A stretch of 64,000 bases of DNA from Salegentibacter salinarum (GTDB lineage: Bacteria > Bacteroidota > Bacteroidia > Flavobacteriales > Flavobacteriaceae), in contig NZ_FUZC01000002.1 of assembly GCF_900168115.1 (NCBI RefSeq), positions 310,001-374,000 on the forward strand. The letters run 5' to 3'. Both the position numbers and the translations under genes were made by a program. The notes under the pieces were generated by a model. It saw only the letters and a program-made list of their open reading frames with translations, did not search any database and had not been told where the DNA came from. Positions 1 to 64,000 of this stretch are shown one piece after another (within the stretch, counting starts at the first letter, position 1; every line of letters starts with the position of its first letter).

Positions 1-732
1 GAACTGGAGGAAAAAGATAGGAGCCGACTTTTCGCTGTAGTGGCCACCGGGGGTACTACAAATGCCGGAATTATAGATCAGTTAGATACCATTGCTGATG
101 TTTGTGAAAAAGAAAAGGTTTGGTTTCACGTAGATTGTGCCTATGGTGGCGGGGCTTTAGCGGCACCATCGGTTAGGCATTTGTTTAATGGAATTGAGCG
201 AGCCGATAGTATTACCATAGATCCGCATAAATGGTTGTTTTCTCCTTACGACTGCGGGGCAGTGATTTACAAAGATTTGGAACTTGCGAAAAATGCACAT
301 TCTCAAAAAGGCGCTTACCTTGAAATTTTTAAAGATGAAGGTGCCGAAGGTTTTAACCCGGCTGATTATCAAATTCAGTTAACCCGCAGAATAAGAGGAA
401 TGCCATTGTGGTTTTCTTTAGCCATGCACGGAACCAACAAATACCGACAGGCCATTGAAACCGGAATTTCCCTGGCACAAATTGCCGCTAAAAAGATTGA
501 AAAACGGGAAAATCTTGAATTGGTAAGACCTGCAAGTTTATCGGTAGTTTTATTCCGAAGAAAAGACTGGACGCCCGAGCAATATCGGGACTGGACTTAT
601 AAAAATCATCGTGATGGTTTTGCCCTTGTGACTCCAACAACATGGAAAAAGGAAACAGTAGTAAGGTTTTGTTTTATAAACCCTGACACTACTGAAAAAG
701 ATATTGATATGATTTTAGATACTTTAGAGTAG
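1..732 (+). CDS. PLP-dependent group II decarboxylase, 3' part
   Basis: The reading frame is open from base 1, so the gene begins upstream of the window and about 243 C-terminal residues are visible. The segment carries hallmarks of group II pyridoxal-phosphate decarboxylases (aromatic amino acid, glutamate or aspartate type): the glycine-rich ATGGTTNAG stretch, the cofactor aspartate in HVDCAYGG, and the Schiff-base lysine in DPHKWLF (the His-Lys pair is diagnostic). The C-terminal small domain follows (VRFCFINPDTTEKDI). The family decarboxylates amino acids in the cytoplasm; the substrate cannot be told without the N-terminal half. Palindromic repeats follow the stop codon. Confidence 0.85.
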   Translation, partial: ELEEKDRSRLFAVVATGGTTNAGIIDQLDTIADVCEKEKVWFHVDCAYGGGALAAPSVRHLFNGIERADSITIDPHKWLFSPYDCGAVIYKDLELAKNAHSQKGAYLEIFKDEGAEGFNPADYQIQLTRRIRGMPLWFSLAMHGTNKYRQAIETGISLAQIAAKKIEKRENLELVRPASLSVVLFRRKDWTPEQYRDWTYKNHRDGFALVTPTTWKKETVVRFCFINPDTTEKDIDMILDTLE

Positions 733-761
733 AGATGTGATAGAAGTTTTCACGTCAAGCT

Positions 762-839
762 ATCCCGATGCTACGGGATTCTTTCAGCTTTTATTATGAT
801 TCAATTTTATGTAAGTTAGATCCTGAAATAATACAGGAT
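762..839. repeat. Two small REP-like palindromes
   Basis: Two short inverted repeats lie in the 188-bp gap after the decarboxylase: ATCCCG (762-767) with CGGGAT (774-779), and ATCCTG (820-825) with CAGGAT (834-839), the latter followed by GACGA. Short palindromes of the ATCCTGAA...CAGGATGAC type recur between flavobacterial genes, so I read them as degenerate intergenic repeat elements. That reading is from general knowledge; no other copy was noticed in this window. Confidence 0.45.
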
Positions 840-876
840 GACGATGAAAAGAAAATATTTTATATTAAGAAAACTT

Positions 877-909
877 AGACCTCAATGGTTTTGAAAACCT
901 GTGAGGTCT
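877..909. terminator. Long hairpin between convergent genes
   Basis: AGACCTCA (877-884) pairs with TGAGGTCT (902-909), and inside it GGTTTT pairs with AAAACC (887-899), giving a nearly continuous stem of about 14 bp. It sits between the decarboxylase (+) and the SIMPL gene (-), so it probably stops transcription from both sides. The sequence type (AGACCTCA-GGTTTT-AAAACC-TGAGGTCT) also resembles a dispersed Bacteroidota palindrome. Confidence 0.55.
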
Positions 910-920
910 TGGACATTGAA

Positions 921-1646
921 TTACTCAATCTCATAATCTAGCCGCATTGTAATCGATGCGGTTTTTCTTTTATCGGCGGTGTTATAAGCGCCGCTCCAGC
1001 TATAATCTTCCCCGCTGTTTTGTCCGGTGATCTGAAAAACGCCCATATTAGCATTTTTAAGTTCGCCTAAACTGCCCCCGCTGTTTTCGGCGATTCGCTC
1101 GGCTCTTAATCGGGCATCTTCAGTCGCTTTGGAGATCATTTCAATTTTTAGATCTGCGATTTTGGTGTAATAATATCTTGGTGGGGTGGAATTAAATTGA
1201 ACACCTTTATTCAGTAATTCGGTAATTTCCCGAGCAACCGCTTCAACATTTTCAACATCATTAGCTTCAATTTTTACATTCTGGGTAAGCTGATAACCCT
1301 GGAAAATGCTACCTACATAATTTCCGTTTTGATATTGATTTTCCCGTTGCTCTGAAGTTTGTACTGAGTTAAACACGATGTTTTCTTCATTAATTCCTTT
1401 TTCAATTAGGTAATTCCGCACAGTTTCTTTGTCGCTATTTAAATCTTTATAGGCTTGTTCAAGATTTGGGCTCATCCGGCTAAAACTTCCTTCCCAAACA
1501 ATAAGATCTGATGTAAAATTTTCACTTCCAGAGCCGGTTACCGAGATTACTCCGTCTGGATTGGCCCGGCTAACATATGATTCTCCAAGGAACCAGGCGG
1601 CAAGTACAATAGCAATGGCAAAAATTATAGCACTTATGTATTTCAT
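921..1646 (-). CDS. SIMPL domain (DUF541) envelope protein
   Basis: A 241-residue protein starting with a hydrophobic segment (residues 4-20, AIIFAIAIVLAAWFLG) that acts as a signal anchor, placing the rest in the periplasm. The remainder matches the SIMPL/DUF541 fold: VISVTGSGSENFTSD at the start of the domain, a central LTQNVKIEANDVENV strand-helix, and the helix KATEDARLRAERIAENSGGSLGEL near residues 175-195, which is the most conserved family element. Function is not established; relatives are linked to outer-membrane stress. It is a single gene with no operon partner. Confidence 0.85.
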   Translation of the reverse strand: MKYISAIIFAIAIVLAAWFLGESYVSRANPDGVISVTGSGSENFTSDLIVWEGSFSRMSPNLEQAYKDLNSDKETVRNYLIEKGINEENIVFNSVQTSEQRENQYQNGNYVGSIFQGYQLTQNVKIEANDVENVEAVAREITELLNKGVQFNSTPPRYYYTKIADLKIEMISKATEDARLRAERIAENSGGSLGELKNANMGVFQITGQNSGEDYSWSGAYNTADKRKTASITMRLDYEIE

Positions 1647-1729
1647 TTTAAGAAAAATTTGTTCAGAATAAAGATAGAAAATAAACCCAATGGTTATTTT
1701 ATTTTTGCTTCAAATTATTACTTTTGCCT

Positions 1730-3262
1730 ATGCAAAAAAACGTACTCATTTTAGACTTCGGCTCGCAGTACACGCAACTGATTGCAAGGCGTGTGAGGGA
1801 ACTCAATATTTACTGCGAAATTTATCCATACAATAAAATTCCAGACGATATTTCAAGTTTTAAAGCGGTGATCCTTTCGGGGAGCCCGTTTTCTGTTCGG
1901 GGTGAAGATGCCCCGCATCCTGATCTATCAAAAATTCGTGGAAAACTTCCAATTTTGGCCGTTTGTTATGGTGCACAGTATTTTGCACATTTCCACGGGG
2001 GAAAAGTAGAAGCTTCTGAAACCCGTGAATATGGACGAGCAAATCTTTCGGTAATTAAAGATGCCGAACCGCTTTTTGAAGGGATTATGGAAAATTCCCA
2101 GGTTTGGATGAGTCATAGCGATACTATAAAAGAATTGCCAACAAACAGTGTAAGGATAGCCAGTACCACCGATGTTTTGAACGCGGCTTACCGAATTGAA
2201 GGTGAGCAAACTTTCGGGATCCAGTTTCATCCTGAAGTTTATCATTCCACCGACGGGAAACAGGTTTTAGAAAACTTTCTGGTGAAAATCGCCGGGGTTG
2301 CACAAACCTGGACACCGGGCAAATTTGTTGATCTAACGGTTTCAGAATTAAAAGAAAAAATAGGCAAAGATAAAGTTGTTTTAGGTTTAAGCGGTGGTGT
2401 AGATTCCAGTGTGGCCGCGGTTTTATTGCATAAAGCTATCGGGAAAAACCTGTATTGTATTTTTGTGAATAACGGCTTGCTTCGAAAAGGCGAATTTGAA
2501 AGCGTTTTAGACCAGTATAAAGATATGGGCTTAAATGTTAAGGGAGTTGATGCTTCGGCACGATTTCTGGATGCCCTTGCTGGAATAAGCGATCCTGAAG
2601 AGAAAAGGAAAGCTATTGGAAACGCCTTTATTGAGGTTTTTGATGATGAAGCACACCAAATTACCGATGTTACTTATTTAGCCCAGGGAACTATTTATCC
2701 TGATGTTATTGAGTCGGTTTCTGTAAATGGCGGGCCTTCAGCAACTATAAAATCTCACCATAATGTTGGTGGATTACCAGATTTTATGAAGTTGAAAATT
2801 GTTGAACCATTAAAAATGCTCTTTAAAGATGAAGTGCGAAGAGTTGGAGCTGAAATGGGAATTGATAAAGAATTATTAGGAAGACACCCGTTTCCCGGTC
2901 CCGGACTTGCAATTCGGATTCTTGGAGATATTACCGCTGAAAAAGTACGTATTTTACAGGAAGTAGACCATATTTTTATCCAGGGCCTAAGAGACTGGAT
3001 GCTGTATGATAAAGTATGGCAGGCTGGCGCTATTTTGCTTCCGGTAAGTTCTGTAGGAGTTATGGGAGATGAGCGTACCTACGAGAAAGTAGTGGCGCTA
3101 AGAGCTGTAGAATCTACCGATGGAATGACGGCAGATTGGGTGAATTTACCTTATGAGTTTCTGCAAAAAACCTCGAATACTATAATAAATCGGGTAAAAG
3201 GCGTTAATAGAGTAGTGTATGATATAAGCTCAAAACCACCGGCTACAATAGAATGGGAATAA
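1730..3262 (+). CDS. guaA: GMP synthase (glutamine-hydrolysing)
   Basis: Makes GMP from XMP, glutamine and ATP in the last step of guanine nucleotide synthesis, in the cytoplasm. The 510-residue protein has the usual order: class I glutamine amidotransferase domain (nucleophile Cys79 in LAVCYGAQ, partner His in [12 protein letters not shown]), ATP pyrophosphatase domain with the P-loop GLSGGVDSS near residue 225, and the C-terminal dimerisation domain ending in [13 protein letters not shown], as in other GuaA proteins. An in-frame TTG lies six bases upstream, but the ATG at 1730 gives the standard N-terminus [14 protein letters not shown]. Confidence 0.97.
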
Positions 3263-3308
3263 ATTTTGAGCTTAAGTAAACCTTCATTGAGGGATTAAAC
3301 CAATAAAT

Positions 3309-5318
3309 ATGAAATACCTTTTAATTGTTTGTTTTTTATTTCAGCTGTCCAGTCTATCTGCATCAGCCCAGGAATTTAAATACCATACGGTAGAAGCCGG
3401 GGAAACTGTTTACAGTATCGCAAAATCTTACGATATTTCAGAAGAAGCGATCTATAAATACAATCCCGATGCTAAAGGCAATTTAGAGGTATCTTCAAAA
3501 TTGGTGATTCCTTTACGTGAAGAGAAGGTGGTTTCCGAAGAAGATGAAGATATTCAGTTTATCACTCATACGGTAAAGCGAAAGGAAACTTTATACCGAC
3601 TTTCAAAAGATTACAATGTTGAAATTGACGAAATTAAAAGGTTTAATAAGCATCTTTATTCTGAAGAATTACGACGAGGTGAGGAAATATTAATTCCTCA
3701 GCGCAAAAAAGGCTCCGCTAATTCTGAAATAGCTTCTTCTGAAGATTTAAATATTCCGGCAACAGATAAACCTCAAACTTCTGATACTCGGGAACACGTT
3801 GTTTTACCAAAAGAAACCAAATACGGGATTGCCCGTAAATATGGTCTTACCGTAAAAGAACTGGAAGAATTAAATCCAAAAGTTGATGTGTTACAACCCG
3901 GCGTAATGATACGTGTGGGAACCGATGTTTTAGACGAGCCGGTAATTTTAACCGATGAGGTTTTTGAATTTTACGAGGTAAAACCTAAAGAAACCTTATT
4001 CGGACTTTCAAGAAAGTTTGATGTTCCGCAGGATTCACTAATTTCTCTAAACCCGGCTTTAGAAGATGGTTTAAAAATAGGAATGGTTTTAAAAGTTCCT
4101 AATACGGGTGAAGGCGAGGGTAGCCTTGAAAAAGGTGAAACTGAAGAATTAGCCGGGGAATATGACAGTGAAGATGCAAATAAACGATTAGATCTATCTA
4201 ATAAATTAAGCAATTTCGATACAAAAGAACTCGTTGTGCTATTACCATATAGCCTGAATAATATAGAGGGTGATTCTACCTCAAATTATAAAGACGCTAT
4301 TTTAAATGACCGTGTATTGCGTATTTCCCTGGATTTCTACAGTGGAGTGCGAAAGGCGGTTGAAGATGCAAAAAAGCTTGGAATTTCTACTCAACTAAGA
4401 ACCTATGATACTCGTAGGAGTGTTCAGGAGGTTACAAATATTATCAATACCAATAATTTTAGTAATGTAGATGCAGTAATAGGCCCATTGTTACAGAATA
4501 CTATTGAGGCCACAGCATCAAAATTAAACCAGTATAATGTTCCGGTGATTAGTCCTTTGTCTGATCGTGAGATGCGACCTTATCAAAATCTATTTCAATC
4601 GCGCCCTACTACTGAAATTATGAAGAACGCGATGTTCGATTACCTGGGAAGAAATGCGATTGGTAAAAATGTTATTATCATTGCCGATGGCGCAAAAAAT
4701 CAGGTGAAGAACGAACTTACCCAGCTTTTACCAAATTCAAGGGTAATTCTTCCTTCAGATAATTATGTAAGTGTTGAAAAAATTAAAGCTCAGCTTTCAG
4801 AAAATCAGGAAAACTGGGTAATTCTTGAATCTTCTAATATTGGTTTGCTAAGCAGTGCTACTTCAGCTTTAAATCGTTTAGCAAGAGACCACGAAATTAA
4901 ATTATTTACAACCGAAAGAAATAGCGGTTTTGAAGATGATAATGTAGATAATGAGCATCTGGGCAGACTGAATTTCCATTATCCTTCCGTAGATAAAGAA
5001 TTTGATGTAGCTTCTTCAGAGGAGTTTATTGAGGCTTACCAGGAAGAGTTTGATATGATTCCTAATCAATATGTAATTAGAGGTTACGATCTTACTATGG
5101 ATGTGTTGTTAAGACTTGCTTCTGCCGAAGATCTATACGATTCTTTTGAAAAGTATACCGGTTTTACCGAATATCACGAGAATAAATTTCATTATTCCTC
5201 TAAACGCAATGGCGGCTTCTATAATGATGCCGTTTATATAATGAGTTTAGATGAAGAACTTAACTTAAAAGTTGCCAATGACCAGCAAAGTAATATATAC
5301 CGGGAGTTTAAGGACTGA
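3309..5318 (+). CDS. LysM repeats fused to a periplasmic-binding-like domain
   Basis: A 669-residue exported protein. After a signal peptide (residues 1-20, cleavage near ASA-QEF) come four LysM repeats that bind peptidoglycan: residues about 25-69 (YHTVEAGETVYSIAKSYD), 85-131 (THTVKRKETLYRLSKDYN), 162-204 (EHVVLPKETKYGIARKYG) and 221-265 (FYEVKPKETLFGLSRKFD). A linker leads to a C-terminal type I periplasmic-binding-protein-like domain (from about residue 308, LVVLLPYSLN) resembling amino-acid ABC substrate binding proteins and the LpoA-like fold. No transporter genes are nearby, so a cell-wall role is more likely than nutrient uptake. It starts 46 bp after guaA, and its last 41 bases overlap the next gene. 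Confidence 0.85.
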   Translation: MKYLLIVCFLFQLSSLSASAQEFKYHTVEAGETVYSIAKSYDISEEAIYKYNPDAKGNLEVSSKLVIPLREEKVVSEEDEDIQFITHTVKRKETLYRLSKDYNVEIDEIKRFNKHLYSEELRRGEEILIPQRKKGSANSEIASSEDLNIPATDKPQTSDTREHVVLPKETKYGIARKYGLTVKELEELNPKVDVLQPGVMIRVGTDVLDEPVILTDEVFEFYEVKPKETLFGLSRKFDVPQDSLISLNPALEDGLKIGMVLKVPNTGEGEGSLEKGETEELAGEYDSEDANKRLDLSNKLSNFDTKELVVLLPYSLNNIEGDSTSNYKDAILNDRVLRISLDFYSGVRKAVEDAKKLGISTQLRTYDTRRSVQEVTNIINTNNFSNVDAVIGPLLQNTIEATASKLNQYNVPVISPLSDREMRPYQNLFQSRPTTEIMKNAMFDYLGRNAIGKNVIIIADGAKNQVKNELTQLLPNSRVILPSDNYVSVEKIKAQLSENQENWVILESSNIGLLSSATSALNRLARDHEIKLFTTERNSGFEDDNVDNEHLGRLNFHYPSVDKEFDVASSEEFIEAYQEEFDMIPNQYVIRGYDLTMDVLLRLASAEDLYDSFEKYTGFTEYHENKFHYSSKRNGGFYNDAVYIMSLDEELNLKVANDQQSNIYREFKD

Positions 5319-5679
5319 AGCCGAACACCTTAAAAGTGGTGCTAAGATAATAACTGATGCCCCAACTGATAATCACGGTAAAGGCGAAGCTTTTTCTCCG
5401 ACTGATAGCGTGGCGACCGCTTTAGCGAGCTGTATGCTCACGGTTATGGGAATTAAAGCCGAAGATTTAAAAGTGAGTTTAAAAGGAACAACCGCTGAAG
5501 TTACCAAAACGATGGCGGCAAATCCCAGAAGAATTTCTAAGGTGGAAATTACAATTACTTTCCCTGAAACGTATTCGGAAAAATTACAGAAAATCCTGGA
5601 ACATTCAGCAAGAACCTGTCCCGTGCTGGAAAGTCTTCATCCAGATATGGAGAAGGTAATCACGTTTAATTACTTATGA
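5278..5679 (+). CDS. OsmC/Ohr family peroxidase-like protein
   Basis: A 133-residue cytoplasmic OsmC-fold protein. The two redox cysteines expected for thiol peroxidases of this family are present (Cys52 in ALASCMLTVMG and Cys114 in SARTCPVLESL), so reduction of organic hydroperoxides is plausible. The region FSPTDSVATALASC is typical for the OsmC subgroup. The ATG at 5278 overlaps the preceding LysM gene by 41 bp, and its stop overlaps the next start (ATGA), so the three genes are probably co-transcribed. The true start could be slightly different, but conserved sequence begins soon after it. Confidence 0.88.
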   Translation: MTSKVIYTGSLRTEAEHLKSGAKIITDAPTDNHGKGEAFSPTDSVATALASCMLTVMGIKAEDLKVSLKGTTAEVTKTMAANPRRISKVEITITFPETYSEKLQKILEHSARTCPVLESLHPDMEKVITFNYL

Positions 5680-6215
5680 GGTTTTTGATTTTCCTGCTAA
5701 TTTTAATTTTCACTGTTCCGGTTTTGGCTCAGGAAAATGAAAAATTAAGCTGGACTGAAGATCGAATTTTAACCTGGGAAGACTTTAAAGCAAGTCCTAA
5801 AAAACATCTTCCTTATAAAGCCAATACCAATTCGGGATTATCTTTCTCCTGGAATGCTACCGAAAGTAGCGGCGGAATAAAACTTAATTATGAAGTTGGC
5901 AGTAACTTTTACCCAAATAGATCCTGGGTAAAAGAAATTGAAGAAGTGGATTATTTGCTGGCACACGAGCAATTGCATTTTGATATTACCGAGTTACACG
6001 CCCGCAAACTTAGAAAAGCTTTGCAAAACTATGAGCCGGGCGGAAAGATAAAAAAAGAACTGGATTCTATTTATTCCGAAACTGAAAAACAGCGCAGGCA
6101 AATGCAAATGCAGTTTGATAAAGAAACCAATCACAGTATTTATAAAGAAGCCGAATTTAAATGGCGTGTATTTATAAAGAAGGAATTAGATAAACTAAGC
6201 GAATTTTCCAGTTAA
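5676..6215 (+). CDS. DUF922-type putative secreted zinc peptidase
   Basis: A 179-residue protein with a signal peptide (residues 1-18, ending VLAQ). The mature part has the DUF922 signature: LSWTEDRILTWEDFKASP at its start and the helix EVDYLLAHEQLHFDITELHARKL, in which His97-Glu98-x-x-His101 forms a zincin-type HExxH motif. This suggests, but does not prove, a metal-dependent peptidase in the periplasm. The start codon overlaps the osmC stop (ATGA). Its 3' end overlaps the convergent oxidoreductase gene by four bases. Confidence 0.8.
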   Translation: MRFLIFLLILIFTVPVLAQENEKLSWTEDRILTWEDFKASPKKHLPYKANTNSGLSFSWNATESSGGIKLNYEVGSNFYPNRSWVKEIEEVDYLLAHEQLHFDITELHARKLRKALQNYEPGGKIKKELDSIYSETEKQRRQMQMQFDKETNHSIYKEAEFKWRVFIKKELDKLSEFSS

Positions 6216-7156
6216 AGATTTGAAACTTCTTTCTTCGCAGCTTCAAATTCATGCATCATTTCTTTTACAATTTCTGCAGCGGGTTTTATCTCGTGAATTA
6301 ATCCTGAAATCTGGCCTATTTCCAGTTCGCCTTCTTCCAGGTCACCTTCAAACATTCCTTTTTTAGCGCGGGCACGACCCAAAAGCTCAATCAATCGTTC
6401 TTTTGAAGGATTTTCAGCATATAATTTCTGAACGTCTTCAAAGAATTTATTTTTTAGCAATCTTACGGGAGCGAGTTCTTTCAGGGTAAGTTTGGTATCG
6501 CCTTCCTGGGCTTTAACCACCATTTCTTTAAAATTCTGGTGCGAAGAAGCTTCAGGCGTAGCAACAAATCGGCTGCCTACCTGTACGGCATCTGCGCCAA
6601 GAACCATGGCAGCCAGCATTCCCCTACCGGTGGCAATTCCGCCTGCGGCAATTAATGGGATAGTAATTTTTTCTTTAACCATAGGGATTAAAGTGAAAGT
6701 AGTCGTTTCATCACGACCGTTATGGCCGCCAGCTTCAAAACCTTCAGCAACAACGGCATCTACACCGGCTTCCTGCGACTTTAAAGCGAATTTCACTCCG
6801 CTAACTACGTGCACCACTTTAACACCATGCTCCTGTAAATGTTTAGTCCAGGTTTTAGGATTTCCGGCAGAGGTAAAAACGATTTCCACTTTCTCCTGGA
6901 TAATGATCTCCATAATCTTATCAATATCAGGATAGAGGAGAGGTACGTTTACTGCAAAAGGCTTATCGGTAGCTTTTGTGCATTTTTCAATATGTTCTTT
7001 AAGAATTTCGGGATACATAGATCCCGCACCAATAATCCCGAGTCCGCCGGCATTGCTAACAGCACTGGCAAGTTTCCAGCCGCTGGCCCAAACCATTCCG
7101 GCCTGGATAATTGGATATTGAATATTAAAAAGTTCCGTGATTTTATTGTTGGGCAT
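6212..7156 (-). CDS. Nitronate monooxygenase / FabK-like flavin oxidoreductase
   Basis: A 314-residue TIM-barrel FMN enzyme of the nitronate monooxygenase (2-nitropropane dioxygenase) family. Visible motifs are the N-terminal YPIIQAGMVWASGWKLASAVSNAGGLGIIG, the flavin phosphate loops AEGFEAGGHNGRDE and PLIAAGGIATGRGMLAAMVLGADAVQVGSRF, and a C-terminal helical tail. The same fold is used by FabK enoyl-ACP reductases, and the two functions cannot be separated here. The protein is cytoplasmic. It lies just downstream of mnmA on the same strand (21 bp gap), so it may be co-transcribed with it. Confidence 0.85.
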   Translation of the reverse strand: MPNNKITELFNIQYPIIQAGMVWASGWKLASAVSNAGGLGIIGAGSMYPEILKEHIEKCTKATDKPFAVNVPLLYPDIDKIMEIIIQEKVEIVFTSAGNPKTWTKHLQEHGVKVVHVVSGVKFALKSQEAGVDAVVAEGFEAGGHNGRDETTTFTLIPMVKEKITIPLIAAGGIATGRGMLAAMVLGADAVQVGSRFVATPEASSHQNFKEMVVKAQEGDTKLTLKELAPVRLLKNKFFEDVQKLYAENPSKERLIELLGRARAKKGMFEGDLEEGELEIGQISGLIHEIKPAAEIVKEMMHEFEAAKKEVSNL

Positions 7157-7177
7157 TTGCTTAAATTTTCCCCGAAT

Positions 7178-8368
7178 TTAAGAAATAACCCCCGAACCTA
7201 ATAATTCTTCACCATCATACCAGGCTATAAATTGGCCTTCGGTAATTGAGGCTTGCTGTTCTTCAAAGACTACGTACATGCCGTTTTCAGTTTGGTGTAA
7301 AGTTGCATCCTGAAGCGGCTGGCGGTAACGAATTCTTGCTTTTACTTTTAAAGTTTCATCAGCACTAATCGCCAGGTCTTTTCTTACCCAATGCACTTCA
7401 TCTTCATTAATAAAAAGTGCTTTTCTGTAAATTCCCGGGTGATTTTTGCCCTGCCCTGTATAAATTACATTTTCTTCAACATCGGTATCGATGACAAAAA
7501 GTGGTTCTGGAGTTCCACCCACGGCAAGGCCTTTACGCTGGCCTTTGGTAAAATAATGTGCACCCTGATGTTTCCCCACAACTTTTCCTTCTGCTGTAGA
7601 ATATTCATATTTCTTAGCAAGAAAATCGAGTTCTTCTTTTTTGTTGTTGAATTTAGGGATTTCAGTAGAGAACAAGTCTCTTTCGGCTTCAATTTCTATG
7701 ATTTGGCCTTCTTTAGGTTGTAATTTCTGTTGAAGGAAATCAGGTAATCTTACTTTTCCTATAAAGCATAAACCCTGGGAATCCTTTTTATCCGCAGTAA
7801 CCAGTTTTTGCTCAGAAGCGATTTTACGCACCTCAGATTTCTGTAATTCCCCAATGGGAAATAGGGTTTTAGAAAGCTGCTCTTGCGTAAGCTGGCATAA
7901 AAAATACGACTGGTCTTTATTATTATCTTTTCCAGAAATTAATTGATAAACAGTTTCACCGTTTTGCTGAATTTCCCCTTTGCGGCAATAATGTCCTGTA
8001 GCCACATGATCGGCACCTAGGGAAAGGGCGATTTTCATAAAAACATCGAACTTGATTTCCCGGTTGCAAAGAACATCGGGATTTGGCGTACGGCCACGTT
8101 CGTATTCGTTGAACATATAATCAACGATACGTTCTTTATATTGTTCGCTAAGATCTACAGTTTGAAAAGGAATTCCCAGTTTATCGGCTACCATCATCGC
8201 ATCGTTACTGTCGTCCAGCCAGGGACATTCGTCAGAAATAGTTACTGAATCGTCGTGCCAGTTCTTCATAAAAAGGCCAATTACCTCGTAACCCTGCTGC
8301 TGTAAAAGATATGCAGAAACACTGGAATCTACTCCCCCCGATAAACCTACAACCACTTTCTTTTTCAT
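7178..8368 (-). CDS. mnmA: tRNA-specific 2-thiouridylase
   Basis: Inserts sulfur at position 2 of U34 in tRNA-Lys, -Glu and -Gln. The 396-residue protein begins with the PP-loop ATPase motif [15 protein letters not shown]. The two catalytic cysteines are in [13 protein letters not shown] (about residue 101) and [14 protein letters not shown] (about 199), and the tRNA-binding and C-terminal beta-barrel parts ([17 protein letters not shown]-like region and [19 protein letters not shown]) are complete. An unusual stretch of about 15 residues ([19 protein letters not shown]) sits in the central domain, common in Bacteroidota versions. Confidence 0.95.
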
Positions 8369-8418
8369 AAGTAAACTTAAATTGAAATCCTTTCCGCATA
8401 AAGTCGGAAAAGGGAGTA

Positions 8419-8426
8419 CAAAATTA
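8419..8426 (-). promoter_or_regulatory. Possible -7 box for mnmA
   Basis: On the minus strand these bases read TAATTTTG, fitting the Bacteroidota -7 consensus TAnnTTTG, about 50 bp upstream of the mnmA start. No convincing -33 TTG is seen at the expected distance, so this is a weak call. Confidence 0.3.
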
Positions 8427-8530
8427 CGAAATTTTAGAAGAAAGGTTAGGAGAAGGTAAAGGGATAAAATAAAAAACTACCCAAAATTTTTAATTCTGGA
8501 TAGCTTTATTATAGAAAACATCTTTCTTAG

Positions 8531-8932
8531 TTATTTTTCAAAAACAATATTGGTGTCCGGTGATCCAATAGGAGTGAAAATAAATGTTTCACCTTCAAAC
8601 CTCGCAGTACCGTTTACCTGCCCAAGACCTTCAAAAGGAATAGTAAAGGTGTAAATTTCATTGCTTTTACTCCAGGTACTTTCTGTTGTGTCTTCGATCT
8701 CACATTCACCATCAATTTCAGAATAATACTCAGAGTAGGTTGAAAAATCTGAGTTAAATATGATATTTGAGTTCTGGTTGCATTCACTTAATTCAAGGCC
8801 TGGAATTGGCGAGTTATTTATTTCAACGGCATACCAGGTTCCCAAAATATCGTCCTCTCCATTAGCATCATCATCTTCACTGCAAGATACCAGTAGGGCC
8901 ATACTAAACAGCATTAAAAAAAGTTTCTTCAT
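8531..8932 (-). CDS. Lipocalin-like lipoprotein
   Basis: A 133-residue lipoprotein with lipobox LLVSC (Cys17) followed by an acidic linker SEDDDANGEDD, which in Bacteroidota commonly serves as the surface-export signal for lipoproteins. The rest resembles the short lipocalin-like domain: ILGTWYAVEIN at its start, a Cys pair, and short beta strands (NGTARFEGETFIFTPIG). The ligand is unknown. It is monocistronic. Confidence 0.75.
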   Translation of the reverse strand: MKKLFLMLFSMALLVSCSEDDDANGEDDILGTWYAVEINNSPIPGLELSECNQNSNIIFNSDFSTYSEYYSEIDGECEIEDTTESTWSKSNEIYTFTIPFEGLGQVNGTARFEGETFIFTPIGSPDTNIVFEK

Positions 8933-9164
8933 AACGTAGGTTTTAATTTTTTGTAAATATATTCAATTTTTAACTAGGCAAAGGTTTAAGGTTAAAGAGA
9001 CCTTAAATATTGGACCGGGATATAGCGAAAGAGAAGATTATTTTGTTTAAATTAAAATATAATTAATTAAACATTTAACTATTGTTTCAAAATAATTAAC
9101 AAACATTAAACAAAATATAAGCCTTTGCTCATTTACTTTTACGGTATAACAAAAAATTAGAAAT

Positions 9165-11015
9165 ATGAAAACTATTAAATTTACAAAACTTGCTGTACTG
9201 GCATTTTTGGCTTTTAGCCTCTTTTCCTGCAGTGACGATGATGACGGAGGAGATGTTATTATGCCAACAAACACAATTGCAGATTTTGTGGCCGAAAATG
9301 ATGATTATTCCTCTTTACAGGCTGCTTTAGAAGTAACAGGATTGGACGCTACTTTAGACGGATCTGCTGATTACACGGTTTTTGCCCCAAACAATGCTGC
9401 ATTTAATTCATTTTTATCAGCTAACGGATTCGGTAGTCTTGATGAAGTACCAACCGATGTTTTAACTGAAATTCTTTTAAACCACGTTCAGGAGGGTGAA
9501 ATTACATCTGGCGCCCTTTCAACAGGCTATATAGAAAGTATGGCTACCGGAATGGCTTCAGATTTACCTTTAAGCCTTTACATTAATACAGATGAAGGGG
9601 TGATGATTAACGGAGTTTCTTCTGTAACTACTGCCGACGTGGAAGTAGATAACGGAGTGATTCACGCTGTTGATGCTGTCATTGGATTACCTGATGTAAC
9701 AACATTTGCAACCGCCGATCCTGATTTTGATATTTTGGTTCAGGCTCTTACTGCAGATGAGTCGTTCACTTTTGTGGAAACCTTAATGATGACCGATGAT
9801 CCCGCTCCATTTACCGTTTTTGCCCCAACAAATACTGCTTTTGCAAATGTATTGGAGGAACTGGAATTGGCCGGATTAGGTGATATTCCTGCCGATCTTT
9901 TATCCAGCATTTTAACTTATCACGTGGTGGCCGGTGCAAATGTACGTGCAGGGGATCTTAGTGAGGATATGATGGTAGAAACATTAGAAACTGGAGGATT
10001 TACTATTAATCTTGGAGACAATGTAACTATTACCGATGAAAACGGAAGAACAGCAACAATTATCGCTACCGATATTCAGGCGAATAATGGTGTAATTCAC
10101 GCTTTAGATACTGTACTTCTTCCGGAAAATGATGCTATTGAAATTGAAACTAATACCATTGCAGATTTTGTAGCCGGAAACGAAAACTATTCTTCTTTGC
10201 TCGCAGCATTGGAAGAAACAGGTTTAACTTCAACCTTTACAGGAACGGATGAGTATACTGTTTTTGCACCTGATAACGATGCTTTTGAAGCATTCTTAAA
10301 TGAAAACGGATTTGATAGTCTTGAGGAGGTGCCAGTTGATTTATTAGCCCAGGTATTATTGAACCACGTTCAAGCGGGTGCAATTATGTCAGGAGATCTA
10401 AGTACCGGGTATATTCCCAGTCTGGCCGTATGGGGTACTTCAGAAGAGCCGTTAAGTATGTATATTAATACTAATGATGGTGTAATGATAAATGGAATGT
10501 CTAGCGTTACCGCTGCAAATATTGAAGCCGATAATGGTGTAATTCACGCCGTAGATGCTGTAATTGGCTTGCCGGATGTAACAACTTTTGCTACTGCCGA
10601 TCCTATGTTTGATGTTCTTGTACAGGCACTTACCAGGGAAGATTCTTTCACTTTTGTTGAAACTTTAATGATGACTGAAGATCCTGCACCGTTTACTGTA
10701 TTTGCCCCAACTAATGATGCTTTCGTAGCTTTGTTAGATGAACTGGGAGCTGAATCCCTTGCAGATATTGATGCTGCAACTTTAGAAGCTGTTTTAAGCT
10801 ACCACGTAGTTGCTGGAGCGAATGTAAGATCTGGAAATCTTTCTGATGAGATGATGGTTGAAACTTTACAGGGCGGTGAATTTACCGTAAACCTTGGAGA
10901 TAATGTTGTAATTACTGATGAAAGAGGAAGAACTTCTACAGTTATCGCAGCCGATGTTCAGGCTACAAATGGTGTGATACATGCCCTTGATACTGTTCTG
11001 CTTCCAGCTGAATAA
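9165..11015 (+). CDS. Four-domain fasciclin (FAS1) lipoprotein
   Basis: A 616-residue cell-surface lipoprotein: signal peptide with lipobox LFSC (Cys23), an acidic SDDDDGGD stretch typical of Bacteroidota surface export, then four FAS1 domains at roughly residues 37-172, 175-318, 329-466 and 468-614. The domains are arranged A-B-A'-B': repeats 1 and 3 begin NTIADFVA and contain NHVQ-GxI, while repeats 2 and 4 begin VTTFATADP and contain TFVETLMMT, so the gene grew by tandem duplication of a FAS1 pair. FAS1 proteins mediate adhesion and matrix interactions. A strong terminator follows. Confidence 0.93.
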   Translation: MKTIKFTKLAVLAFLAFSLFSCSDDDDGGDVIMPTNTIADFVAENDDYSSLQAALEVTGLDATLDGSADYTVFAPNNAAFNSFLSANGFGSLDEVPTDVLTEILLNHVQEGEITSGALSTGYIESMATGMASDLPLSLYINTDEGVMINGVSSVTTADVEVDNGVIHAVDAVIGLPDVTTFATADPDFDILVQALTADESFTFVETLMMTDDPAPFTVFAPTNTAFANVLEELELAGLGDIPADLLSSILTYHVVAGANVRAGDLSEDMMVETLETGGFTINLGDNVTITDENGRTATIIATDIQANNGVIHALDTVLLPENDAIEIETNTIADFVAGNENYSSLLAALEETGLTSTFTGTDEYTVFAPDNDAFEAFLNENGFDSLEEVPVDLLAQVLLNHVQAGAIMSGDLSTGYIPSLAVWGTSEEPLSMYINTNDGVMINGMSSVTAANIEADNGVIHAVDAVIGLPDVTTFATADPMFDVLVQALTREDSFTFVETLMMTEDPAPFTVFAPTNDAFVALLDELGAESLADIDAATLEAVLSYHVVAGANVRSGNLSDEMMVETLQGGEFTVNLGDNVVITDERGRTSTVIAADVQATNGVIHALDTVLLPAE

Positions 11016-11037
11016 ATTTTGATTGATTTATAAAAGG

Positions 11038-11072
11038 AAAAAGCCCCGGAAAATTAATTTCCGGGGCTTTTT
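11038..11072. terminator. Bidirectional intrinsic terminator
   Basis: Perfect 15-bp stem (AAAAAGCCCCGGAAA at 11038-11052, TTTCCGGGGCTTTTT at 11058-11072) around a five-base loop, with A and T tracts on the two sides. It serves the FAS1 gene (+) and the convergent M28 peptidase gene (-). Confidence 0.95.
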
Positions 11073-11093
11073 ATTCATTAAGAATTTAGCAAT

Positions 11094-12098
11094 TTATTCT
11101 TCAGCTTTATCTACAACCAATCTTTCGTCGCGATTAGCAATTTCCCAGGCAGTAAGAAAAACCAATTGAGCTCTTTTCTTTAGCGCTTCGTATTCAATTT
11201 TCTCAGCGGTATCAGTTGGTTTGTGATAATCTGGGTGAACTCCGTTAAAGTAAAAAATTACCGGAATATTATTTTTTGCGAAGTTGTAATGGTCACTTCG
11301 ATAGTAAAAACGGTTTGGATCATTTTCATCATTATAAGTATAATCCAGTTCCATATTCATAAATTCTGAATTCACATTTTCACTAAGTTCGTGAAGATCT
11401 GTACTTAATTTATCACTTCCAATAAGGTAAATATAGTTGTCATTTCCCTCGTGATCCTTGTCTATACGGCCAATCATATCCATATTAAGGTTAGCAACGG
11501 TATTTGCTAAAGGAAATACAGGATTTTCAACATAATATTTAGAACCTAAAAGGCCTTTTTCTTCAGCGGTTAAATGAATAAAAAGAATAGATCTTTTTGG
11601 CGTGTATCCATCTTTTTGAGCTTCTTTAAAAGCTTCAGCAACTTCAAGGATAGCCATTGGACCGGATCCACCATCATCTGCTCCATTAAAAATGTTTCCT
11701 TCATCATCTACACCTACGTGATCGTAATGCGAGGTGATTACTAGAATTTCTTCAGGTTTTTCGCTTCCTTGTATATACCCTAATACATTTTCTGAATCTT
11801 TAAGTTTACCGTCGAAAAACTCAGTTGGAATTTCCTGGTAATAATTTGAATATCCTTCTGGAGCATCCATGCCCATTTGTTGATATTCATTTACAATAAA
11901 TTCGGCCGCTTTTTTCTGTCCTGGTTCACCAGTGTTTCTGCCTTCGTACTCGTCACTTGCAAAAGTGGTAAGATTATCTCTTAATTCAGACGTAGTAATG
12001 GTTTCTGCATACTCCATCGGGTTTGCATTTTCAACATTTTTTTGTGTGCCACAAGCTACCATTCCGGCAGTTAGGCCCACTAAAAGCATTTTTTTCAT
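11094..12098 (-). CDS. M28 family zinc aminopeptidase, lipoprotein
   Basis: A 334-residue lipoprotein (lipobox GMVAC, Cys16) with a complete M28 peptidase core: first zinc ligand in ITSHYDHVG, bridging Asp in NGADDGGSGP, catalytic Glu-Glu in TAEEKGLLGS, Asp in NLNMDMIGR and the final His in YYRSDHYNFA. Members are di-zinc aminopeptidases that release N-terminal residues from peptides. It acts in the periplasm or on the cell surface. All metal ligands are intact. Confidence 0.92.
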   Translation of the reverse strand: MKKMLLVGLTAGMVACGTQKNVENANPMEYAETITTSELRDNLTTFASDEYEGRNTGEPGQKKAAEFIVNEYQQMGMDAPEGYSNYYQEIPTEFFDGKLKDSENVLGYIQGSEKPEEILVITSHYDHVGVDDEGNIFNGADDGGSGPMAILEVAEAFKEAQKDGYTPKRSILFIHLTAEEKGLLGSKYYVENPVFPLANTVANLNMDMIGRIDKDHEGNDNYIYLIGSDKLSTDLHELSENVNSEFMNMELDYTYNDENDPNRFYYRSDHYNFAKNNIPVIFYFNGVHPDYHKPTDTAEKIEYEALKKRAQLVFLTAWEIANRDERLVVDKAEE

Positions 12099-12305
12099 AG
12101 TTTATTTAATTTTTTCTATTAGATACTTCGTTAAATAATCCCAAAGTTTTTATTAAAGTCGCAGCAAGATAGCAGTTTCGGTTTAATTTTTAGATAGGTC
12201 TGTAAAAAATTCTTTTTGAAGACTCTATAGAAATTTAAATGATCTGACGTAGTTTAACTAGAAAAAATATTCCCCTTAAACCTTAATAAGCCTTCCCTGG
12301 AGATA

Positions 12306-13007
12306 CTACTGCTTTAAAGTTTTTTCTATTTCTTCTTTGGTAAGTGGGGCCATCACCTTATAGCCAGCCAGGTTTGGGTGAACCCCGTCTTCTGAATATT
12401 GTTTGGGTAATCCTTGTTTTTCATCTTTTAGCGGAGTAAAAAGATCTAGGTAAGTATGGTTGTTTTCCTCAGCATATTTTTCTAACCAGGTATTGATTTT
12501 GGCTATTTTTTGAACCGGTTCCAGGCCGGGGCGCCAGGGATAATCGTAAACGGGTAGGATAGAAGCCAGAATAACTTTAATGTCATTGGCTTTGGAAAGT
12601 TGGGCCATAGCTTTAATATTATTAGTGATCATTTCTACGGAAGAAAATCCGGTATTCCCCGCTATATCATTTGTGCCGGCAAGAATTACTACCGCCTTAG
12701 GATGAAGTTTCACCACATCTGGCATAAACCGAACCAGCATTTGAGGGGTTGTTTGTCCGCCAATCCCGCGTCCGGCATAGTTATTTTCTTCAAAAAATTC
12801 CGGCTGTGCATTTATCCATCCTTCGGTTATGGAATTTCCCATAAAGACCACATCGGGATAATTTTTGGTGTGGATTATTTTATCATTTTCGGTTTTGTAC
12901 TTTTTTAGATTGGCCCAATCTTGTTCCATAAGTTCGCGGTATTCTGTTTGCGCAAATAAGAAATTGCTTAAAAGAATTACAACAGAAATTAAAATTACTT
13001 TTTTCAT
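12306..13007 (-). CDS. Secreted SGNH/GDSL hydrolase
   Basis: A 233-residue protein with a signal peptide (residues 1-19, ending LFAQ). All four SGNH blocks are visible: Ser in VFMGNSITEGW, Gly in YAGRGIGGQTTPQML, Asn in VILAGTNDIAGN, and the Asp-x-x-His pair in SEDGVHPNLAGY. It resembles the PAF-acetylhydrolase/rhamnogalacturonan acetylesterase-like group, so it probably removes acyl groups from glycans or lipids in the periplasm. The substrate is not known. Confidence 0.9.
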   Translation of the reverse strand: MKKVILISVVILLSNFLFAQTEYRELMEQDWANLKKYKTENDKIIHTKNYPDVVFMGNSITEGWINAQPEFFEENNYAGRGIGGQTTPQMLVRFMPDVVKLHPKAVVILAGTNDIAGNTGFSSVEMITNNIKAMAQLSKANDIKVILASILPVYDYPWRPGLEPVQKIAKINTWLEKYAEENNHTYLDLFTPLKDEKQGLPKQYSEDGVHPNLAGYKVMAPLTKEEIEKTLKQ

Positions 13008-13067
13008 AGGTTTAAAAGTATAAAATTGAATTTATTCTGTATAAAATTTTTAATTAATAGAGAAGTT

Positions 13068-13616
13068 CTAGAATCCAATAGATACTTTTGTTCGTAATAG
13101 CGTGTTTAATTCCGGTTGATTACCAAAAAGGGTACTGGCACCAACATCTATATTAACATTATTGAAATTGCCCCTTAGTCCTGCGCTAACTTCAGACTGA
13201 GGATACAGAAGTTCCATATGAGGAGTGTTGATTCGTCCTTCCTCATTTAAAGACGGTGTTAAATACCGGCCAAAAAGATAAAAGCTAAACCTTTGGTTAA
13301 ATTTGTACTCAAAGTTTGCACTAATACTCCCATGAATACCGGGAGCCATATTATTAAAAATTGTGTTCTGCTCAAGGAAGCCCGCGCCTAAAGTGATTAG
13401 GAGTTTATCGGTTTCATAATTAAATGTTTGGTTATATAATTTATAATAGCCCAATCCATTAAAAGCATTTTGTGCCTGGTATCGTGACGTGTAGAAATTA
13501 CTTGAACTTAGCTCTGGATTATTTAAAGTTTCTGACTGTTCCTGGGCTTCTAAATTAGAAAAGGGTAAAAGAATTATAAAGGCAAGAAGATGAATGGATG
13601 ACCGCAATTTTTTCAT
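13068..13616 (-). CDS. Small outer-membrane beta-barrel-like protein
   Basis: A 182-residue protein with a signal peptide (residues 1-24, cleavage near NLEA-QEQ). The mature chain is a series of alternating, aromatic-rich strands (YKLYNQTFNYETDKLLITLGAGF, FEYKFNQRFSFYLFGRYLTPSL, MELLYPQSEVSAGLRGNF) ending in KVSIGF, with a terminal Phe as in outer-membrane barrels. I do not recognise a named family. It lies 60 bp upstream of, and on the same strand as, the SGNH gene. Confidence 0.65.
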   Translation of the reverse strand: MKKLRSSIHLLAFIILLPFSNLEAQEQSETLNNPELSSSNFYTSRYQAQNAFNGLGYYKLYNQTFNYETDKLLITLGAGFLEQNTIFNNMAPGIHGSISANFEYKFNQRFSFYLFGRYLTPSLNEEGRINTPHMELLYPQSEVSAGLRGNFNNVNIDVGASTLFGNQPELNTLLRTKVSIGF

Positions 13617-13797
13617 AAATGCACTGGATTAAAATTGATGTAAACCATATTGAAATAAATTGATAAACCTGGTTTGAAAGTCTAACAGGCAGGAAGGTAG
13701 AAATTAATTCAGGAAATAGGGCTAATAAAATATTAAATACGCTAAATGCTGATAATTAGCTGATTTGAGAAAAGCCTGAAAAAACTTATAGAAAAGC

Positions 13798-13829
13798 TTG
13801 TGTGTATTTGTAAAAGCTTGTTATATTTG
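13798..13829 (+). promoter_or_regulatory. Promoter of tRNA-Ser
   Basis: A perfect Bacteroidota -7 box TATATTTG lies at 13822-13829, with a TTG at 13798-13800 about 21 bp upstream as -33 element. Transcription would start near 13836, 27 bp before the tRNA. The sequence AAAAGCTT occurs three times in 13792-13853, twice around this promoter and once downstream. Confidence 0.65.
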
Positions 13830-13862
13830 CATCCGCTAAGCAGAAAAGCTTAGCATTTTACT

Positions 13863-13950
13863 GGAGGAATGGCAGAGTGGTCGATTGCGGCAGTCTTGAA
13901 AACTGTTGACTGTAACAGGTCCGGGGGTTCGAATCCCTCTTCCTCCGCCA
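13863..13950 (+). tRNA. tRNA-Ser (anticodon UGA)
   Basis: An 88-base serine tRNA including an encoded CCA. The acceptor arm pairs GGAGGAA with TTCCTCC; the anticodon stem GCAGT/ACTGT closes the loop CTTGAAA with anticodon TGA; a long variable arm (class II tRNA) follows, and the T arm has GGTTCGAATCC. Its 3' end is the likely attachment site of the mobile element, since an integrase gene starts 253 bp downstream. Confidence 0.97.
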
Positions 13951-13970
13951 ATTACACTACAAATTGTAAC

Positions 13971-14005
13971 AAAAAGCCCCAAAACCTACGGATTTGGGGC
14001 TTTTT
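13971..14005 (+). terminator. Intrinsic terminator after tRNA-Ser
   Basis: A 13-bp perfect stem (AAAAAGCCCCAAA at 13971-13983 with TTTGGGGCTTTTT at 13993-14005) with a nine-base loop and a T run. It ends transcription of the tRNA and insulates the integrase gene. Confidence 0.93.
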
Positions 14006-14060
14006 CATTTTTAACAAAATCATATAAACTTATCTAAAATCAAATTTTATGAAGCAAATT

Positions 14061-14095
14061 TGGTTACACCAACTTATTCCAATTTGGTGTAACCA
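14061..14095. promoter_or_regulatory. 12-bp inverted repeat beside the attachment site
   Basis: TGGTTACACCAA (14061-14072) and TTGGTGTAACCA (14084-14095) form a perfect 12-bp inverted repeat with an 11-bp spacer, between the tRNA terminator and the integrase start. It is too far from a U-run to be a terminator. The place suits arm-type integrase or excisionase binding sites, or an operator for the integrase gene; which one is not shown by the sequence. Confidence 0.55.
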
Positions 14096-14202
14096 TTTGG
14101 AAGTAAATACCTACAAAAAATAACTTAAAACCCATTGTATCAGTATTTTAAAATGTATTTATTTTATATCTTTAACTTCAATCAGAACTAAAAATTGACG
14201 TT

Positions 14203-15435
14203 ATGGAAAATCATTTTAGCTACACTTTATTTGTTCGACCTATTAGAACCAAACCAGAGTTTGGAGCAATTTATTTAAGAGTTAATTCTAATGGTCAGCG
14301 AGCTGCTTGCAGTTTACATAGAAGGATAAGAGTTATTGACTGGGATAATAATCTTTCCCAGTTGTTACCGGGTACTCCTGATTCTCAAGTTCTCAATAAC
14401 TATCTCACCAAGGTGAAGGCAGACATCCTTAGAATTCACCAGCGTTTTCTTTTTGGCGATAAACAATTTTCAGCCCAGGATATCATTGATTCATATTCGG
14501 GGAAAGAAAAATTAAAAACGATTAAAAATCAGAAAATGGTTCTGCAGATTTTTCAAGATCATAATGATAAGGTTGATCGGCTGGTTGGAAAGGATTTTGC
14601 TGCCGGAACGGCCGAAAGGTATAGAACGGCTAAAAAGCACGTTGAAGAATATATAAAGAAAGAATACAAAACTTCTGATATTCCCGTGAAAGATGTTAAT
14701 CATAAATTTATTACCGGGTTTGAATATTATTTAAAAACAGAAAGAAACTGTGCACATAATTCAGCGATTAAATACATAACAAATTTTAAAAAAATAATCC
14801 GCATTGCTTTTACCAATGAATGGATCAGTAGGGACCCATTTCAGAACTGGAAGGGTAAACTAAAGGTGGTGGACCGGGAGTTTTTAACTGAAGGGGAACT
14901 TCAGGCCTTGATATCCAAGGAAATTAAAAACGAACGCTTAAGTTTGGTTAAAGATATTTTTACCTTTAGCTGCTTCACCGGGCTTTGTTACGCAGATGTA
15001 AAGAAACTCTCAGAAAAAGAAGTGGTGGTCGGTTTTGATGGAAAACGTTGGATTAAGACTAACAGAACTAAAACTAAAACTCGAAGCAGTATTCCAATTC
15101 TTCCTACGGCAGAAGCAATATTGGAGAAATATTCCGAACATCCCGAAGTTAGCGAAAAGCAATTAATTCCGATTTTAAGCAATCAAAAAATGAATGCTTA
15201 TATCAAAGAAATTGCAGATATCTGTGGGATAAATAAAAACCTCACTTTCCATTTGGCCAGACATACTTTTGCTACTACAGTTACGCTCTCAAATGGAGTT
15301 CCTATCGAGAGCGTTAGTAAGATGCTGGGGCACAAAAATCTTCAGACTACCCAGCACTATGCAAAAATTCTAGATCGAAAAATAAGTGATGATATGGCAA
15401 TTTTAAGAGAACGATTGAGTGCTAAAAATTTTTAG
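14203..15435 (+). CDS. Tyrosine recombinase (integrase), CTnDOT-like
   Basis: A 410-residue site-specific recombinase. The N-terminal arm-binding domain (about residues 1-100) and SAM-like core-binding domain (about 105-205) precede the catalytic domain. Catalytic elements seen are the strand lysine region TNRTKTKTRSS, HLARHTF (His-x-x-Arg, near residue 350), LGHKNLQTTQHY with the second His, and the nucleophile Tyr in QHYAKI near residue 386. Box I reads FTGLCYADV, with Cys where most relatives have the first catalytic Arg; loss of this Arg is known from IntDOT-type enzymes. Its place next to tRNA-Ser suggests that it integrates the element there. Confidence 0.93.
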   Translation: MENHFSYTLFVRPIRTKPEFGAIYLRVNSNGQRAACSLHRRIRVIDWDNNLSQLLPGTPDSQVLNNYLTKVKADILRIHQRFLFGDKQFSAQDIIDSYSGKEKLKTIKNQKMVLQIFQDHNDKVDRLVGKDFAAGTAERYRTAKKHVEEYIKKEYKTSDIPVKDVNHKFITGFEYYLKTERNCAHNSAIKYITNFKKIIRIAFTNEWISRDPFQNWKGKLKVVDREFLTEGELQALISKEIKNERLSLVKDIFTFSCFTGLCYADVKKLSEKEVVVGFDGKRWIKTNRTKTKTRSSIPILPTAEAILEKYSEHPEVSEKQLIPILSNQKMNAYIKEIADICGINKNLTFHLARHTFATTVTLSNGVPIESVSKMLGHKNLQTTQHYAKILDRKISDDMAILRERLSAKNF

Positions 15436-15476
15436 TGAATATTTAAGGGTGAATTCAAACCACATAATTAGTATAG

Positions 15477-15677
15477 CTAACCTTCCATATGGCTAGGCAC
15501 TCCTTAGGCACAACAGTAACCCTTAGTAATGGCGAGCCTATAAAAACGGTTTCAAAAATGTTGGGCTATATCAAACTTTCTCCCACTCAAATTTACGCCC
15601 GGGTTCTTGAACATTAAGTTAGTTATGATATGGGGATGTTACGAATGGTTTTGAAATCAAGGGAAAAGGGGAATTGA
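15477..15677 (+). pseudogene. C-terminal relic of a second tyrosine recombinase
   Basis: Translation in the frame of base 15477 gives LTFHMARHSLGTTVTLSNG followed by EPIKTVSKMLGY, then QIYARVLEH and a stop, then further integrase-like sequence (VSYDMGMLRM). This matches the last 65-70 residues of the intact integrase upstream: the HxxR motif and the nucleophile Tyr (TQIYARVL) are still recognisable, while the GH motif has become GY. No upstream portion exists (an in-frame stop is at 15474). It is a remnant of an earlier integration or of a duplicated integrase gene. Confidence 0.85.
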
Positions 15678-15780
15678 TAGAGTTTTTAAGTATACTTATT
15701 CTAATATACCATTGTTTTTACTAAAAAAGTTATTTCTATCAATTTTGTATATTTAGTAAGTGGTTAAAATTAAACAGGTT

Positions 15781-16071
15781 ATGAAAAATATAGAATCAAT
15801 TCAAGAGATGCCGGTTCAAGAGGAATTCAGTAAAGAGATAATCGATAATTTACTTGAACTACACCGTCAATTAATTTTGCTTGAACAGCTTGACGGTGGA
15901 TCAAAAATACCATTTTTAAGAAAGATAGTGATCCTTCGTGATTACTTTTGGGATTTAGATATTGAAGAATATTTATACGACCATGAGGATCTTGGCTACA
16001 TATATGACAACCTAGAGAGACTTATGGAAGAAATTAAAATTTACGTGCCGTTCCCAAAAAGGACGTCTTAA
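15781..16071 (+). CDS. Small hypothetical protein
   Basis: A 96-residue acidic, mainly helical protein (central part IIDNLLELHRQLILLEQLDG, then FLRKIVILRDYFWDLDIEEYLYDHEDLGYIYDNLERLMEEI). I do not recognise a family. The ATG at 15781 is preferred over an in-frame GTG at 15760. It lies between the integrase relic and the restriction gene, a position often taken by small regulatory or accessory genes of mobile elements. No signal peptide or membrane segment is seen. Confidence 0.55.
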   Translation: MKNIESIQEMPVQEEFSKEIIDNLLELHRQLILLEQLDGGSKIPFLRKIVILRDYFWDLDIEEYLYDHEDLGYIYDNLERLMEEIKIYVPFPKRTS

Positions 16072-16237
16072 ACCAAAATGTTGTAAGTTTCCTACATTTT
16101 ACAATTTAAAGTACTAAGGATCTAAAGGCCGGAATTTTGAAACTTTCAAAGTTTACGGGATTATGTTGAATAAAAGAAACTACAAGCTTGCCAAACAGAA
16201 CCGATTTTAATTAAGGTTCTGTGAATTTCTTTTTGTT

Positions 16238-17674
16238 TTACTTTCTTTCCGGGTCTATTATAGAAACTAAGTTTCCAAAATGAAATCTAAACTTTAACGA
16301 ATTTCGAGCAGAATGAATCTGAAATTCACCAAGACTAATTTTGCCATAACGGATAGTAACACTATTCTTGTCTTGAAAATTGTTAGAATACTCTAGTTCT
16401 TTAGGTGAGAAATACCAGTCTTTGAAAAACTTTTTCTCAACTAATTGTGAATTGATATTACTTCCTTCATTGTAAACTGACCATAATAAATAATCACATT
16501 CATTCAAATGTTTCAAATACTCCGATAATAAATCTGCTAGTATCACCCTATCCAGCACGATCTCCCTAAACTTAATACCATCCATATTACCTTCGTACCA
16601 CCCTTTTGCAGAGAAATAATAATCAAAGGTTTTAGGGGAGGGCTGGCCTACTTCTGGTGGGCAAACTTTTGCATTTTTATTTTTATTGGTTTTCAAGGAA
16701 AGAGATTTTCCGGCTTCAAGAATAAAATCGATACCACTTTTGCTATTACCCCCTCTTACTCTGGCAGCTGTTCCACCATACTTCACTGGCTTATAAGGAA
16801 AGAATTTTTCTTCATTTGTTTTATAGTGTTTTTTGAATAATCTGACCACTACTGAATTGGAATTATTCTTAAGTCTATCATTGTCAACTCCAGGATCCAA
16901 TAGAAAATTTTCACAAATCGCCAATTCTGCGGAATCGCCAATAACGGCATTATTTAAAATCTTTTCCACCATCAACAGAGATGGGAAATTCTCTCGATCT
17001 AGCCTAATTTTATAACCACTTCTGTTAGAATGCAGTTGAAACTCAATAATGGTTTTACCCTTGTACTTCGCAGTAGTCGTTTCATTCCAGGCAGCGACTG
17101 TATCCTTCGTAAAGGAGAAATCTTTTCTTTCAAAAGTCAGCTCTGGTAAATCCTCCCGGGGAATCATTTTAAAGGTCAGATTTTCGTTCCCATCTACGTA
17201 TATCCAGGCTGTTTCATCACTAATTAGGGCATAATCAATAAGAATAGGAAGAATTTCGTGCACTTTTGATAAACAGAATGCCTTAAAATTTTCTCTATCT
17301 ATTGTTTCGCCTGCGAGATCACCAAAAAAATGGTTAAATGTGATATCTCCAGCTTGCCCTACTACTTTTGGAGCAAACTTTTTATTCTTCTTCCCGAAAG
17401 TTCTAATGGAGAATGTTTGTCCATCTGACAGTAGAAAATTATGCGGGCATTTTTTTACAAATTCGGAAGTGTATTTCTTTGAATAAGTAAGAAATTCAAC
17501 CGGTGTAGCTTTTTTAAAAAGCTCTTTAATAATCCCCGATTCTTCTATTTTTAATAGAATATCCTCAGAAATTCTTTTAGGAGCTATTTGGTTTGATAAG
17601 TTGTATTCTTTGCAAATAGCATATTGAAATGTAATTCCGAAAGTTTCATTATTCATTGAAAAAAGTTTACTCAA
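16238..17674 (-). CDS. Type II-like restriction endonuclease, internally duplicated
   Basis: A 478-residue protein divergent from an adenine methyltransferase, hence most likely its cognate nuclease. Two homologous halves are evident (about 1-240 and 241-478). Paired segments include AICKEYNL/AICENFLL, NFLLSDGQTFSIRT/DFILEAGKSLSLKT, KKFAPKVVGQ/NAKVCPPEVGQ and IIEFQLHSNR/LGEFQIHSAR. The second half keeps a PD-(D/E)XK-like Asp followed by S-L-K, while the first has Asn and S-I-R, so only the C-terminal copy looks catalytic. This layout recalls pseudo-dimeric enzymes such as Sau3AI, but no specific family was recognised and the target sequence is unknown. Confidence 0.7.
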   Translation of the reverse strand: MSKLFSMNNETFGITFQYAICKEYNLSNQIAPKRISEDILLKIEESGIIKELFKKATPVEFLTYSKKYTSEFVKKCPHNFLLSDGQTFSIRTFGKKNKKFAPKVVGQAGDITFNHFFGDLAGETIDRENFKAFCLSKVHEILPILIDYALISDETAWIYVDGNENLTFKMIPREDLPELTFERKDFSFTKDTVAAWNETTTAKYKGKTIIEFQLHSNRSGYKIRLDRENFPSLLMVEKILNNAVIGDSAELAICENFLLDPGVDNDRLKNNSNSVVVRLFKKHYKTNEEKFFPYKPVKYGGTAARVRGGNSKSGIDFILEAGKSLSLKTNKNKNAKVCPPEVGQPSPKTFDYYFSAKGWYEGNMDGIKFREIVLDRVILADLLSEYLKHLNECDYLLWSVYNEGSNINSQLVEKKFFKDWYFSPKELEYSNNFQDKNSVTIRYGKISLGEFQIHSARNSLKFRFHFGNLVSIIDPERK

Positions 17675-17771
17675 ATGAGTTTCTAAATAAGATCAAGTAT
17701 ACGTGCATTATACATTTCTTACAAATAAATTAAAATGTCTTACAAAGATCCTTAGATAGTATTCTTATGCA

Positions 17772-17798
17772 TTGCCGTACTAATAAATTATATATTTG
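17772..17798 (+). promoter_or_regulatory. Promoter of the adenine methyltransferase gene
   Basis: TATATTTG at 17791-17798 is a perfect -7 box, with TTG at 17772-17774 sixteen bases upstream. The start site would be near 17805, leaving a leader of about 15 bases before the ATG at 17820. The divergent restriction gene begins at 17674, so this 145-bp gap must hold both promoters. Confidence 0.6.
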
Positions 17799-17819
17799 CA
17801 TTCTTCAAAATAATCTCTA

Positions 17820-18824
17820 ATGAACTACATCGGCTCTAAAAATAAATTAATTCCCTTTATCGTGGAAAATGTTCAGGATGTAGTGGGTACAGACCTTTCC
17901 GGTTTTACTTTCTGTGATTTATTTGCGGGTACTGGAATAGTGGGTCGAAATTTCAAACCTCTTGTAAAAAAAGTGATTAGTAATGATTTGGAGTATTATA
18001 GTTATGTACTTAACCGTAACTATATAGGTAATCATTTGTCAATATCTGGACACAGTGACTTGCTTAAAGAATTAAATGAAATTGAACCACTGGAAGGCTT
18101 TATTTATAAAAACTATTGTTCAGGTGATAAGGCAGAACGACAGTATTTTTCTGATATAAACGGAAAGAAAATTGATGCAATTAGGATGCAGATAGAAACC
18201 TGGAGGAATAAAGAGCAAATTGATGAATCAACATATTTTTTCTTATTAGCCAGTTTGCTAGAAAGTGCAGATAAAGTTGCTAATACTGCTTCTGTTTATG
18301 GGGCCTACCTGAAAAAATTAAAAAAGTCTGCCCAGAAAGAAATGGTTCTACTTCCGGCTAATTTCCAATTAAATGGCAACGAACACGAGGTTTATAATGA
18401 AGACAGTAATAATCTAATTTCTCATATTGAAGGAGATATACTCTATCTGGATCCCCCTTATAATGCGAGACAGTATGGAGCTAATTATCACTTATTAAAC
18501 ACCATTGCTCGGTATGATAATTTTATTCCCAAAGGGAAGACAGGTTTAAGAGAATATATTAAATCAGATTACTGCAGTAAAGTTAAAGTAGAAAAGGCTT
18601 TTGAAGATTTAATTAAAAAGTCCAATTTCAGGTATATTTTTTTAAGTTATAATAATGAGGGACTTATGCCTCAAAAAAATATTGAAAAAATTATGCAAAA
18701 ATATGGGCATTACCAACTTGCTTCAAAAAGTTACCAAAGATTCAAAGCCGACAAAACGGAAAACAGGAATCATAAATTTGATAAGACTACCGAATATCTT
18801 CATATTCTAGAAAAATTTTTTTAA
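17820..18824 (+). CDS. D12-class (alpha) N6-adenine DNA methyltransferase
   Basis: A 334-residue Dam-like enzyme that transfers a methyl group from AdoMet to adenine N6 in its target. It starts with MNYIGSKNKLIPFI (motif X of the D12 class), followed by the AdoMet motif I FCDLFAGTGIVG (about residues 33-44) and the catalytic motif IV LYLDPPYNARQYG (about 209-221). The block RQYGANYHLLNTIARYD is typical of the FokI/LlaI-type subgroup. It protects the host from the divergent nuclease. Its codon usage is AT-rich, like the rest of the island. Confidence 0.92.
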   Translation: MNYIGSKNKLIPFIVENVQDVVGTDLSGFTFCDLFAGTGIVGRNFKPLVKKVISNDLEYYSYVLNRNYIGNHLSISGHSDLLKELNEIEPLEGFIYKNYCSGDKAERQYFSDINGKKIDAIRMQIETWRNKEQIDESTYFFLLASLLESADKVANTASVYGAYLKKLKKSAQKEMVLLPANFQLNGNEHEVYNEDSNNLISHIEGDILYLDPPYNARQYGANYHLLNTIARYDNFIPKGKTGLREYIKSDYCSKVKVEKAFEDLIKKSNFRYIFLSYNNEGLMPQKNIEKIMQKYGHYQLASKSYQRFKADKTENRNHKFDKTTEYLHILEKFF

Positions 18825-19050
18825 TAGTCTTCCTTCTTGGGAAAATAATTAATAGTAACTTATTTCTTCATAAAGAAAACTGAATCTCAACATAGAATTG
18901 AGTGAGGAAAAAAAATGCACTTAAAATCTATTCAATTGATTTTCCTCTTTTAATTTTATATGAAATTCCTTATCCTTTTATAATTAATGAATTTAAACTT
19001 TCTTACAAATCATAATTCCAGTTTTTAACTTCAACCTATTCGAATAAACT

Positions 19051-21678
19051 ATGATGCATAATGAAACTGATGTTCAATGGCACATTATTTATAAACGTTT
19101 AGCAACTTTACTTTTCGATTTTGCGAATGCAAATTCACAGGGTGTGGGTTTTGAACTATTCAAAATACTTACTAAAAATGCTCGTTTTAAGGAGTTGAAT
19201 CCTTGGATATCTAATTTATATAGTGAAAGTTTTAAGTCCTTTGATCCCATTCAAGTTTTTGCAAGTTTTAATGGGAGTAGAATGAAAGATGAAACAAGAC
19301 TACAGAGAATAAATATTCTCTTTAGTATTCTTGAAGATAAAACCGACTTTCAAGAATTCAAAAATATTGATTTCAAAGGTTGTCCTGCTCCATTATCTAT
19401 TAAATTAATCTCCCCTAGAACACATAAAGATCAAAGAGAGATATGGGAGCTTTTTAGAGGAATATTTGAAAATTCTAGCAAAAGTCTAAGAGCCTCTACC
19501 TTTAATGATGTTAAGAATTGGTATGGGGTAGATGTGGTATCGTTAACACAGTTTTTATTTTGGATTGATTCAGATAGTTATTTACCACTTGATAAGAACA
19601 CTGTTCAATTTCTTAAGAAATTAAATAAAATAGATTCACTTCCCGATAACGTAGAAGAGTATAATGATTTAATTGTACAAGGGAAGCCAGGACTTTTTAG
19701 AGAGATAACAGAATTAGCTTATGAGCGTAAGCTCGAAAGAATTCATTTTTCGACTAACTCCAAAGCTTTTCAAGAATTCTTTATTGAAAATTTTAAATAT
19801 GAAAATTCTCAGGACTTACAATCATTTAAGTTTATTGGAATTCGACCCCTTAAAGAAATGCCAAGTAGTTTAAAGAAGGTTCTTTTGGAAGATCATTTAT
19901 ATATATTCTATAATCACTACCAGTTTTCAAATGAAGATAAAAAAGTGGTTTATGACAACAGGTATGAAAATATATATAATATCAAAGATGGCCCTATTAT
20001 TAATATTTCTGCCATGGTGGGTAAAAATGGTGTAGGCAAGAGCAGTCTTACAGAACTACTTTATATGTCAATTTATAACCTGTCCATTGCTAAAGGATTA
20101 ATAAGTAATCAATTTATTGAAGATTTACATATTGAGCTCTTTTTTAGAACAGATACTCTTTATAAACTAACTGTTAATGGAGAAAAGATTAGTATATACA
20201 GTTACAGTCATGTTGAGGGGGGCTTCCAGAATCCAGAAAAGAAAAACCTAGATGATTTTCACCTCAATCGCTTTTTTTATACCATCGCAGTCAATTATTC
20301 CCATTACGGGTTAAACTCCAAGAAGTATAAACTGGACTGGATTACACCCTTATCCCATAAGAATGATGGCTACCAATCCCCGGTGGTTATTAATCCTATG
20401 AGAACAGAAGGTAATATTAATGTGAATAGGGAGGAGTCCTTGTTGAATGCAAGAATGTTAGCTAACATTTTAGAACCTGTAGAGGAAGGGGCGGAGGAAA
20501 CTCTCAGAACAATCTACGGTCATAAAAAAGCAACGCACTTAATAATTTCTGAAAATGAAAAAAAAGGGGACCCTAAAAAAGGGGAGGAACTAAATTATAC
20601 AACTATTGAGCGTAGAACCAGGAATGAAATAATTAGGGAGTTATACTCGGTATTTCAATTGGAAACTCAGCATGAATTGAAATATAAAGTACTTGCCGAG
20701 AAATATTTTGTGAAAAAATTGTTTTCTGTTTGTCATACATATTCAAAATATCACACTCATCTTCCACAGAAGAAATCAGGTAATTTAACCTTAGAAGATG
20801 TACGAGGATTATTGAAAAAAATTAAGGCAGATCAAAGTCACATGGTATTTAAATTGAAGCAAACTATTAATTACCTGAAATATGGTCACATTGATGCTTT
20901 TGTAACGGGAGATAAGATTGCACTTGAAGATTTGTCAGCCGAGATCAATAGAATAAAATCTAAGGATCAGGATGTACAAACTATTTTATTGATACCGCCG
21001 CCAATATTCAATTGCAAAATTCTACTGGAGGATGGATCCGATTTCGCTAAAATAAGTTCCGGAGAGAGCCAGTTAATAAGTATAGCTAGTACAGTAGCTT
21101 ACCATTTGAATAATCTTGATTCAGTTCAGGATGAAACAGGATTTTATCGATATGGGAATATACTGGTAATGATGGATGAAGCAGAGTTATATTTCCATCC
21201 CGATCTTCAACGAAGGTTTATTCAGTTTCTTTTAGATTACCTTAGCAAAATCGACTTGTCCAGGATTGAAGGTATTAACTTTTGCTTTATAACGCACTCT
21301 CCATTCCTGCTCTCAGATATCATCAGAAGTAATGTTTTACCAATGGGTGATGAATCAAGCAAACTGGATTTAAAAACTTTTGGGGCGAATGTTTATGATA
21401 TACTCGCCAATAGTTTCTTTTTTAATGATGGATTCGTTGGAGAGCTGGCAAAACGTAGAATTAAGGAAGTGGTGGACTGGATAAATGGTAAGAAAAAATT
21501 ACCGGAATATGTAGATGCTGAATATTGCAAAAAAATAATTCAACTAATAGATGAACCAATAGTCCAGAAAAAACTGGCCGAAATGTATGATAAAAAAGTA
21601 AACGGTAACGTTAGGGAAAAGATTCTTCATCGGCAAATACAGGAATTACAGGCTGAACTTGCCTACATTAAAAAATAG
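19051..21678 (+). CDS. Septu-like ABC-type ATPase with N-terminal extension
   Basis: An 875-residue ATPase of the SMC/OLD-like ABC class: Walker A VGKNGVGKSS (about residues 322-333), signature KISSGESQLISIAS (near 668), Walker B ILVMMDEAELYF (near 705-715), the switch histidine in ITHSPFLLSD (near 747) and a helical C-terminal tail. Together with the downstream HNH gene it matches the ATPase-nuclease pair of Septu defence (PtuA/PtuB) and retron Ec78 effectors. The first 220 residues are an extra domain; LTQFLFWIDSDSYLPLDKNT recalls N-terminal regions of some McrB-like restriction NTPases. That domain could sense the infection signal, which is inference. Confidence 0.8.
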   Translation: MMHNETDVQWHIIYKRLATLLFDFANANSQGVGFELFKILTKNARFKELNPWISNLYSESFKSFDPIQVFASFNGSRMKDETRLQRINILFSILEDKTDFQEFKNIDFKGCPAPLSIKLISPRTHKDQREIWELFRGIFENSSKSLRASTFNDVKNWYGVDVVSLTQFLFWIDSDSYLPLDKNTVQFLKKLNKIDSLPDNVEEYNDLIVQGKPGLFREITELAYERKLERIHFSTNSKAFQEFFIENFKYENSQDLQSFKFIGIRPLKEMPSSLKKVLLEDHLYIFYNHYQFSNEDKKVVYDNRYENIYNIKDGPIINISAMVGKNGVGKSSLTELLYMSIYNLSIAKGLISNQFIEDLHIELFFRTDTLYKLTVNGEKISIYSYSHVEGGFQNPEKKNLDDFHLNRFFYTIAVNYSHYGLNSKKYKLDWITPLSHKNDGYQSPVVINPMRTEGNINVNREESLLNARMLANILEPVEEGAEETLRTIYGHKKATHLIISENEKKGDPKKGEELNYTTIERRTRNEIIRELYSVFQLETQHELKYKVLAEKYFVKKLFSVCHTYSKYHTHLPQKKSGNLTLEDVRGLLKKIKADQSHMVFKLKQTINYLKYGHIDAFVTGDKIALEDLSAEINRIKSKDQDVQTILLIPPPIFNCKILLEDGSDFAKISSGESQLISIASTVAYHLNNLDSVQDETGFYRYGNILVMMDEAELYFHPDLQRRFIQFLLDYLSKIDLSRIEGINFCFITHSPFLLSDIIRSNVLPMGDESSKLDLKTFGANVYDILANSFFFNDGFVGELAKRRIKEVVDWINGKKKLPEYVDAEYCKKIIQLIDEPIVQKKLAEMYDKKVNGNVREKILHRQIQELQAELAYIKK

Positions 21679-21684
21679 AAGCTA

Positions 21685-22599
21685 ATGTTATATGTAGATC
21701 CACATTCGTCTAAAATTCAGAAAGCAAAATATAATTTTTTAAAAAAAATAAAACCCAGGGTGATTTCTAAAATTGAAGATTTACCTGAGGGAGAATTAAA
21801 AGACTATTTCGACGATAATCTTACACCAAAACTTGATGATATACTTGTTGGGCTGCCTTCTGTCATATATCCTTTAAATGAAGAGTTAAAGAATGATATT
21901 GATGCGATCCCCGGACTTAAGGATGCTATTATTGACGTTCTAGATTATGATGATTTTATTATAAAACGGAAAGAAAAATATTGCGCTTACCACCTGGCAG
22001 AAGAAATAAATATAAGATCCTGTGTATACTGTAATCTTAATTATGCAGTGACTATAAGAGAAAAGGGGGAAAATCTAATACGCCCAGATTTTGATCATTT
22101 TTTAGATAAGGGTACTAACCCATTACTAAGACTTTCTTTTTTTAACCTGATTCCATCCTGCGGGACGTGTAACCAAAAATTAAAAAATACGATTCATTTT
22201 GAGTATGGGGTGCAGCAGCACCCTTATGAAGATGATCTGTTGGATGATTTTCACTTTTCCTATAGATATAATAACAGATCTGCTGATGGTCTGGAGATCA
22301 TCTTAAATCAGGAAGAGCCGGATGGTAAAATTGGAAAATCCTTCGAAGATCTAAAAATGATTAAAATTTATAACGGTTATACTCAAGAGCTTTACGATTT
22401 GTTAAAGATCAGGCAGACTTTCTCAGATAAATATCTGGCAAATCTTGGATCACAGGTACTGCATGGATTAAAAATTTCGGACGAGGAATTATACCGGCTG
22501 GCATTTGGAACATACCTCAGTAAAGAAGATTATATTAATAGGCCTTTTAGTAAATTTAAAAGAGATATTTTGGGTGAATTAGGAATTATTAAAGAGTGA
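21685..22599 (+). CDS. HNH endonuclease, PtuB-like
   Basis: A 304-residue protein starting 6 bp after the ATPase gene, thus the same operon. The nuclease core is a zinc-bound HNH fold: CVYC (Cys113, Cys116), PDFDHFLDKG (catalytic Asp-His near residue 139), the Asn-bearing LSFFNLIPSC and the second pair CGTC (Cys159, Cys162). Such proteins act as the DNA- or RNA-cutting effector of Septu-type systems, held in check by the ATPase. The N-terminal 100 residues and C-terminal helical part are also present in PtuB relatives of Bacteroidota. It is convergent with the Roco gene. Confidence 0.82.
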   Translation: MLYVDPHSSKIQKAKYNFLKKIKPRVISKIEDLPEGELKDYFDDNLTPKLDDILVGLPSVIYPLNEELKNDIDAIPGLKDAIIDVLDYDDFIIKRKEKYCAYHLAEEINIRSCVYCNLNYAVTIREKGENLIRPDFDHFLDKGTNPLLRLSFFNLIPSCGTCNQKLKNTIHFEYGVQQHPYEDDLLDDFHFSYRYNNRSADGLEIILNQEEPDGKIGKSFEDLKMIKIYNGYTQELYDLLKIRQTFSDKYLANLGSQVLHGLKISDEELYRLAFGTYLSKEDYINRPFSKFKRDILGELGIIKE

Positions 22600-22635
22600 A
22601 TAGTTCTGCTTGATATTAAAATCTGAGCTATCTTT

Positions 22636-25284
22636 TTAATTTTTAAGATTAATTAAAACGTGGTATAAAAATGTAGGGTTTACATATTTATTTAATTCAC
22701 TCTTGAAAATTTTTAACTCTTCTCCTATACCGTAATTTTCCGAAATATCTTCTATTTGCTTTAATTTCTCTGAATTTTCGAGTTGTTTAAAATACTTTTG
22801 ACTTAATGATTTAAAATCGTTTGACTCTGAATAGATACCTATAAATTTTTCTTTTAAACCGTTTCGATCATAATTATCAACTAATTTGTTAATGTGTGCC
22901 TCTATTACAGCCCTGTTAATAGAGGGTAAATTGAATCCTTCAAAAATTGTTTTGATCGTTCCAATATCATCTTCAATAACGATGTCCAGTTCTCCTGAAT
23001 TTTTCCCGGTAGCCGACAGTCCTCTTTGAGCCTGTTCCTTGGGAATGTAATTGTATTTCATAAGAGATGGTCGCCATAGATCCAGCAAATATAGATTTCT
23101 TTGGTTTTCATCTGCTTTCTGTATGGTAGAAATCCTTGTTTGCAATATGGAGGCTGCATCTATAAAAGATCTTAGTAATGAAAATGATGTAGGTTTTATT
23201 TTGAATCCTGCTAAAATACTTTTGATATTAATGGATTCAGTGCTTTTTTGGCAATCGATAGAATTTTTTCCTTTAAGAAGGAAACGCTTCAAGGTTTCCT
23301 TTTCAAACATATATGGATTTTCGCTTGTTGAACAATCTGTACAATTGCATCCAAAATATTTTTGAAAATCACTATCATTTAGGTTTAGAGAATTATGGAT
23401 TTCATCCAAGTTATGCTGAATGATATGAAATAATTCCATCCCTATATTTTCGGTAACATTGAAAGTCAATTTTTTATCAAGCGATTGTAGTTGTACTGTG
23501 GCATAAGCATGCTGATGTTTGAATACAACGCCGAATTTCCAGAAATTATCTTTATCAATATAACTGTTCATTCTGCAGATCAACCTTTCAATGATTCCAC
23601 TAGGAAGAAAAGAGTATCTAATTTCAATCTTCGAAGCCTCCTTAACTGAATAATCATCTTCGAATCCTTTTGTATTTGATTGAGCAGGAAGTAGAGCTGG
23701 AATAATAAATTCGTTCGCTGAACCGATAATTTTAAAGCAGATTTCGAACTTTTCCATAAAGGCAATAATATCTAAATGCTTATCTCTAGGATATATGCTT
23801 TCGTCCAGAAGCTCTTCAAGCTTTTCCATTTTAAACCTTCCGAAATTACGTTGTATATCTAAGGAATGAATTAATTCGTAAATAGCGTGGGTAAGCCATT
23901 CTGGATTAATTATAACAATGTCCCTCAAACGAATATCCGATGGGAAATGGATAATGTCGCCAAGATCATTCAAATATGAACTAATGAAATTAACCTCTTT
24001 ATTTTCTTTATAGTTACAGATCGATTTGAAATCACTGTATGTTATATAATTTGAATCTAATTTTTTTAATTTCCTACGTGTCTTATTCCAAGTTCCGGGT
24101 AGAAGGTCTCCTATATGAGGTAACCTTCGAACTTCTTCAGCAATTTTTTCTTTTAAATGATCAATTCCTTTTCTAGTTAAACAGGAAACCTGATGAAAGC
24201 TTACTATATTCTTAAATTTGTTTGAATAGGCCTTTTCATCTATTTGTTTCAAGCGTATATCTGCTTTATTCATCACCACAATTATGGGTGAATTCTCACC
24301 TAGTTTTTCAATAGTATTTAACCAGTAATCAAAATTCTCTGATTCAGTATCTGATCTTGGTTCCCAAACAAATAAGTAGACAGATCGCTGGGTTAAAAAA
24401 AATTGATGTGTAGAATAAAGGATTTCCTGGCCTCCGAAGTCCCAGAAATTTAATTTTACTTCTTTTTGAAAAAATAGATTGTGGTAGAAAAAGTCGAATG
24501 GTTGGTCTTGCACCCTAAGATCTAATTGCAGTTCTTCGTCAAAATTTAATTCACTTAGAGGATCATACTGATCTATTACCTGGCTGTAGTTTTCATCATG
24601 ATCATAATCGTTATCATATAAAAGTAAGTTTTCAAAATCTTCAAATCTATTATAATAAGGTTTTTTAGCAGGAAAAATTACTTGAAAACCTGAAGATTGA
24701 ATATCAATGCCATGAGTAGAGTTTTCTTTACCCAGTTTAAACTTAAATTTTTCATCATTTAATGTTTTAAGTAAAGTAGTTTTACCCACCTCTCCTTTAC
24801 CAACAATTATAATTTTAGTTTCGAATAATCGTGGTGTAATTAATTTCTTTTCTAAAGATTCTAGATAGAATGCGATGTATGAAAGATCTTCATGAAAGAT
24901 AATCTCGGGAGGTAGGTTTTCTGTGAAAAAATTGTTCTCAAATCGTATAATTGGATTAAAATCTAATTCCAGAAGTTCTTGAGGGACAAAATTCAGATTG
25001 TTGTTTGAAATGTCTATTTCTTTTAAACAATAAGTTTTTCCAGAGAGCAAATAGAAATCAATTAAATTATTATAGCTTAAATCTAATGTCCTAAGGTTAT
25101 ATAAATAGCAAATTGATTCTGGGAAATTGGTGAGGTTATTATAGCTTAAATCCAAGTCAAGAAGATAGGTCATGTCTGAAATATCCTGTGGTAATTTCGA
25201 TAATCCTAAACCACTCAAGTTTAAATATGTTGATTTAGTCCGTCTTGCTTCTTTAATTTTTTGGTTTGCTATTTTTAATGACAT
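22636..25284 (-). CDS. LRR-Roc-COR (Roco) GTPase with C-terminal nuclease-like domain
   Basis: An 882-residue protein with, in order: leucine-rich repeats (residues 19-128, e.g. LLDLDLSYNNLTNFPESI), a Roc GTPase domain (P-loop GKGEVGKTT 162-170, switch LNFWDFGGQE, VVMNKAD), a COR dimerisation domain (about 395-610), a cysteine cluster (CNCTDC), and a final 140 residues with GELDIVIED (Asp767) and IFEGFNL (Glu782) followed by HINKLVDNYDRNGL. The tail resembles PD-(D/E)XK nuclease domains with the pattern D-x(14)-E and IEALKL-like strands, though the usual Lys is Asn. I infer a sensor-GTPase-effector protein of the defence island. No published function is known to me for this arrangement. Confidence 0.8.
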   Translation of the reverse strand: MSLKIANQKIKEARRTKSTYLNLSGLGLSKLPQDISDMTYLLDLDLSYNNLTNFPESICYLYNLRTLDLSYNNLIDFYLLSGKTYCLKEIDISNNNLNFVPQELLELDFNPIIRFENNFFTENLPPEIIFHEDLSYIAFYLESLEKKLITPRLFETKIIIVGKGEVGKTTLLKTLNDEKFKFKLGKENSTHGIDIQSSGFQVIFPAKKPYYNRFEDFENLLLYDNDYDHDENYSQVIDQYDPLSELNFDEELQLDLRVQDQPFDFFYHNLFFQKEVKLNFWDFGGQEILYSTHQFFLTQRSVYLFVWEPRSDTESENFDYWLNTIEKLGENSPIIVVMNKADIRLKQIDEKAYSNKFKNIVSFHQVSCLTRKGIDHLKEKIAEEVRRLPHIGDLLPGTWNKTRRKLKKLDSNYITYSDFKSICNYKENKEVNFISSYLNDLGDIIHFPSDIRLRDIVIINPEWLTHAIYELIHSLDIQRNFGRFKMEKLEELLDESIYPRDKHLDIIAFMEKFEICFKIIGSANEFIIPALLPAQSNTKGFEDDYSVKEASKIEIRYSFLPSGIIERLICRMNSYIDKDNFWKFGVVFKHQHAYATVQLQSLDKKLTFNVTENIGMELFHIIQHNLDEIHNSLNLNDSDFQKYFGCNCTDCSTSENPYMFEKETLKRFLLKGKNSIDCQKSTESINIKSILAGFKIKPTSFSLLRSFIDAASILQTRISTIQKADENQRNLYLLDLWRPSLMKYNYIPKEQAQRGLSATGKNSGELDIVIEDDIGTIKTIFEGFNLPSINRAVIEAHINKLVDNYDRNGLKEKFIGIYSESNDFKSLSQKYFKQLENSEKLKQIEDISENYGIGEELKIFKSELNKYVNPTFLYHVLINLKN

Positions 25285-25504
25285 ACTTTTTCTGTTAATT
25301 TTTTTATCTCCATACTTAGAACTTCCAAAATGAAGTTTATTAAATTTTAGTTATTATATTAGGCTCATAACCAATTATCTTTTGTTTTTAATAAAAAATT
25401 ATTGGTTTTAGTTAATTTAATACTTTGTATATATATTCCATCACGAAAAATTAAACTATATACTGTACGTATTAAAGCTTCTATTTCATTCGTTAATAAC
25501 TTTA

Positions 25505-25530
25505 ATTGAAATTATACCAATAATTTCAAT
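25505..25530. promoter_or_regulatory. Perfect 11-bp inverted repeat before the methyltransferase operon
   Basis: ATTGAAATTAT (25505-25515) and ATAATTTCAAT (25520-25530) form a perfect palindrome with a 4-bp spacer, about 57 bp upstream of the methyltransferase start. A -7-like TATTTTGC follows at 25539-25547, so the repeat would sit at the -33 position. It is a candidate operator. The rest of the 303-bp gap (25285-25587) is AT-rich, with no gene seen. Confidence 0.5.
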
Positions 25531-25587
25531 ACATACTGTTATTTTGCAGGTTATGCCGCAAAAATTAAATTTTCTACTTAAGATATA

Positions 25588-26874
25588 ATGGAAGATATCT
25601 TCAAAGTACATCATGAGGATGCAAGAAATATTGACAAGATAATCAAAAATAAAATTGTTGATGTTACAATAACCTCACCGCCTTATTTTGATTTAAAAGA
25701 TTATGGATCGGATAACCAGATTGGTTATGGGCAAGATTATGAAGCATATCTAGATGACCTCAAAATAGTCTTTCAAAAAGTTTTTAATGTAACTAAGGAG
25801 AGTGGTACTTTATGGGTTATAATTGATGCCTATCGACGCGAAGGTGAGGTTGTACCACTTCCCTTTGATTTCTCACATAAATTAAGAGAAGTTGGATGGA
25901 AGCTAAAAGAAGTTATTATCTGGGGGAAGGACCGTACAGTACCTTGGGCACATAAAGGTCAAATGAGAAATCTTTTTGAATATATTTTAGTTTTCTCTAA
26001 AAGTGATGACTTTAATTTTTATATAGATGAAGTTCGGGATTTTGAAACCTTAAAAAAATGGTGGGTAAAATATCCTGAGAGATATAATCCTAAGGGAAAA
26101 ACACCAGATGCAATTTGGAATTTTGATATTCCTACTCAGGGATCTTGGGGTAATGGATATATACGACATTTCTGCCCTCTACCTGAAGAGATGATAGAAC
26201 AAATGCTCAAGCTGACTACTAAAGAAGATGATGTAGTCTTAGATTGTTTTTCAGGTTCTGGATCAGTACTTTCTAAAGCTTTAAATATGAAACGTAGATA
26301 TATTGGTTTTGAATTAAATCAGGAGTATATAGATATGTTTCATAACTATATTAAGGAAACAAATGAGGAGAAAAGTTCAAAGTATTGTATAAGCAAAAAG
26401 AATAGAATTGGCCAGGCTAAATTTGAGAAATTAGTTAATGATTTGCGAGCGCTAAAGTATGCCAGGCTATTGTATAAAAAATTACAAACAGAAGGATTCA
26501 AGAATGTTTTAAAAATCTATGTTAAACGGACCTATACCCTATCTAATGGTGATAGAAAATATTTAAAAGTCAAATATTTATTCTTATTAGAGGATAGGTC
26601 AAGGAAAAATGAAATAGCTAAAAAGGTTGAAGATTGGACTAAAAAAGCTCCATTCTCTAAATTTGGAATAGCTCCAACATATTTATACACTCATAAAGTC
26701 ACCTCCTTTATTGAGATTCTAACAAACGAGAAAAAGGATCTTTACATATATGACTTTAAGGCAACACATAGATTTGTCAAAAAAATAAAAATTGAAGAGC
26801 TTAACAGAAGCGGTAAAAATAACGTTATTATAAGTTCCATTCAAGTGGATTTGAACGAAAGTGACTATGCGTAA
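25588..26874 (+). CDS. TSPPY-type DNA methyltransferase (N4-C or N6-A)
   Basis: A 428-residue beta-class methyltransferase: catalytic motif IV ITSPPYFDLKDYG comes first (about residues 30-42) and the AdoMet motif I VVLDCFSGSGSVL later (near 217-229), with motif X-like GYIRHFCPLPEEMIEQML between. SPPY is most frequent in N4-cytosine enzymes but occurs in adenine enzymes too. After the catalytic core (about residue 275) there is a basic 150-residue extension with no recognised fold. The next gene follows after 11 bp, so the two form an operon. No ordinary restriction gene is adjacent; the downstream DGQHR fusion may be the partner. Confidence 0.88.
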   Translation: MEDIFKVHHEDARNIDKIIKNKIVDVTITSPPYFDLKDYGSDNQIGYGQDYEAYLDDLKIVFQKVFNVTKESGTLWVIIDAYRREGEVVPLPFDFSHKLREVGWKLKEVIIWGKDRTVPWAHKGQMRNLFEYILVFSKSDDFNFYIDEVRDFETLKKWWVKYPERYNPKGKTPDAIWNFDIPTQGSWGNGYIRHFCPLPEEMIEQMLKLTTKEDDVVLDCFSGSGSVLSKALNMKRRYIGFELNQEYIDMFHNYIKETNEEKSSKYCISKKNRIGQAKFEKLVNDLRALKYARLLYKKLQTEGFKNVLKIYVKRTYTLSNGDRKYLKVKYLFLLEDRSRKNEIAKKVEDWTKKAPFSKFGIAPTYLYTHKVTSFIEILTNEKKDLYIYDFKATHRFVKKIKIEELNRSGKNNVIISSIQVDLNESDYA

Positions 26875-26885
26875 ATGATTAATAT

Positions 26886-28589
26886 ATGGCCAAAAAAACT
26901 AAAAGAAGGAAAAAAGTAAGTCCTGAAGAATTAGAAAAACGAAATCACCGAAAGGATGTCAGAGCAGTATTTCGAAATGCTGGCTTCACAAAAGTTTTAT
27001 CTGTAAGTGATAAGGAATTTACATTTAATGGTCATACTTCAGATTTTGATGATGTTTTCGTCTATCAAAACGTAATACTTTTCTTAGAATACACTACAAC
27101 CAAATCCTCTAAAATAAGGGATCATTTGAAGCCTAAAAAATTGATTTATGATGAGATATTAAGTAACTCGGCATCTTTTATTGAATTTTTTGAAAACAAA
27201 TTTTCCAAATTTAAAGAGACAAGAGATCAATATTATGATCCAATACAATGTCAGATCAGGATTCTATATTGCTCCAAAAATTCAGTGAGCCCAAAATATA
27301 AAGAACAAATTAGTACTATATCCTATTTTGACTATCCATTAGTAAAATATTTCAAAAATGTAGCTGAAGCAGTTAAGAAATCTGCAAGGTTCGAAATCTT
27401 TAGTTTTTTAGGATTAAGTAATAATGAGGTTGGAAAAGATTCTATCAATTCCAGTAATGGGAGTGAAGATTATCAGGGATCAATTTTACCGCATTCATAT
27501 AGCAATTTTGACTATGGTTACAAAGTTATATCATTTTATATAGATCCCTTGTCTCTTTTACATCGTTCTTATGTATTGAGAAGAGATGGATGGAAGGATC
27601 AAGCAGGAGTTTATCAAAGAATGATATCTAAGGGTAAAATTAATAATATTAGAAAATATTTGAATTCAAAGGAGCGAGTCTTTATTAATAATATTATAGT
27701 AACGCTACCCAGCGATACAAAGCTATTAAATAAGAATGGAAATACATTAAATCCGAATACCTTAACCAAAACGGAACCCGTAACAATACAAATACCTAAA
27801 CGGTATAACGTTATTGGCTTAATTGATGGTCAGCATCGAGTATTTTCCTATCATGAGGGTGGTTTGTATGATGAAAAAATTGGAAAATTAAGGGAAAAGC
27901 AGAATTTATTAGTAACGGGTATCATTTATCCAGATACTATTTTAGATCAGGATAAAACGAAATTTGAAGCAAATCTTTTTTTAGAGATTAATTCCAATCA
28001 ATCAAACGCAAAATCAGATATTAAGCAAGCTATTGGTTTAATTTTAAAACCATTTTCTTCAGAGTCTATTGCCAAGGCTTTAATTAATAAATTAAATAAT
28101 AATGGACCTTTAGAAGATAATTTTGAAAGACACTTTTATGATAAGAAAAAAATAAAAACTACCTCTATAGTTAGCTATGGTTTAAAACCACTAATTAAAT
28201 TAGGAGGTGATGACAGTCTTTACAAAATTTGGAGCCATCCACAAAAACTTGAAATTAAAGATGAGAGTGATGAGAAGCTACTTGAAGCATATTTAGAATT
28301 TTGTACTAGCCAAGTTAACGATTTCATTGCTGCAGCTAAAGATAATCTTAGTTCAAATAAATGGACGCGTAGCAAAGAAGAAAAGAATAAAGTTCTTACC
28401 ACTACGGCAATTAATGGTTTTATAATTTGTTTACGACAAATAATTGAGAATAATCATAAAACTGACTACGCCTACTATAAAAATAAATTAAAGCATCTGA
28501 ATTCATTTGATTTTTCTGAATATAAATCTAGTCAGTACGGCAGGATGGGTAGAGATATTTATAACAAGTACTTTACAAACAATCGATAA
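26886..28589 (+). CDS. DGQHR-domain protein with nuclease-like N-terminus
   Basis: A 567-residue protein. The central GLIDGQHRVF (about residues 311-320) with following strand-helix LEINSNQSNAKSDIKQ defines the DGQHR family, known from DndB, the regulator of DNA phosphorothioation, and from uncharacterised island proteins. The N-terminal 110 residues look like a PD-(D/E)XK-type fold: Asp53-x-Asp55-Asp56 then ILFLEYTTTK (Glu68), with Thr in place of the usual Lys. DndB family knowledge suggests ATP-linked DNA interaction. It is co-transcribed with the upstream methyltransferase. dndACDE genes are absent, so it is not a Dnd system. Its catalytic activity is inference. Confidence 0.72.
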   Translation: MAKKTKRRKKVSPEELEKRNHRKDVRAVFRNAGFTKVLSVSDKEFTFNGHTSDFDDVFVYQNVILFLEYTTTKSSKIRDHLKPKKLIYDEILSNSASFIEFFENKFSKFKETRDQYYDPIQCQIRILYCSKNSVSPKYKEQISTISYFDYPLVKYFKNVAEAVKKSARFEIFSFLGLSNNEVGKDSINSSNGSEDYQGSILPHSYSNFDYGYKVISFYIDPLSLLHRSYVLRRDGWKDQAGVYQRMISKGKINNIRKYLNSKERVFINNIIVTLPSDTKLLNKNGNTLNPNTLTKTEPVTIQIPKRYNVIGLIDGQHRVFSYHEGGLYDEKIGKLREKQNLLVTGIIYPDTILDQDKTKFEANLFLEINSNQSNAKSDIKQAIGLILKPFSSESIAKALINKLNNNGPLEDNFERHFYDKKKIKTTSIVSYGLKPLIKLGGDDSLYKIWSHPQKLEIKDESDEKLLEAYLEFCTSQVNDFIAAAKDNLSSNKWTRSKEEKNKVLTTTAINGFIICLRQIIENNHKTDYAYYKNKLKHLNSFDFSEYKSSQYGRMGRDIYNKYFTNNR

Positions 28590-28669
28590 GTAGAATTTAA
28601 TACAGAGTCAGTATTTTAAACTTTAAATGATGTTAGCAGGAATATTATAACTTCCTACATAATACAGAA

Positions 28670-29095
28670 TATTATGAAAGGCTATTCAAACACAACTGGG
28701 TAGTTAATTGCAAACGCTCATTTTTAGGTCCCGCACAGGTGGTGGAATTCTTTGGCCGCTATCCCCACAAGATTGCCATCAGTAATCGCCGGATAAAAAC
28801 CTGGATAATGAAAGCGTTACATTTGCTTTAAAGGACTATCGCCACGGGGGAAGGAAATATTTATTACATTTATAGGATGGAGAGTTCATCAGGCGTTTCG
28901 CACTTCACATACTTTCCAAAGACTTTGTTCGATCCGACTATAAAAAAAATCACCCTTACCCAGCTGCGTTAAAGCCTTGGGCAGGTACAACTCAAGAAGC
29001 GTAAGCAATTACAACACCAGCTTTGTCCGGTTGGCAAGAAAGGAAAACTGGGAACCCTTACTACTTTTACGGCATGAGGTCGCACTTGGATACTG
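28670..29095 (+). pseudogene. Decayed IS91-family transposase
   Basis: Translation from 28682 reads LFKHNWVVNCKRSFLGPAQ then VVEFFGRYPHKIAISNRRIK, the conserved C-terminal part of IS91-type (Y2 rolling-circle) transposases. A frame change then gives NESVTFALKDYRHGGRKY, another gives DGEFIRRFALHILSKDFVRS, and near 29020 LCPVGKKGKLGTLTTF recalls the C-terminal end of the family. At least two frameshifts and a missing 5' half make it a pseudogene. The rest of 28590-29296 is without a gene; 29100-29290 may hold more of the element's 3' end but shows nothing I can name. Confidence 0.82.
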
Positions 29096-29296
29096 GTTGA
29101 AAAACTAAAATAATCAAAACCGAAACCTTACATAGAGTTTTAGATGGCCTACCCACAAAATATTACCTTTTAAGAACAGATCAATTCCGATATTTTACCA
29201 GCAAAAACTGGTTTAGTCAACGGTGCGTTCATTGTTTGGCCATTCCGGCCACACTAGCGCATAGTTATTGGCTGTAGTTTTTTTCCATTAGATTTT

Positions 29297-30139
29297 TTAT
29301 AGAGAAAGTTTTTCAGCTGTAGCTTGCCTTAAAACTAATACTTGATAGCCTCCGGGAGTGGTGGCTGTTAGATTTTTACTAACTTCTCTTTTGAAGTTTG
29401 CGCCGAAGTTAAAATTAACACCTTCCTGCTCTAATTCTGCCTGAACCTCAGAAGCGATTTTAGATAAACTATTTTGACTATATTCAATTTCGTAATAAAC
29501 CAAACCAATTGCAGTTATTAATCTATGATTTTGTTCTTTCATATACTTTTTACAATCCTCAAAATCAACATTTTTTCTAAATCTATCGATTGCATTATTT
29601 TTTAATCCCCACTCGGAATATTTTGCACTGATTTTTAATTCTTTATCATTGACATTATTATAAGCGGCAGTAATTTTTCCTTCTAAATCGTTAAGCAGAG
29701 ATTGGTCAGTTATTAAGTTTTTTAATTTATTCATATCAGCTTCGACTGCGGCTTGAACATCTAATTCAAGTTTTTCTGACCGCTCATATTCTAAATTGTG
29801 TCCATTTGAGTAGCGAATATTCGTAATGTCGGTTTTGCTAAATGGAGTTTTTGCATTGTAGGAACAAGTTCCAATTTCCCCTCCAGTTTTATCAGATAAT
29901 GGTAAAGTATGGCCTAAGACGGAATATGCAATACTCTTAGAATCAGATTCATCGCTTATATCTGGTGAATATGGATTATCGTCATAATGAAATACAGTAC
30001 CAATATATCCTGGTTTACATTTATTATAGCCACAAACCTCTTTTCCTTTTAATTCGCCATCAGGTAAATTATAAGTAATACAGGATTGAAAAATTAAAAG
30101 AAGAAAAAAAAGCGAAAGAAAATTAGTTAGATTTTTCAT
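29297..30139 (-). CDS. Lipoprotein of unknown function
   Basis: A 280-residue protein with a clear signal peptide and lipobox IFQSC (Cys20). The mature part has three further Cys near the start (VCGYNKCKPG, GTCSY), a helical middle region (about 118-200) and a C-terminal strand-rich end. I do not recognise the family. It stands alone between the IS91 relic and another orphan exported protein, and is likely cargo of the mobile region. Confidence 0.6.
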   Translation of the reverse strand: MKNLTNFLSLFFLLLIFQSCITYNLPDGELKGKEVCGYNKCKPGYIGTVFHYDDNPYSPDISDESDSKSIAYSVLGHTLPLSDKTGGEIGTCSYNAKTPFSKTDITNIRYSNGHNLEYERSEKLELDVQAAVEADMNKLKNLITDQSLLNDLEGKITAAYNNVNDKELKISAKYSEWGLKNNAIDRFRKNVDFEDCKKYMKEQNHRLITAIGLVYYEIEYSQNSLSKIASEVQAELEQEGVNFNFGANFKREVSKNLTATTPGGYQVLVLRQATAEKLSL

Positions 30140-30326
30140 TTTTTATGGTTTAGTTAGTGAAAGGATTCTGAGAATTTAATGTAGAATGGTAATATCTATA
30201 AAATTAATATCAACTCGTTATATTACATAAATTATAAAATTTAAAATAAATATTATAGAATATAAACGTGAATTTAATAAAAATGTAATTAAAAATAATG
30301 GTTTTTCCATAAAACGTAAAATATCC

Positions 30327-30707
30327 CTAATCCAACATTATTTTAAATTCCTTAGTACTTGCTCCGTCCTTAGAAGGTTCAAAAATGCTTAATTGTTTAG
30401 GGTTTTCTTGCATTGGAAGAATAATAAGTTTTTCAGATCCAGGTATATCCTTAGTGTTACAATAATACCAGGAACAAACACCGAATTTTCCAAATTCCTT
30501 CTCTTCTATTTCAACTACATTTAGTGTTTGAATATCCTTATATTTCTTCCCCTGGGAAATAATTATAATTTCATTCTCACTAATTTCTATTGTTCTTTCC
30601 ATAAATTCAATCTCATAGGATTCTATGATATGTGCTGTTGCCGAACTTTTAAAAGTTTGGCCATGGATAATTACGGGGAAGAGAAGAAAAATTATTAATT
30701 TAAACAC
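30327..30707 (-). CDS. Small exported protein of unknown function
   Basis: A 126-residue protein with a signal peptide (residues 1-16, VIIHGQ). The mature chain has alternating beta-like stretches (YEIEFMERTIEISENEIIII) and a Cys pair in VCSWYYCNTKD that could form a disulfide in the periplasm. No family is recognised. It is 187 bp from the lipoprotein gene on the same strand; the gap between them is strongly AT-rich and shows no site. Confidence 0.55.
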   Translation of the reverse strand: MFKLIIFLLFPVIIHGQTFKSSATAHIIESYEIEFMERTIEISENEIIIISQGKKYKDIQTLNVVEIEEKEFGKFGVCSWYYCNTKDIPGSEKLIILPMQENPKQLSIFEPSKDGASTKEFKIMLD

Positions 30708-30782
30708 TTGTAATCAGTTTACTGGAAAAATATAGAAAGTATTCTTAAGCTACCAGGTGGTTTTTCCCCTAATTTAAAAGTT

Positions 30783-31025
30783 ATGACACTTTATGAATTT
30801 AAATTATTGCCAGAACAAGTGCAATATCGTATACTTTTTAATGAAGGTGATTTTATAAGCTATAGGCTCGAACCAACTACAAGGTTCTCCTTGTATGCCT
30901 TAGACAAATTCTTTGTAAAAGTGGAGTATAACCCCAAGAGCAATAAAATTGTAAATAAAGTAAGTTTTATAAGCGGGGAAAAGTTAAATCTTTATTCAAA
31001 TTTTAAAGACAATGAATTTTATTAA
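30783..31025 (+). CDS. Small conserved-type hypothetical protein
   Basis: An 80-residue soluble protein (MTLYEFKLLPEQVQYRILF at the start, FFVKVEYNPKSNKIVNKVSF in the middle). Proteins with this MTLYEF...FFVEVEYDP pattern are familiar from Bacteroidota accessory regions, but no function is known to me. It is convergent with the XRE regulator gene (57 bp gap). Confidence 0.6.
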   Translation: MTLYEFKLLPEQVQYRILFNEGDFISYRLEPTTRFSLYALDKFFVKVEYNPKSNKIVNKVSFISGEKLNLYSNFKDNEFY

Positions 31026-31082
31026 TTTCTTTTAAGCTTTATTACTGGTATACAAGAATTGTTCGTTCTTCTCAAAAAACCT

Positions 31083-31364
31083 TCAATTATTCTCTGAATT
31101 GATTTCATCAATGAACTTATTGACATCAATTTCGATTTCGTAAAGTTGGATTTTTCTCACCTTTAAAGCCTTGGCGAGAAGCATCATTTTTTCTAATGTA
31201 GGATTTGCATCACCTCTCTCCACCGTACCGATTAAATGTTTCGTTAATCCAAAATTTGTATCCGCAAGTTCCTGCTGTGAAATTTTTTCCTTATCGTATT
31301 CTTTACTTGGAAGTCTTTCTCTGAGCTTCAACACCTGCTTTCCTATCTTTTCCTTTTCAGTCAA
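31083..31364 (-). CDS. XRE-family HTH transcriptional regulator
   Basis: A 93-residue DNA-binding protein consisting of one HTH_3 domain: helices in KQVLKLRERLPS, SQQELADTNFGLTKHLIGTVERG (recognition helix-turn-helix) and ANPTLEKMMLLAKALKV. The length leaves no room for a sensor or peptidase domain, so it resembles autoregulating repressors of small accessory loci. A perfect 18-bp palindrome lies 55 bp upstream of its start and is the obvious candidate operator. Confidence 0.85.
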   Translation of the reverse strand: MTEKEKIGKQVLKLRERLPSKEYDKEKISQQELADTNFGLTKHLIGTVERGDANPTLEKMMLLAKALKVRKIQLYEIEIDVNKFIDEINSENN

Positions 31365-31418
31365 TCCTTAATTTTTTTACCAGTCTTGGCTAAATTCTCA
31401 TTAATCTGAAGAAAAAAT

Positions 31419-31436
31419 GGTATGATATATCATACC
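31419..31436. promoter_or_regulatory. Perfect 18-bp palindrome, candidate operator
   Basis: GGTATGATATATCATACC is a gapless perfect dyad upstream of the XRE gene (minus strand) and 17 bp before the TATATTTG box of the putative ncRNA (plus strand), so a dimer bound here could control both. Binding by the XRE protein is inference. Confidence 0.6.
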
Positions 31437-31452
31437 GTTAAGATATTTTATT

Positions 31453-31460
31453 TATATTTG
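31453..31460 (+). promoter_or_regulatory. -7 box upstream of a structured RNA region
   Basis: TATATTTG is a perfect TAnnTTTG box on the plus strand. No protein gene starts within 680 bp downstream, but a chain of hairpins ending in a T run does. No clear TTG is seen at -33; the palindrome at 31419-31436 occupies that area. Confidence 0.5.
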
Positions 31461-31466
31461 ATAAAT

Positions 31467-31676
31467 AATTACTGAATAAATGTAATTTAGCGATTCTTCT
31501 TAATTAAAATATTAGAAGCATTCGCTTTGAATCTCGTCCTCAAAAACTGGTAATTTTTAAACACGCGAGATGATAAGTGTAGATGCTCACGCTTTAACGG
31601 CGTGGGCTCACTTATTTGCGTGGATGGTATACCAGTACCTTGAGGGCAATAAGCTGAGTTCCACGCCTATTTTTTA
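31467..31676 (+). ncRNA. Candidate structured non-coding RNA
   Basis: Three consecutive helices stand almost back to back: A, ATCTCG (31532-31537) with CGAGAT (31566-31571); B, ATAAGTG (31573-31579) with CACTTAT (31609-31615), enclosing GCTCACGC (31585-31592) with GCGTGGGC (31600-31607); C, GCGTGGA (31618-31624) with TCCACGC (31660-31666), followed by a T run (31670-31675) like an intrinsic terminator. With the -7 box at 31453 this predicts an RNA of about 210 bases. I do not recognise the class (not tRNA, tmRNA, RNase P or SRP). Confidence 0.5.
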
Positions 31677-31810
31677 GTTCTAACGGCGTCGTTTCTCTTC
31701 TTAATTTTCAAAGTAATCTTCTACAATTTATAAGAATAAGTCTCGCTTTCTTTTGCCCTACATCATTATAGGCCAAAGTGGCCGGCAGTAACTACTACTG
31801 TATTCACTAA

Positions 31811-32097
31811 TTCCTGATTGCGGGATCAGGAAAATCTTTTAAATAATCCCGTGGGTTGCTGTTTCTTGATGCCCTATTATTGATAACAGCGTTGGGCGGG
31901 AAGCCCCCTAGCCCCTAATGGGAGAATAAAGTAGTGGGGTTTTTGGGAAAATTTGATTTGGGTCAATAGGTGTTAACGGATAGGGCCGTTAAGTTTAGCA
32001 AAAAAAGAAATTGTTTATGAAAAGAAATTTGAATTGGCCTTAATACAGGCGTTAAGCCTACAGCTTTCCCCTAAGATTGCCGTCTGGTGGGGAAAGC
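31811..32097 (+). other. Hairpin-rich leader before the SusC-like gene
   Basis: The gene-free stretch 31677-32143 contains three clear stems: TTCCTGAT/ATCAGGAA (31811-31832), TTAACGG/CCGTTAA (31973-31992) and GCTTTCCCC (32063-32071) with GGGGAAAGC (32089-32097), the last extended by TTAAGC-type flanks. They may be leader structures of the SusC operon or traces of former mobile ends. No small gene was found here. Confidence 0.4.
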
Positions 32098-32143
32098 CTA
32101 AGCTTAAATAAAACAATGTTTCATTTAAATACCACACGAAATT

Positions 32144-35100
32144 ATGAAAAATAATTACTCGCGCCTAAAATGGGTGGCGCTAATTATTCTTGGAGGGATA
32201 CTATTCTTTCTGTCTAAGGCTGCAACAGCAGCAACTAGCAATACCGCTTTCTTTCAACAACAGTTGATCTCAGGGATAGTTAGCGATCAAAACGGGCTTT
32301 CTATACCTGGAGTTACCATCACGGTTAAAAATTCCACAAGGGGAGTAGTTACAAACCTGGATGGGGAGTACGAAATCACTGCTCCAGCCAATGGTACTTT
32401 GGTCTTTTCTTATATGGGTTTTAAAACTTTTGAAGTTACCATTGATGGCAGAAGTGAAATTAACATCCAACTGGAAGAGGATATCGCTTCTCTTGGAGAA
32501 GTGAAAATAAACGCCGGGTATTATAATACAACAGAGCGGGAACGAACGGGGAATATAGCGAAGGTATCTGGGGAGGAAATTGAAAGGCAACCTATTATTA
32601 ATCCTCTAGAGGCCTTGCAGGGCAGAATGGCTGGGGTAGAAATAGAACAGCGCAGCGGTATTTCCGGTAACGCTCCCACTATAAGGATTCGCGGTCAAAA
32701 CAGTTTGCGCACCGGCAGTAGCAATAATGGAAATCTTCCATTATATATCATAGATGGAGTACCTGTTAATTCCAGTCCACTAGTTGGATCAGACTTAAGT
32801 GGGGGAACGGGTATTGACCCTTTAAACACCCTTAATTTATCAAATATAGAAAGTATTGAAGTGCTAAAAGATGCTGATGCCACAGCAATCTACGGCTCAC
32901 GTGGAGCAAACGGGGTTGTACTCATTTCAACTAAAACAGGAAAATCATTTGAACAAAAAACTCAGGTGGAGGCACGTCTATATTCGGGTGTTGGTGAAGT
33001 TTCTAATAAAATTAAACTTTTAAATACTCCCCAGTATTTACAACTAAGAAATCAAGCTTTTGAAAACGATGGAGTGGTGCCAGACCAGACCAATGCCTAT
33101 GACTTGTTACTATGGGACAATGATCGTTATACCGATTGGCAGGAAGAATTATTAGGAGGAACAGCAGCCATTACCGATTTGAACCTTGCAGTATCCGGGG
33201 GGAATGAAACTACATCGTTTCGTATTGGAGGGTCCTACCATGAGGAGGGTACTGTGTTCCCGGGAGATTTTAAATATCATAAGGTCACTGGCGGGCTAAG
33301 CCTTAATCACAAGTCAAAAGATGAAAAATTGAATTTGAATCTTTCTATGAATTATGGGGTAGATAATAATAATTTATTTGGTTCCGATAGTTATATTTCA
33401 GAGGCACTTAGTTTGCCTCCAAATGCTCCACAGCTTTATAACGATGATGGGAGCTTAAACTGGGCAGATCTCACCTGGGATAATCCACTATCAAATTTAC
33501 AAAACTCGAGTATAAACCAGGTGAACAACCTCATTAGTAGCCTGAGTATTTCTTATGAATTTCTCAATGGCTTAACTTTTAAAACCAATGCAGGGTATAC
33601 AAATCTTTACCGGAATCAGAAATCAATTACTAAAAAGGAATCTTATAGACCTGATATTCGGGATCGTCGTGAACATCTTTCATCAGAGAGAATTAATAAG
33701 AGAAAGTCCTGGATAATTGAGCCGCAATTAACTTACAGTGTACACATCGGTAGAGGGAATTTAGATGCATTAATAGGCATGACCTTCCAGGAAAGTGAAA
33801 ATGATAATTTAAGGATTTCCGGGGAAGGTTATGTTTCAGAGTCCTTAATTGGAAACCTTGAAGCCGCAGAAGCGGTAGATGTAAATGAATATCTAAATAT
33901 TAGGTATAAGTATACTGCTTTGTTTGCCAGACTTGCGTACAATTGGGATCAAAAATATTTTCTTAACCTAACAGGTAGAAGGGATGGATCCTCTCGTTTC
34001 GGACCTAACAAACGTTTTGCTAATTTCGGCGCTCTGGGAGCAGCCTGGATATTTTCGGAAGAACCGATATTCAGAGATCATATTAGTTTTTTAAGTTTTG
34101 GAAAACTTCGTGGAAGCTATGGAACTACTGGAAGTGACCAAATACCAGATTATGGTTACCTGGATGCATATGAAGCCACACCGGGGCCAGGTGGGCTTTA
34201 TCCTACCCAACTAACCAATCCTAATTTTTCCTGGGAGGAAAATAAGAAACTGGAAGCTTCTCTTCAACTTGGGTTTTTGGAAGATAGAATCAATCTGGGT
34301 GTAAGTTGGTACCGTAACAGATCTTCCAATCAATTGGTTGGATTTCCTCTTCCTTCAACCACAGGATTCTCCAGCATTCAGGCTAATCTTCCGGCAATGG
34401 TGCAGAATACAGGTTGGGAAGTAGAATTTTCTTCTTTAAATATAAGCACAAAGGATTTCAGTTGGCGAACATCATTTAACTTCACACTACCAGAAACCAA
34501 GCTGGTTGAGTTCGATAATATCTCTCAGACTTCTTACCAAAACGTTTACAGGGTTGGCTACCCTTTAAGCATAGCTTTGCTTTATAATTATAACGGAATC
34601 GATCCCGAAACAGGTCTTTATCAGGTGCAGGATATTAACGGGGATGGTAATTTTAGTTATGAAGACCGGACTGTTATTGAAGAGCTAGGTCGGCAGTACT
34701 ACGGCGGAATTTCCAATAATTTATCTTACAAAAATTTTTCTTTGCAATTCTTATGGCAATTCGTAAAGCAAAACGGGTATAAAGGCTATTTCGCGCCACC
34801 GGGCAATGTTTCCAACCAACCTCAAAATGTTATTTCGGGTATAGAAAATGGCACACTGCAACAGGCTTCTCAAAATTTTACGGCATTCAACTCCTATTTT
34901 TTTGCCTCAACGAGTGAACATTTCATTTCGGACGCTTCATTTCTGCGTCTTAAAACCCTGGGATTTAGTTATGACCTTACGGAGAAGATACTCCAGAATT
35001 GGAAACTAGATGGTTTTAGGTTTTTCCTAAATGCCCAAAACCTTATAACAATAACCGATTATGAAGGAATAAACCCTGAAAATCCAGGAGTGGAAACATT

Positions 35101-35146
35101 GCCTTCTTTACGAACGATTACCGGAGGCTTGCAAATTAATTTTTAA
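32144..35146 (+). CDS. SusC/RagA family TonB-linked outer-membrane transporter
   Basis: A 1000-residue TonB-dependent porin. After the signal segment (residues 10-30) come a carboxypeptidase-D-like domain (ISGIVSDQNGLSIPGVTITVKNSTRGVVT, about 43-118), a plug domain with EALQGRMAGVEIEQRSG and IESIEVLKDADATAIYGSRGANGVVLI (the SusC hallmark, near 235-262), and a 22-strand barrel ending in ITGGLQINF. With the SusD-like partner 11 bp downstream it imports bulky ligands such as glycans or, as in RagAB, peptides. The peptidase encoded next favours peptides. Confidence 0.95.
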   Translation: MKNNYSRLKWVALIILGGILFFLSKAATAATSNTAFFQQQLISGIVSDQNGLSIPGVTITVKNSTRGVVTNLDGEYEITAPANGTLVFSYMGFKTFEVTIDGRSEINIQLEEDIASLGEVKINAGYYNTTERERTGNIAKVSGEEIERQPIINPLEALQGRMAGVEIEQRSGISGNAPTIRIRGQNSLRTGSSNNGNLPLYIIDGVPVNSSPLVGSDLSGGTGIDPLNTLNLSNIESIEVLKDADATAIYGSRGANGVVLISTKTGKSFEQKTQVEARLYSGVGEVSNKIKLLNTPQYLQLRNQAFENDGVVPDQTNAYDLLLWDNDRYTDWQEELLGGTAAITDLNLAVSGGNETTSFRIGGSYHEEGTVFPGDFKYHKVTGGLSLNHKSKDEKLNLNLSMNYGVDNNNLFGSDSYISEALSLPPNAPQLYNDDGSLNWADLTWDNPLSNLQNSSINQVNNLISSLSISYEFLNGLTFKTNAGYTNLYRNQKSITKKESYRPDIRDRREHLSSERINKRKSWIIEPQLTYSVHIGRGNLDALIGMTFQESENDNLRISGEGYVSESLIGNLEAAEAVDVNEYLNIRYKYTALFARLAYNWDQKYFLNLTGRRDGSSRFGPNKRFANFGALGAAWIFSEEPIFRDHISFLSFGKLRGSYGTTGSDQIPDYGYLDAYEATPGPGGLYPTQLTNPNFSWEENKKLEASLQLGFLEDRINLGVSWYRNRSSNQLVGFPLPSTTGFSSIQANLPAMVQNTGWEVEFSSLNISTKDFSWRTSFNFTLPETKLVEFDNISQTSYQNVYRVGYPLSIALLYNYNGIDPETGLYQVQDINGDGNFSYEDRTVIEELGRQYYGGISNNLSYKNFSLQFLWQFVKQNGYKGYFAPPGNVSNQPQNVISGIENGTLQQASQNFTAFNSYFFASTSEHFISDASFLRLKTLGFSYDLTEKILQNWKLDGFRFFLNAQNLITITDYEGINPENPGVETLPSLRTITGGLQINF

Positions 35147-35157
35147 AAATCACGACA

Positions 35158-36552
35158 ATGTTACGAAATACATATTTTAAACAACTTTTTATTTTGCTGG
35201 TTATTCTTATTAATACCTCTTGTGAGGATTATTTAGAAGTTGATACCCCGAAGCACAAAATAGTAAGTGCAACAGTTTTTGAAGAAGATGAAACCGCCAT
35301 AAGTACCATGACCGGCATTTATAATGAATTATTAAACGCTGATTTTTCCGGTGGATGGAATTATTCAGTAAGCGTTTTAGGAGGGCTTTCTTCAGATGTA
35401 CTTGAGCCTGTTAACCCTAATAGTGTAAGTTATGCCGAATTTAATCAAAATGAAATTTCACCTGACAGTGAATTTAACTTTTATCTCTGGTCCAGTACCT
35501 TTAATATTATTTATATGACAAATGCCCTTTTGGAAGGTTTAAGCCAGTCTGAAGGAGTTTCCGAGGAAATCAGTAAACAGTTGGAAGGAGAGGCCCGATT
35601 CATTAGGGCGTTTACTTACTTCTACTTAGTGAACTTATATGGAGATGTTCCCCTTATCCTTTCCACTGATTATGAACAAAATTCGTTGATAGCCAGAGAA
35701 GGGCAGGAGCAAATCTATGAATTGATAATTGATGACCTGCAAGCCTCCATAGAACTTTTAGAAAATACTACATCAGAAACGCGAACCAGGGCCGATAAAT
35801 TTGTAGTGACAGCAATGCTGGCAAGGGTTTATCTCTACCTGGGTAACTGGGAGCAGGCCGAATTCTTAAGTAGTCAGGTTATAGCGGAGTCATCCAAATA
35901 TGAGCTTCTTGAAAACCTTGATGAGATTTTTCTGCCAGAGAGTAAAGAAGCCATTTGGCAAATTTCACCTGTTGGTAGAGGAAATATTCTAACTAGTACC
36001 AATGAAGGATTGGCTTATGTGGGTAGTTCTTTTTCTTCCTTCAAAATCAGTGATGAATTTGTTAATTCCTTCAATTCAGAAGATAAAAGACTTACTAGTT
36101 GGATAGGTTTTTATACTAATGCTACTCGCAGCTTCCATTTTCCATATAAGTATAAGGACGGGTCGAGTATTAGTAATATCACTGAATATTCCATGGTCTT
36201 AAGACTGGCAGAACAATTTCTTATCAGGGCGGAGGCAAGAGCTCAAACAGGATATTTTTCCGGAGCAATCAACGATCTGGACAAGATAAGAACTCGTTCA
36301 AATCTGGAGTCTATTTCAGGATCAGACCTAGAAATAAACCAGGAAAATTTAATCTCATTAATCCTGGAAGAAAGAAAAAGAGAGCTTTTTTCAGAATGGG
36401 GACATCGTTGGTTGGATTTAAAACGTACCAACAGGGCTTCCTCGGTTCTAGGACATTTATCCGATTCTTGGGAAGACACCGATATACTTTATCCTATTCC
36501 AGAAATGGACCGAATGAAAAATCCAAATCTTACCCAAAATGATGGTTATTAA
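35158..36552 (+). CDS. SusD/RagB family surface lipoprotein
   Basis: A 464-residue lipoprotein (lipobox LINTSC, Cys21, followed by EDYLEVDTP as is usual for SusD-like proteins) that forms the ligand-binding lid on the SusC barrel. The TPR-like helices are seen in EGEARFIRAFTYFYLVNLYGDVPLI and KFVVTAMLARVYLYLGNWEQAE, and the C-terminal LILEERKRELFSEWGHRWLDLKR and LYPIPEMDRMKNPNLTQNDGY are family signatures. The last 14 bases overlap the M16 peptidase gene. Confidence 0.94.
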   Translation: MLRNTYFKQLFILLVILINTSCEDYLEVDTPKHKIVSATVFEEDETAISTMTGIYNELLNADFSGGWNYSVSVLGGLSSDVLEPVNPNSVSYAEFNQNEISPDSEFNFYLWSSTFNIIYMTNALLEGLSQSEGVSEEISKQLEGEARFIRAFTYFYLVNLYGDVPLILSTDYEQNSLIAREGQEQIYELIIDDLQASIELLENTTSETRTRADKFVVTAMLARVYLYLGNWEQAEFLSSQVIAESSKYELLENLDEIFLPESKEAIWQISPVGRGNILTSTNEGLAYVGSSFSSFKISDEFVNSFNSEDKRLTSWIGFYTNATRSFHFPYKYKDGSSISNITEYSMVLRLAEQFLIRAEARAQTGYFSGAINDLDKIRTRSNLESISGSDLEINQENLISLILEERKRELFSEWGHRWLDLKRTNRASSVLGHLSDSWEDTDILYPIPEMDRMKNPNLTQNDGY

Positions 36553-39403
36553 GAACTTGAAATTAATAAAGGACAGGGGATATTATCTTTTGGTGTTTTT
36601 ATTTTTAGGGTTTAATACTGCTATTTGTCAACAAAAACCTAAGACACCTGACAGTGAGCTTTTAGGTCTTGACCCTTCTGTAAGGTATGGTAAACTGGAA
36701 AACGGTTTTACCTATTACCTTCAAAAAAGTGACTCCCTAACCAATACCATTGACCTCCATCTGGTGGTAAAGGGAGGAACTTACCACGAAGATAAGGACC
36801 AACTTGAATATGCGCACCTGATAGAACATATGGGGTATAAAAGCACAAAGAACTTCCCCGATTTACCGGCCTATTTCAATACAAAAGGTCTATATGTCCA
36901 TGCTGGCACTAGAAATCTTCATACATTTTATTTTACCAGAATACCATCTGGTGATAAATCGGTTCTTGATTCCGGGTTACTGGTTTTACGGGATTGGTCG
37001 CATGATATCAGGTTCGACCAGCAGTCTATTGATGTGGAACGTGAGGCGATTTTAGGTGAAATGAGGGTAGATAACCCTTATAATGATTGGTTTTGGAATG
37101 TCCTGACTAAAAATTTGATTAAAAATACCGGGGCCCATTTTCGAGATCAAAATGCGGCTGAAAAAAGTATACTTGATTTTGATAAAAATGCATTTCTGAG
37201 ATATTATAAGGATTGGTATCGTCCTGATCTGGAAGCTGCAATTATAGTAGGTGATATCAATGTAGATAGTGTAGAAGCACAGATTCAGCGATTATTTTCG
37301 GACCTAAAAACTCCTGAAAAGAGGAGTAATGTCAATAAAAAATTGGCGAAATGGAAGGTTGATTTCAATGTTGAGAACCAGTACATCTCTGTGCTTGATA
37401 CTTTGAAGCCGGGTTTTCGGCTTTATATTGCCAGCAAACGCATGGATGAAAAGAATCCAAAGAACGTGTCGGATTATAAAGCTATGTTATTGCGTCAACT
37501 CTATGAGATAATCCTCAAACCGCGCATAAAGCAGCTGAAGCAACAACTCAAGCCTCCATTTTCAGAATTTTTTATGACCAATAATCCAGTGAACGGACAG
37601 CTTGCTTATGATTTGATGAAAGTTGATTTAGAAAGTGATGAGCCTCGTAAGGTAAAGAATGGATTAGTTAGGGCTTTAAGTGCAAGAAAGCAAATACATA
37701 AAGGAGTGACCGACTTAGAATTAGATAGGGCAAAGAAGGAAGTTCTTCAGCATTATTCAGGGAAACAAAGGAGTAATTCTGAACTTGTTTCAAAATATGA
37801 AAACCATTTTGTAAGCGGAACCGCTGCTCCTGATCCCAAAAATGAGTACAAGTTGATCTCTAAAATTCTTAATCAAATTGACCTTAACAAAATGCAATCT
37901 GTTTTTAATGATTACGGAAATTTTATGAACAAAACAGATTTTTTGTTTTTCAGGGCTAAAGACCAGGTCGCACCGGACTCCGATACACTTGCCAAGTGGC
38001 TTGATGAAATTGATTCGATGACAGTAGATCCATTAAAACCTTTACCACCTGCTATCGAATCTCTCTCGGAGGTAGCAGGCATTCAGGAAATCGATGAATA
38101 CGATGTAGAATTAGAAACCGAGCATATAATTGGTGTTACCGAAATAAAGCTGAAAAACGGGATAAAACTTTTTTTTAAGCCTTTAAAACCTATATCTGAA
38201 CGCAATGCGAAGACAATTAGCATACATGCTTTTCGTCCAAATAATATTCCTATAAGAAGGAGGAAGGAATATTTGGCAGCCAAGGTTGTTCCGGAGGTTC
38301 TTAAGTTTACTGGAGCTGGTTCTTTTGATAAATTCCAGTTAGAGAACTTTAAAAAAAGTACTGGACTTCGATTGAGTTTTGAATTAGGGAGAAATTATCA
38401 AAAGATTTATGCCACTAGTAAAGAGAGGGATATTGATGAACTGCTCAATCTCTTATATCTTAGGTTGAAAAAGCCGTTACTTGACAAAGAGAGTTTTTCA
38501 GCATGGAAATCGGATCAAAAAGGGGTACTGAATGAGGATAGTTTTGGACGAGGAAATCCAAATTTTTTTATGGATGATATTCGAGCTATTTGGTATCCCG
38601 ATATTCCCAATTTGAAATTGCAGGATCTTGAAGATCTAACTATGAAAAAAGTGTCTGAGGCACATCAAGAGTGGTATTCTAATTTAAACGGCTACACCTT
38701 TATAATTTCGGGTGATTTTGACAGGGAGGATCTGACTAAGCGGCTGGTTAAAAAAATGTCAGCTTTTCCAGTTACCACGAAACAGGTTTCGAATGATCAA
38801 ACTATCGATTTTCCATTTTACAAGATGGATAAGGTCATCAGGCTTAGTAATCTAGAGCAGTCTTATATCAGTTTATATTTTCCTGTTAATGCTCCCAGGG
38901 ATATTAAAACCCAGGTTGAACTTAAGCTACTATCAAAAGCTTTGCATAAGCGAATTTGGGATCGTCTACGGGAGGGATGTTATGCTCCGGGGGCTTGGGG
39001 AGAGTGGATGGACATTAATAATGGTATTTACTCTTTAAATGTCCGCTTTAATAGTGAACTAGGTAATGAAAGTGAATTAACACAGATGGCTATTGAAGAA
39101 TTCCGAAAGCTAAAAAAGTTTGGCGTGGACCGGACCTGGTTAGAAAATGCAGTTGTGGATTTAAAAGAAAATTATGGAAAAGGGATCGATTACCTTTCCA
39201 CCTTTTCATCTTTTTGGCCAGAGTATTTTCAGGATAAGATCAACACGGGGGAAGATATTGAAAATGAAGTGCTTCAATATGAAGCAGTATTGGACCATTT
39301 CACAAGTTTGGAGGATATTAATGCTGCTGCGGATAAATATTTAAGTGAGGAAAATATGCAGAAATTCCTTGTGCTGCCAAAGGATTATGTACAAAATGAA
39401 TGA
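36539..39403 (+). CDS. M16 family zinc metallopeptidase, exported
   Basis: A 954-residue insulinase-type peptidase with a signal peptide (ending ICQQK, near residue 30). The N-terminal catalytic half has the inverted zinc motif His93-Leu-Ile-Glu96-His97 in AHLIEHMGYKS and the third ligand in VEREAILGEMR about 76 residues on; the C-terminal half is the non-catalytic M16_C repeat (TISIHAFRPN... to the end). Such enzymes degrade peptides up to a few kDa in the periplasm. Translational coupling to the SusD gene (14-bp overlap) strongly suggests that the SusCD pair imports peptides that this enzyme cuts. Confidence 0.92.
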   Translation: MMVIKNLKLIKDRGYYLLVFLFLGFNTAICQQKPKTPDSELLGLDPSVRYGKLENGFTYYLQKSDSLTNTIDLHLVVKGGTYHEDKDQLEYAHLIEHMGYKSTKNFPDLPAYFNTKGLYVHAGTRNLHTFYFTRIPSGDKSVLDSGLLVLRDWSHDIRFDQQSIDVEREAILGEMRVDNPYNDWFWNVLTKNLIKNTGAHFRDQNAAEKSILDFDKNAFLRYYKDWYRPDLEAAIIVGDINVDSVEAQIQRLFSDLKTPEKRSNVNKKLAKWKVDFNVENQYISVLDTLKPGFRLYIASKRMDEKNPKNVSDYKAMLLRQLYEIILKPRIKQLKQQLKPPFSEFFMTNNPVNGQLAYDLMKVDLESDEPRKVKNGLVRALSARKQIHKGVTDLELDRAKKEVLQHYSGKQRSNSELVSKYENHFVSGTAAPDPKNEYKLISKILNQIDLNKMQSVFNDYGNFMNKTDFLFFRAKDQVAPDSDTLAKWLDEIDSMTVDPLKPLPPAIESLSEVAGIQEIDEYDVELETEHIIGVTEIKLKNGIKLFFKPLKPISERNAKTISIHAFRPNNIPIRRRKEYLAAKVVPEVLKFTGAGSFDKFQLENFKKSTGLRLSFELGRNYQKIYATSKERDIDELLNLLYLRLKKPLLDKESFSAWKSDQKGVLNEDSFGRGNPNFFMDDIRAIWYPDIPNLKLQDLEDLTMKKVSEAHQEWYSNLNGYTFIISGDFDREDLTKRLVKKMSAFPVTTKQVSNDQTIDFPFYKMDKVIRLSNLEQSYISLYFPVNAPRDIKTQVELKLLSKALHKRIWDRLREGCYAPGAWGEWMDINNGIYSLNVRFNSELGNESELTQMAIEEFRKLKKFGVDRTWLENAVVDLKENYGKGIDYLSTFSSFWPEYFQDKINTGEDIENEVLQYEAVLDHFTSLEDINAAADKYLSEENMQKFLVLPKDYVQNE

Positions 39404-39464
39404 ACTCACAATTGATTATCGGTCTATTTTTTACTGAATTTGATTTTAAAATGCCATTAAAATA

Positions 39465-39490
39465 AACACCGGGAAAATTATCCCGGTGTT
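39465..39490. terminator. Bidirectional terminator
   Basis: AACACCGGGA (39465-39474) and TCCCGGTGTT (39481-39490) form a perfect 10-bp stem with a six-base loop, flanked by A-rich and T-rich sequence. It separates the SusCD-M16 operon from the convergent DUF6520 gene. Confidence 0.9.
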
Positions 39491-39509
39491 ATTTTAATTA
39501 AATAAGTAA

Positions 39510-39785
39510 TTAGTCACTTATCATAATTGGCAGCGGTGAGCTACTCTCAAGTGGTTCACTCTGGGAATTTGCAACTGGATAAACCGTATATGGTGTTTCC
39601 GTATCTGATTCGAGATAAACTCTACAATCGAAAGACCCTTCCTCACAATTTACAGTAACTGGTTTCCAACCTTCGTCGGTTTCAATAAAACCTGTTGCGG
39701 CTGCATAATTTGTTCCCACGGTGGCAAATGCCATTCCAACGGAGCATATAAACGCTAACATCGGTAATAAAACTTTAGTTTTCAT
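39510..39785 (-). CDS. DUF6520-type small secreted protein
   Basis: A 91-residue protein with a signal peptide (residues 1-21, MAFAT). The mature part carries the DUF6520-like pattern: GWKPV, then NCEEGSFDCRVYL with two cysteines six apart, then PYTVYPV. Such small proteins recur in Bacteroidota next to MauE-like membrane proteins, as here (the MauE gene lies 87 bp upstream on the same strand). Function is not known. The Cys pair plus a redox membrane protein suggests disulfide-dependent folding or modification, which is inference. Confidence 0.7.
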   Translation of the reverse strand: MKTKVLLPMLAFICSVGMAFATVGTNYAAATGFIETDEGWKPVTVNCEEGSFDCRVYLESDTETPYTVYPVANSQSEPLESSSPLPIMISD

Positions 39786-39872
39786 GATATTTAAATTTAA
39801 AAGTTAATAATAAAATTCCCGTTTTTTAATTCAGGTGCCGGTGCACCCTACATTTGTTGCAACAAAATTTCT

Positions 39873-40337
39873 TTATATTTTATCTGTTATCTCTGCCTGG
39901 TTTTTCAGCTTGTTATTTTTCATCAGGTATAGGCCAAGTAATCCAATTGCTATGCAGCCCAGGTTGAAATATAGATGCTGATGCCAGGAAAGAAGGGAGA
40001 TGATTCCTCCACAGGAACACGGGGTATAGGGACTTAAAAATAATATCCCAAGAATGTATATAGTAAACAGGTTTAACAATCCCATAGCTGCAATCATCCC
40101 CAATAATTTCTTTTTAGGGTATAGCAGAAGTGATCCGACAATAAGTTCTAAAATAGGAACTCCTATACTGAGAAAGTTCGTTAATAGCCTACTGTTAATT
40201 AAGGGGTTGTTGTATAGGTTATCATAGAAACTGCTATAATCAAACAACTTCGTGGCTCCTGTATATATGAACAATATGGCCAGGAAGAACCTAATGATTT
40301 CTGAAAGACGATATTTCTGGTGATAGGTGAAAAACAT
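39873..40337 (-). CDS. MauE/DoxX-like redox-associated membrane protein
   Basis: A 154-residue protein with four predicted membrane helices (about residues 13-30, 50-72, 76-100, 117-136). It has the family features FYTGATKL-like turn (IYTGATKLFDY), PLIELIVGSLL-like helix and a CSCGG motif between helices 3 and 4. MauE-like proteins pass electrons to periplasmic thiols for disulfide formation or reduction. Together with the DUF6520 gene downstream it forms a frequent two-gene unit. It lacks any fused thioredoxin domain. Confidence 0.8.
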   Translation of the reverse strand: MFFTYHQKYRLSEIIRFFLAILFIYTGATKLFDYSSFYDNLYNNPLINSRLLTNFLSIGVPILELIVGSLLLYPKKKLLGMIAAMGLLNLFTIYILGILFLSPYTPCSCGGIISLLSWHQHLYFNLGCIAIGLLGLYLMKNNKLKNQAEITDKI

Positions 40338-40412
40338 TTTTTTTGTTTAATACCTTAAAATTCAGCATTTTAATTTGATTTTTTTAGGTGAAAGTTTTAA
40401 CATGCACATCAA

Positions 40413-41279
40413 TCAGCGCGAATCGGAAGGATTTACTCCAAAATGTTTCTTGAATGCCCTGGAAAAATGTGAAAGGCTTCCAAAACCACATAGGGTCGCT
40501 ATGTTTGAAAGTTTTGTATCAGTATCCAAAACGAGATCCCGGGCTTTCTCCAGCCTTTTTTCCCTATGGAAGCTAGCTATTGTTTTTCCGTGTATAGCCT
40601 TAAACCCCCTGATTAGTACGGTAGAATTGGTTTCCAGTTCCCTGGCGATTTCTGGAATAGGTTTTAAAGGAGAGTCAAGATTATCCATAAGATAATGGTA
40701 AAGCCTGTCGATAATCTTTTTATTCTTTGAGATATCAAATTGCCTTTTCGGATGCAGTGCCTTTTTGAGCAACTTCTCTTTAGTCCATTCATTTTTGGAG
40801 ATTGTCTTAACCGCAGATAAAATAAAAACTTCTGAATTATTATTTTCAAATTTTGTGATCCTGGAATCCATGGTTAAAAAAAGGTCGTCGCGTAATCTAT
40901 AATTTAATTTGATAGATCGGTCAAAAGAGGTTGAATCCATAATTTCCTGAACTTTTTTCAGAGATTCTTCATCGAGTATACTTTCCAGATTGTGTAACTG
41001 GTTATCAAAAAGGCCGTTAGATCCAGTATTGTAATCCTTAATTTGATAATTTTCTTCTACTATAAGAATTATATGGTTCAGGTAGCTGAGATCATATTCC
41101 GGTATTTTAGAAGGTACTTTTAGTTTTAATACCCCTGCAAGCATATTTAATAAGACACCAATCGTTGATAACTTGCTTCGTAGTTTATTTATTTTAATAC
41201 GCTTGTCATATTCATCATTAGCCAGTGCGGTAATTAGATGGGTGATCTGGTCGAAGAGTTTGTCGTTAGGAAAGTACAT
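40413..41279 (-). CDS. AraC-family transcriptional regulator
   Basis: A 288-residue regulator whose C-terminal 100 residues form the double HTH of AraC proteins (IPEIARELETNSTVLIRGFKAIHG and LSNIATLCGFGSLSHFSRAFKKHFGVNPSDSR). The N-terminal 180 residues are helical with a DUF-like sensor part that I cannot assign. The start lies 2 bp after the STAS-like gene, so the two are translated together. It may control the adjacent MauE/DUF6520 or SusCD genes; this rests on position only. Confidence 0.88.
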   Translation of the reverse strand: MYFPNDKLFDQITHLITALANDEYDKRIKINKLRSKLSTIGVLLNMLAGVLKLKVPSKIPEYDLSYLNHIILIVEENYQIKDYNTGSNGLFDNQLHNLESILDEESLKKVQEIMDSTSFDRSIKLNYRLRDDLFLTMDSRITKFENNNSEVFILSAVKTISKNEWTKEKLLKKALHPKRQFDISKNKKIIDRLYHYLMDNLDSPLKPIPEIARELETNSTVLIRGFKAIHGKTIASFHREKRLEKARDLVLDTDTKLSNIATLCGFGSLSHFSRAFKKHFGVNPSDSR

Positions 41280-41281
41280 AA

Positions 41282-41665
41282 TTAGTTTTTTACGGGATAA
41301 TTGGATAAAAACTCCAGGGCTTTTAACTTGTCTTCAAAAACCTCAGTGTCAACTTTTGGAATGCTTGTGGAGAGGTAAAACTGGGCGGTAGATTTAGTAT
41401 GGGGATATTGAACTAGAAGAGCTACTGCTGTGGCTTGTACCGATCCCTCTTTTGCTAAGTAATCCATAGCCTCTTTATCTGCCTGAATTACCTCACGCAA
41501 ATCGCATAAAATGGGATACCCTTTATTATTTTGAATGGACAGACGAAGTTTTAAAAGATTCTTGGCAATCTTAAGGCTAAGGTTTTCCAATGGGGCATAA
41601 ACAAAGTAAAGGATATCATTTTCTATCCAAACCTCTGCAAAATTATTTTGTGCCCTTTTAATCAA
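41282..41665 (-). CDS. STAS-like (SpoIIAA-type) small protein
   Basis: A 127-residue cytoplasmic protein with the alternating strand-helix order of STAS/SpoIIAA folds (ILYFVYAPLENLSLKIAKNLL, YPILCDLREVIQADKEAMDYL, AVALLVQYPHTKSTAQFYL). Similar genes in flavobacteria precede AraC or two-component regulators. It may modulate the AraC protein encoded immediately downstream. No phospho-acceptor Ser can be assigned with confidence. Confidence 0.6.
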   Translation of the reverse strand: MIKRAQNNFAEVWIENDILYFVYAPLENLSLKIAKNLLKLRLSIQNNKGYPILCDLREVIQADKEAMDYLAKEGSVQATAVALLVQYPHTKSTAQFYLSTSIPKVDTEVFEDKLKALEFLSNYPVKN

Positions 41666-41690
41666 AATAATAATTGTTACTATAGAATAC

Positions 41691-41709
41691 TGTAATTTAG
41701 TAAATTACA
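41691..41709. promoter_or_regulatory. 8-bp inverted repeat before the STAS/AraC operon
   Basis: TGTAATTT (41691-41698) and AAATTACA (41702-41709) are perfect inverted repeats with a 3-bp centre, 26 bp upstream of the STAS-like start on the minus strand. Size and position suit an operator, perhaps for the AraC protein itself. The remaining gap up to 41902 shows no other clear site. Confidence 0.45.
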
Positions 41710-41902
41710 TTTGATAAAAATGAAAATTTATTGATCCAACAGGTCATTTTGAGACAGTTTGAATCAAAATAAACGCTGTTATTTGACTCTCCTGAATTTT
41801 ATTTTACTCTAAGTGGCATTTTTTCAGTTTTTAAAAAATAAATTTCCAGGTCTTAAAAAAGTTTCATTAGCTTAAGGTATTCATAATAAATACTTTGGGG
41901 CA

Positions 41903-44326
41903 ATGGCAAAAGTTAAACACAATAATTTCCTTGATACTGTGGACGAGGTGATCACTAATGCAACCGATGCAGGGGTGATTCATCTTCATGCTGAAGGCAG
42001 GAAATTGAACGGTCGTAAAATTACAATTAACGGAAAATCTTCTTACCATTTCGGTACTACCGGTTACCTTGGGCTTGAGCAGGATGAGCGTTTAAAAGCG
42101 GCTGCTATCGATGCCATCCGGCAATATGGAACTCAATTTCCTTTATCGAAAACTTATATTTCGCATCCGCTCTATGCGCCGCTGGAAGAAAAAATTTTCC
42201 AAATGTACCAGCACCCTATACTCATCACAAAAAATAGTACACTTGGCCATTTAGCTGTGATTCCTACAGCTGTGAGAGACAATGATGCGGTGATTTTGGA
42301 TCATCAGGTGCACTGGAGTGTCCAAAGCGCTACTGAAATTTTAAAATCTCGTGGAATTCCTGTTAGAATGATCAGGCATAGTAATATGGATATGTTGGAA
42401 CATTATATCAAGGAATATAGAAATAAAGCAGATAAGATTTGGTATATGGCAGATGGAGTTTATTCCATGTATGGAGACTATGCGCCTTTAAATGACCTTA
42501 TTGCACTGGCGAGAAAATATCCTCAACTCCACCTATATATAGACGATGTCCATGGGATGAGCTGGAAAGGTAAGCACGGCTCGGGTTATGTAATGTCGGA
42601 GCTTAAGGAACTTCCCCAGAATATTCTTTTATTCGGAACCTTGAGTAAAACTTTCGGTGCCAGTGGAGCGGTGCTTGTTTGTCCCGATGAAAAACTGCAT
42701 AAAAAAATTAAAAATTTCGGAGGACCGCTAACATTTTCAGCTCAGTTAGAGCCTGCTTCTGTAGCAGCGGCAACTGCTTCTGCAGATATTCATTTATCCT
42801 CTGAAATATATGAATTACAGGCAGATTTGGAGGGTAAAATAAGATACTTTAATCAATTACTGGAGTCATCGGATTTGCCTTTGATACATAGAAATTCCTC
42901 CCCTGTATTTTACATTGGTACTGGCCTTCCGGCTACGGGTTATAATTTTGTAAATAAAATGATGAATGCAGGTTTCTTTGTAAACCTTGGCTTGTTCCCG
43001 GCCGTTCCGGTTAAAAACACCGGTGTCCGAATCACCATTTCCAGGCATAATGAATTAGAGGATATAAAAGCCCTGGTTGATGCAATGGATTATCATTTTC
43101 CAAAAGCCCTCGAACAAACTCATACGGACCTACCCAGTATCTATAAGGCTTTTGGAATGCCGAAGCCAGGCTTACCGAATGAGAAATTTGCAGAAAAAAC
43201 CAATACCAACCTACACTTAACATATACCAAATCCATAAAAGAATTAGATAAGGAATCCTGGGACAAGTGTTTCTTGGGGAAAGGTACTTTTGATTGGGAT
43301 GGTCTTAGCTTTTTGGAGCATGTATTCATCAATAACAATTTGCCGGAACATAACTGGAATTTTCATTATATACTGATCAAAGACAACAGGGATAAAATTA
43401 TTCTAGCAGCCCATATGACTAGTGCCTTATTAAAAAATGATATGCTTTCCAATGCAGCTACATCGAAAGCTATTGAGGATATAAGGAAGCAGGATCCTTA
43501 TTATATGACAGATATCGTGCTGTCGATGGGATCGGTTTTCTCTGAAGGGGATCATTTATACATTGATTCGGGCCATTCTCAGCTAGTGAATACAATGCGT
43601 TTATTTCTGAAACAACTCGAAGTAATAAAACAGCAGGTAAAAGCCAAGCTTATAATTCTTAGGGATTTCAATAAAAATAATGACTTAAACAGCTTTTTCA
43701 ACGAGCAGGGTTTCGTAGCTATAGATATGCCTGACTCCTGTGAAATTTCCAGTCTCCACTGGAGTAATGAAGAACAATATGTATCCACACTCAGCAAACG
43801 CTCCAGGAAGCATTTCAGAAAAGATGTCAAGGCATTTGAGAATTATTTTAAAACCAGGATCGTATGTTTACCAACTTCCGAAGAAATTGATAAATATTAT
43901 GAGTTATTTGAAGAGGTTTGGAGTCACAATTTAGGAATTAATACCTTTAAATTTCCTAAAAAGCTATTTTCTGAAATGATTATAAGTCCGAAGTGGGACT
44001 TTTTGGTATTATATCTTAAACCAAATAGAATCAACGCATCGGAAAAGGTCGTAGGCGTGATGTTCGTTACACGATCCGGGAATACTTTAATACCCTCTCT
44101 GGTCGGGATGGATTATGATTATAATGAAGAATTCAATATCTATCGCCAGCTTTTATACCAGACAATCAAAACGGCCGGAATTTTAAAATTCAAAAAAATT
44201 AATTTTGGCTTTAGTGCCAGTTTTGAAAAAAAGAAATTAGGAGCCACTTTAACTCCTAAAATAGCCTATATCCAGGCAGATGATAACTTTAGTCTGGAAG
44301 CTTTAGATTGGTTAAGAAAAGAATAG
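41903..44326 (+). CDS. PLP-dependent acyltransferase fused to GNAT-like domain
   Basis: An 807-residue fusion. Residues about 25-405 form an alpha-oxoamine synthase (AONS/KBL/SPT-type fold): substrate region FGTTGYLGLEQDERL, cofactor Asp in YIDDVHGMSWKGKHGSG, and the PLP lysine Lys249 in FGTLSKTFGASGA. Residues about 430-807 form a GNAT-type acyltransferase region (FLEHVFINNN, TLSKRSRKHFRKDVKAFE, VGVMFVTRSGNTLIPSLVGMDYDYNEEFNIYRQLLYQTIK). The first half would condense an amino acid with an acyl-CoA and release CO2; the second could N-acylate the product, giving an amino-lipid. Substrates are unknown. Confidence 0.85.
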   Translation: MAKVKHNNFLDTVDEVITNATDAGVIHLHAEGRKLNGRKITINGKSSYHFGTTGYLGLEQDERLKAAAIDAIRQYGTQFPLSKTYISHPLYAPLEEKIFQMYQHPILITKNSTLGHLAVIPTAVRDNDAVILDHQVHWSVQSATEILKSRGIPVRMIRHSNMDMLEHYIKEYRNKADKIWYMADGVYSMYGDYAPLNDLIALARKYPQLHLYIDDVHGMSWKGKHGSGYVMSELKELPQNILLFGTLSKTFGASGAVLVCPDEKLHKKIKNFGGPLTFSAQLEPASVAAATASADIHLSSEIYELQADLEGKIRYFNQLLESSDLPLIHRNSSPVFYIGTGLPATGYNFVNKMMNAGFFVNLGLFPAVPVKNTGVRITISRHNELEDIKALVDAMDYHFPKALEQTHTDLPSIYKAFGMPKPGLPNEKFAEKTNTNLHLTYTKSIKELDKESWDKCFLGKGTFDWDGLSFLEHVFINNNLPEHNWNFHYILIKDNRDKIILAAHMTSALLKNDMLSNAATSKAIEDIRKQDPYYMTDIVLSMGSVFSEGDHLYIDSGHSQLVNTMRLFLKQLEVIKQQVKAKLIILRDFNKNNDLNSFFNEQGFVAIDMPDSCEISSLHWSNEEQYVSTLSKRSRKHFRKDVKAFENYFKTRIVCLPTSEEIDKYYELFEEVWSHNLGINTFKFPKKLFSEMIISPKWDFLVLYLKPNRINASEKVVGVMFVTRSGNTLIPSLVGMDYDYNEEFNIYRQLLYQTIKTAGILKFKKINFGFSASFEKKKLGATLTPKIAYIQADDNFSLEALDWLRKE

Positions 44327-44386
44327 GTACCCCCAGCCCCCTGTGTATATTTTGTTTTTTAAGATCCTACCATTTAAAAATACATA

Positions 44387-45271
44387 TTGAAAATAGCACA
44401 ACAACGGCATTATTTGTTATCCTTAAATACGAAACTGATGTTCGAGAAGGCAATGTCAATTTTTACGGATGAGGTAGAACGGATCATCAATTCGCAGGAG
44501 GATACTCTTAAAAAAGCGGAATTGGGAATCCGCCTCTCCAATCGTACCCTCTCTGAACTACAGCGAATGGTGGAAAAGGAAGATTTTGAGGATCCTGCGG
44601 AAGAGATCAATTTTTTTAGAAATATCAAACCCATACCGATGAGTTACCTGATTTATTTTACCGAAGTCAGGACTTGTGAGTTGAGCATTCCCAAGCTAGG
44701 TACACAACCAAAGATCTGGTTTTTGGAAAAGGAGGCTAAAAAAATCAATAAGTTTTTCTCTAAGAATAAAGACTTTGCAAATTATATGGAGCAATCGCGC
44801 AGATATATGGATCCGGAATTTTTTACGCGTAATAAACTGGATAATTTTCCTTTTGCGCCGACCATAAATTATTACCAGTACCCCGAATTCTCGACCTCGC
44901 ACGATATGCTTTGGGCTATGATCCAGGCAATGTATAAGTTTATACATTACGTAAGAGAGAAACTGCATACGCTGCAACCCGGAAATAAGGCACTTTTTCT
45001 GGAGCGTAAGCCAAAGTTGCTTAAATGGACCGGTTCCAAAACAGCACTGGTCGAACTGCTCTATGCGTTGCATGCAGACGGGGCTTTGAACCACGGCAAT
45101 TTGGAGATCAGTACTATTATTTCGGCTTTTGAAGATTTTTTCAATACGAAACTGGATCAGGGTTATAAGACGTATTACGAGATAAAGGCCCGAAAAGGAG
45201 ATAAGGCCAAGTATCTTAATCAGCTTATCCTAAGTCTTTTAAACAAGATGCGGAGGGATGATGAATTATAA
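44387..45271 (+). CDS. rteC: RteC-family regulator of element excision
   Basis: A 294-residue protein of the RteC family, which in CTnDOT activates the excision genes. Family sequence is seen in NIKPIPMSYLIYFTEVRTCELSIP, the central YMEQSRRYMDPEFFTRNK and the C-terminal KWTGSKTALVELLYALHADGALNHGNLEIS. There is no ATG at the beginning; TTG at 44387 gives the long form and ATG at 44438 a form 17 residues shorter. A box like TATATTTTG lies at 44347-44355. RteA/RteB sensor-regulator genes are not nearby. It is convergent with the peroxidase gene. Confidence 0.85.
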   Translation: MKIAQQRHYLLSLNTKLMFEKAMSIFTDEVERIINSQEDTLKKAELGIRLSNRTLSELQRMVEKEDFEDPAEEINFFRNIKPIPMSYLIYFTEVRTCELSIPKLGTQPKIWFLEKEAKKINKFFSKNKDFANYMEQSRRYMDPEFFTRNKLDNFPFAPTINYYQYPEFSTSHDMLWAMIQAMYKFIHYVREKLHTLQPGNKALFLERKPKLLKWTGSKTALVELLYALHADGALNHGNLEISTIISAFEDFFNTKLDQGYKTYYEIKARKGDKAKYLNQLILSLLNKMRRDDEL

Positions 45272-45276
45272 TATTA

Positions 45277-46413
45277 TTAGTTGGGTAGATTGGGCGGGTT
45301 TACCCTTCTATTCCTTGATTCTAATGTTTTGATAAAGGCTACAAGTGCAGCCTTTTCTTCATTAGTTAAGTTCAATTTTTCCAGTATCGGGGAAGTCGTT
45401 GGAAAAAGAGTATCATTTACCTCGTGAGGCTTTCTTTTAGGACGTGGCATCCCGGCATTGTACATATTGACGACCCCTTCTAAATGAGGAAACAGGCCGT
45501 TATGCATATACGGCTCAGTTCGAGAAACTTCCCGCAAGGTAGCTGTTCTGAATTTTCCGACATCTTCAGGCTTTCCTGTTACTTCGAACAAACCCAGGTC
45601 TTCGTATTTTCGTCCATAATAGGTTAGGCCTGTATTATGAAATTTATTATCACTAAAGTAGCCTGTATTATGACAATTTATGCACCGGGCTTTGGTTCTA
45701 AATAGATGTAGACCTAAGACCTCCCGGTCTGAATAAATATCAGCTTCGCCATCAATAAACCTGTCAAACTTAGTGCTTTCGCTAACAATAGTTCGTTCAT
45801 AGGTGGCAATAGCCTTTCGTATATTTTTTTCGCTAATTTGTTCGTTTCCAAATGCAGATTCAAATAATGCTTTATATCCCTTTATGGCGGAGATCCGTTC
45901 CGTAGCCAGGTTCACGTGGAAATTCATTTCAAGGGTATCATTAATCGGGAATCCCACCTGGTCTTCAAGTGATTCAGCTCTTCCGTCCCAAAATAAGCTA
46001 TCAACGTATCCCACATTGAGTAGGGTCATAGAGTTTCTTCGTCCTTGCTGCCTGTTATGGCCATAACTTACTCGACGTCCATCTCCCCAGCCAATTTCAG
46101 AATCGTGGCAACTGGCACAGGCTATTTGTCCTGAGGAAGATAACCTGGGGTCGAAGAAAAGCGTTTTTCCAAGTTCTTTTTTTTCCTTGTTGTAAGAGTT
46201 GTCCTTAGGAAAATTCGGAGGGGGGAGGTGACCAATGTCTTCGAAATTATTTTTTACTTCCTCATCGATGTCGGGTGCGGGCCACATGGATGGATCTCCA
46301 CTACTATAGCGTTTCCTTAATTCATCAATATCATATTCCTGGTAAACTTTAAATCCTGAGAAAGCCAGGATTATGAATAGACAGCAATGAAAGAGTTTAT
46401 AGTTGTTTTTCAT
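45277..46413 (-). CDS. Di-haem cytochrome c peroxidase (CCP/MauG family)
   Basis: A 378-residue exported protein with an N-terminal signal anchor (residues 7-22). Two c-type haem sites are present: CASCH (in GQIACASCHDSEIGWGD) and CINCH (in KARCINCHNTGYFSDN). The family reduces hydrogen peroxide in the periplasm or modifies proteins (MauG). TATLREVSRTEPYMHNGLFPHLEGVV is the typical C-terminal block. It is the last gene of a four-gene operon behind a TonB receptor, with only 3 bp between it and the preceding gene. Confidence 0.93.
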   Translation of the reverse strand: MKNNYKLFHCCLFIILAFSGFKVYQEYDIDELRKRYSSGDPSMWPAPDIDEEVKNNFEDIGHLPPPNFPKDNSYNKEKKELGKTLFFDPRLSSSGQIACASCHDSEIGWGDGRRVSYGHNRQQGRRNSMTLLNVGYVDSLFWDGRAESLEDQVGFPINDTLEMNFHVNLATERISAIKGYKALFESAFGNEQISEKNIRKAIATYERTIVSESTKFDRFIDGEADIYSDREVLGLHLFRTKARCINCHNTGYFSDNKFHNTGLTYYGRKYEDLGLFEVTGKPEDVGKFRTATLREVSRTEPYMHNGLFPHLEGVVNMYNAGMPRPKRKPHEVNDTLFPTTSPILEKLNLTNEEKAALVAFIKTLESRNRRVNPPNLPN

Positions 46414-46416
46414 GAT

Positions 46417-47997
46417 TTAGTAATTCAAAATAAGAGAAAGACTGGTATACAAACGCTGGTTATTGGCATGGTAATTATCGCTTTCCAGGGAGGATAAATA
46501 GCCAATTTTCAGGTTCAGGATACTTTGGAGGTTTTGTCTACTGATAAAATCCAAATAAGCACCTGCCTCCAGGTTTATTCGCGTGGAGGAAACCAACTGA
46601 AGATCCGGCATGATAACCTGGTTGTAATAATCACGAAGGCTAAAACCCATATAATCATATTCATCAATATTTTCCAAATACTGGCTGTTTCCGTTTTCCA
46701 GGTTCTCTTCAATATTAAAAATAATACTTGTTCTGAGCTGCGGCCTAAGCTTGATTTTTTTGGTTTCAAAGACTACTTTCTGCCCATAAAAGTGTATTTC
46801 ACCATTTTTAAAATCCGATCGGGTTACTGCCAGGGCATCCTGCTGTGAGCTTTCCCAGTACTGAAATTTTAACCCATATTCATTTTTTGTAGAGCCTTGA
46901 GCATCTTGTTGAATGTGGGAATAAGAGAGCATATGTTCATCCAAAGAATTGGAATAGGTTTTTCCTCCTTTAGCGGTCAAGAAATTTTCTCCCAGGTTCC
47001 TGTGATAAGTATATTCGGCTTTGATTAGCTTTCCTTTACCTTTATACTTCAACCCCATAATATCCAGTTGAAAAGCTTCCGGCTCAAAAGTGGCGAAATA
47101 ACTGTTTTCATTGTCAACCCTATCATCCACATCCTCTTTAAACGTGATATTTTCCCCTCTTTTTAAATTCGCCGTTACCAGTAATTGGTGACTGCTATTT
47201 TGGAAAGTGTAGCCCAGAGAAAAATTTTGCGCTTTGTTTTTCCTCTTAATATCCTCCTCAAATACATTCATAAGCGAGCCGTACCCGGCTATCCATTTTA
47301 TATAAATATCATAATTTACAGCCTCGTTCTGATTGTTATTGGAGAAATTAATATTGTTGATTATGGCTGCCTGTTCAAAAGCATAGCCCATATTGAACCT
47401 ATGATTTTTAGTTATATTGTAAGACAGGTTTGCTCCTAAGGTTAACTTGTTATAGGTTATTTTTGGTCTTGGATCGAGGTTTACCCGGTATTTATTAAAG
47501 AGGTTATAGTTTGTTTCCAGGGCTAAGTTCCAACCTTGGTTTACCGGTATTACAACTCCACCGTTCAATTCGTAATGTTGGTTGCTCCAGTTCCCGGGTT
47601 TTGAGACCCCAAAGTAATGCGGATCGGGCATCATGCCTTTTTTCGGCATCATATAGGATAAATTCCAGGCCAAATCCCGGTAATAGGTTTTTTTAACCAG
47701 GAGGTCACCAAAAAAAGTAATTCCCATACCAGTTCTATAAATACCTTGGGTTTTTAATCCAAAGTCTTGTACACCTTGTGGTTCCCCGCCTTGTTTAAGG
47801 GCACCTTCTTCAAAGTGATAATATAAAGTAGAAGCGGTATAGTCTTTTAGTGGTACGCATGCCATATTCACCGGGTTCTTGCTATAATTCTTTAGCACTT
47901 CAGTAAAGAATTGATTAGAAACAGGACTATTCAGACTGTCCTGTGCCGTGCCCCTGAATGATAAACATAGTAATACTAAAAGACCAAACCGTTTCAT
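46417..47997 (-). CDS. DUF6850-like outer-membrane beta-barrel protein
   Basis: A 526-residue protein with a signal peptide (residues 1-18, RGTAQ). The whole mature chain is made of amphipathic beta strands rich in Tyr and Asn (e.g. LTLGANLSYNITKNHRFNMGY, NFSLGYTFQNSSHQLLVTANL) and ends LYTSLSLILNY, as expected for a large outer-membrane barrel. I associate this type with DUF6850, which occurs with DUF4876 and TonB receptors. It lies between DUF4876 and the peroxidase (10 and 3 bp gaps). It has no TonB plug, so it may be an assisting channel or scaffold. Confidence 0.7.
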   Translation of the reverse strand: MKRFGLLVLLCLSFRGTAQDSLNSPVSNQFFTEVLKNYSKNPVNMACVPLKDYTASTLYYHFEEGALKQGGEPQGVQDFGLKTQGIYRTGMGITFFGDLLVKKTYYRDLAWNLSYMMPKKGMMPDPHYFGVSKPGNWSNQHYELNGGVVIPVNQGWNLALETNYNLFNKYRVNLDPRPKITYNKLTLGANLSYNITKNHRFNMGYAFEQAAIINNINFSNNNQNEAVNYDIYIKWIAGYGSLMNVFEEDIKRKNKAQNFSLGYTFQNSSHQLLVTANLKRGENITFKEDVDDRVDNENSYFATFEPEAFQLDIMGLKYKGKGKLIKAEYTYHRNLGENFLTAKGGKTYSNSLDEHMLSYSHIQQDAQGSTKNEYGLKFQYWESSQQDALAVTRSDFKNGEIHFYGQKVVFETKKIKLRPQLRTSIIFNIEENLENGNSQYLENIDEYDYMGFSLRDYYNQVIMPDLQLVSSTRINLEAGAYLDFISRQNLQSILNLKIGYLSSLESDNYHANNQRLYTSLSLILNY

Positions 47998-48006
47998 AAC
48001 AATAAT

Positions 48007-49344
48007 TTAATTGGTTTTTACCTGGGGACGATCCAGGAATTCAAAATCATTACTGGAATTATTGGTGTCCTGGTAGTAGATGCGACCATCAATTTCCCCC
48101 GCAACTTTACGGATAACAGATTGTGAGGAAAAGGCTCCGTTTGGAGTGGTGGTTTCGCCTGCATCAATTTGGCTGGTTAAACGTTTGGGCTTCTGTTTTG
48201 CCGGGTTGTTATACTGAAGTTCCACCCCATCCAGGATTACCTCGTTTGGGATTTGTAGATATAAACTGGTCTCTTCATCTATTTCATTTTGATCGGGAGC
48301 AGGATACTCACCCCAGGAGGAAATGTTTTCATCATCAGAATAGAAGATCGCAAGAGCTTCCCTACCGTGGGTGTCCAGAATAAAATCACGTCCACCAGAG
48401 CTTTTAAATATTACTTCAACATTGGTTACATTGGGATTATCTATATCATAATCTAAAAAATTACCGCCGGTACTCTCCATATACGGCCTGAAATAAGCTT
48501 CAAAACGTACCTGGCTTAAATCCACAGTTCTTTCCGGTTCTGCCACTTCATAAGTTTGGGTTTCTCCATCTTCATCTTCAATCACCAGGGGTTGTTTATG
48601 ATTAATGGCGGTGGCCGCTATAATAGCACTTTCCCCCGGAGCAAGTGGATACTCTTCGCCACTTCCAGGTACCTTCAATACTTCATCGGCGTAGATATAA
48701 TCGCTATTTGGATTTTCCTTATCCTGGCCAAGGGATTGACTCCAGTCATACTGCCCCGAAGCCTGATGATAAGACTCATTAGTAGAAGGTGTGCTTCCAT
48801 TACCATAGACCTGAGCTAAATAAAGGCCGTCCAAATATTGAATTTCATTGGAATTATTATGGATTTCTACAAACTGGTCCCGGAAGACAGCACCCAAACG
48901 AACATCAGAACCATTATAATAAATTTGCTTGATCAGCAGGTTTCCAATGGTACCGGTCACAATTTCAAGCGAGGTACTGCTGCCATTTTCAGAGATGGAT
49001 ATATTCTCGGCGGAACCATTAAAGCTGACCTCGGTTTCTACTTCCTGGCCTGAAAAATCAAAATATTCCTCGGCAGTCATGGTTTTACTGATATTTATTT
49101 GGTAAGAGCCCGGGACAACTTCTACTACGGCCCGACCCTCGGCATTGGTAGTAGCTTCATAGCTTCTGCCGTCTTCTATATTCTCAAGACTGATTACCGC
49201 ACCAGCAGCATTCTCGTTTTCATAGTTTTCGTCGTAGGCAACGTGGATTTCATGGGTGACCGGAGCGATAAAATCGCCGTCGTCATCTTTGCTACAGCCT
49301 ATTATAAGGGTGGCAATTAGCGCTAAAAAGGATAGTTTTCTCAT
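48007..49344 (-). CDS. DUF4876 surface lipoprotein
   Basis: A 445-residue lipoprotein (lipobox LIIGC, Cys17, then SKDDDGD). An N-terminal carboxypeptidase-regulatory-like (Ig/CNA-B) domain (GAVISLENIEDGRSYEATTNAEGRAVVEV, residues 45-85) precedes the DUF4876 domain (IKQIYYNGSDVRLGAVFRDQFVEIHNN to LYLAQVYGNG and onward, about 130-440). Its position next to a TonB receptor resembles surface lipoproteins that capture ligand, such as haemophores or SusD-like proteins. The ligand is unknown. Confidence 0.78.
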   Translation of the reverse strand: MRKLSFLALIATLIIGCSKDDDGDFIAPVTHEIHVAYDENYENENAAGAVISLENIEDGRSYEATTNAEGRAVVEVVPGSYQINISKTMTAEEYFDFSGQEVETEVSFNGSAENISISENGSSTSLEIVTGTIGNLLIKQIYYNGSDVRLGAVFRDQFVEIHNNSNEIQYLDGLYLAQVYGNGSTPSTNESYHQASGQYDWSQSLGQDKENPNSDYIYADEVLKVPGSGEEYPLAPGESAIIAATAINHKQPLVIEDEDGETQTYEVAEPERTVDLSQVRFEAYFRPYMESTGGNFLDYDIDNPNVTNVEVIFKSSGGRDFILDTHGREALAIFYSDDENISSWGEYPAPDQNEIDEETSLYLQIPNEVILDGVELQYNNPAKQKPKRLTSQIDAGETTTPNGAFSSQSVIRKVAGEIDGRIYYQDTNNSSNDFEFLDRPQVKTN

Positions 49345-49359
49345 AAATAGTAGTGTTTA

Positions 49360-52008
49360 TTAAAATTCATATTTAAGGTTCGCGCCAAAACTAATGGCTT
49401 CATTTTTCCGCCGGATAGCATCATTGACTTCTATCGTAGGCCTGTAATTCAAGAAATTATTAGCATATAAGGATATACTGATATTGTTCCGCATTTCTTT
49501 GGTCAGTCTGAAATGGAAATTATTATAGAATGGGGTTATACGATCTTCTGTACTATCGGGGTCAAGAAAGAGCGAAGCATATTCAGGATTGGTTCTTTCC
49601 GAAGACGGAATGCTATATTGATTAGCACTTGCATCAATATATCCAATGGGATAGATATCAGCAAAGCTTGCATAAACCGCAGACCTTATAAAGTGTTCTG
49701 CCGTGAAAGACATGAGCAGCCCAATGGCCGAAATATGATGGGTTATGGTTCCACGTAAGCGCCACATATCCTGTTTGTTGGATGTCCTGTTATAGATTCC
49801 ATAGAGATATTCTTCATTTAAGGGATCAGGATTTTTCCGGATTGTAGGAAGAATAGAGGCTGAATTGCTATAAGTATAGGTTCCATTGACATTAAAGCTC
49901 GTATTGATAGCTTCGATTTTTTTAAAGTTTATAAAAAATTCTATCCCCTTATCTATTACAGTTGATGCATTGGTAGGTAAGGAATAATTCAGGATCATTG
50001 TTGCAGGTCCTACTATTTCGTAGGTGGGGGGAGTTTCACTATTTGGAAAACTAAATTCAAGTTGAGGAAGGTATACCGATTGAATGATATTGTCGCTGGT
50101 AAATCCATCAAAACTCTCGTTATAAAATGCTGAAAAAGAAATTTGTGCAAAAGCCGCATTAAAATTACCACCAAGCTCATATTTCCAGCTTTTAGAAGGT
50201 TCCAATTCATTTTTTTCAATAGGAACTTTATGGGTGTAAATCAGGTTATACGAGTAATTAGAAGTCCTGTAGTCAGCCAGTACCCGGTCAAAATATTTAT
50301 CTCCGGGAAACGTTTGGGCTAGGGAAGGGGCTTTAGAGGCAAAACCAAATCCACCTCGTACACTTAATCTATTGGTTAATTCATAAGCTAAATTGACCCT
50401 GGGACTGTAACTGGAAAAACCATTTTGAGAATCATACCGGAACCCAAGATTGGCAAAGACTTTTCTATTGTTGGAAAAAGTATGGGTGATGTTATCCTGC
50501 AGGTGAGCACCAAAACGAAATTGTCCTAATACGGAACGCTTAAAGTTTACTTGTCTAATACCTTCTTCCAGACCGGAAGATCCTCCTGAAAATGACACCT
50601 GGGTATGGGCGTGCTCCGGATCATATTCCTTACCACGTCCCTTGTTATCACTATAAGAAAAGTCGAATCCAAACGTCAGACTATGAGAAGTGTTCCCAGC
50701 GTTGAAAGCTTTATCCCCTGAAATATTCGCTGATATATTTAATGGCTGGCCAAAGGTTTCCCTTTTCATGAGGTAGGCGACCGGGGTGTAAGTTCCTTTA
50801 GAAATTCCGGTCTCTAAATTTAAGGGAACGATACGCCCTCCATCATTTCTGAATTCCTGTCGGTAGGAATGCTGGTAGGCATAAGAAAACCCGGTGTTTA
50901 GGTTGATGTTATCAATAAGCGATACCGCAGGCTTCCAGTTTAACCGGTTGTTAAACCTTATCCCACGATCTTTACGAAAAGCGGAGTCTCTACCCCCATC
51001 ATCATTGTCTTTATCAAACTTTTCATCATCCAGGTTGTTATGGGCGGTAAGGCTGAAAGAATTTCTTAAAGTTTTATTTTTATTGGTTAAAGACCAAATT
51101 AACAAAGCTGTTACTCGGTTATAGGATTCCAGGCTGTTCCTGGGATCAGCGTTAGCATTTAGGTAATCAAGGGATACACTAAGGTTGCCCAGTTGCTTAC
51201 CAAGGCCGTAGCCTTTTTGCAAACTCAGGGAGGTATTTCCCTGCCTTATATTTGCATTGATATGGTAGGGGGAGATTCCTGCCTTTCTTTTTATATCAAT
51301 CACCCCGGATGTCAGATTTCCATATTTTGCATCAGGAATGCCACTAATTACTTCCACTTCCTCAATATTTGAGGCCGGTATGGTCCTGAGGTCTATTCCG
51401 GTATTCGTGTTGTCATAAGCGGTAAGATCAAAACCCGGACTATAACTCTGCATATTTTCATCATTGGAAAGCTGCATACCGTCCAGCATATAGGAGACTC
51501 CAAAAGCATTATTATCATTTGGATTTGCTGTCCTTAGTGATATACTGTTTGGGCGATTTAAGGAGGGAGGAGTTACTTCCTGACCTGGTAATTGTTTTAA
51601 AATATCTGCCAGGCTATAGGCCTGTACCTGGTTTATTGCATATTCTCCAAGTGTTACAGTTGACCCAATCTTACTTTTTTTTGGAACCGCCGTTACCATT
51701 ACTTTATCCAGACGCAAGTCATCATCTTTTAAATAAATCTGCAAGTTATCGCTGTTCTCAATATTTTTTGATTCAATAATAAAATCCTGTTTGCCCAATA
51801 ATTGGAATTCTAAGATGAAGTTTGAAGCTTTTAAATCCAGACTGAATGCTCCAATTTCATTGGAAACAGTCCACTCATTACCAGATTTATTAATAATTAG
51901 AACCTGTTCGAGGGGTTTTTTAGTATCGAAGTCCAAAACCCGTCCAGATACCTGACCCATAGCGGAAAATCCAGATAGAAAAGAAATAAAATAGATAAGA
52001 AGCTTCAT
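49360..52008 (-). CDS. TonB-dependent outer-membrane receptor
   Basis: An 882-residue receptor: signal peptide, CarboxypepD_reg-like domain (VSGRVLDFDTKKPLEQVLIINKSG, about 20-95), plug domain (YAINQVQAYSLADILKQLPG and IPASNIEEVEVISGIPDAKYGNLTSGVIDI, about 125-240) and a long beta-barrel ending in ISFGANLKYEF. It lacks the SusC signature and has no SusD neighbour, so metal- or haem-type ligands are as likely as nutrients. It is the first gene of the operon with DUF4876, DUF6850 and the peroxidase. A clear promoter precedes it. Confidence 0.93.
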   Translation of the reverse strand: MKLLIYFISFLSGFSAMGQVSGRVLDFDTKKPLEQVLIINKSGNEWTVSNEIGAFSLDLKASNFILEFQLLGKQDFIIESKNIENSDNLQIYLKDDDLRLDKVMVTAVPKKSKIGSTVTLGEYAINQVQAYSLADILKQLPGQEVTPPSLNRPNSISLRTANPNDNNAFGVSYMLDGMQLSNDENMQSYSPGFDLTAYDNTNTGIDLRTIPASNIEEVEVISGIPDAKYGNLTSGVIDIKRKAGISPYHINANIRQGNTSLSLQKGYGLGKQLGNLSVSLDYLNANADPRNSLESYNRVTALLIWSLTNKNKTLRNSFSLTAHNNLDDEKFDKDNDDGGRDSAFRKDRGIRFNNRLNWKPAVSLIDNINLNTGFSYAYQHSYRQEFRNDGGRIVPLNLETGISKGTYTPVAYLMKRETFGQPLNISANISGDKAFNAGNTSHSLTFGFDFSYSDNKGRGKEYDPEHAHTQVSFSGGSSGLEEGIRQVNFKRSVLGQFRFGAHLQDNITHTFSNNRKVFANLGFRYDSQNGFSSYSPRVNLAYELTNRLSVRGGFGFASKAPSLAQTFPGDKYFDRVLADYRTSNYSYNLIYTHKVPIEKNELEPSKSWKYELGGNFNAAFAQISFSAFYNESFDGFTSDNIIQSVYLPQLEFSFPNSETPPTYEIVGPATMILNYSLPTNASTVIDKGIEFFINFKKIEAINTSFNVNGTYTYSNSASILPTIRKNPDPLNEEYLYGIYNRTSNKQDMWRLRGTITHHISAIGLLMSFTAEHFIRSAVYASFADIYPIGYIDASANQYSIPSSERTNPEYASLFLDPDSTEDRITPFYNNFHFRLTKEMRNNISISLYANNFLNYRPTIEVNDAIRRKNEAISFGANLKYEF

Positions 52009-52025
52009 TTTACTGGCTTGGTGAG

Positions 52026-52058
52026 CAAATATAAATTCTTATTTATAATAAATCCAAA
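52026..52058 (-). promoter_or_regulatory. Promoter of the TonB receptor operon
   Basis: On the minus strand, TATATTTG (52033-52026) is a perfect -7 box and TTTG (52058-52055) a -33 element, 21 bp apart. The start would be near 52019, leaving a leader of about 10 bases before the ATG at 52008. Confidence 0.65.
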
Positions 52059-52227
52059 TAAATATAATTATTTATTTAAAATCATTCTAAATGGAAACAA
52101 TGGATGAGATCAAGGAGTTGTTAAAACAACATTCCAATAAAACTTTAAAGAGTAATTTCAATCCATTGGCCTGTTAAAATCTAATGAGAAAATTTATTTA
52201 TTGCTTTTTATGAAACCTTTTTAAAAT

Positions 52228-52791
52228 TTGCAGGTCTTCATAATAAACACCATCAACAACTTGGAAAAACTAACCGACGAAGAATTGATGAGCAAGGTTT
52301 CAGACGATAACCTGGATTGCATGCGGTTTCTTTATGAGCGATATTACCAGTGGATCTACAATTTTTTTATGCAGATGATCCGGGATAAAGATGCCAGTGA
52401 AGATTTGATGCAGACTACATTTTACAAGGCTATTAAATACCGGAAATCTTATAAAGGTGGAAAGTTTGACTCCTGGATTTTCAGGATCGCCCGGAACCTA
52501 AGTGCTGATTATTTTAGAGAGCAAAAACAAACTTATAGTAATGAAAGATTCGAGAATATTACGGAAGTCATAGCGGAAACCGAAGCTGGTGGCGATGTAC
52601 AAAAACTGAATTTGGTAATGCTAAAATTATCACCCGAAGAGCGTGAAATATTAGTGCTTAGCCGTTTTCAGGAAATGCGTTACCTGCAAATTGCAAAACT
52701 GTTGGGAAGTACTGAAAACGCGGTAAAGGTTAAAGCCCACCGCGCTTTAAAAAAATTAAAGAAATTATTTTTTGAATCTGTTGAGATATGA
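52228..52791 (+). CDS. ECF-type RNA polymerase sigma factor
   Basis: A 187-residue sigma-70 family protein with region 2 (MRFLYERYYQWIYNFFMQMIRDKDASEDLMQTTFYKAI... FDSWIFRIARNLSADYFRE) and region 4 (MLKLSPEEREILVLSRFQEMRYLQIAKLLGSTENAVKVKAHRALKKL). No ATG lies before region 2; TTG at 52228 or TTG at 52261 (giving MEKLTDEELMSKVS) are possible starts, the second fitting the family better. It overlaps the anti-sigma gene by 4 bp. It is divergent from the TonB operon, which it may regulate. Confidence 0.88.
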   Translation: MQVFIINTINNLEKLTDEELMSKVSDDNLDCMRFLYERYYQWIYNFFMQMIRDKDASEDLMQTTFYKAIKYRKSYKGGKFDSWIFRIARNLSADYFREQKQTYSNERFENITEVIAETEAGGDVQKLNLVMLKLSPEEREILVLSRFQEMRYLQIAKLLGSTENAVKVKAHRALKKLKKLFFESVEI

Positions 52792-53570
52792 AATGTAAAG
52801 AAATAGAAGTCAGGATATTTTATTATTTGGAAGGGCAACTTTCAAAGAAAGAATCCGGTGAATTTGAAAAGCATTTAGAACAATGTAACGGCTGTAGAAA
52901 GGAACTTAAAGAAAACAAAAAACTACTGGCGACAATGGATACGGTCGAACCGGAAAATCCAGGAACAGGACATAAGCAATCCTTTGAAAAAATGCTGGAG
53001 CGGGAAAAACAAGGTTTGGTAAAGAGTGATTCCTCGAAAGTACAACCACTTTTCTGGAAAACCGCCTTTCAAATCGCCGCGTCTATTTTGCTGGTGCTTT
53101 GTGGATATCTGTATGGAGAACATCGAGGTACACAAGATGCTCAACTGCAAATTGCTCAACTTACGCAGCAATCGCAGGAATTAAAAACGGATATGACTTT
53201 GGCTATGATGGATAACCGCTCTGCCAGCAAGCGAATTCAAGCCGTCAATTATTCTGAAGAAATACATATGCCTGAAAATAAAGTATTGGAAGCCATTATT
53301 GGGCGGTTGCACAATGATGATAACGTAAACGTAAGACTGGCGGCTGCCGCTTCGTTATCTCGGTTTCAGGAAAACCGACTGGTAAAAGATGCTTTTATAA
53401 AGGCCCTTGAGACAGAGGGAAATCCAGACGTACAGATAGCGGTCATTCAGTTTCTTGCTTATGTTAAGGAAGAGCGTTCTGTTACTCCTATGAAAAAACT
53501 TTTAAATAAACCTGATGTGCCGGACTATGTAAAGCTCCAGGTAAATGAAGGGCTTGCACAAATTTTATAA
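52788..53570 (+). CDS. Zinc-finger anti-sigma factor with HEAT repeats
   Basis: A 260-residue membrane protein. The N-terminal anti-sigma zinc finger (EIEVRIFYYLEGQLSKKE, then HLEQCNGCRKEL with the His-x3-Cys-x2-Cys ligands, residues about 5-45) binds the sigma factor in the cytoplasm. One membrane helix (AFQIAASILLVLCGYLYG, about 95-112) follows, then a coiled stretch and, from about residue 165, HEAT-like repeats (NVRLAAAASLSRFQENRLVKDAFIKAL and VQIAVIQFLAYVKEERSVTPMKKLL). The periplasmic HEAT domain is the likely sensor. The start overlaps the sigma stop (ATGA). Confidence 0.85.
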   Translation: MKCKEIEVRIFYYLEGQLSKKESGEFEKHLEQCNGCRKELKENKKLLATMDTVEPENPGTGHKQSFEKMLEREKQGLVKSDSSKVQPLFWKTAFQIAASILLVLCGYLYGEHRGTQDAQLQIAQLTQQSQELKTDMTLAMMDNRSASKRIQAVNYSEEIHMPENKVLEAIIGRLHNDDNVNVRLAAAASLSRFQENRLVKDAFIKALETEGNPDVQIAVIQFLAYVKEERSVTPMKKLLNKPDVPDYVKLQVNEGLAQIL

Positions 53571-53589
53571 TCAATCAAAATCAAAAACA

Positions 53590-54402
53590 ATGAAACGAAC
53601 AAGTATTTTATGCCTGGCTTTTATGCTCATAGGTGTACTGGCCAGTGCCCAAGAGGAATTTAAAAAATCGTTGAGTGGTATTTCAAGAATTGAAATTGAA
53701 ACAGGTACTTCAGTTTCTCTAAAAAAAGGAACAACCAATCAGCTCATTATTAAGGAAGGTTGTAGCAATTGCGGAAATGAAGATGAACCTGTAACAGGTT
53801 GGGAAGCAAGCAATGAAATAACGGACGAAAAAGCAAAAGGTTTAACGCCCATCTATGCCGGTGGAGAAGACAATACTGGAACGGGAATGTACCTGGAACA
53901 GGATGGTGAGGTTTTACGTTTAACTGATTTGAAATCTTTTTATAAGCGCATGGGTCTTACCATCACCATTCCAGCTTCGGTTTCTTTAAAAATTAATTGC
54001 GGCAATTTGGGCAATGCCAGTGTTGAGGGGTTAACTAATGAGCTTGAGATAAATACGAATGTGGGATATATCAAATTAAATAATGTAACCGGTCCGGTAA
54101 CCGCTCACAGTGCTACGGGAAATATCGATGCTATTTTTACCAGTGTAAACCAGACTGCGCCAATCTCTATCAGCTCCTCTACCGGAATGATCGACGTTAG
54201 TCTTCCTACAAACACGAAAGCCTCAGTAGCGCTTAGCTCTACGATGGGATCGGTATACTCAAACTTTGACCTTGTTGGGCCCAGGGAGGACGGGCTCAAG
54301 GCCATTGGCGGAAATAAATCCATTTCGGGAAATATTAATAGTGGAGGGGTCAAAATCGCCTTAAAAGCCTCTATCGGCAATATTTACCTAAGAAAAAAAT
54401 AA
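53590..54402 (+). CDS. Exported DUF4097-like beta-repeat protein
   Basis: A 270-residue protein with a signal peptide (ending LASAQ, residues 1-19). The ATG at 53590 gives a proper signal sequence, so longer starts that overlap the anti-sigma gene are rejected. The mature part is a beta-helix-like repeat (VSLKINCGNLGNASVEGL, LEINTNVGYIKLNNVTGPVTAHSATGNIDA, GMIDVSLPTNTKASVAL). Such adhesin-like proteins commonly sit downstream of Bacteroidota ECF sigma/anti-sigma pairs and appear to be part of envelope stress responses. Function is unknown. Confidence 0.75.
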   Translation: MKRTSILCLAFMLIGVLASAQEEFKKSLSGISRIEIETGTSVSLKKGTTNQLIIKEGCSNCGNEDEPVTGWEASNEITDEKAKGLTPIYAGGEDNTGTGMYLEQDGEVLRLTDLKSFYKRMGLTITIPASVSLKINCGNLGNASVEGLTNELEINTNVGYIKLNNVTGPVTAHSATGNIDAIFTSVNQTAPISISSSTGMIDVSLPTNTKASVALSSTMGSVYSNFDLVGPREDGLKAIGGNKSISGNINSGGVKIALKASIGNIYLRKK

Positions 54403-54432
54403 CAATCATTCATCAATCAAAACACGACAATT

Positions 54433-55128
54433 ATGAAAAATCTAATCTTATTTAATTTTATAGTACTATTTGTTTCAGCTAGTTATGGTCAACGAAATGT
54501 AGAAGAGAACTTCAAAATTTCCGGAGATCAGCAAATCAGCTTTAATTTCAAATTTGCAGGCGACATCAAATTCATTCAATGGGATAAACAGGAAGTTAAA
54601 ATAAATGCTCGTGTTCTTGTGGACAATGGGGAGGGAAACGATGCCTATAGTTTAAAGTCTGAAGCGTCTTCAGGGGAAATCAGTATTTATTCTGATTTTG
54701 GAGATTACTTCGAACAAAAGAATAATACCGTTATTAATAACTGCAATAGGAAAACCGAAATCAGTTATGTGGTATATGTTCCCACGAATTGTAAGCTGAA
54801 GGTGAAAAGCATTACAGGCAATGTACTTTCGGATAGTTTTTCTGGAAAATTGGAAACCGATTTAATAGCCGGCAATGTCGAGTTAAAAAAATACGATGGG
54901 GAACTAATGCTCAAAACAATTAGCGGTAACTTGGATGTCACTTTGGATAAGGCAGAAATTGATGCCAAAACCCTTACCGGTACGATCTATTCCGATCTTG
55001 ATATCACTTCCTTACATAACAACAATGAAAAATCGGTGGCCAGTAGGGTAAAAGGTACCGTGAATAATGGCGGCAAAAGAACGAAACTTGAAACTATTTC
55101 GGGAAATATTTATATGCGTAAGGGATAA
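54433..55128 (+). CDS. DUF4097 family exported protein
   Basis: A 231-residue protein with a signal peptide (residues 1-19, SASYGQ). The mature chain has the short repeating strands of the DUF4097 beta-solenoid (CKLKVKSITGNVLSDSFSG, LETDLIAGNVELKKYDGELMLKTISGNLDVTL, LETISGNIYMRKG). It is similar in length and ending (NIYMRKG against NIYLRKK) to the upstream protein, so the two probably arose by duplication. It is the last gene of the sigma operon, 30 bp behind its paralogue. Confidence 0.82.
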   Translation: MKNLILFNFIVLFVSASYGQRNVEENFKISGDQQISFNFKFAGDIKFIQWDKQEVKINARVLVDNGEGNDAYSLKSEASSGEISIYSDFGDYFEQKNNTVINNCNRKTEISYVVYVPTNCKLKVKSITGNVLSDSFSGKLETDLIAGNVELKKYDGELMLKTISGNLDVTLDKAEIDAKTLTGTIYSDLDITSLHNNNEKSVASRVKGTVNNGGKRTKLETISGNIYMRKG

Positions 55129-55333
55129 ATCTTAGAGAATCAATAAAGCCTTCTGTATTATTGTAATATGGAAGGTTTTAATTTTTGAGAATTTGAACCC
55201 TTGCATAAAATGGTTAAAAATATGATATACTTGATCATTTCAATTTAAAATTTCTTTAGTTTAGTCCAGACTTCAGAAGACCGTTACGAAGCGCAAGGTA
55301 GAATTCTCATAAAATGAATAGATTATTTTAATC

Positions 55334-55447
55334 ATGTTTGATGACTTAGAATATATTTCCATAAAAAATCAAACCACTTCCTTTCCCAGGCACTTTCACG
55401 AAACGTTTTGTATTTCTTTAATTTTTAGTGGAGCAGGAGAATTCCAT
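55334..55447 (+). pseudogene. N-terminal relic of an AraC-type regulator
   Basis: ATG at 55334 opens a frame reading MFDDLEYISIKNQTTSFPRH then FHETFCISLIFSGAGE, the cupin-type N-terminus of AraC sensors (FPRHFHETFCISLI is the typical strand pair). The match stops at about 55447, where the sequence runs into a peptidase remnant in another frame. The HTH part is missing, so this is a 5' gene fragment. Confidence 0.7.
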
Positions 55448-55703
55448 CACTATTGGAGAAGAAGCGATGGGAGGCTAATATGGACATAACGGACATTCCC
55501 CTTTGGGATATATTTTACCTAAATCACGTTTAGGGATTTTCTTTTCCGTGGTTAATTTAGAGCAGGATGTGATTAAGATGGAGAATCAAATTTATGATCG
55601 GGGCATCATTCCCGATCTGACTATTCCGCAGTCTTACGAAAATTTTCTAAAACAGGAAGACACACAAATGAAGGAAACCCTTAAATTGATTCGAGCCGAA
55701 TAA
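55443..55703 (+). pseudogene. C-terminal relic of an S41 family peptidase
   Basis: The frame of base 55443 reads SITIGEEAMGG, a stop at 55476, then YGHNGHSPLGYILPKSRLGI and later DRGIIPDLTIPQSYENFL and LKLIRAE. This matches the end of S41 (tail-specific) peptidases (GEE-GG, LGYILPxSRLG, PDxxIPxT). The catalytic part is absent and a stop interrupts it. It directly joins the AraC fragment, marking a deletion junction between two genes. Confidence 0.75.
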
Positions 55704-55733
55704 TCTATCAGCTTCCATAACTGTTTCCCATAT

Positions 55734-55795
55734 ACCTCAATATTTGAGGTTAATTATTCCCCTGTTTAGTTCACCAAACTAGTCAGGGGATTTTT
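55734..55795 (+). terminator. Two hairpins, the second an intrinsic terminator
   Basis: ACCTCAA/TTGAGGT (55734-55750) is a 7-bp palindrome; then CCCCTG (55759-55764) pairs with CAGGGG (55784-55789), with inner TTAGTT/AAACTA pairing, followed by TTTTT. The second hairpin looks like a normal terminator left behind by the decayed genes. Confidence 0.7.
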
Positions 55796-55873
55796 GTAGG
55801 TAATTTAAATTCTGAATTGTGGTATTTATGTCTTTCTGCATCAAAAATGTCACCGTCACCAAAGCTTAATTTT

Positions 55874-56156
55874 TATCGTAATTACGATAGACCTTACGAA
55901 GACTTAAATTTAGTCTTTCCAATGTGGTAGCTTTCTGTAAAGTCATTTTATAAGTTGTTCTATTCATTCAAAATAGCTGAAATGACCACAAATGATTCCC
56001 TTCTCCCAGAATGTTAAATTTTCTCGTAACTACGTCTGTCATTGTGAAATAAAATCTGAAGATCCTTTCAAATTTGTGATTACGAAAGTCAAACCAGTAG
56101 CCCCCATCTTTAAAAAAATAGTAAAGGGTGGGGGTTTTACACAAAACGTAATTACT
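55874..56156. promoter_or_regulatory. Repeated CGTAA-type palindromes upstream of the HTH gene
   Basis: TATCGTAATTACGATA (55874-55889) is a perfect 16-bp palindrome. Related sites are CGTAACTACG (56025-56034), GTGATTACG (56077-56085, imperfect) and CGTAATTACT (56147-56156), the last ending directly before the start codon. They may be operators of the HTH protein or integrase/excisionase sites. No gene is assigned between 55704 and 56156. Confidence 0.5.
56101..56138 (+). terminator. GC-rich hairpin in the leader of the HTH gene
   Basis: CCCCCA (56101-56106) pairs with TGGGGG (56129-56134), and TTTA (56109-56112) with TAAA (56122-56125), followed by TTTT. It stops 19 bp before the HTH start codon, so it could act as an attenuator or end upstream transcription. 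Confidence 0.6.
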
Positions 56157-56429
56157 ATGGAAATAAGTATTATCACTACCGAGGACCTGTCCCTATTTAA
56201 AAAAGATTTGTTGAACGAGATCAGGGAATTAATGCAGCAACAAGACAGTTCGCCCGTTAAGAAGTACCTCAAATCCAGCGAGGTCATTAAATTATTAAAA
56301 ATCAGTCCTGGTACGCTTCATAACCTCCGTGAGAATGGAACCCTACCCTATAGTAAGTTAGGCGGGCTTATTTTTTATGAAGCTGACAAAATCGCAAGGG
56401 TACTGGAGGAAGGAAAAGTGAGTAACTAG
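56157..56429 (+). CDS. Excisionase-like helix-turn-helix protein
   Basis: A 90-residue protein starting MEISIITTEDLSLFKKDLL; the frame is open further upstream, but that part covers the hairpin and palindromes and is unlikely to be coding. The C-terminal half is a MerR-type/HTH_17 winged helix (KYLKSSEVIKLLKISPGTLHNLRENGTLPYSKLGGLIFYEADKI), as in excisionases and small regulators of Bacteroidota mobile elements. It stands at the head of the transfer module, 11 bp before the next gene. Confidence 0.85.
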   Translation: MEISIITTEDLSLFKKDLLNEIRELMQQQDSSPVKKYLKSSEVIKLLKISPGTLHNLRENGTLPYSKLGGLIFYEADKIARVLEEGKVSN

Positions 56430-56440
56430 TTTTGGAAGCT

Positions 56441-57151
56441 ATGAACTATATCCGGCTTCTTACCGAAGTTACCGAGAAATTCAAGAATGACGATCGGCTC
56501 AACGCAACCCATATCAGTATTTATTATGCACTTTTTCAGTATTGGAATTTGTTCCGGTTCAGAAAACAGTTTTTCGTACAACGAGAGGAAATTATGCAGG
56601 CCTCCAAGGTTGGTTCTTTAACGACTTACCATCGTTGTATCCGGGAACTCAGCAAATGGAATTACATCACGTACCTCCCTTCAAAAAATCCCTTAAAGGG
56701 CAGCCAGGTTATGATGTCCATTTTTTGGAGTAGTAGTAAACAAGTAATGGATGAGCTGAAGACCAGTGATAATCGACCGGTAAATAAGTTTAAACCCTGT
56801 AATGAACAAGTCGAGGATAAGTCCGGTACAAGTCCTGGACAAGCCCTGGTATATGAAACAAACAATAGTAAACCTACTAAAGAAACTAAATATACCAGAG
56901 ATAGGCCTAAAGGCGCAGATGAAGTAGTTAGTTTTTTTAAAGAACAAAGATGGTCTGTTCAGGAAGCCCTGAAATTTTACCATCATTACGAGGCTAATGG
57001 ATGGAAGGTAGGCGGAAATAACCCGGTCCAGAATTGGAAATCCCTTGCCAACAGTTGGGTGCTCAAAGCTGAGGAGTTTAAAAAAAGCACGCGTAAAGAA
57101 ACTGATCATCTAAAAACCACAAAAAATAAAGATTATGGTCAACCCTTGTGA
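56441..57151 (+). CDS. Putative replication/helicase-loader protein of the element
   Basis: A 236-residue protein. The N-terminal 90 residues look like a winged helix (LNATHISIYYALFQYWNLFRF... LTTYHRCIRELSKWNYITY) as in initiator and DnaD-type proteins; a polar linker follows, then a C-terminal helical region (EVVSFFKEQRWSVQEALKFYHHYEANGWKVG... NWKSLANSWVLK). The ATG at 56441 is chosen over a TTG three codons upstream. It overlaps the ATPase gene by 17 bp. Together they resemble the DnaD/DnaC-like pair used by many elements for replication. Confidence 0.65.
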   Translation: MNYIRLLTEVTEKFKNDDRLNATHISIYYALFQYWNLFRFRKQFFVQREEIMQASKVGSLTTYHRCIRELSKWNYITYLPSKNPLKGSQVMMSIFWSSSKQVMDELKTSDNRPVNKFKPCNEQVEDKSGTSPGQALVYETNNSKPTKETKYTRDRPKGADEVVSFFKEQRWSVQEALKFYHHYEANGWKVGGNNPVQNWKSLANSWVLKAEEFKKSTRKETDHLKTTKNKDYGQPL

Positions 57152-57788
57152 GATTATTGAAGGCGGTGTAAGCTATCATATCGGAAAAATTAAAGGCAAA
57201 AAGGCCTGTTATGATTTTCAGAAAATGTTGGAATATTTGGAGATCAAAGGGAAGCTTTTATTCATGGAATTTAAAATTTATCCCGAAGATGAAGCGTTGC
57301 TTTTTAAACTCTGTAATTATATCATTGCCGATACGGAACAATGTGAGAAGTTTAAAATTGATCCCAGAAAAGGTCTGCTTCTCAGCGGTCCGGTGGGATG
57401 CGGCAAGACCAGTGTACTAAAATTGCTTCGCCACTTGGTCCCGCACCAAAAAGCTTACCAGGTGATCCCCAGCCGCAATATCGTTTTTTCTTTCAATCAT
57501 TTGGGATATAAGACCATTGAAGACTATGGAAATGCCGGATACCTGTGTATGGATGATCTGGGGGTGGAACCTATGGGAAGGTATTATGGGCGGGATTGTA
57601 ATGTGGTAGGGGAAATTTTGCTCTCCAGGTATGAACTTTTCCTAAACCATAAGGTCAGGACCCACGCCAGTACCAACCTCAATGCCGAGGAATTGGAGGA
57701 GCGCTATGGCAACAGGGTACGTAGCCGGATGCGCAAATTATTTAACCTGGTCGCTTTTGATAAGAATTCGGCCGATAAACGCAAATAA
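57135..57788 (+). CDS. DnaC/IstB-like AAA ATPase
   Basis: A 217-residue AAA+ ATPase: Walker A LLLSGPVGCGKTSVLKLL (about residues 83-95), Walker B YLCMDDLGVE (near 138), sensor region THASTNLNAEELEERYGNRVRSRMRKLF at the C-terminus with the Arg finger-like RSRMR, typical of DnaC helicase loaders. In mobile elements it would load a helicase or assist transposition. It is cytoplasmic. The first 40 residues are specific to this group. It overlaps the preceding gene and is followed after 3 bp by the EEP-fold gene. Confidence 0.82.
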   Translation: MVNPCEIIEGGVSYHIGKIKGKKACYDFQKMLEYLEIKGKLLFMEFKIYPEDEALLFKLCNYIIADTEQCEKFKIDPRKGLLLSGPVGCGKTSVLKLLRHLVPHQKAYQVIPSRNIVFSFNHLGYKTIEDYGNAGYLCMDDLGVEPMGRYYGRDCNVVGEILLSRYELFLNHKVRTHASTNLNAEELEERYGNRVRSRMRKLFNLVAFDKNSADKRK

Positions 57789-57791
57789 ATT

Positions 57792-58919
57792 ATGAGAATA
57801 GCAAGTTATAATATCCAGAACCTGTTTTTCAGGGATGAGGCACTTTTTGGAACCGGGCACAGTAAAAATTTTATGGACTGGCTGGATGAGTTTGAGGCCA
57901 TATTAAGGAAAGGCTTAAGGCTAAATGAGGATTATCGAAGGCTTAGGGAATTATCCTTTTTAATGGGGCTTAGTAAAGAACATCCGCAAAAATACCTGGT
58001 GTTACGAAATCATGGGGGCGTTTTACACGGAAAGATAGTTGCCTCGCCCCGAACTTTGGAAAAAGATTTCAAGGCCGGTCATAGCTGGATCAAAATGACC
58101 AGCCAGATGATTCCACGAGAATCGGTCATCCATAAAGCAAGGGTGATCAGCGAGATTAACCCTGATGTTCTTCTTTTGCAAGAGGTAGAGGATCGCGCCA
58201 GCCTGATCAGCTTTAGAGATAAGTACCTGGCTGATTTTAATTACCGGGATTGCTACTATTTTGAAGGAAATTCCAACCAGGGTTTAGGTTTTGGAATATT
58301 TTTAAGGAAAGGCTACAGTCTTTCTGTATGCCGTAGTTATTGCAACAAAGAAGATTCAGAAGGAAAGCCGCTTTTTGATACAGGCTTACAAATATTATGG
58401 CTTCGGGATCCAAAAAACCAGCTTTTTAGGATACTTCAAACCAATCTCTCCGGGCTAGGGAAAGGGGAGAAAGTTGATCAAAAAAGAAGGGATCAATTAG
58501 GTTTTATCAGTAAGGTCTGGGAAGAGCAACTGGATATGTTTCACGATCTATTAATCTTTTGCGGGAGTTTAGGCCGGCCATCTTATTGTGAATCCCTCTC
58601 TAAACTTATGTCAAAAAAGGAAATCCGCAATATCCTAAAAAGCGGATGTTTCAAGGCAGACCGGGATTATGGAAAAGCCGCCTCCTATTTCAGCCTGGGT
58701 GCGTATCAAAAGGGGATCAATCTCCGGGAAACACAATACCTTTTATATAATAACACTCCTTCGGCTGAGCTTTTAAGCTGCGGTCTTAACCGCAGGGGAA
58801 TCTGGTCAGGGAGAACGCATAACTGGTATTGTTATCCGGGGATAAATAGCGAAGTGTCCCAGGCTGGTATGCATCCTTTGTTGTGGGCAGATTTTTTGTT
58901 AACGCCCGGTAACAAATGA
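57792..58919 (+). CDS. EEP-fold protein with degenerate active site
   Basis: A 375-residue member of the endonuclease/exonuclease/phosphatase family. The first two elements are kept (Asn in RIASYNIQNLFF, Glu in VLLLQEVEDRASL) and QGLGFGIFLRKGY matches the usual core strand. Others are altered: the strand His block reads LQTNLSGLG, the GDFN motif reads FCGSLGRPSY, and the final SDH-P reads SQAGMHPLLWADF. It is therefore probably not a normal nuclease or phosphatase. It precedes the Tra genes, and related genes occur at this place in other Bacteroidota elements. Confidence 0.75.
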   Translation: MRIASYNIQNLFFRDEALFGTGHSKNFMDWLDEFEAILRKGLRLNEDYRRLRELSFLMGLSKEHPQKYLVLRNHGGVLHGKIVASPRTLEKDFKAGHSWIKMTSQMIPRESVIHKARVISEINPDVLLLQEVEDRASLISFRDKYLADFNYRDCYYFEGNSNQGLGFGIFLRKGYSLSVCRSYCNKEDSEGKPLFDTGLQILWLRDPKNQLFRILQTNLSGLGKGEKVDQKRRDQLGFISKVWEEQLDMFHDLLIFCGSLGRPSYCESLSKLMSKKEIRNILKSGCFKADRDYGKAASYFSLGAYQKGINLRETQYLLYNNTPSAELLSCGLNRRGIWSGRTHNWYCYPGINSEVSQAGMHPLLWADFLLTPGNK

Positions 58920-59046
58920 ATAATTTTACAACACGCTGACTTTTAATTATATAAAAATTAGAAAATTTAAGGTTAAAGTGTTGTTTATCAAATCATTGTA
59001 ATGGAGTTAAGTTTTAGTTCTCCGTTGAACTTAAAACCTATACTTT

Positions 59047-59334
59047 ATGAAAAACGCTTTCTACCCCAGCCTTTTTTTGTCCCTTTTCAGTCTCCCAATG
59101 TTTGCACAGATCGGTGGGATTGAGCAATCAGTAGCCGATATTTCGGATACCATCAGGGCGGTATTCCCCATCATCCTGGGGGTTATTTTTCTGGTAGGTT
59201 TTCTATTTAATGCCGGGCATTTTTTTGGAGAAAATGCAGACCTTAAAAAAGGAATCACCAGGGTGCTTGTTTTTGTACTTATCGCGGGAGCGGTAGTTGG
59301 AATTTTCACTTACCTCATTGGCATAGTAGTCTAA
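59047..59334 (+). CDS. traE: Conjugal transfer protein TraE (DUF4134)
   Basis: A 95-residue membrane protein with a cleavable signal (ending MFAQ) and two helices (about 37-55 and 72-92: AVFPIILGVIFLVGFLFNAG and VLVFVLIAGAVVGIFTYLIG), as in the VirB2-like pilin candidates DUF4134/TraE of CTnDOT-type transfer systems. It is the first gene of the Tra operon. The 127-bp gap before it shows an AT-rich stretch without a clear promoter. Confidence 0.85.
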   Translation: MKNAFYPSLFLSLFSLPMFAQIGGIEQSVADISDTIRAVFPIILGVIFLVGFLFNAGHFFGENADLKKGITRVLVFVLIAGAVVGIFTYLIGIVV

Positions 59335-59615
59335 TGAAAAGCTACTCGGTGTACCGGAATATCCGCAAGAATGCAGTGATCTTTGGGTTGGCTGTTAGCA
59401 GTTTTGCGATCCAGATGGGTTCTGTGATCGCATCACTGCTACTGATCATTTTCGCTTTTAAGCTCCTTTTACTGTTAGGACTTTTGGTGTGGAATTTCGG
59501 GTTGTATATCACCTTACTTCGGATAAACAGTTTTCCATTTACACGCGTTAGCGCAAGGCTACCTTCACTTATTTCGAATAAACAAACAGGATTAAGCAGG
59601 TATTATGAATATTAA
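59334..59615 (+). CDS. traF: Conjugal transfer protein TraF (DUF4133)
   Basis: A 93-residue inner-membrane protein (VirB3-like). Two hydrophobic helices near 15-35 and 36-58 (VIFGLAVSSFAIQMGSVIASLLLIIFAFKLLLLLGLLVWNF, written in part) match DUF4133/TraF. It shares one base with the traE stop and overlaps traG by 11 bp, showing tight coupling. Confidence 0.82.
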   Translation: MKSYSVYRNIRKNAVIFGLAVSSFAIQMGSVIASLLLIIFAFKLLLLLGLLVWNFGLYITLLRINSFPFTRVSARLPSLISNKQTGLSRYYEY

Positions 59616-62016
59616 TTTACAGGATTATTACCCGATAATTGACCAGCAGGAACACTTGATCTTTCTGGCCAACGGAAATATTGCTTTGGGTTACGAGCTG
59701 GAGCTTCCCGAGATCTTTTCCCTTTCAGAAAAAGCTTATGAAAAATTGCACAGCACTTGGTTTCAGGCGCTAAAAACGCTTCCGGTAGGCAGTGTTGTCC
59801 ATAAGCAGGATATCTATCTAAAAAAGGAATTCGAATCAAAGGGAATAGCGGGGAATACCTTTCTCTCAAAAGCAACCAAAAAGCATTTTCAGGGCAGAGC
59901 ATTATTAGAGCATCAAAGCTATATATTTTTTACCTGGCCATTTCAAAAATCTTTTTCGCGTCCCCGGATGGCCAATCCATTTGTAAAGGTTCCAAAAAAG
60001 CTACCTGGTGAAATGAATACTGAAACCCGGCAATTTATGGCAGCTGTAAGCGATTCTGTTGGCTATTTGAATAATACCGCTAACATAAGCCTAAAGCCCA
60101 TTTCAAAAGAAAAGGCCATTAGCATTACTAACCAGTATTTCAATGGCTTTTGTGCAGGCAGTGACACCGATATAAGATTAAAAAACGGAGAGCTTCGCAT
60201 AGGTAACCAAAGGCTTGGGATACTAGCCATAAACCATGAATCCTGTTTTGGCCAGGGCGTACAAACCAGCAAACCACATTCCCGCTTTACTTCAGATGAG
60301 ATCAGTTTTCATAAAGGATTTTTGGATGACTTTGGTTTGGAGCTAAATGAAGATCATATTGTCAACCAGGTGTTGTTTTTGGATGAGCGTTCCCGTTGGA
60401 TCGCCATCTTAAATAATAAACGCGAAGAGCTTTTAAAGAGTGTAAATTTTGGTACTCAAAATAAGATCTTTCTATCACAGATCGATGAAACCCTCGAGAC
60501 TATTGGTAAAGACGAGCAGTCTCGAATCGTAAGGGGACAGGTAAACATTTTATTTTCCGGTAAAGATCAAAAAGAACTAAGTCAGATAAGTTCCAGGATC
60601 AAAAGTGGTTTTAAGGAATTGGATATAAAACCTTATGAACCTGCCGGGTCTTTATTATACCAGTATTTTTTAAATAGTTATTTCGGACATAGTCCGGCAT
60701 TTTCCAATGAGGATCTCTACGTGACCGATCTAAGGCATGCTTTATGTTTATGGATCAATAATACCGGGTATCGCAGCGATAAGAAAGGGATTCTCTTTAA
60801 TGAGCGGTTATTTAATACCCCGGTAATTAAGGACGTCTGGGATAGTGATAAAAAGCGTATTAAAGCCAGGAATTTTGCCATTTTCGCACCTACAGGAGAG
60901 GGAAAATCTTTTCTGGCCAATAATATTTTACGTCAGTTTTTTGAAGGAGGTACGCGTTTGGTTATCATCGACCTTGGTGGATCCTATTCGAAATTCGCAA
61001 AACTCTACCCGAAGGATCATATCATCCTGCGTTATGAGCATGGAAAGAACTTAGGAATAAATCCTTTTTATATAGCAAAACCAGATGACCTGAGCCCGGA
61101 GCGGATTGAAGACCTGTGTGGTTTTTTGATGGAGCTCTATGCTTCGGGACTCAAGGTCGCCAAAGAAGGCCAGGTGGCTATAAAAAAGATTCTTCGCTTT
61201 TATTATGAGCAGGAGTCCGGTCCTTATTCGTTAGAAGGATTTTACCGGTTTGTGTCTACAAACCAGGAAACTTTTGAGTCCAGCCTTGGCATTGGTAAAG
61301 ATTACTTTGATGCTGTTCAGTTCCTACACATTATGTCAGAATATGTCGGCAGTGGGATGTATGGTTTCCTATTTGAGTCCAGGGAAGACCAGGCCTATAA
61401 ATTGGAGGACAAACGTCTGATCATCTTTGAACTTGATGAGGTAAGGAACAGCAGGGAAATTCTTTCGGTGATGCTTAAACTGATCAAATCGGCGGTACAG
61501 CGTACGATTTGGAAAAACCCTGGAGAACGAGGCATTATTCTTTTCGACGAGTTTGCCAAGCAACTTAAGTTCGACAATGTTTTGGAAAGTGTGGAATTCT
61601 ATTACCAGGCTATTCGCAAGCAGGAGGGGGCTATAGGAATTGTCTTACAGTCGATAAATCAACTTCCGGAAAATGCTACGGCAGCCAGTATTCTTGAAAA
61701 TACCCAGGTTATTTATAGCCTTCATAATGAAAAAGGGTATAAGGATCTTGTTCGCAGGCTTAACCTTAGTGTCCACGATTTGAACCAGCTCCATTCCATC
61801 CGTAACGATTTAAAAGGCAAGCGCAAGTATACCGAGATCTTTATCAAGATTGGGAGAGAGTCCAATATTTTCCGGTTGGAGGTGCCCCCGGAAGTATACG
61901 CTGCCTACCTCACCGATGGAAGAGAGAATCAGGCTATTATGGAAATTTATGAAAGGACAAAAAATATGGAAGTAGCCATATTAGAATTTTTAACCACTAA
62001 AACAGAAAAATCATGA
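59605..62016 (+). CDS. traG: Conjugation ATPase TraG (VirB4-like)
   Basis: An 803-residue cytoplasmic ATPase that powers the type IV secretion channel. An N-terminal TraG_N/DUF3875-like region (NLQDYYPIIDQQEHLIFLANGNIALGYELELPE) is followed by the ATPase domain with Walker A FAPTGEGKSFLAN (about residues 431-443), Walker B RGIILFDEFAKQL (about 645) and the motor sequence IRKQEGAIGIVLQSINQL. Its length is normal for the family. It overlaps the next gene by 4 bp. Confidence 0.93.
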   Translation: MNINLQDYYPIIDQQEHLIFLANGNIALGYELELPEIFSLSEKAYEKLHSTWFQALKTLPVGSVVHKQDIYLKKEFESKGIAGNTFLSKATKKHFQGRALLEHQSYIFFTWPFQKSFSRPRMANPFVKVPKKLPGEMNTETRQFMAAVSDSVGYLNNTANISLKPISKEKAISITNQYFNGFCAGSDTDIRLKNGELRIGNQRLGILAINHESCFGQGVQTSKPHSRFTSDEISFHKGFLDDFGLELNEDHIVNQVLFLDERSRWIAILNNKREELLKSVNFGTQNKIFLSQIDETLETIGKDEQSRIVRGQVNILFSGKDQKELSQISSRIKSGFKELDIKPYEPAGSLLYQYFLNSYFGHSPAFSNEDLYVTDLRHALCLWINNTGYRSDKKGILFNERLFNTPVIKDVWDSDKKRIKARNFAIFAPTGEGKSFLANNILRQFFEGGTRLVIIDLGGSYSKFAKLYPKDHIILRYEHGKNLGINPFYIAKPDDLSPERIEDLCGFLMELYASGLKVAKEGQVAIKKILRFYYEQESGPYSLEGFYRFVSTNQETFESSLGIGKDYFDAVQFLHIMSEYVGSGMYGFLFESREDQAYKLEDKRLIIFELDEVRNSREILSVMLKLIKSAVQRTIWKNPGERGIILFDEFAKQLKFDNVLESVEFYYQAIRKQEGAIGIVLQSINQLPENATAASILENTQVIYSLHNEKGYKDLVRRLNLSVHDLNQLHSIRNDLKGKRKYTEIFIKIGRESNIFRLEVPPEVYAAYLTDGRENQAIMEIYERTKNMEVAILEFLTTKTEKS

Positions 62017-62597
62017 ACAGAAAGAAATTTAAAATTTTGATTATAGCCCTGGGCTTTACCTTTTTTTCATCAGGCCACATTGTGGCCCAGGGGATGCCGG
62101 TCTATGATAACACCAATTTTTTGGCCCTTGGCCAATCTCTTATCGAATCGGCTAAACAGACCTCGGAACTTTTAAAAACTGCCCGGTTTTTAAAAGAACA
62201 AAAGGAGCGTATAGAAAAGGTAAATGCCTTAATAAAACAGCTCAGAACGGTCCGGGAGATCGTGGAAAATAACCAAAGCTTATACGAAACGGTTAGGAGT
62301 GACTTGAGAGCCATTATTTCCTCACCATATATCAGCCCGGAGGAAGTGGCCCGTATTAGCGAGTCTTTTAACAGCCTTATGGAAAATGCCCTGGAGGACC
62401 TGGATTTTATGCAGCAATTACTCACTAGTGATATGCTGAATATGGACGATGCACAACGTTTGGAAGTACTGGAGAGCCAGCGGATGCGATCCCGTGAGGT
62501 TATCCGGGAGATCGGTTTAAAAAAACAACGTTACGAGATCCTGATTGAGTTCAGGCGTATCAAGGAGGAAATTAACCGGCGACAAGCCCAATATTAA
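62013..62597 (+). CDS. Conjugal transfer protein TraI-like (VirB5-type)
   Basis: A 194-residue exported protein (signal peptide ending HIVAQG, near residue 26). The mature part is a long helical coiled coil (LIESAKQTSELLKTARFLKEQKERIEKVNALIKQL and later RLEVLESQRMRSREVIREIGLKKQRYEILIEFRRIKEEI). Position between TraG and TraJ and the fold type agree with TraI/DUF4141 of CTnDOT-type systems, but sequence identity is not obvious to me. Confidence 0.65.
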   Translation: MNRKKFKILIIALGFTFFSSGHIVAQGMPVYDNTNFLALGQSLIESAKQTSELLKTARFLKEQKERIEKVNALIKQLRTVREIVENNQSLYETVRSDLRAIISSPYISPEEVARISESFNSLMENALEDLDFMQQLLTSDMLNMDDAQRLEVLESQRMRSREVIREIGLKKQRYEILIEFRRIKEEINRRQAQY

Positions 62598-62602
62598 GAA
62601 TC

Positions 62603-63427
62603 ATGGATCTGGGTCTGGAATATGTAGATGCGGTATTTACTACCATCAAAGAAGCTGAGTTCTCTCAGTATACCATTACGGGAATGAAGGCACTTGCGGT
62701 ATTCCTTTTTCTGGTTAATATTATAAAGAAATACCACGAAGGAGCTGTGGCCAGGGACGGATATACCTGGGGACTAAGTCCTTCGGAGCTTATCAAAAAT
62801 TTTATGGTGGTACTGTTGGTTATTTTTTCCGACCAGATCCTGGCTGTTTTTGATGGTATTCTGGTAGGTATCGAATCTGATTTTAGGGACACAGCACCAG
62901 CTCTTATCCCGTTACAATTGCAAGATATAGAGATAGACCGGGATGTCGGTTTACTTGAGGCCGGGACCAAAGCTTTAAGCTTGCTTTTTGAATACCTGGT
63001 GACCCCGTTTTATGCCTTAAAAATGATCGCTTTTATTTTAGGCTTATTTCTCTGGATTATGGACCTGTTTATTTATCCATTATTTCTGGCGGAACGTTTT
63101 TTTATCCTGGGCCTGATGCAGGTATTTTTTCCCCTGGTGATCAGTTTATCCGTTTTCGAGAAATTTCGGGAGATGGGCTATCGCTTTTTCAAGCTTTATG
63201 CGGCGGTGTATATGATCGTGCCCGCTTTCTTTTTGGTCAATATATTTATCAATCAACTCTACCAGGCGATCAATACTGAATTCTGGCCTGGTCTAATAGG
63301 CAATAATGGGGAAGATAGCATCCTGTCCCCGGTCATCCAGTTGGGCTCGGTAGCCTTTATCTTATTATTAAAATTCAAGCTCTACCATAGAGCCATTAGT
63401 TTCACGTTTCGAATATTTTCCACTTAA
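62603..63427 (+). CDS. traJ: Conjugal transfer protein TraJ (VirB6-like)
   Basis: A 274-residue polytopic inner-membrane protein with about five helices (near 26-42, 62-82, 130-165, 170-190, 196-220, 245-262). The N-terminus LGLEYVDAVFTTIKEAEFSQYTITGMKALAVFLFLVNI and the motif FFPLVISLSVFEKF agree with TraJ/VirB6-type channel proteins. It follows the TraI-like gene after 5 bp. Confidence 0.85.
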   Translation: MDLGLEYVDAVFTTIKEAEFSQYTITGMKALAVFLFLVNIIKKYHEGAVARDGYTWGLSPSELIKNFMVVLLVIFSDQILAVFDGILVGIESDFRDTAPALIPLQLQDIEIDRDVGLLEAGTKALSLLFEYLVTPFYALKMIAFILGLFLWIMDLFIYPLFLAERFFILGLMQVFFPLVISLSVFEKFREMGYRFFKLYAAVYMIVPAFFLVNIFINQLYQAINTEFWPGLIGNNGEDSILSPVIQLGSVAFILLLKFKLYHRAISFTFRIFST

Positions 63428-63438
63428 ATCCTCTTCTT

Positions 63439-64000
63439 ATGAAAACACCTTATACCCATATTTACAAAGTTCTGCGGCTCAACCGGTTTATAGTACTTAG
63501 TGTATTGCTTATGGCTTTTTGCAGTAGTATGATCTCCCTGTATCAGGTTCGTCAGGTACAGCAGGATTTTTTGAATAAAGCCTTTGCCATTAGTCCTGAT
63601 GGAGGGGTACTTCCTTTGGAACTGGTGAGTCAAAAAGACCAGATAGAGGTGGAGGTCAAATCTCATTTAGATCAATTCCACCGGTATTTCTATGGTCTCA
63701 ATACCAGTAATTATAAAGAAAACATCGCAAAAGCCCTGTGGCTTGGCAACAGTTCTGTAGACCAGGTGTATCGTCAGAAAAAGGCGGATGGGGTTTACAA
63801 TCGTTTATTGCAGTATTCCCTTGTACAAAGAGTGACTAAGATAGAATCTACAGTGAAGCTGGCGGAAGTGCCTTATTCATTTGAGGCGACGACCTGGTTT
63901 GAAATCAACCGGGGGAGTTCTACGGAAAAATATAAGTTGGTTACCAGTGGAGAGCTTCTAAGGGTAGACCGTAGTTTTCCGAATAATCCGCACGGGCTGC
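63439..64000 (+). CDS. traK: Conjugal transfer protein TraK (VirB8-like), 5' part
   Basis: The frame opens at ATG 63439 (MKTPYTHIYKVLRLNRFIV) and remains open to the window end, 187 residues. One membrane helix (FIVLSVLLMAFCSSMISLYQ, residues 17-36) follows the short cytoplasmic N-terminus; then LNKAFAISPDGGVLPLEL and the VirB8-type periplasmic domain (IEVEVKSHLDQFHRYFYGL). It matches TraK in sequence and order. The C-terminal end lies outside the window. Confidence 0.85.
   Translation, partial: MKTPYTHIYKVLRLNRFIVLSVLLMAFCSSMISLYQVRQVQQDFLNKAFAISPDGGVLPLELVSQKDQIEVEVKSHLDQFHRYFYGLNTSNYKENIAKALWLGNSSVDQVYRQKKADGVYNRLLQYSLVQRVTKIESTVKLAEVPYSFEATTWFEINRGSSTEKYKLVTSGELLRVDRSFPNNPHGL

Follow-up and report, generated by a model that had tools for sequence, protein, structure and literature searches.

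DndI, SspE and GmrSD are among the known systems closest to the one considered here. In these proteins one polypeptide contains a nuclease and a ParB/Srx-type NTPase marked by a DGQ(H/Q)R motif; the NTPase is of the DUF262 ParB type and the nuclease is a DUF1524 HNH domain. DndI offers a solved precedent in which a nuclease fused to a DGQQR NTPase leaves modified DNA alone. It works with a modification system, and its ATPase domain is stimulated by the self-modification, upon which it leaves self DNA (PMC11662687). Two-gene type II restriction-modification systems such as BglII and BstYI have a methyltransferase next to one nuclease-like gene. The DGQHR domain itself occurs in DndB and DpdB of the phosphorothioate and 7-deazaguanine systems. 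Two reports describe DndB as negatively regulating phosphorothioation in an ATP-dependent manner, with a nuclease role left open, and DpdB as an ATPase for base insertion (PMC10853773, PMC12839542). A methyltransferase and a GHKL ATPase are combined in MORC/paraMORC restriction-modification neighbourhoods (PMC2292703).

A gene pair of Salegentibacter salinarum resembles each of these systems in part. It lies in a 64,000-nucleotide stretch of contig NZ_FUZC01000002.1 (positions 310,001 to 374,000), here called the window, and all features of the pair are on the plus strand. The first gene (25588-26874) encodes a beta-class DNA methyltransferase of 428 residues, P0001. After a gap of 11 bp the second (26886-28589) encodes a 567-residue DGQHR protein, P0002, which has an N-domain, a DGQHR domain and a helical C-terminal part; the preliminary description had given the same two reading frames. 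P0002 differs from DndI, SspE and GmrSD in that its nuclease part is N-terminal and derived from the PD-(D/E)XK fold, its NTPase part belongs to the DGQHR (TIGR03187) type, and its partner is a single methyltransferase. Compared with DndB and DpdB it has an additional nuclease-like N-domain. Unlike the restriction enzymes of two-gene type II systems, this restriction candidate contains a domain of NTPase type, its active site is non-canonical, and its partner methyltransferase types are exchanged. In contrast to MORC/paraMORC, no GHKL gene stands beside the window pair, and the DGQHR protein has its own nuclease-like domain. The pair was not described in the open-access literature searched.

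The pair resembles a bacterial restriction-modification system of a little-known type, directed against foreign DNA. We think it rather probable, by analogy, that an NTP-gated nuclease is held off by methylation from its partner. The methyltransferase would mark the cell's own DNA, and P0002 would be the restriction half, with a PD-(D/E)XK-derived nuclease domain and a ParB/Srx-type nucleotide-binding DGQHR domain. As the DndI precedent suggests, the DGQHR domain would link the binding or hydrolysis of nucleotide to whether the target is methylated, so that the nuclease stays off self DNA and unmethylated DNA is nicked or cut. If this is true, a domain so far filed with modification accessories (DndB, DpdB) would also be central to a compact restriction system of two genes. 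Ordinary DNA methylation would then be tied to the kind of NTP-gated discrimination seen in phosphorothioate systems, and proteins annotated merely as "DGQHR domain-containing protein" would gain a function.

The methyltransferase has intact motifs. Residues 24-251 of P0001 match Pfam N6_N4_Mtase (E 1.6e-43), and its PDB relatives include 2zie (E 2.3e-19) and MboIIA (E 5.4e-15). The catalytic motif TSPPY is at residues 29-33 (25672-25686); by motif convention we assume that the target is probably N4-cytosine. DCFSGSG, at residues 219-225 (26242-26262), is taken to be the AdoMet-binding motif. The profile match and the two motifs place P0001 among the N6_N4 DNA methyltransferases, and it is the genome's only N6_N4_Mtase match. 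The 177 residues after the match hit no Pfam family above its cut-off. Alignments put the C-terminal extension noted before at about residues 266-428 (26383-26871) and show that it is common to the long partner methyltransferases and missing from the short ones. Relatives of P0001 also occur without a DGQHR gene, in three of the five genomes having a match at E <= 1e-60, and this weakens the restriction-modification reading. A reverse search of viral contigs with P0001 gave 39 loci, of which two cover the extension, both on contigs already found through the DGQHR gene; the remaining 37 match the catalytic part only. No plasmid matched P0001 at E <= 1e-60.

The second protein is a member of the DGQHR family. 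P0002 matches NCBIfam TIGR03187 over residues 221-519 with 80.9 bits (cut-off 58.85) and is the only such match in the genome. The core of the domain, at about residues 205-375 (27498-28010), is based on this profile together with BFVD hits labelled GmrSD N-terminal or ParB-like. The DGQHR motif reported earlier is at D314-R318 (27825-27839) and is found in 70/70 sequences, as are Gln244-Arg245 (QR) and Phe365 with Asn369 (FxxxN). Assignment to known families was tried and rejected. P0002 has no DUF262 or DUF1524 (HNH) Pfam match at E <= 0.1, as GmrSD, DndI or SspE would require. It scores 19.5 bits against PF14072 (cut-off 29.1) and 41.5 against TIGR04172 (cut-off 450) for DndB, and 32.6 against NF041060 (cut-off 300) for DpdB. 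The claim that dnd genes are lacking holds for dndC, which was not found in a whole-genome search.

The N-domain (residues 12-190, 26919-27455) is predicted to have a PD-(D/E)XK-like fold, as had been proposed. The AlphaFold2 model has a pLDDT of 95.2 and a pTM of 0.91, and the alpha-beta-beta-beta-alpha-beta core order of the superfamily is seen in models of the N-domain alone and of the full-length protein. Most of the 50 PDB matches listed by Foldseek are to PD-(D/E)XK members, each of them weak. They include R2 endonuclease (8.6e-4), the small subunit of R.BspD6I (4e-3, probability 0.99), Cdn1, MspJI and BstEII, which we take to be largely PD-(D/E)XK nucleases. One match reaches E <= 0.001, and the TM score to the query is at most 0.47 among the 50 listed. 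For the full-length model no PDB hit reaches E <= 0.001, and none of the 50 listed is named as a ParB-type protein. Direct Pfam and PDB sequence searches with the family's N-domain gave only weak, unrelated matches; the bridge in sequence came through longer cousins of P0002, whose N-domains are homologous to its own (hhalign probability 97.7, E 2.5e-12). The predicted nuclease fold and the homology to the cousins support the restriction-modification reading, while the weak Foldseek matches and the unrelated direct hits weaken it. In 395 Bacteroidota genomes the DGQHR fusion was the sole context in which the N-domain was seen. Six matches were obtained at E <= 0.01; two are strong and both are fusions, and the other four are weak, contain internal stops and were taken as chance.

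The active site is partly conserved. The residues named in the preliminary description (Asp53/55/56, Glu68, Thr70) are where it placed them. Asp55 of the Asp55-Asp56 pair (27048-27053), a candidate metal-binding residue, and Glu68 are each present in 70/70 sequences, corresponding to the two acidic metal-binding residues of PD-(D/E)XK enzymes; Asn62 is also invariant (70/70). The intact state of Asp55, Glu68 and the DGQHR, QR and FxxxN motifs supports the restriction-modification reading. At the ExK position (Glu68-Tyr69-Thr70, 27087-27095) the catalytic lysine is replaced by threonine in 69/70 sequences and by tyrosine in 1/70. For this reason the domain is filed as derived from PD-(D/E)XK rather than as a canonical member, and both the restriction-modification reading and the earlier suggestion that the DGQHR protein cuts DNA are weakened. 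His80 (70/70) and Lys84 (69/70), at 27123-27137 in the helix that follows the ExT strand (residues 74-93 in the AlphaFold2 model), may replace the missing lysine. The missing lysine would suit a different role for P0002, that of an accessory to the methyltransferase comparable to DndB or DpdB. As such a helper or regulator it would be an NTPase controlling or licensing methylation without restriction, and its N-domain would be a dead nuclease serving DNA binding. The functions described for DndB and DpdB (PMC10853773, PMC12839542) are consistent with such a role. However, a dead domain need not keep Asp55, Asn62, Glu68 and His80 invariant, and P0002 is below the DndB and DpdB cut-offs. We regard a helper role as fairly unlikely.

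The N-domains of the longer cousins (n=8) match NERD in two cases, Card1_endonuc in four and Hjc in four, at E values up to 0.05; one NERD match is shown above its gathering score (24.3 vs 22.1 bits). In the hhalign alignment Glu68-Tyr-Thr70 of P0002 is paired with Glu-Cys-Lys, and the canonical D...ECK is kept in three of the eight cousins, which argues against a helper. The Glu of ExK itself is not conserved among them (three of eight differ), which weakens the restriction-modification reading. The longer cousins adjoin methyltransferases of another class, D12. The C-terminal region of one, L097, resembles HEPN (Pfam HEPN_Swt1, E 1.3e-5, 25.8 vs 27.5 bits), and an RN...H motif is common to this region in four aligned cousins. 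RNase effectors often contain HEPN domains. These features would fit abortive infection, in which the NTPase is under the control of methylation, or of phage interference with that methylation, and the protein kills the infected cell by general DNA damage or nucleotide depletion instead of site-specific cutting. A nucleotide-degrading effector role has been proposed for ParB-fold proteins (PMC10853773), and partner exchange, described below, suggests weak dependence on a target site. On the other hand, P0002 is without the cousins' tail, and no toxin-antitoxin-like partner recurs in the neighbour families. We consider abortive infection improbable.

The two genes are paired in nearly all loci, although these genome and viral loci were retrieved through the DGQHR protein alone. 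A single-protein scan of genome contigs gave 31 pattern matches, none of them a relative, while an alignment query gave 70 loci. A methyltransferase adjoins the DGQHR gene in 65/70 genome loci and 5/5 viral-contig loci, the linkage of methyltransferase and candidate restriction gene seen in restriction-modification systems. This share shows a pairing beyond chance. The methyltransferase is upstream on the same strand in 61 of the 65, downstream on the same strand in two and convergent in two, and the genes stay adjacent even when inverted (L005, L054, L059). No recurrent third gene was found, the largest neighbour family covering five loci. The conserved pairing and the lack of a third gene support the restriction-modification reading, as does L062, where a small divergent HTH gene stands between the methyltransferase and DGQHR genes. 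This order resembles that of control-protein restriction-modification operons. Three loci weaken the same reading. In L004 a BglII-type REase gene (Pfam E 2.5e-18) lies between the two genes, so the DGQHR protein is not the sole nuclease there. In L020 the methyltransferase frame is broken and the DGQHR gene intact; barring a sequencing error, this would not be expected of a nuclease that kills in the absence of methylation. In L029 no methyltransferase adjoins the DGQHR gene. A helper would be compatible with the separate REase of L004 and with the broken frame of L020.

The methyltransferase type next to the DGQHR gene has been exchanged repeatedly. The partners are long or short beta-class enzymes, DPPY types and an HTH-methyltransferase, with the D12 class for the longer cousins; on two alphaproteobacterial plasmids the partner is perhaps a radical-SAM and short DGQHR module. 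The short partners resemble the methyltransferase of the BglII-type pair in L004. Exchange was counted in 62/75 loci plus the window, with four methyltransferase types assigned by hand from tree and motif. Thirteen loci were dropped as duplicate, cut, broken, with odd ORFs or not adjacent (L018, L020, L025, L029, L035, L049, L055, L062, L073, L076, L077, L081 and L082). Repeated exchange is unusual where both enzymes have to recognise one site, and it counts against the restriction-modification reading. Partnership with unrelated methyltransferase types is also hard to reconcile with a dedicated helper. Less probably, the DGQHR protein could be a general NTP-gated restriction effector that has no sequence specificity of its own and takes it from the adjoining modification enzyme, forming a plug-in restriction class whose modification half is exchangeable. 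If the restriction-modification reading is right, a constant partner with exchanged methyltransferases makes the location of restriction specificity directly testable.

The pair occurs across many bacterial phyla and also in some archaeal bins and in temperate phages. Relatives are on a temperate phage, viral contigs and plasmids, and phage Chantilly carries the pair between its integrase and repressor. Such locations would suit a selfish epigenetic cassette that belongs to mobile elements and, for example, shields a prophage from host restriction or regulates it, the DGQHR protein having a part in gene control. But large chromosomal contigs from many phyla have the pair as well, its genes remain neighbours when inverted, and a nuclease-derived domain is unneeded for such a role. 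We consider a cassette highly improbable.

The link to defence loci is circumstantial. In the window the pair is in a low-GC stretch whose left edge is a tRNA-Ser (13863-13950, plus strand), presumably the boundary of an island. A tyrosine integrase gene (14203-15435, plus strand; Pfam Phage_integrase, E 1.2e-15) is beside the tRNA, for which no att-like repeat was seen among 20 of 28 repeat families listed. The preliminary description had stated that there was no ordinary restriction gene. This is incorrect, as a type II pair with its own methyltransferase lies about 7 kb away in the same island (REase_II, 16238-17674, minus strand, E 4.5e-24; MTase_II, 17820-18824, plus strand, E 7.4e-136). 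A candidate PDC-M62AB system is also present. Around the relatives, 132 of 210 candidate flanking proteins (120-999 aa) from the 47 of 72 loci that are under 50% GC were profiled. They match 165 PADLOC families at E <= 1e-10, a count without a random-gene control, and for that reason enrichment of the pair in defence islands is not claimed. Each PADLOC family among the 25 listed has at most two member proteins, and no defence gene recurs beside the pair in the neighbour families or the PADLOC scan. The commonest Pfam family is Phage_integrase (five proteins). The proposed link to defence loci is backed circumstantially by the island's type II and candidate PDC-M62AB genes and by relatives on mobile elements, and fails as to a recurring defence gene; the expected adjacency of homologues was borne out by the neighbourhood survey. 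The earlier reading of the pair as a modification-based defence system is partly supported.

A 796-aa neighbour in L174, considered as a GHKL ATPase, has no Pfam support and was not counted. Two methyltransferase relatives without a DGQHR gene adjoin a GHKL ATPase and Methyltransf_35, and a related GHKL gene is found in 5/75 DGQHR loci.

Homologs of the methyltransferase and the DGQHR protein are encoded side by side in a wide range of hosts. In the window, the methyltransferase P0001 (428 aa, 25588-26874) is followed after 11 bp by the gene for the DGQHR protein P0002 (567 aa, 26886-28589). A search with an alignment of five DGQHR proteins, in which the methyltransferase was not used, retrieved 70 genome loci and five viral contigs. 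A methyltransferase ORF adjoins the DGQHR gene in 65 of the 70 genome loci, a count that includes one locus with a split methyltransferase (L020) and one with a split DGQHR gene (L055), and in all five viral contigs, two of which seem to duplicate genome loci (L081 = L015, L082 = L028). The genome-neighborhood survey thus bears out the two-gene module of the preliminary description. The gaps range from -233 to 50 bp, the lower value being an ORF-start effect. In two of the five exceptions, L076 and L077, the sequence starts within the DGQHR gene, at the end of the contig. In L035 two genes separate the methyltransferase from the DGQHR gene, in L062 an HTH-methyltransferase is divergent with a small HTH gene in between, and in L029 the methyltransferase lies 4.5 kb away on the opposite strand.

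Judging from record titles, the loci come from such hosts as Bacteroidota, Alpha-, Beta-, and Gammaproteobacteria, Planctomycetes, Nitrospirae, Chloroflexi, Firmicutes, and archaea, many of these being metagenome bins. More copies of the pair are on two rhizobial plasmids; the temperate Akkermansia phage Chantilly also has it, as convergent genes between integrase and repressor. The P0002-type fusion is rare, occurring in 2 of 395 Bacteroidota genomes. Three loci have a larger variant of the pair (L026, 3067-9495; L035, 3393-9425; L044, 3008-9493), in which a GHKL ATPase and unknown proteins of 300 and 248 aa cluster with the methyltransferase and DGQHR gene.

The pair is located within an island of low GC content. 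Measured in 2-kb windows, GC is 0.29-0.34 between about 14 and 32 kb; outside, it is mostly 0.36-0.43 and falls once to 0.344 (40-42 kb). At the start of the low-GC stretch are a tRNA-Ser and a tyrosine integrase. P0001 is the sole N6_N4_Mtase match and P0002 the sole DGQHR match in the 4.3-Mb genome. P0002 was not found in any of the 14 other genomes of the genus searched, and a search of the whole genome for dndC found none. The earlier statement denying an ordinary restriction gene was wrong, because the island also carries an ordinary type II restriction-modification pair (16238-18824), in which a minus-strand gene for a 478-aa REase_II and the gene for a 334-aa D12-class MTase_II are divergent. 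A candidate PDC-M62AB ATPase-HNH pair (19051-22599) consists of an 875-aa AAA ATPase and a 304-aa protein with PADLOC PDC-M62A/B matches; these genes also have weaker matches to Septu PtuA/PtuB. An LRR-Roc-COR GTPase of 882 aa is also encoded in the island, on the minus strand (22636-25284); its domain set resembles that of eukaryotic LRRK/ROCO proteins.

The N-terminal domain of P0002 is predicted to have a PD-(D/E)XK-like fold, as had been suggested from the sequence. AlphaFold2 modeled the full-length protein with pLDDT 90.8 and pTM 0.86, and the N-domain alone with pLDDT 95.2 and pTM 0.91; the predicted order of helix, strands, helix, and strand is that of PD-(D/E)XK proteins. The 50 PDB matches listed by Foldseek for the N-domain are individually weak and mainly PD-(D/E)XK nucleases; they include R2 endonuclease (E 8.6e-4), the R.BspD6I small subunit (E 4e-3, probability 0.99), Bax1, Cdn1, Can2, Card1, MspJI, BstEII, and cap-snatching endonucleases. 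Two of the 50, 6bzf and 8xgc, were not counted as such nucleases. The full P0002 model had no PDB match at E <= 0.001.

Distant sequence matches include longer DGQHR proteins of 755-786 aa. Those of four genomes (L097, 5236-7518; L098, 4831-7173; L101, 5641-7914; L102, 5256-7598) and two viral contigs (L119, 3953-6220; L120, 3908-6187) make up a family of 755-780 aa. The P0002-family profile spans the N-domain of L098, L101, and L102 and only part of that of L097. When a profile of eight cousin N-domains was compared with the N-domain of the P0002 family, the two matched at E 2.5e-12 (probability 97.7); Asp55 aligned with an Asp that is invariant in the cousins, Glu68 with a Glu, and Thr70 with the Lys of ECK. 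This comparison is support, independent of the structure matches, for a putative PD-(D/E)XK origin. At the ExK position the eight cousin N-domains have ECK in three (L102, L119, L120), ECR in one, and ECT in one, while the other three have a residue other than Glu at the Glu position. One exceeds the Pfam NERD gathering score (24.3 versus 22.1 bits; 22.0 as full protein), and at E up to 0.05 there are matches to NERD in two, Card1_endonuc in four, and Hjc in four of the eight. In the P0002 family, Asp55, Asn62, Glu68, and His80 are invariant in 70 sequences, and Thr70 and Lys84 are each present in 69. None of the 70 has Lys at the ExK position, and Lys84 may stand in for it.

P0002 is a DGQHR protein by the TIGR03187 criterion, and the QR, DGQHR, and FxxxN motifs given by Jablonska et al. 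(PMC4619093) are intact in all 70 sequences. The same authors link the DGQQR motif of GmrS with NTP binding (PMC4619093), and a DndB-like protein is reported to bind ATP and GTP (PMC12704722). The full model had ten BFVD matches at E <= 0.001; among the named matches are proteins labeled GmrSD N-terminal (4.4e-4 to 2e-2) and others labeled ParB-like (about 1.3e-2). From the family match, the motifs, the BFVD matches, and the DndB-like precedent, nucleotide use by P0002 would be expected.

The methyltransferase partners co-vary with the DGQHR protein but have been repeatedly replaced. Among 63 pairs (62 of the 75 loci and the window), 37 have a long TSPPY enzyme with a C-terminal extension, the window's type, 16 a short TSPPY enzyme, six another short SPPY enzyme, and four a DPPY enzyme. 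In a Spirosoma plasmid record (L004, 6413-8510), a methyltransferase of the short TSPPY kind is followed first by a BglII/BstYI-type REase and then by the N-domain of a DGQHR protein, with which the record ends. By parsimony, partner type switches at least 12 times on the DGQHR tree, fewer than in any of 1000 shuffles, which averaged 23.5 switches and never had fewer than 18. Node support is mixed, being strong for some switches (L054 with L048/L050, support 1.0) and weak for others. Tree distances correlate with r 0.39, a value reached in 0 of 2000 permutations.

By analogy with DndI, the pair most likely works in a restriction-modification-like manner. The methyltransferase would mark self DNA, the DGQHR protein would restrict DNA without the mark, and the mark would gate its nucleotide cycle. 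Modified self DNA is reported to stimulate the ATPase of DndI, which then dissociates (PMC11662687); such gating is a property of DndI and is proposed for P0002 by analogy. The main rival is that the DGQHR protein is a helper like DndB or DpdB. Several observations speak against restriction by P0002: it has no canonical ExK lysine, L004 has a separate REase, the methyltransferase frame of L020 is broken while its DGQHR gene is intact, and partners have been exchanged. Partner exchange fits better if the methyltransferase lends specificity or if cutting is not site-specific. Among the open-access papers listed, no title or abstract beginning described the pair, and of the PADLOC-DB 2023 models P0002 matches only that of DpdB, weakly (33.4 bits, E 5.1e-9); on this coverage, novelty is provisional.

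Related genes occur in other combinations. A reverse search found the long-type methyltransferase in 5 of 395 Bacteroidota genomes at E <= 1e-60: two have a DGQHR gene, two have a GHKL ATPase and Methyltransf_35 instead, and in one the sole recognizable neighbor is a PIN gene. GHKL ATPase, Methyltransf_35, and long-type methyltransferase cluster in L175 (4854-8429) and L176 (2683-6264), and the first two adjoin the DGQHR gene in L076 (1313-3644). Two loci whose DGQHR proteins lack the N-domain (L099, L100) have no neighbor matching the P0001-type profile. The longer cousins adjoin a D12-class methyltransferase in all four Bacteroidota loci read (L097, L098, L101, L102; E <= 3.4e-41), and a putative D12-like ORF, with motifs identified by eye, is upstream of the viral cousins, intact in L120 and partial in L119. 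Besides their PD-(D/E)XK-type N-domain, the longer cousins have a possible HEPN-like C-terminal region, with Pfam backing in L097 alone, just under the cut-off. On plasmids pNL1 (L124, 3854-10139) and of Rhizobium AB2/73 (L125, 182-9233), the neighborhood of a long cousin instead includes a short DGQHR gene, a gene with a radical SAM annotation (Pfam match under the cut-off), and a gene for an ATP-binding protein, which in pNL1 is of the HATPase_c_3 type; this set is possibly a further DNA modification system. The C-terminal region of these long DGQHR proteins also has a stand-alone counterpart with 54% identity, encoded next to a gene for a KAP NTPase on a plasmid of Phyllobacterium (L126, 4941-8004).
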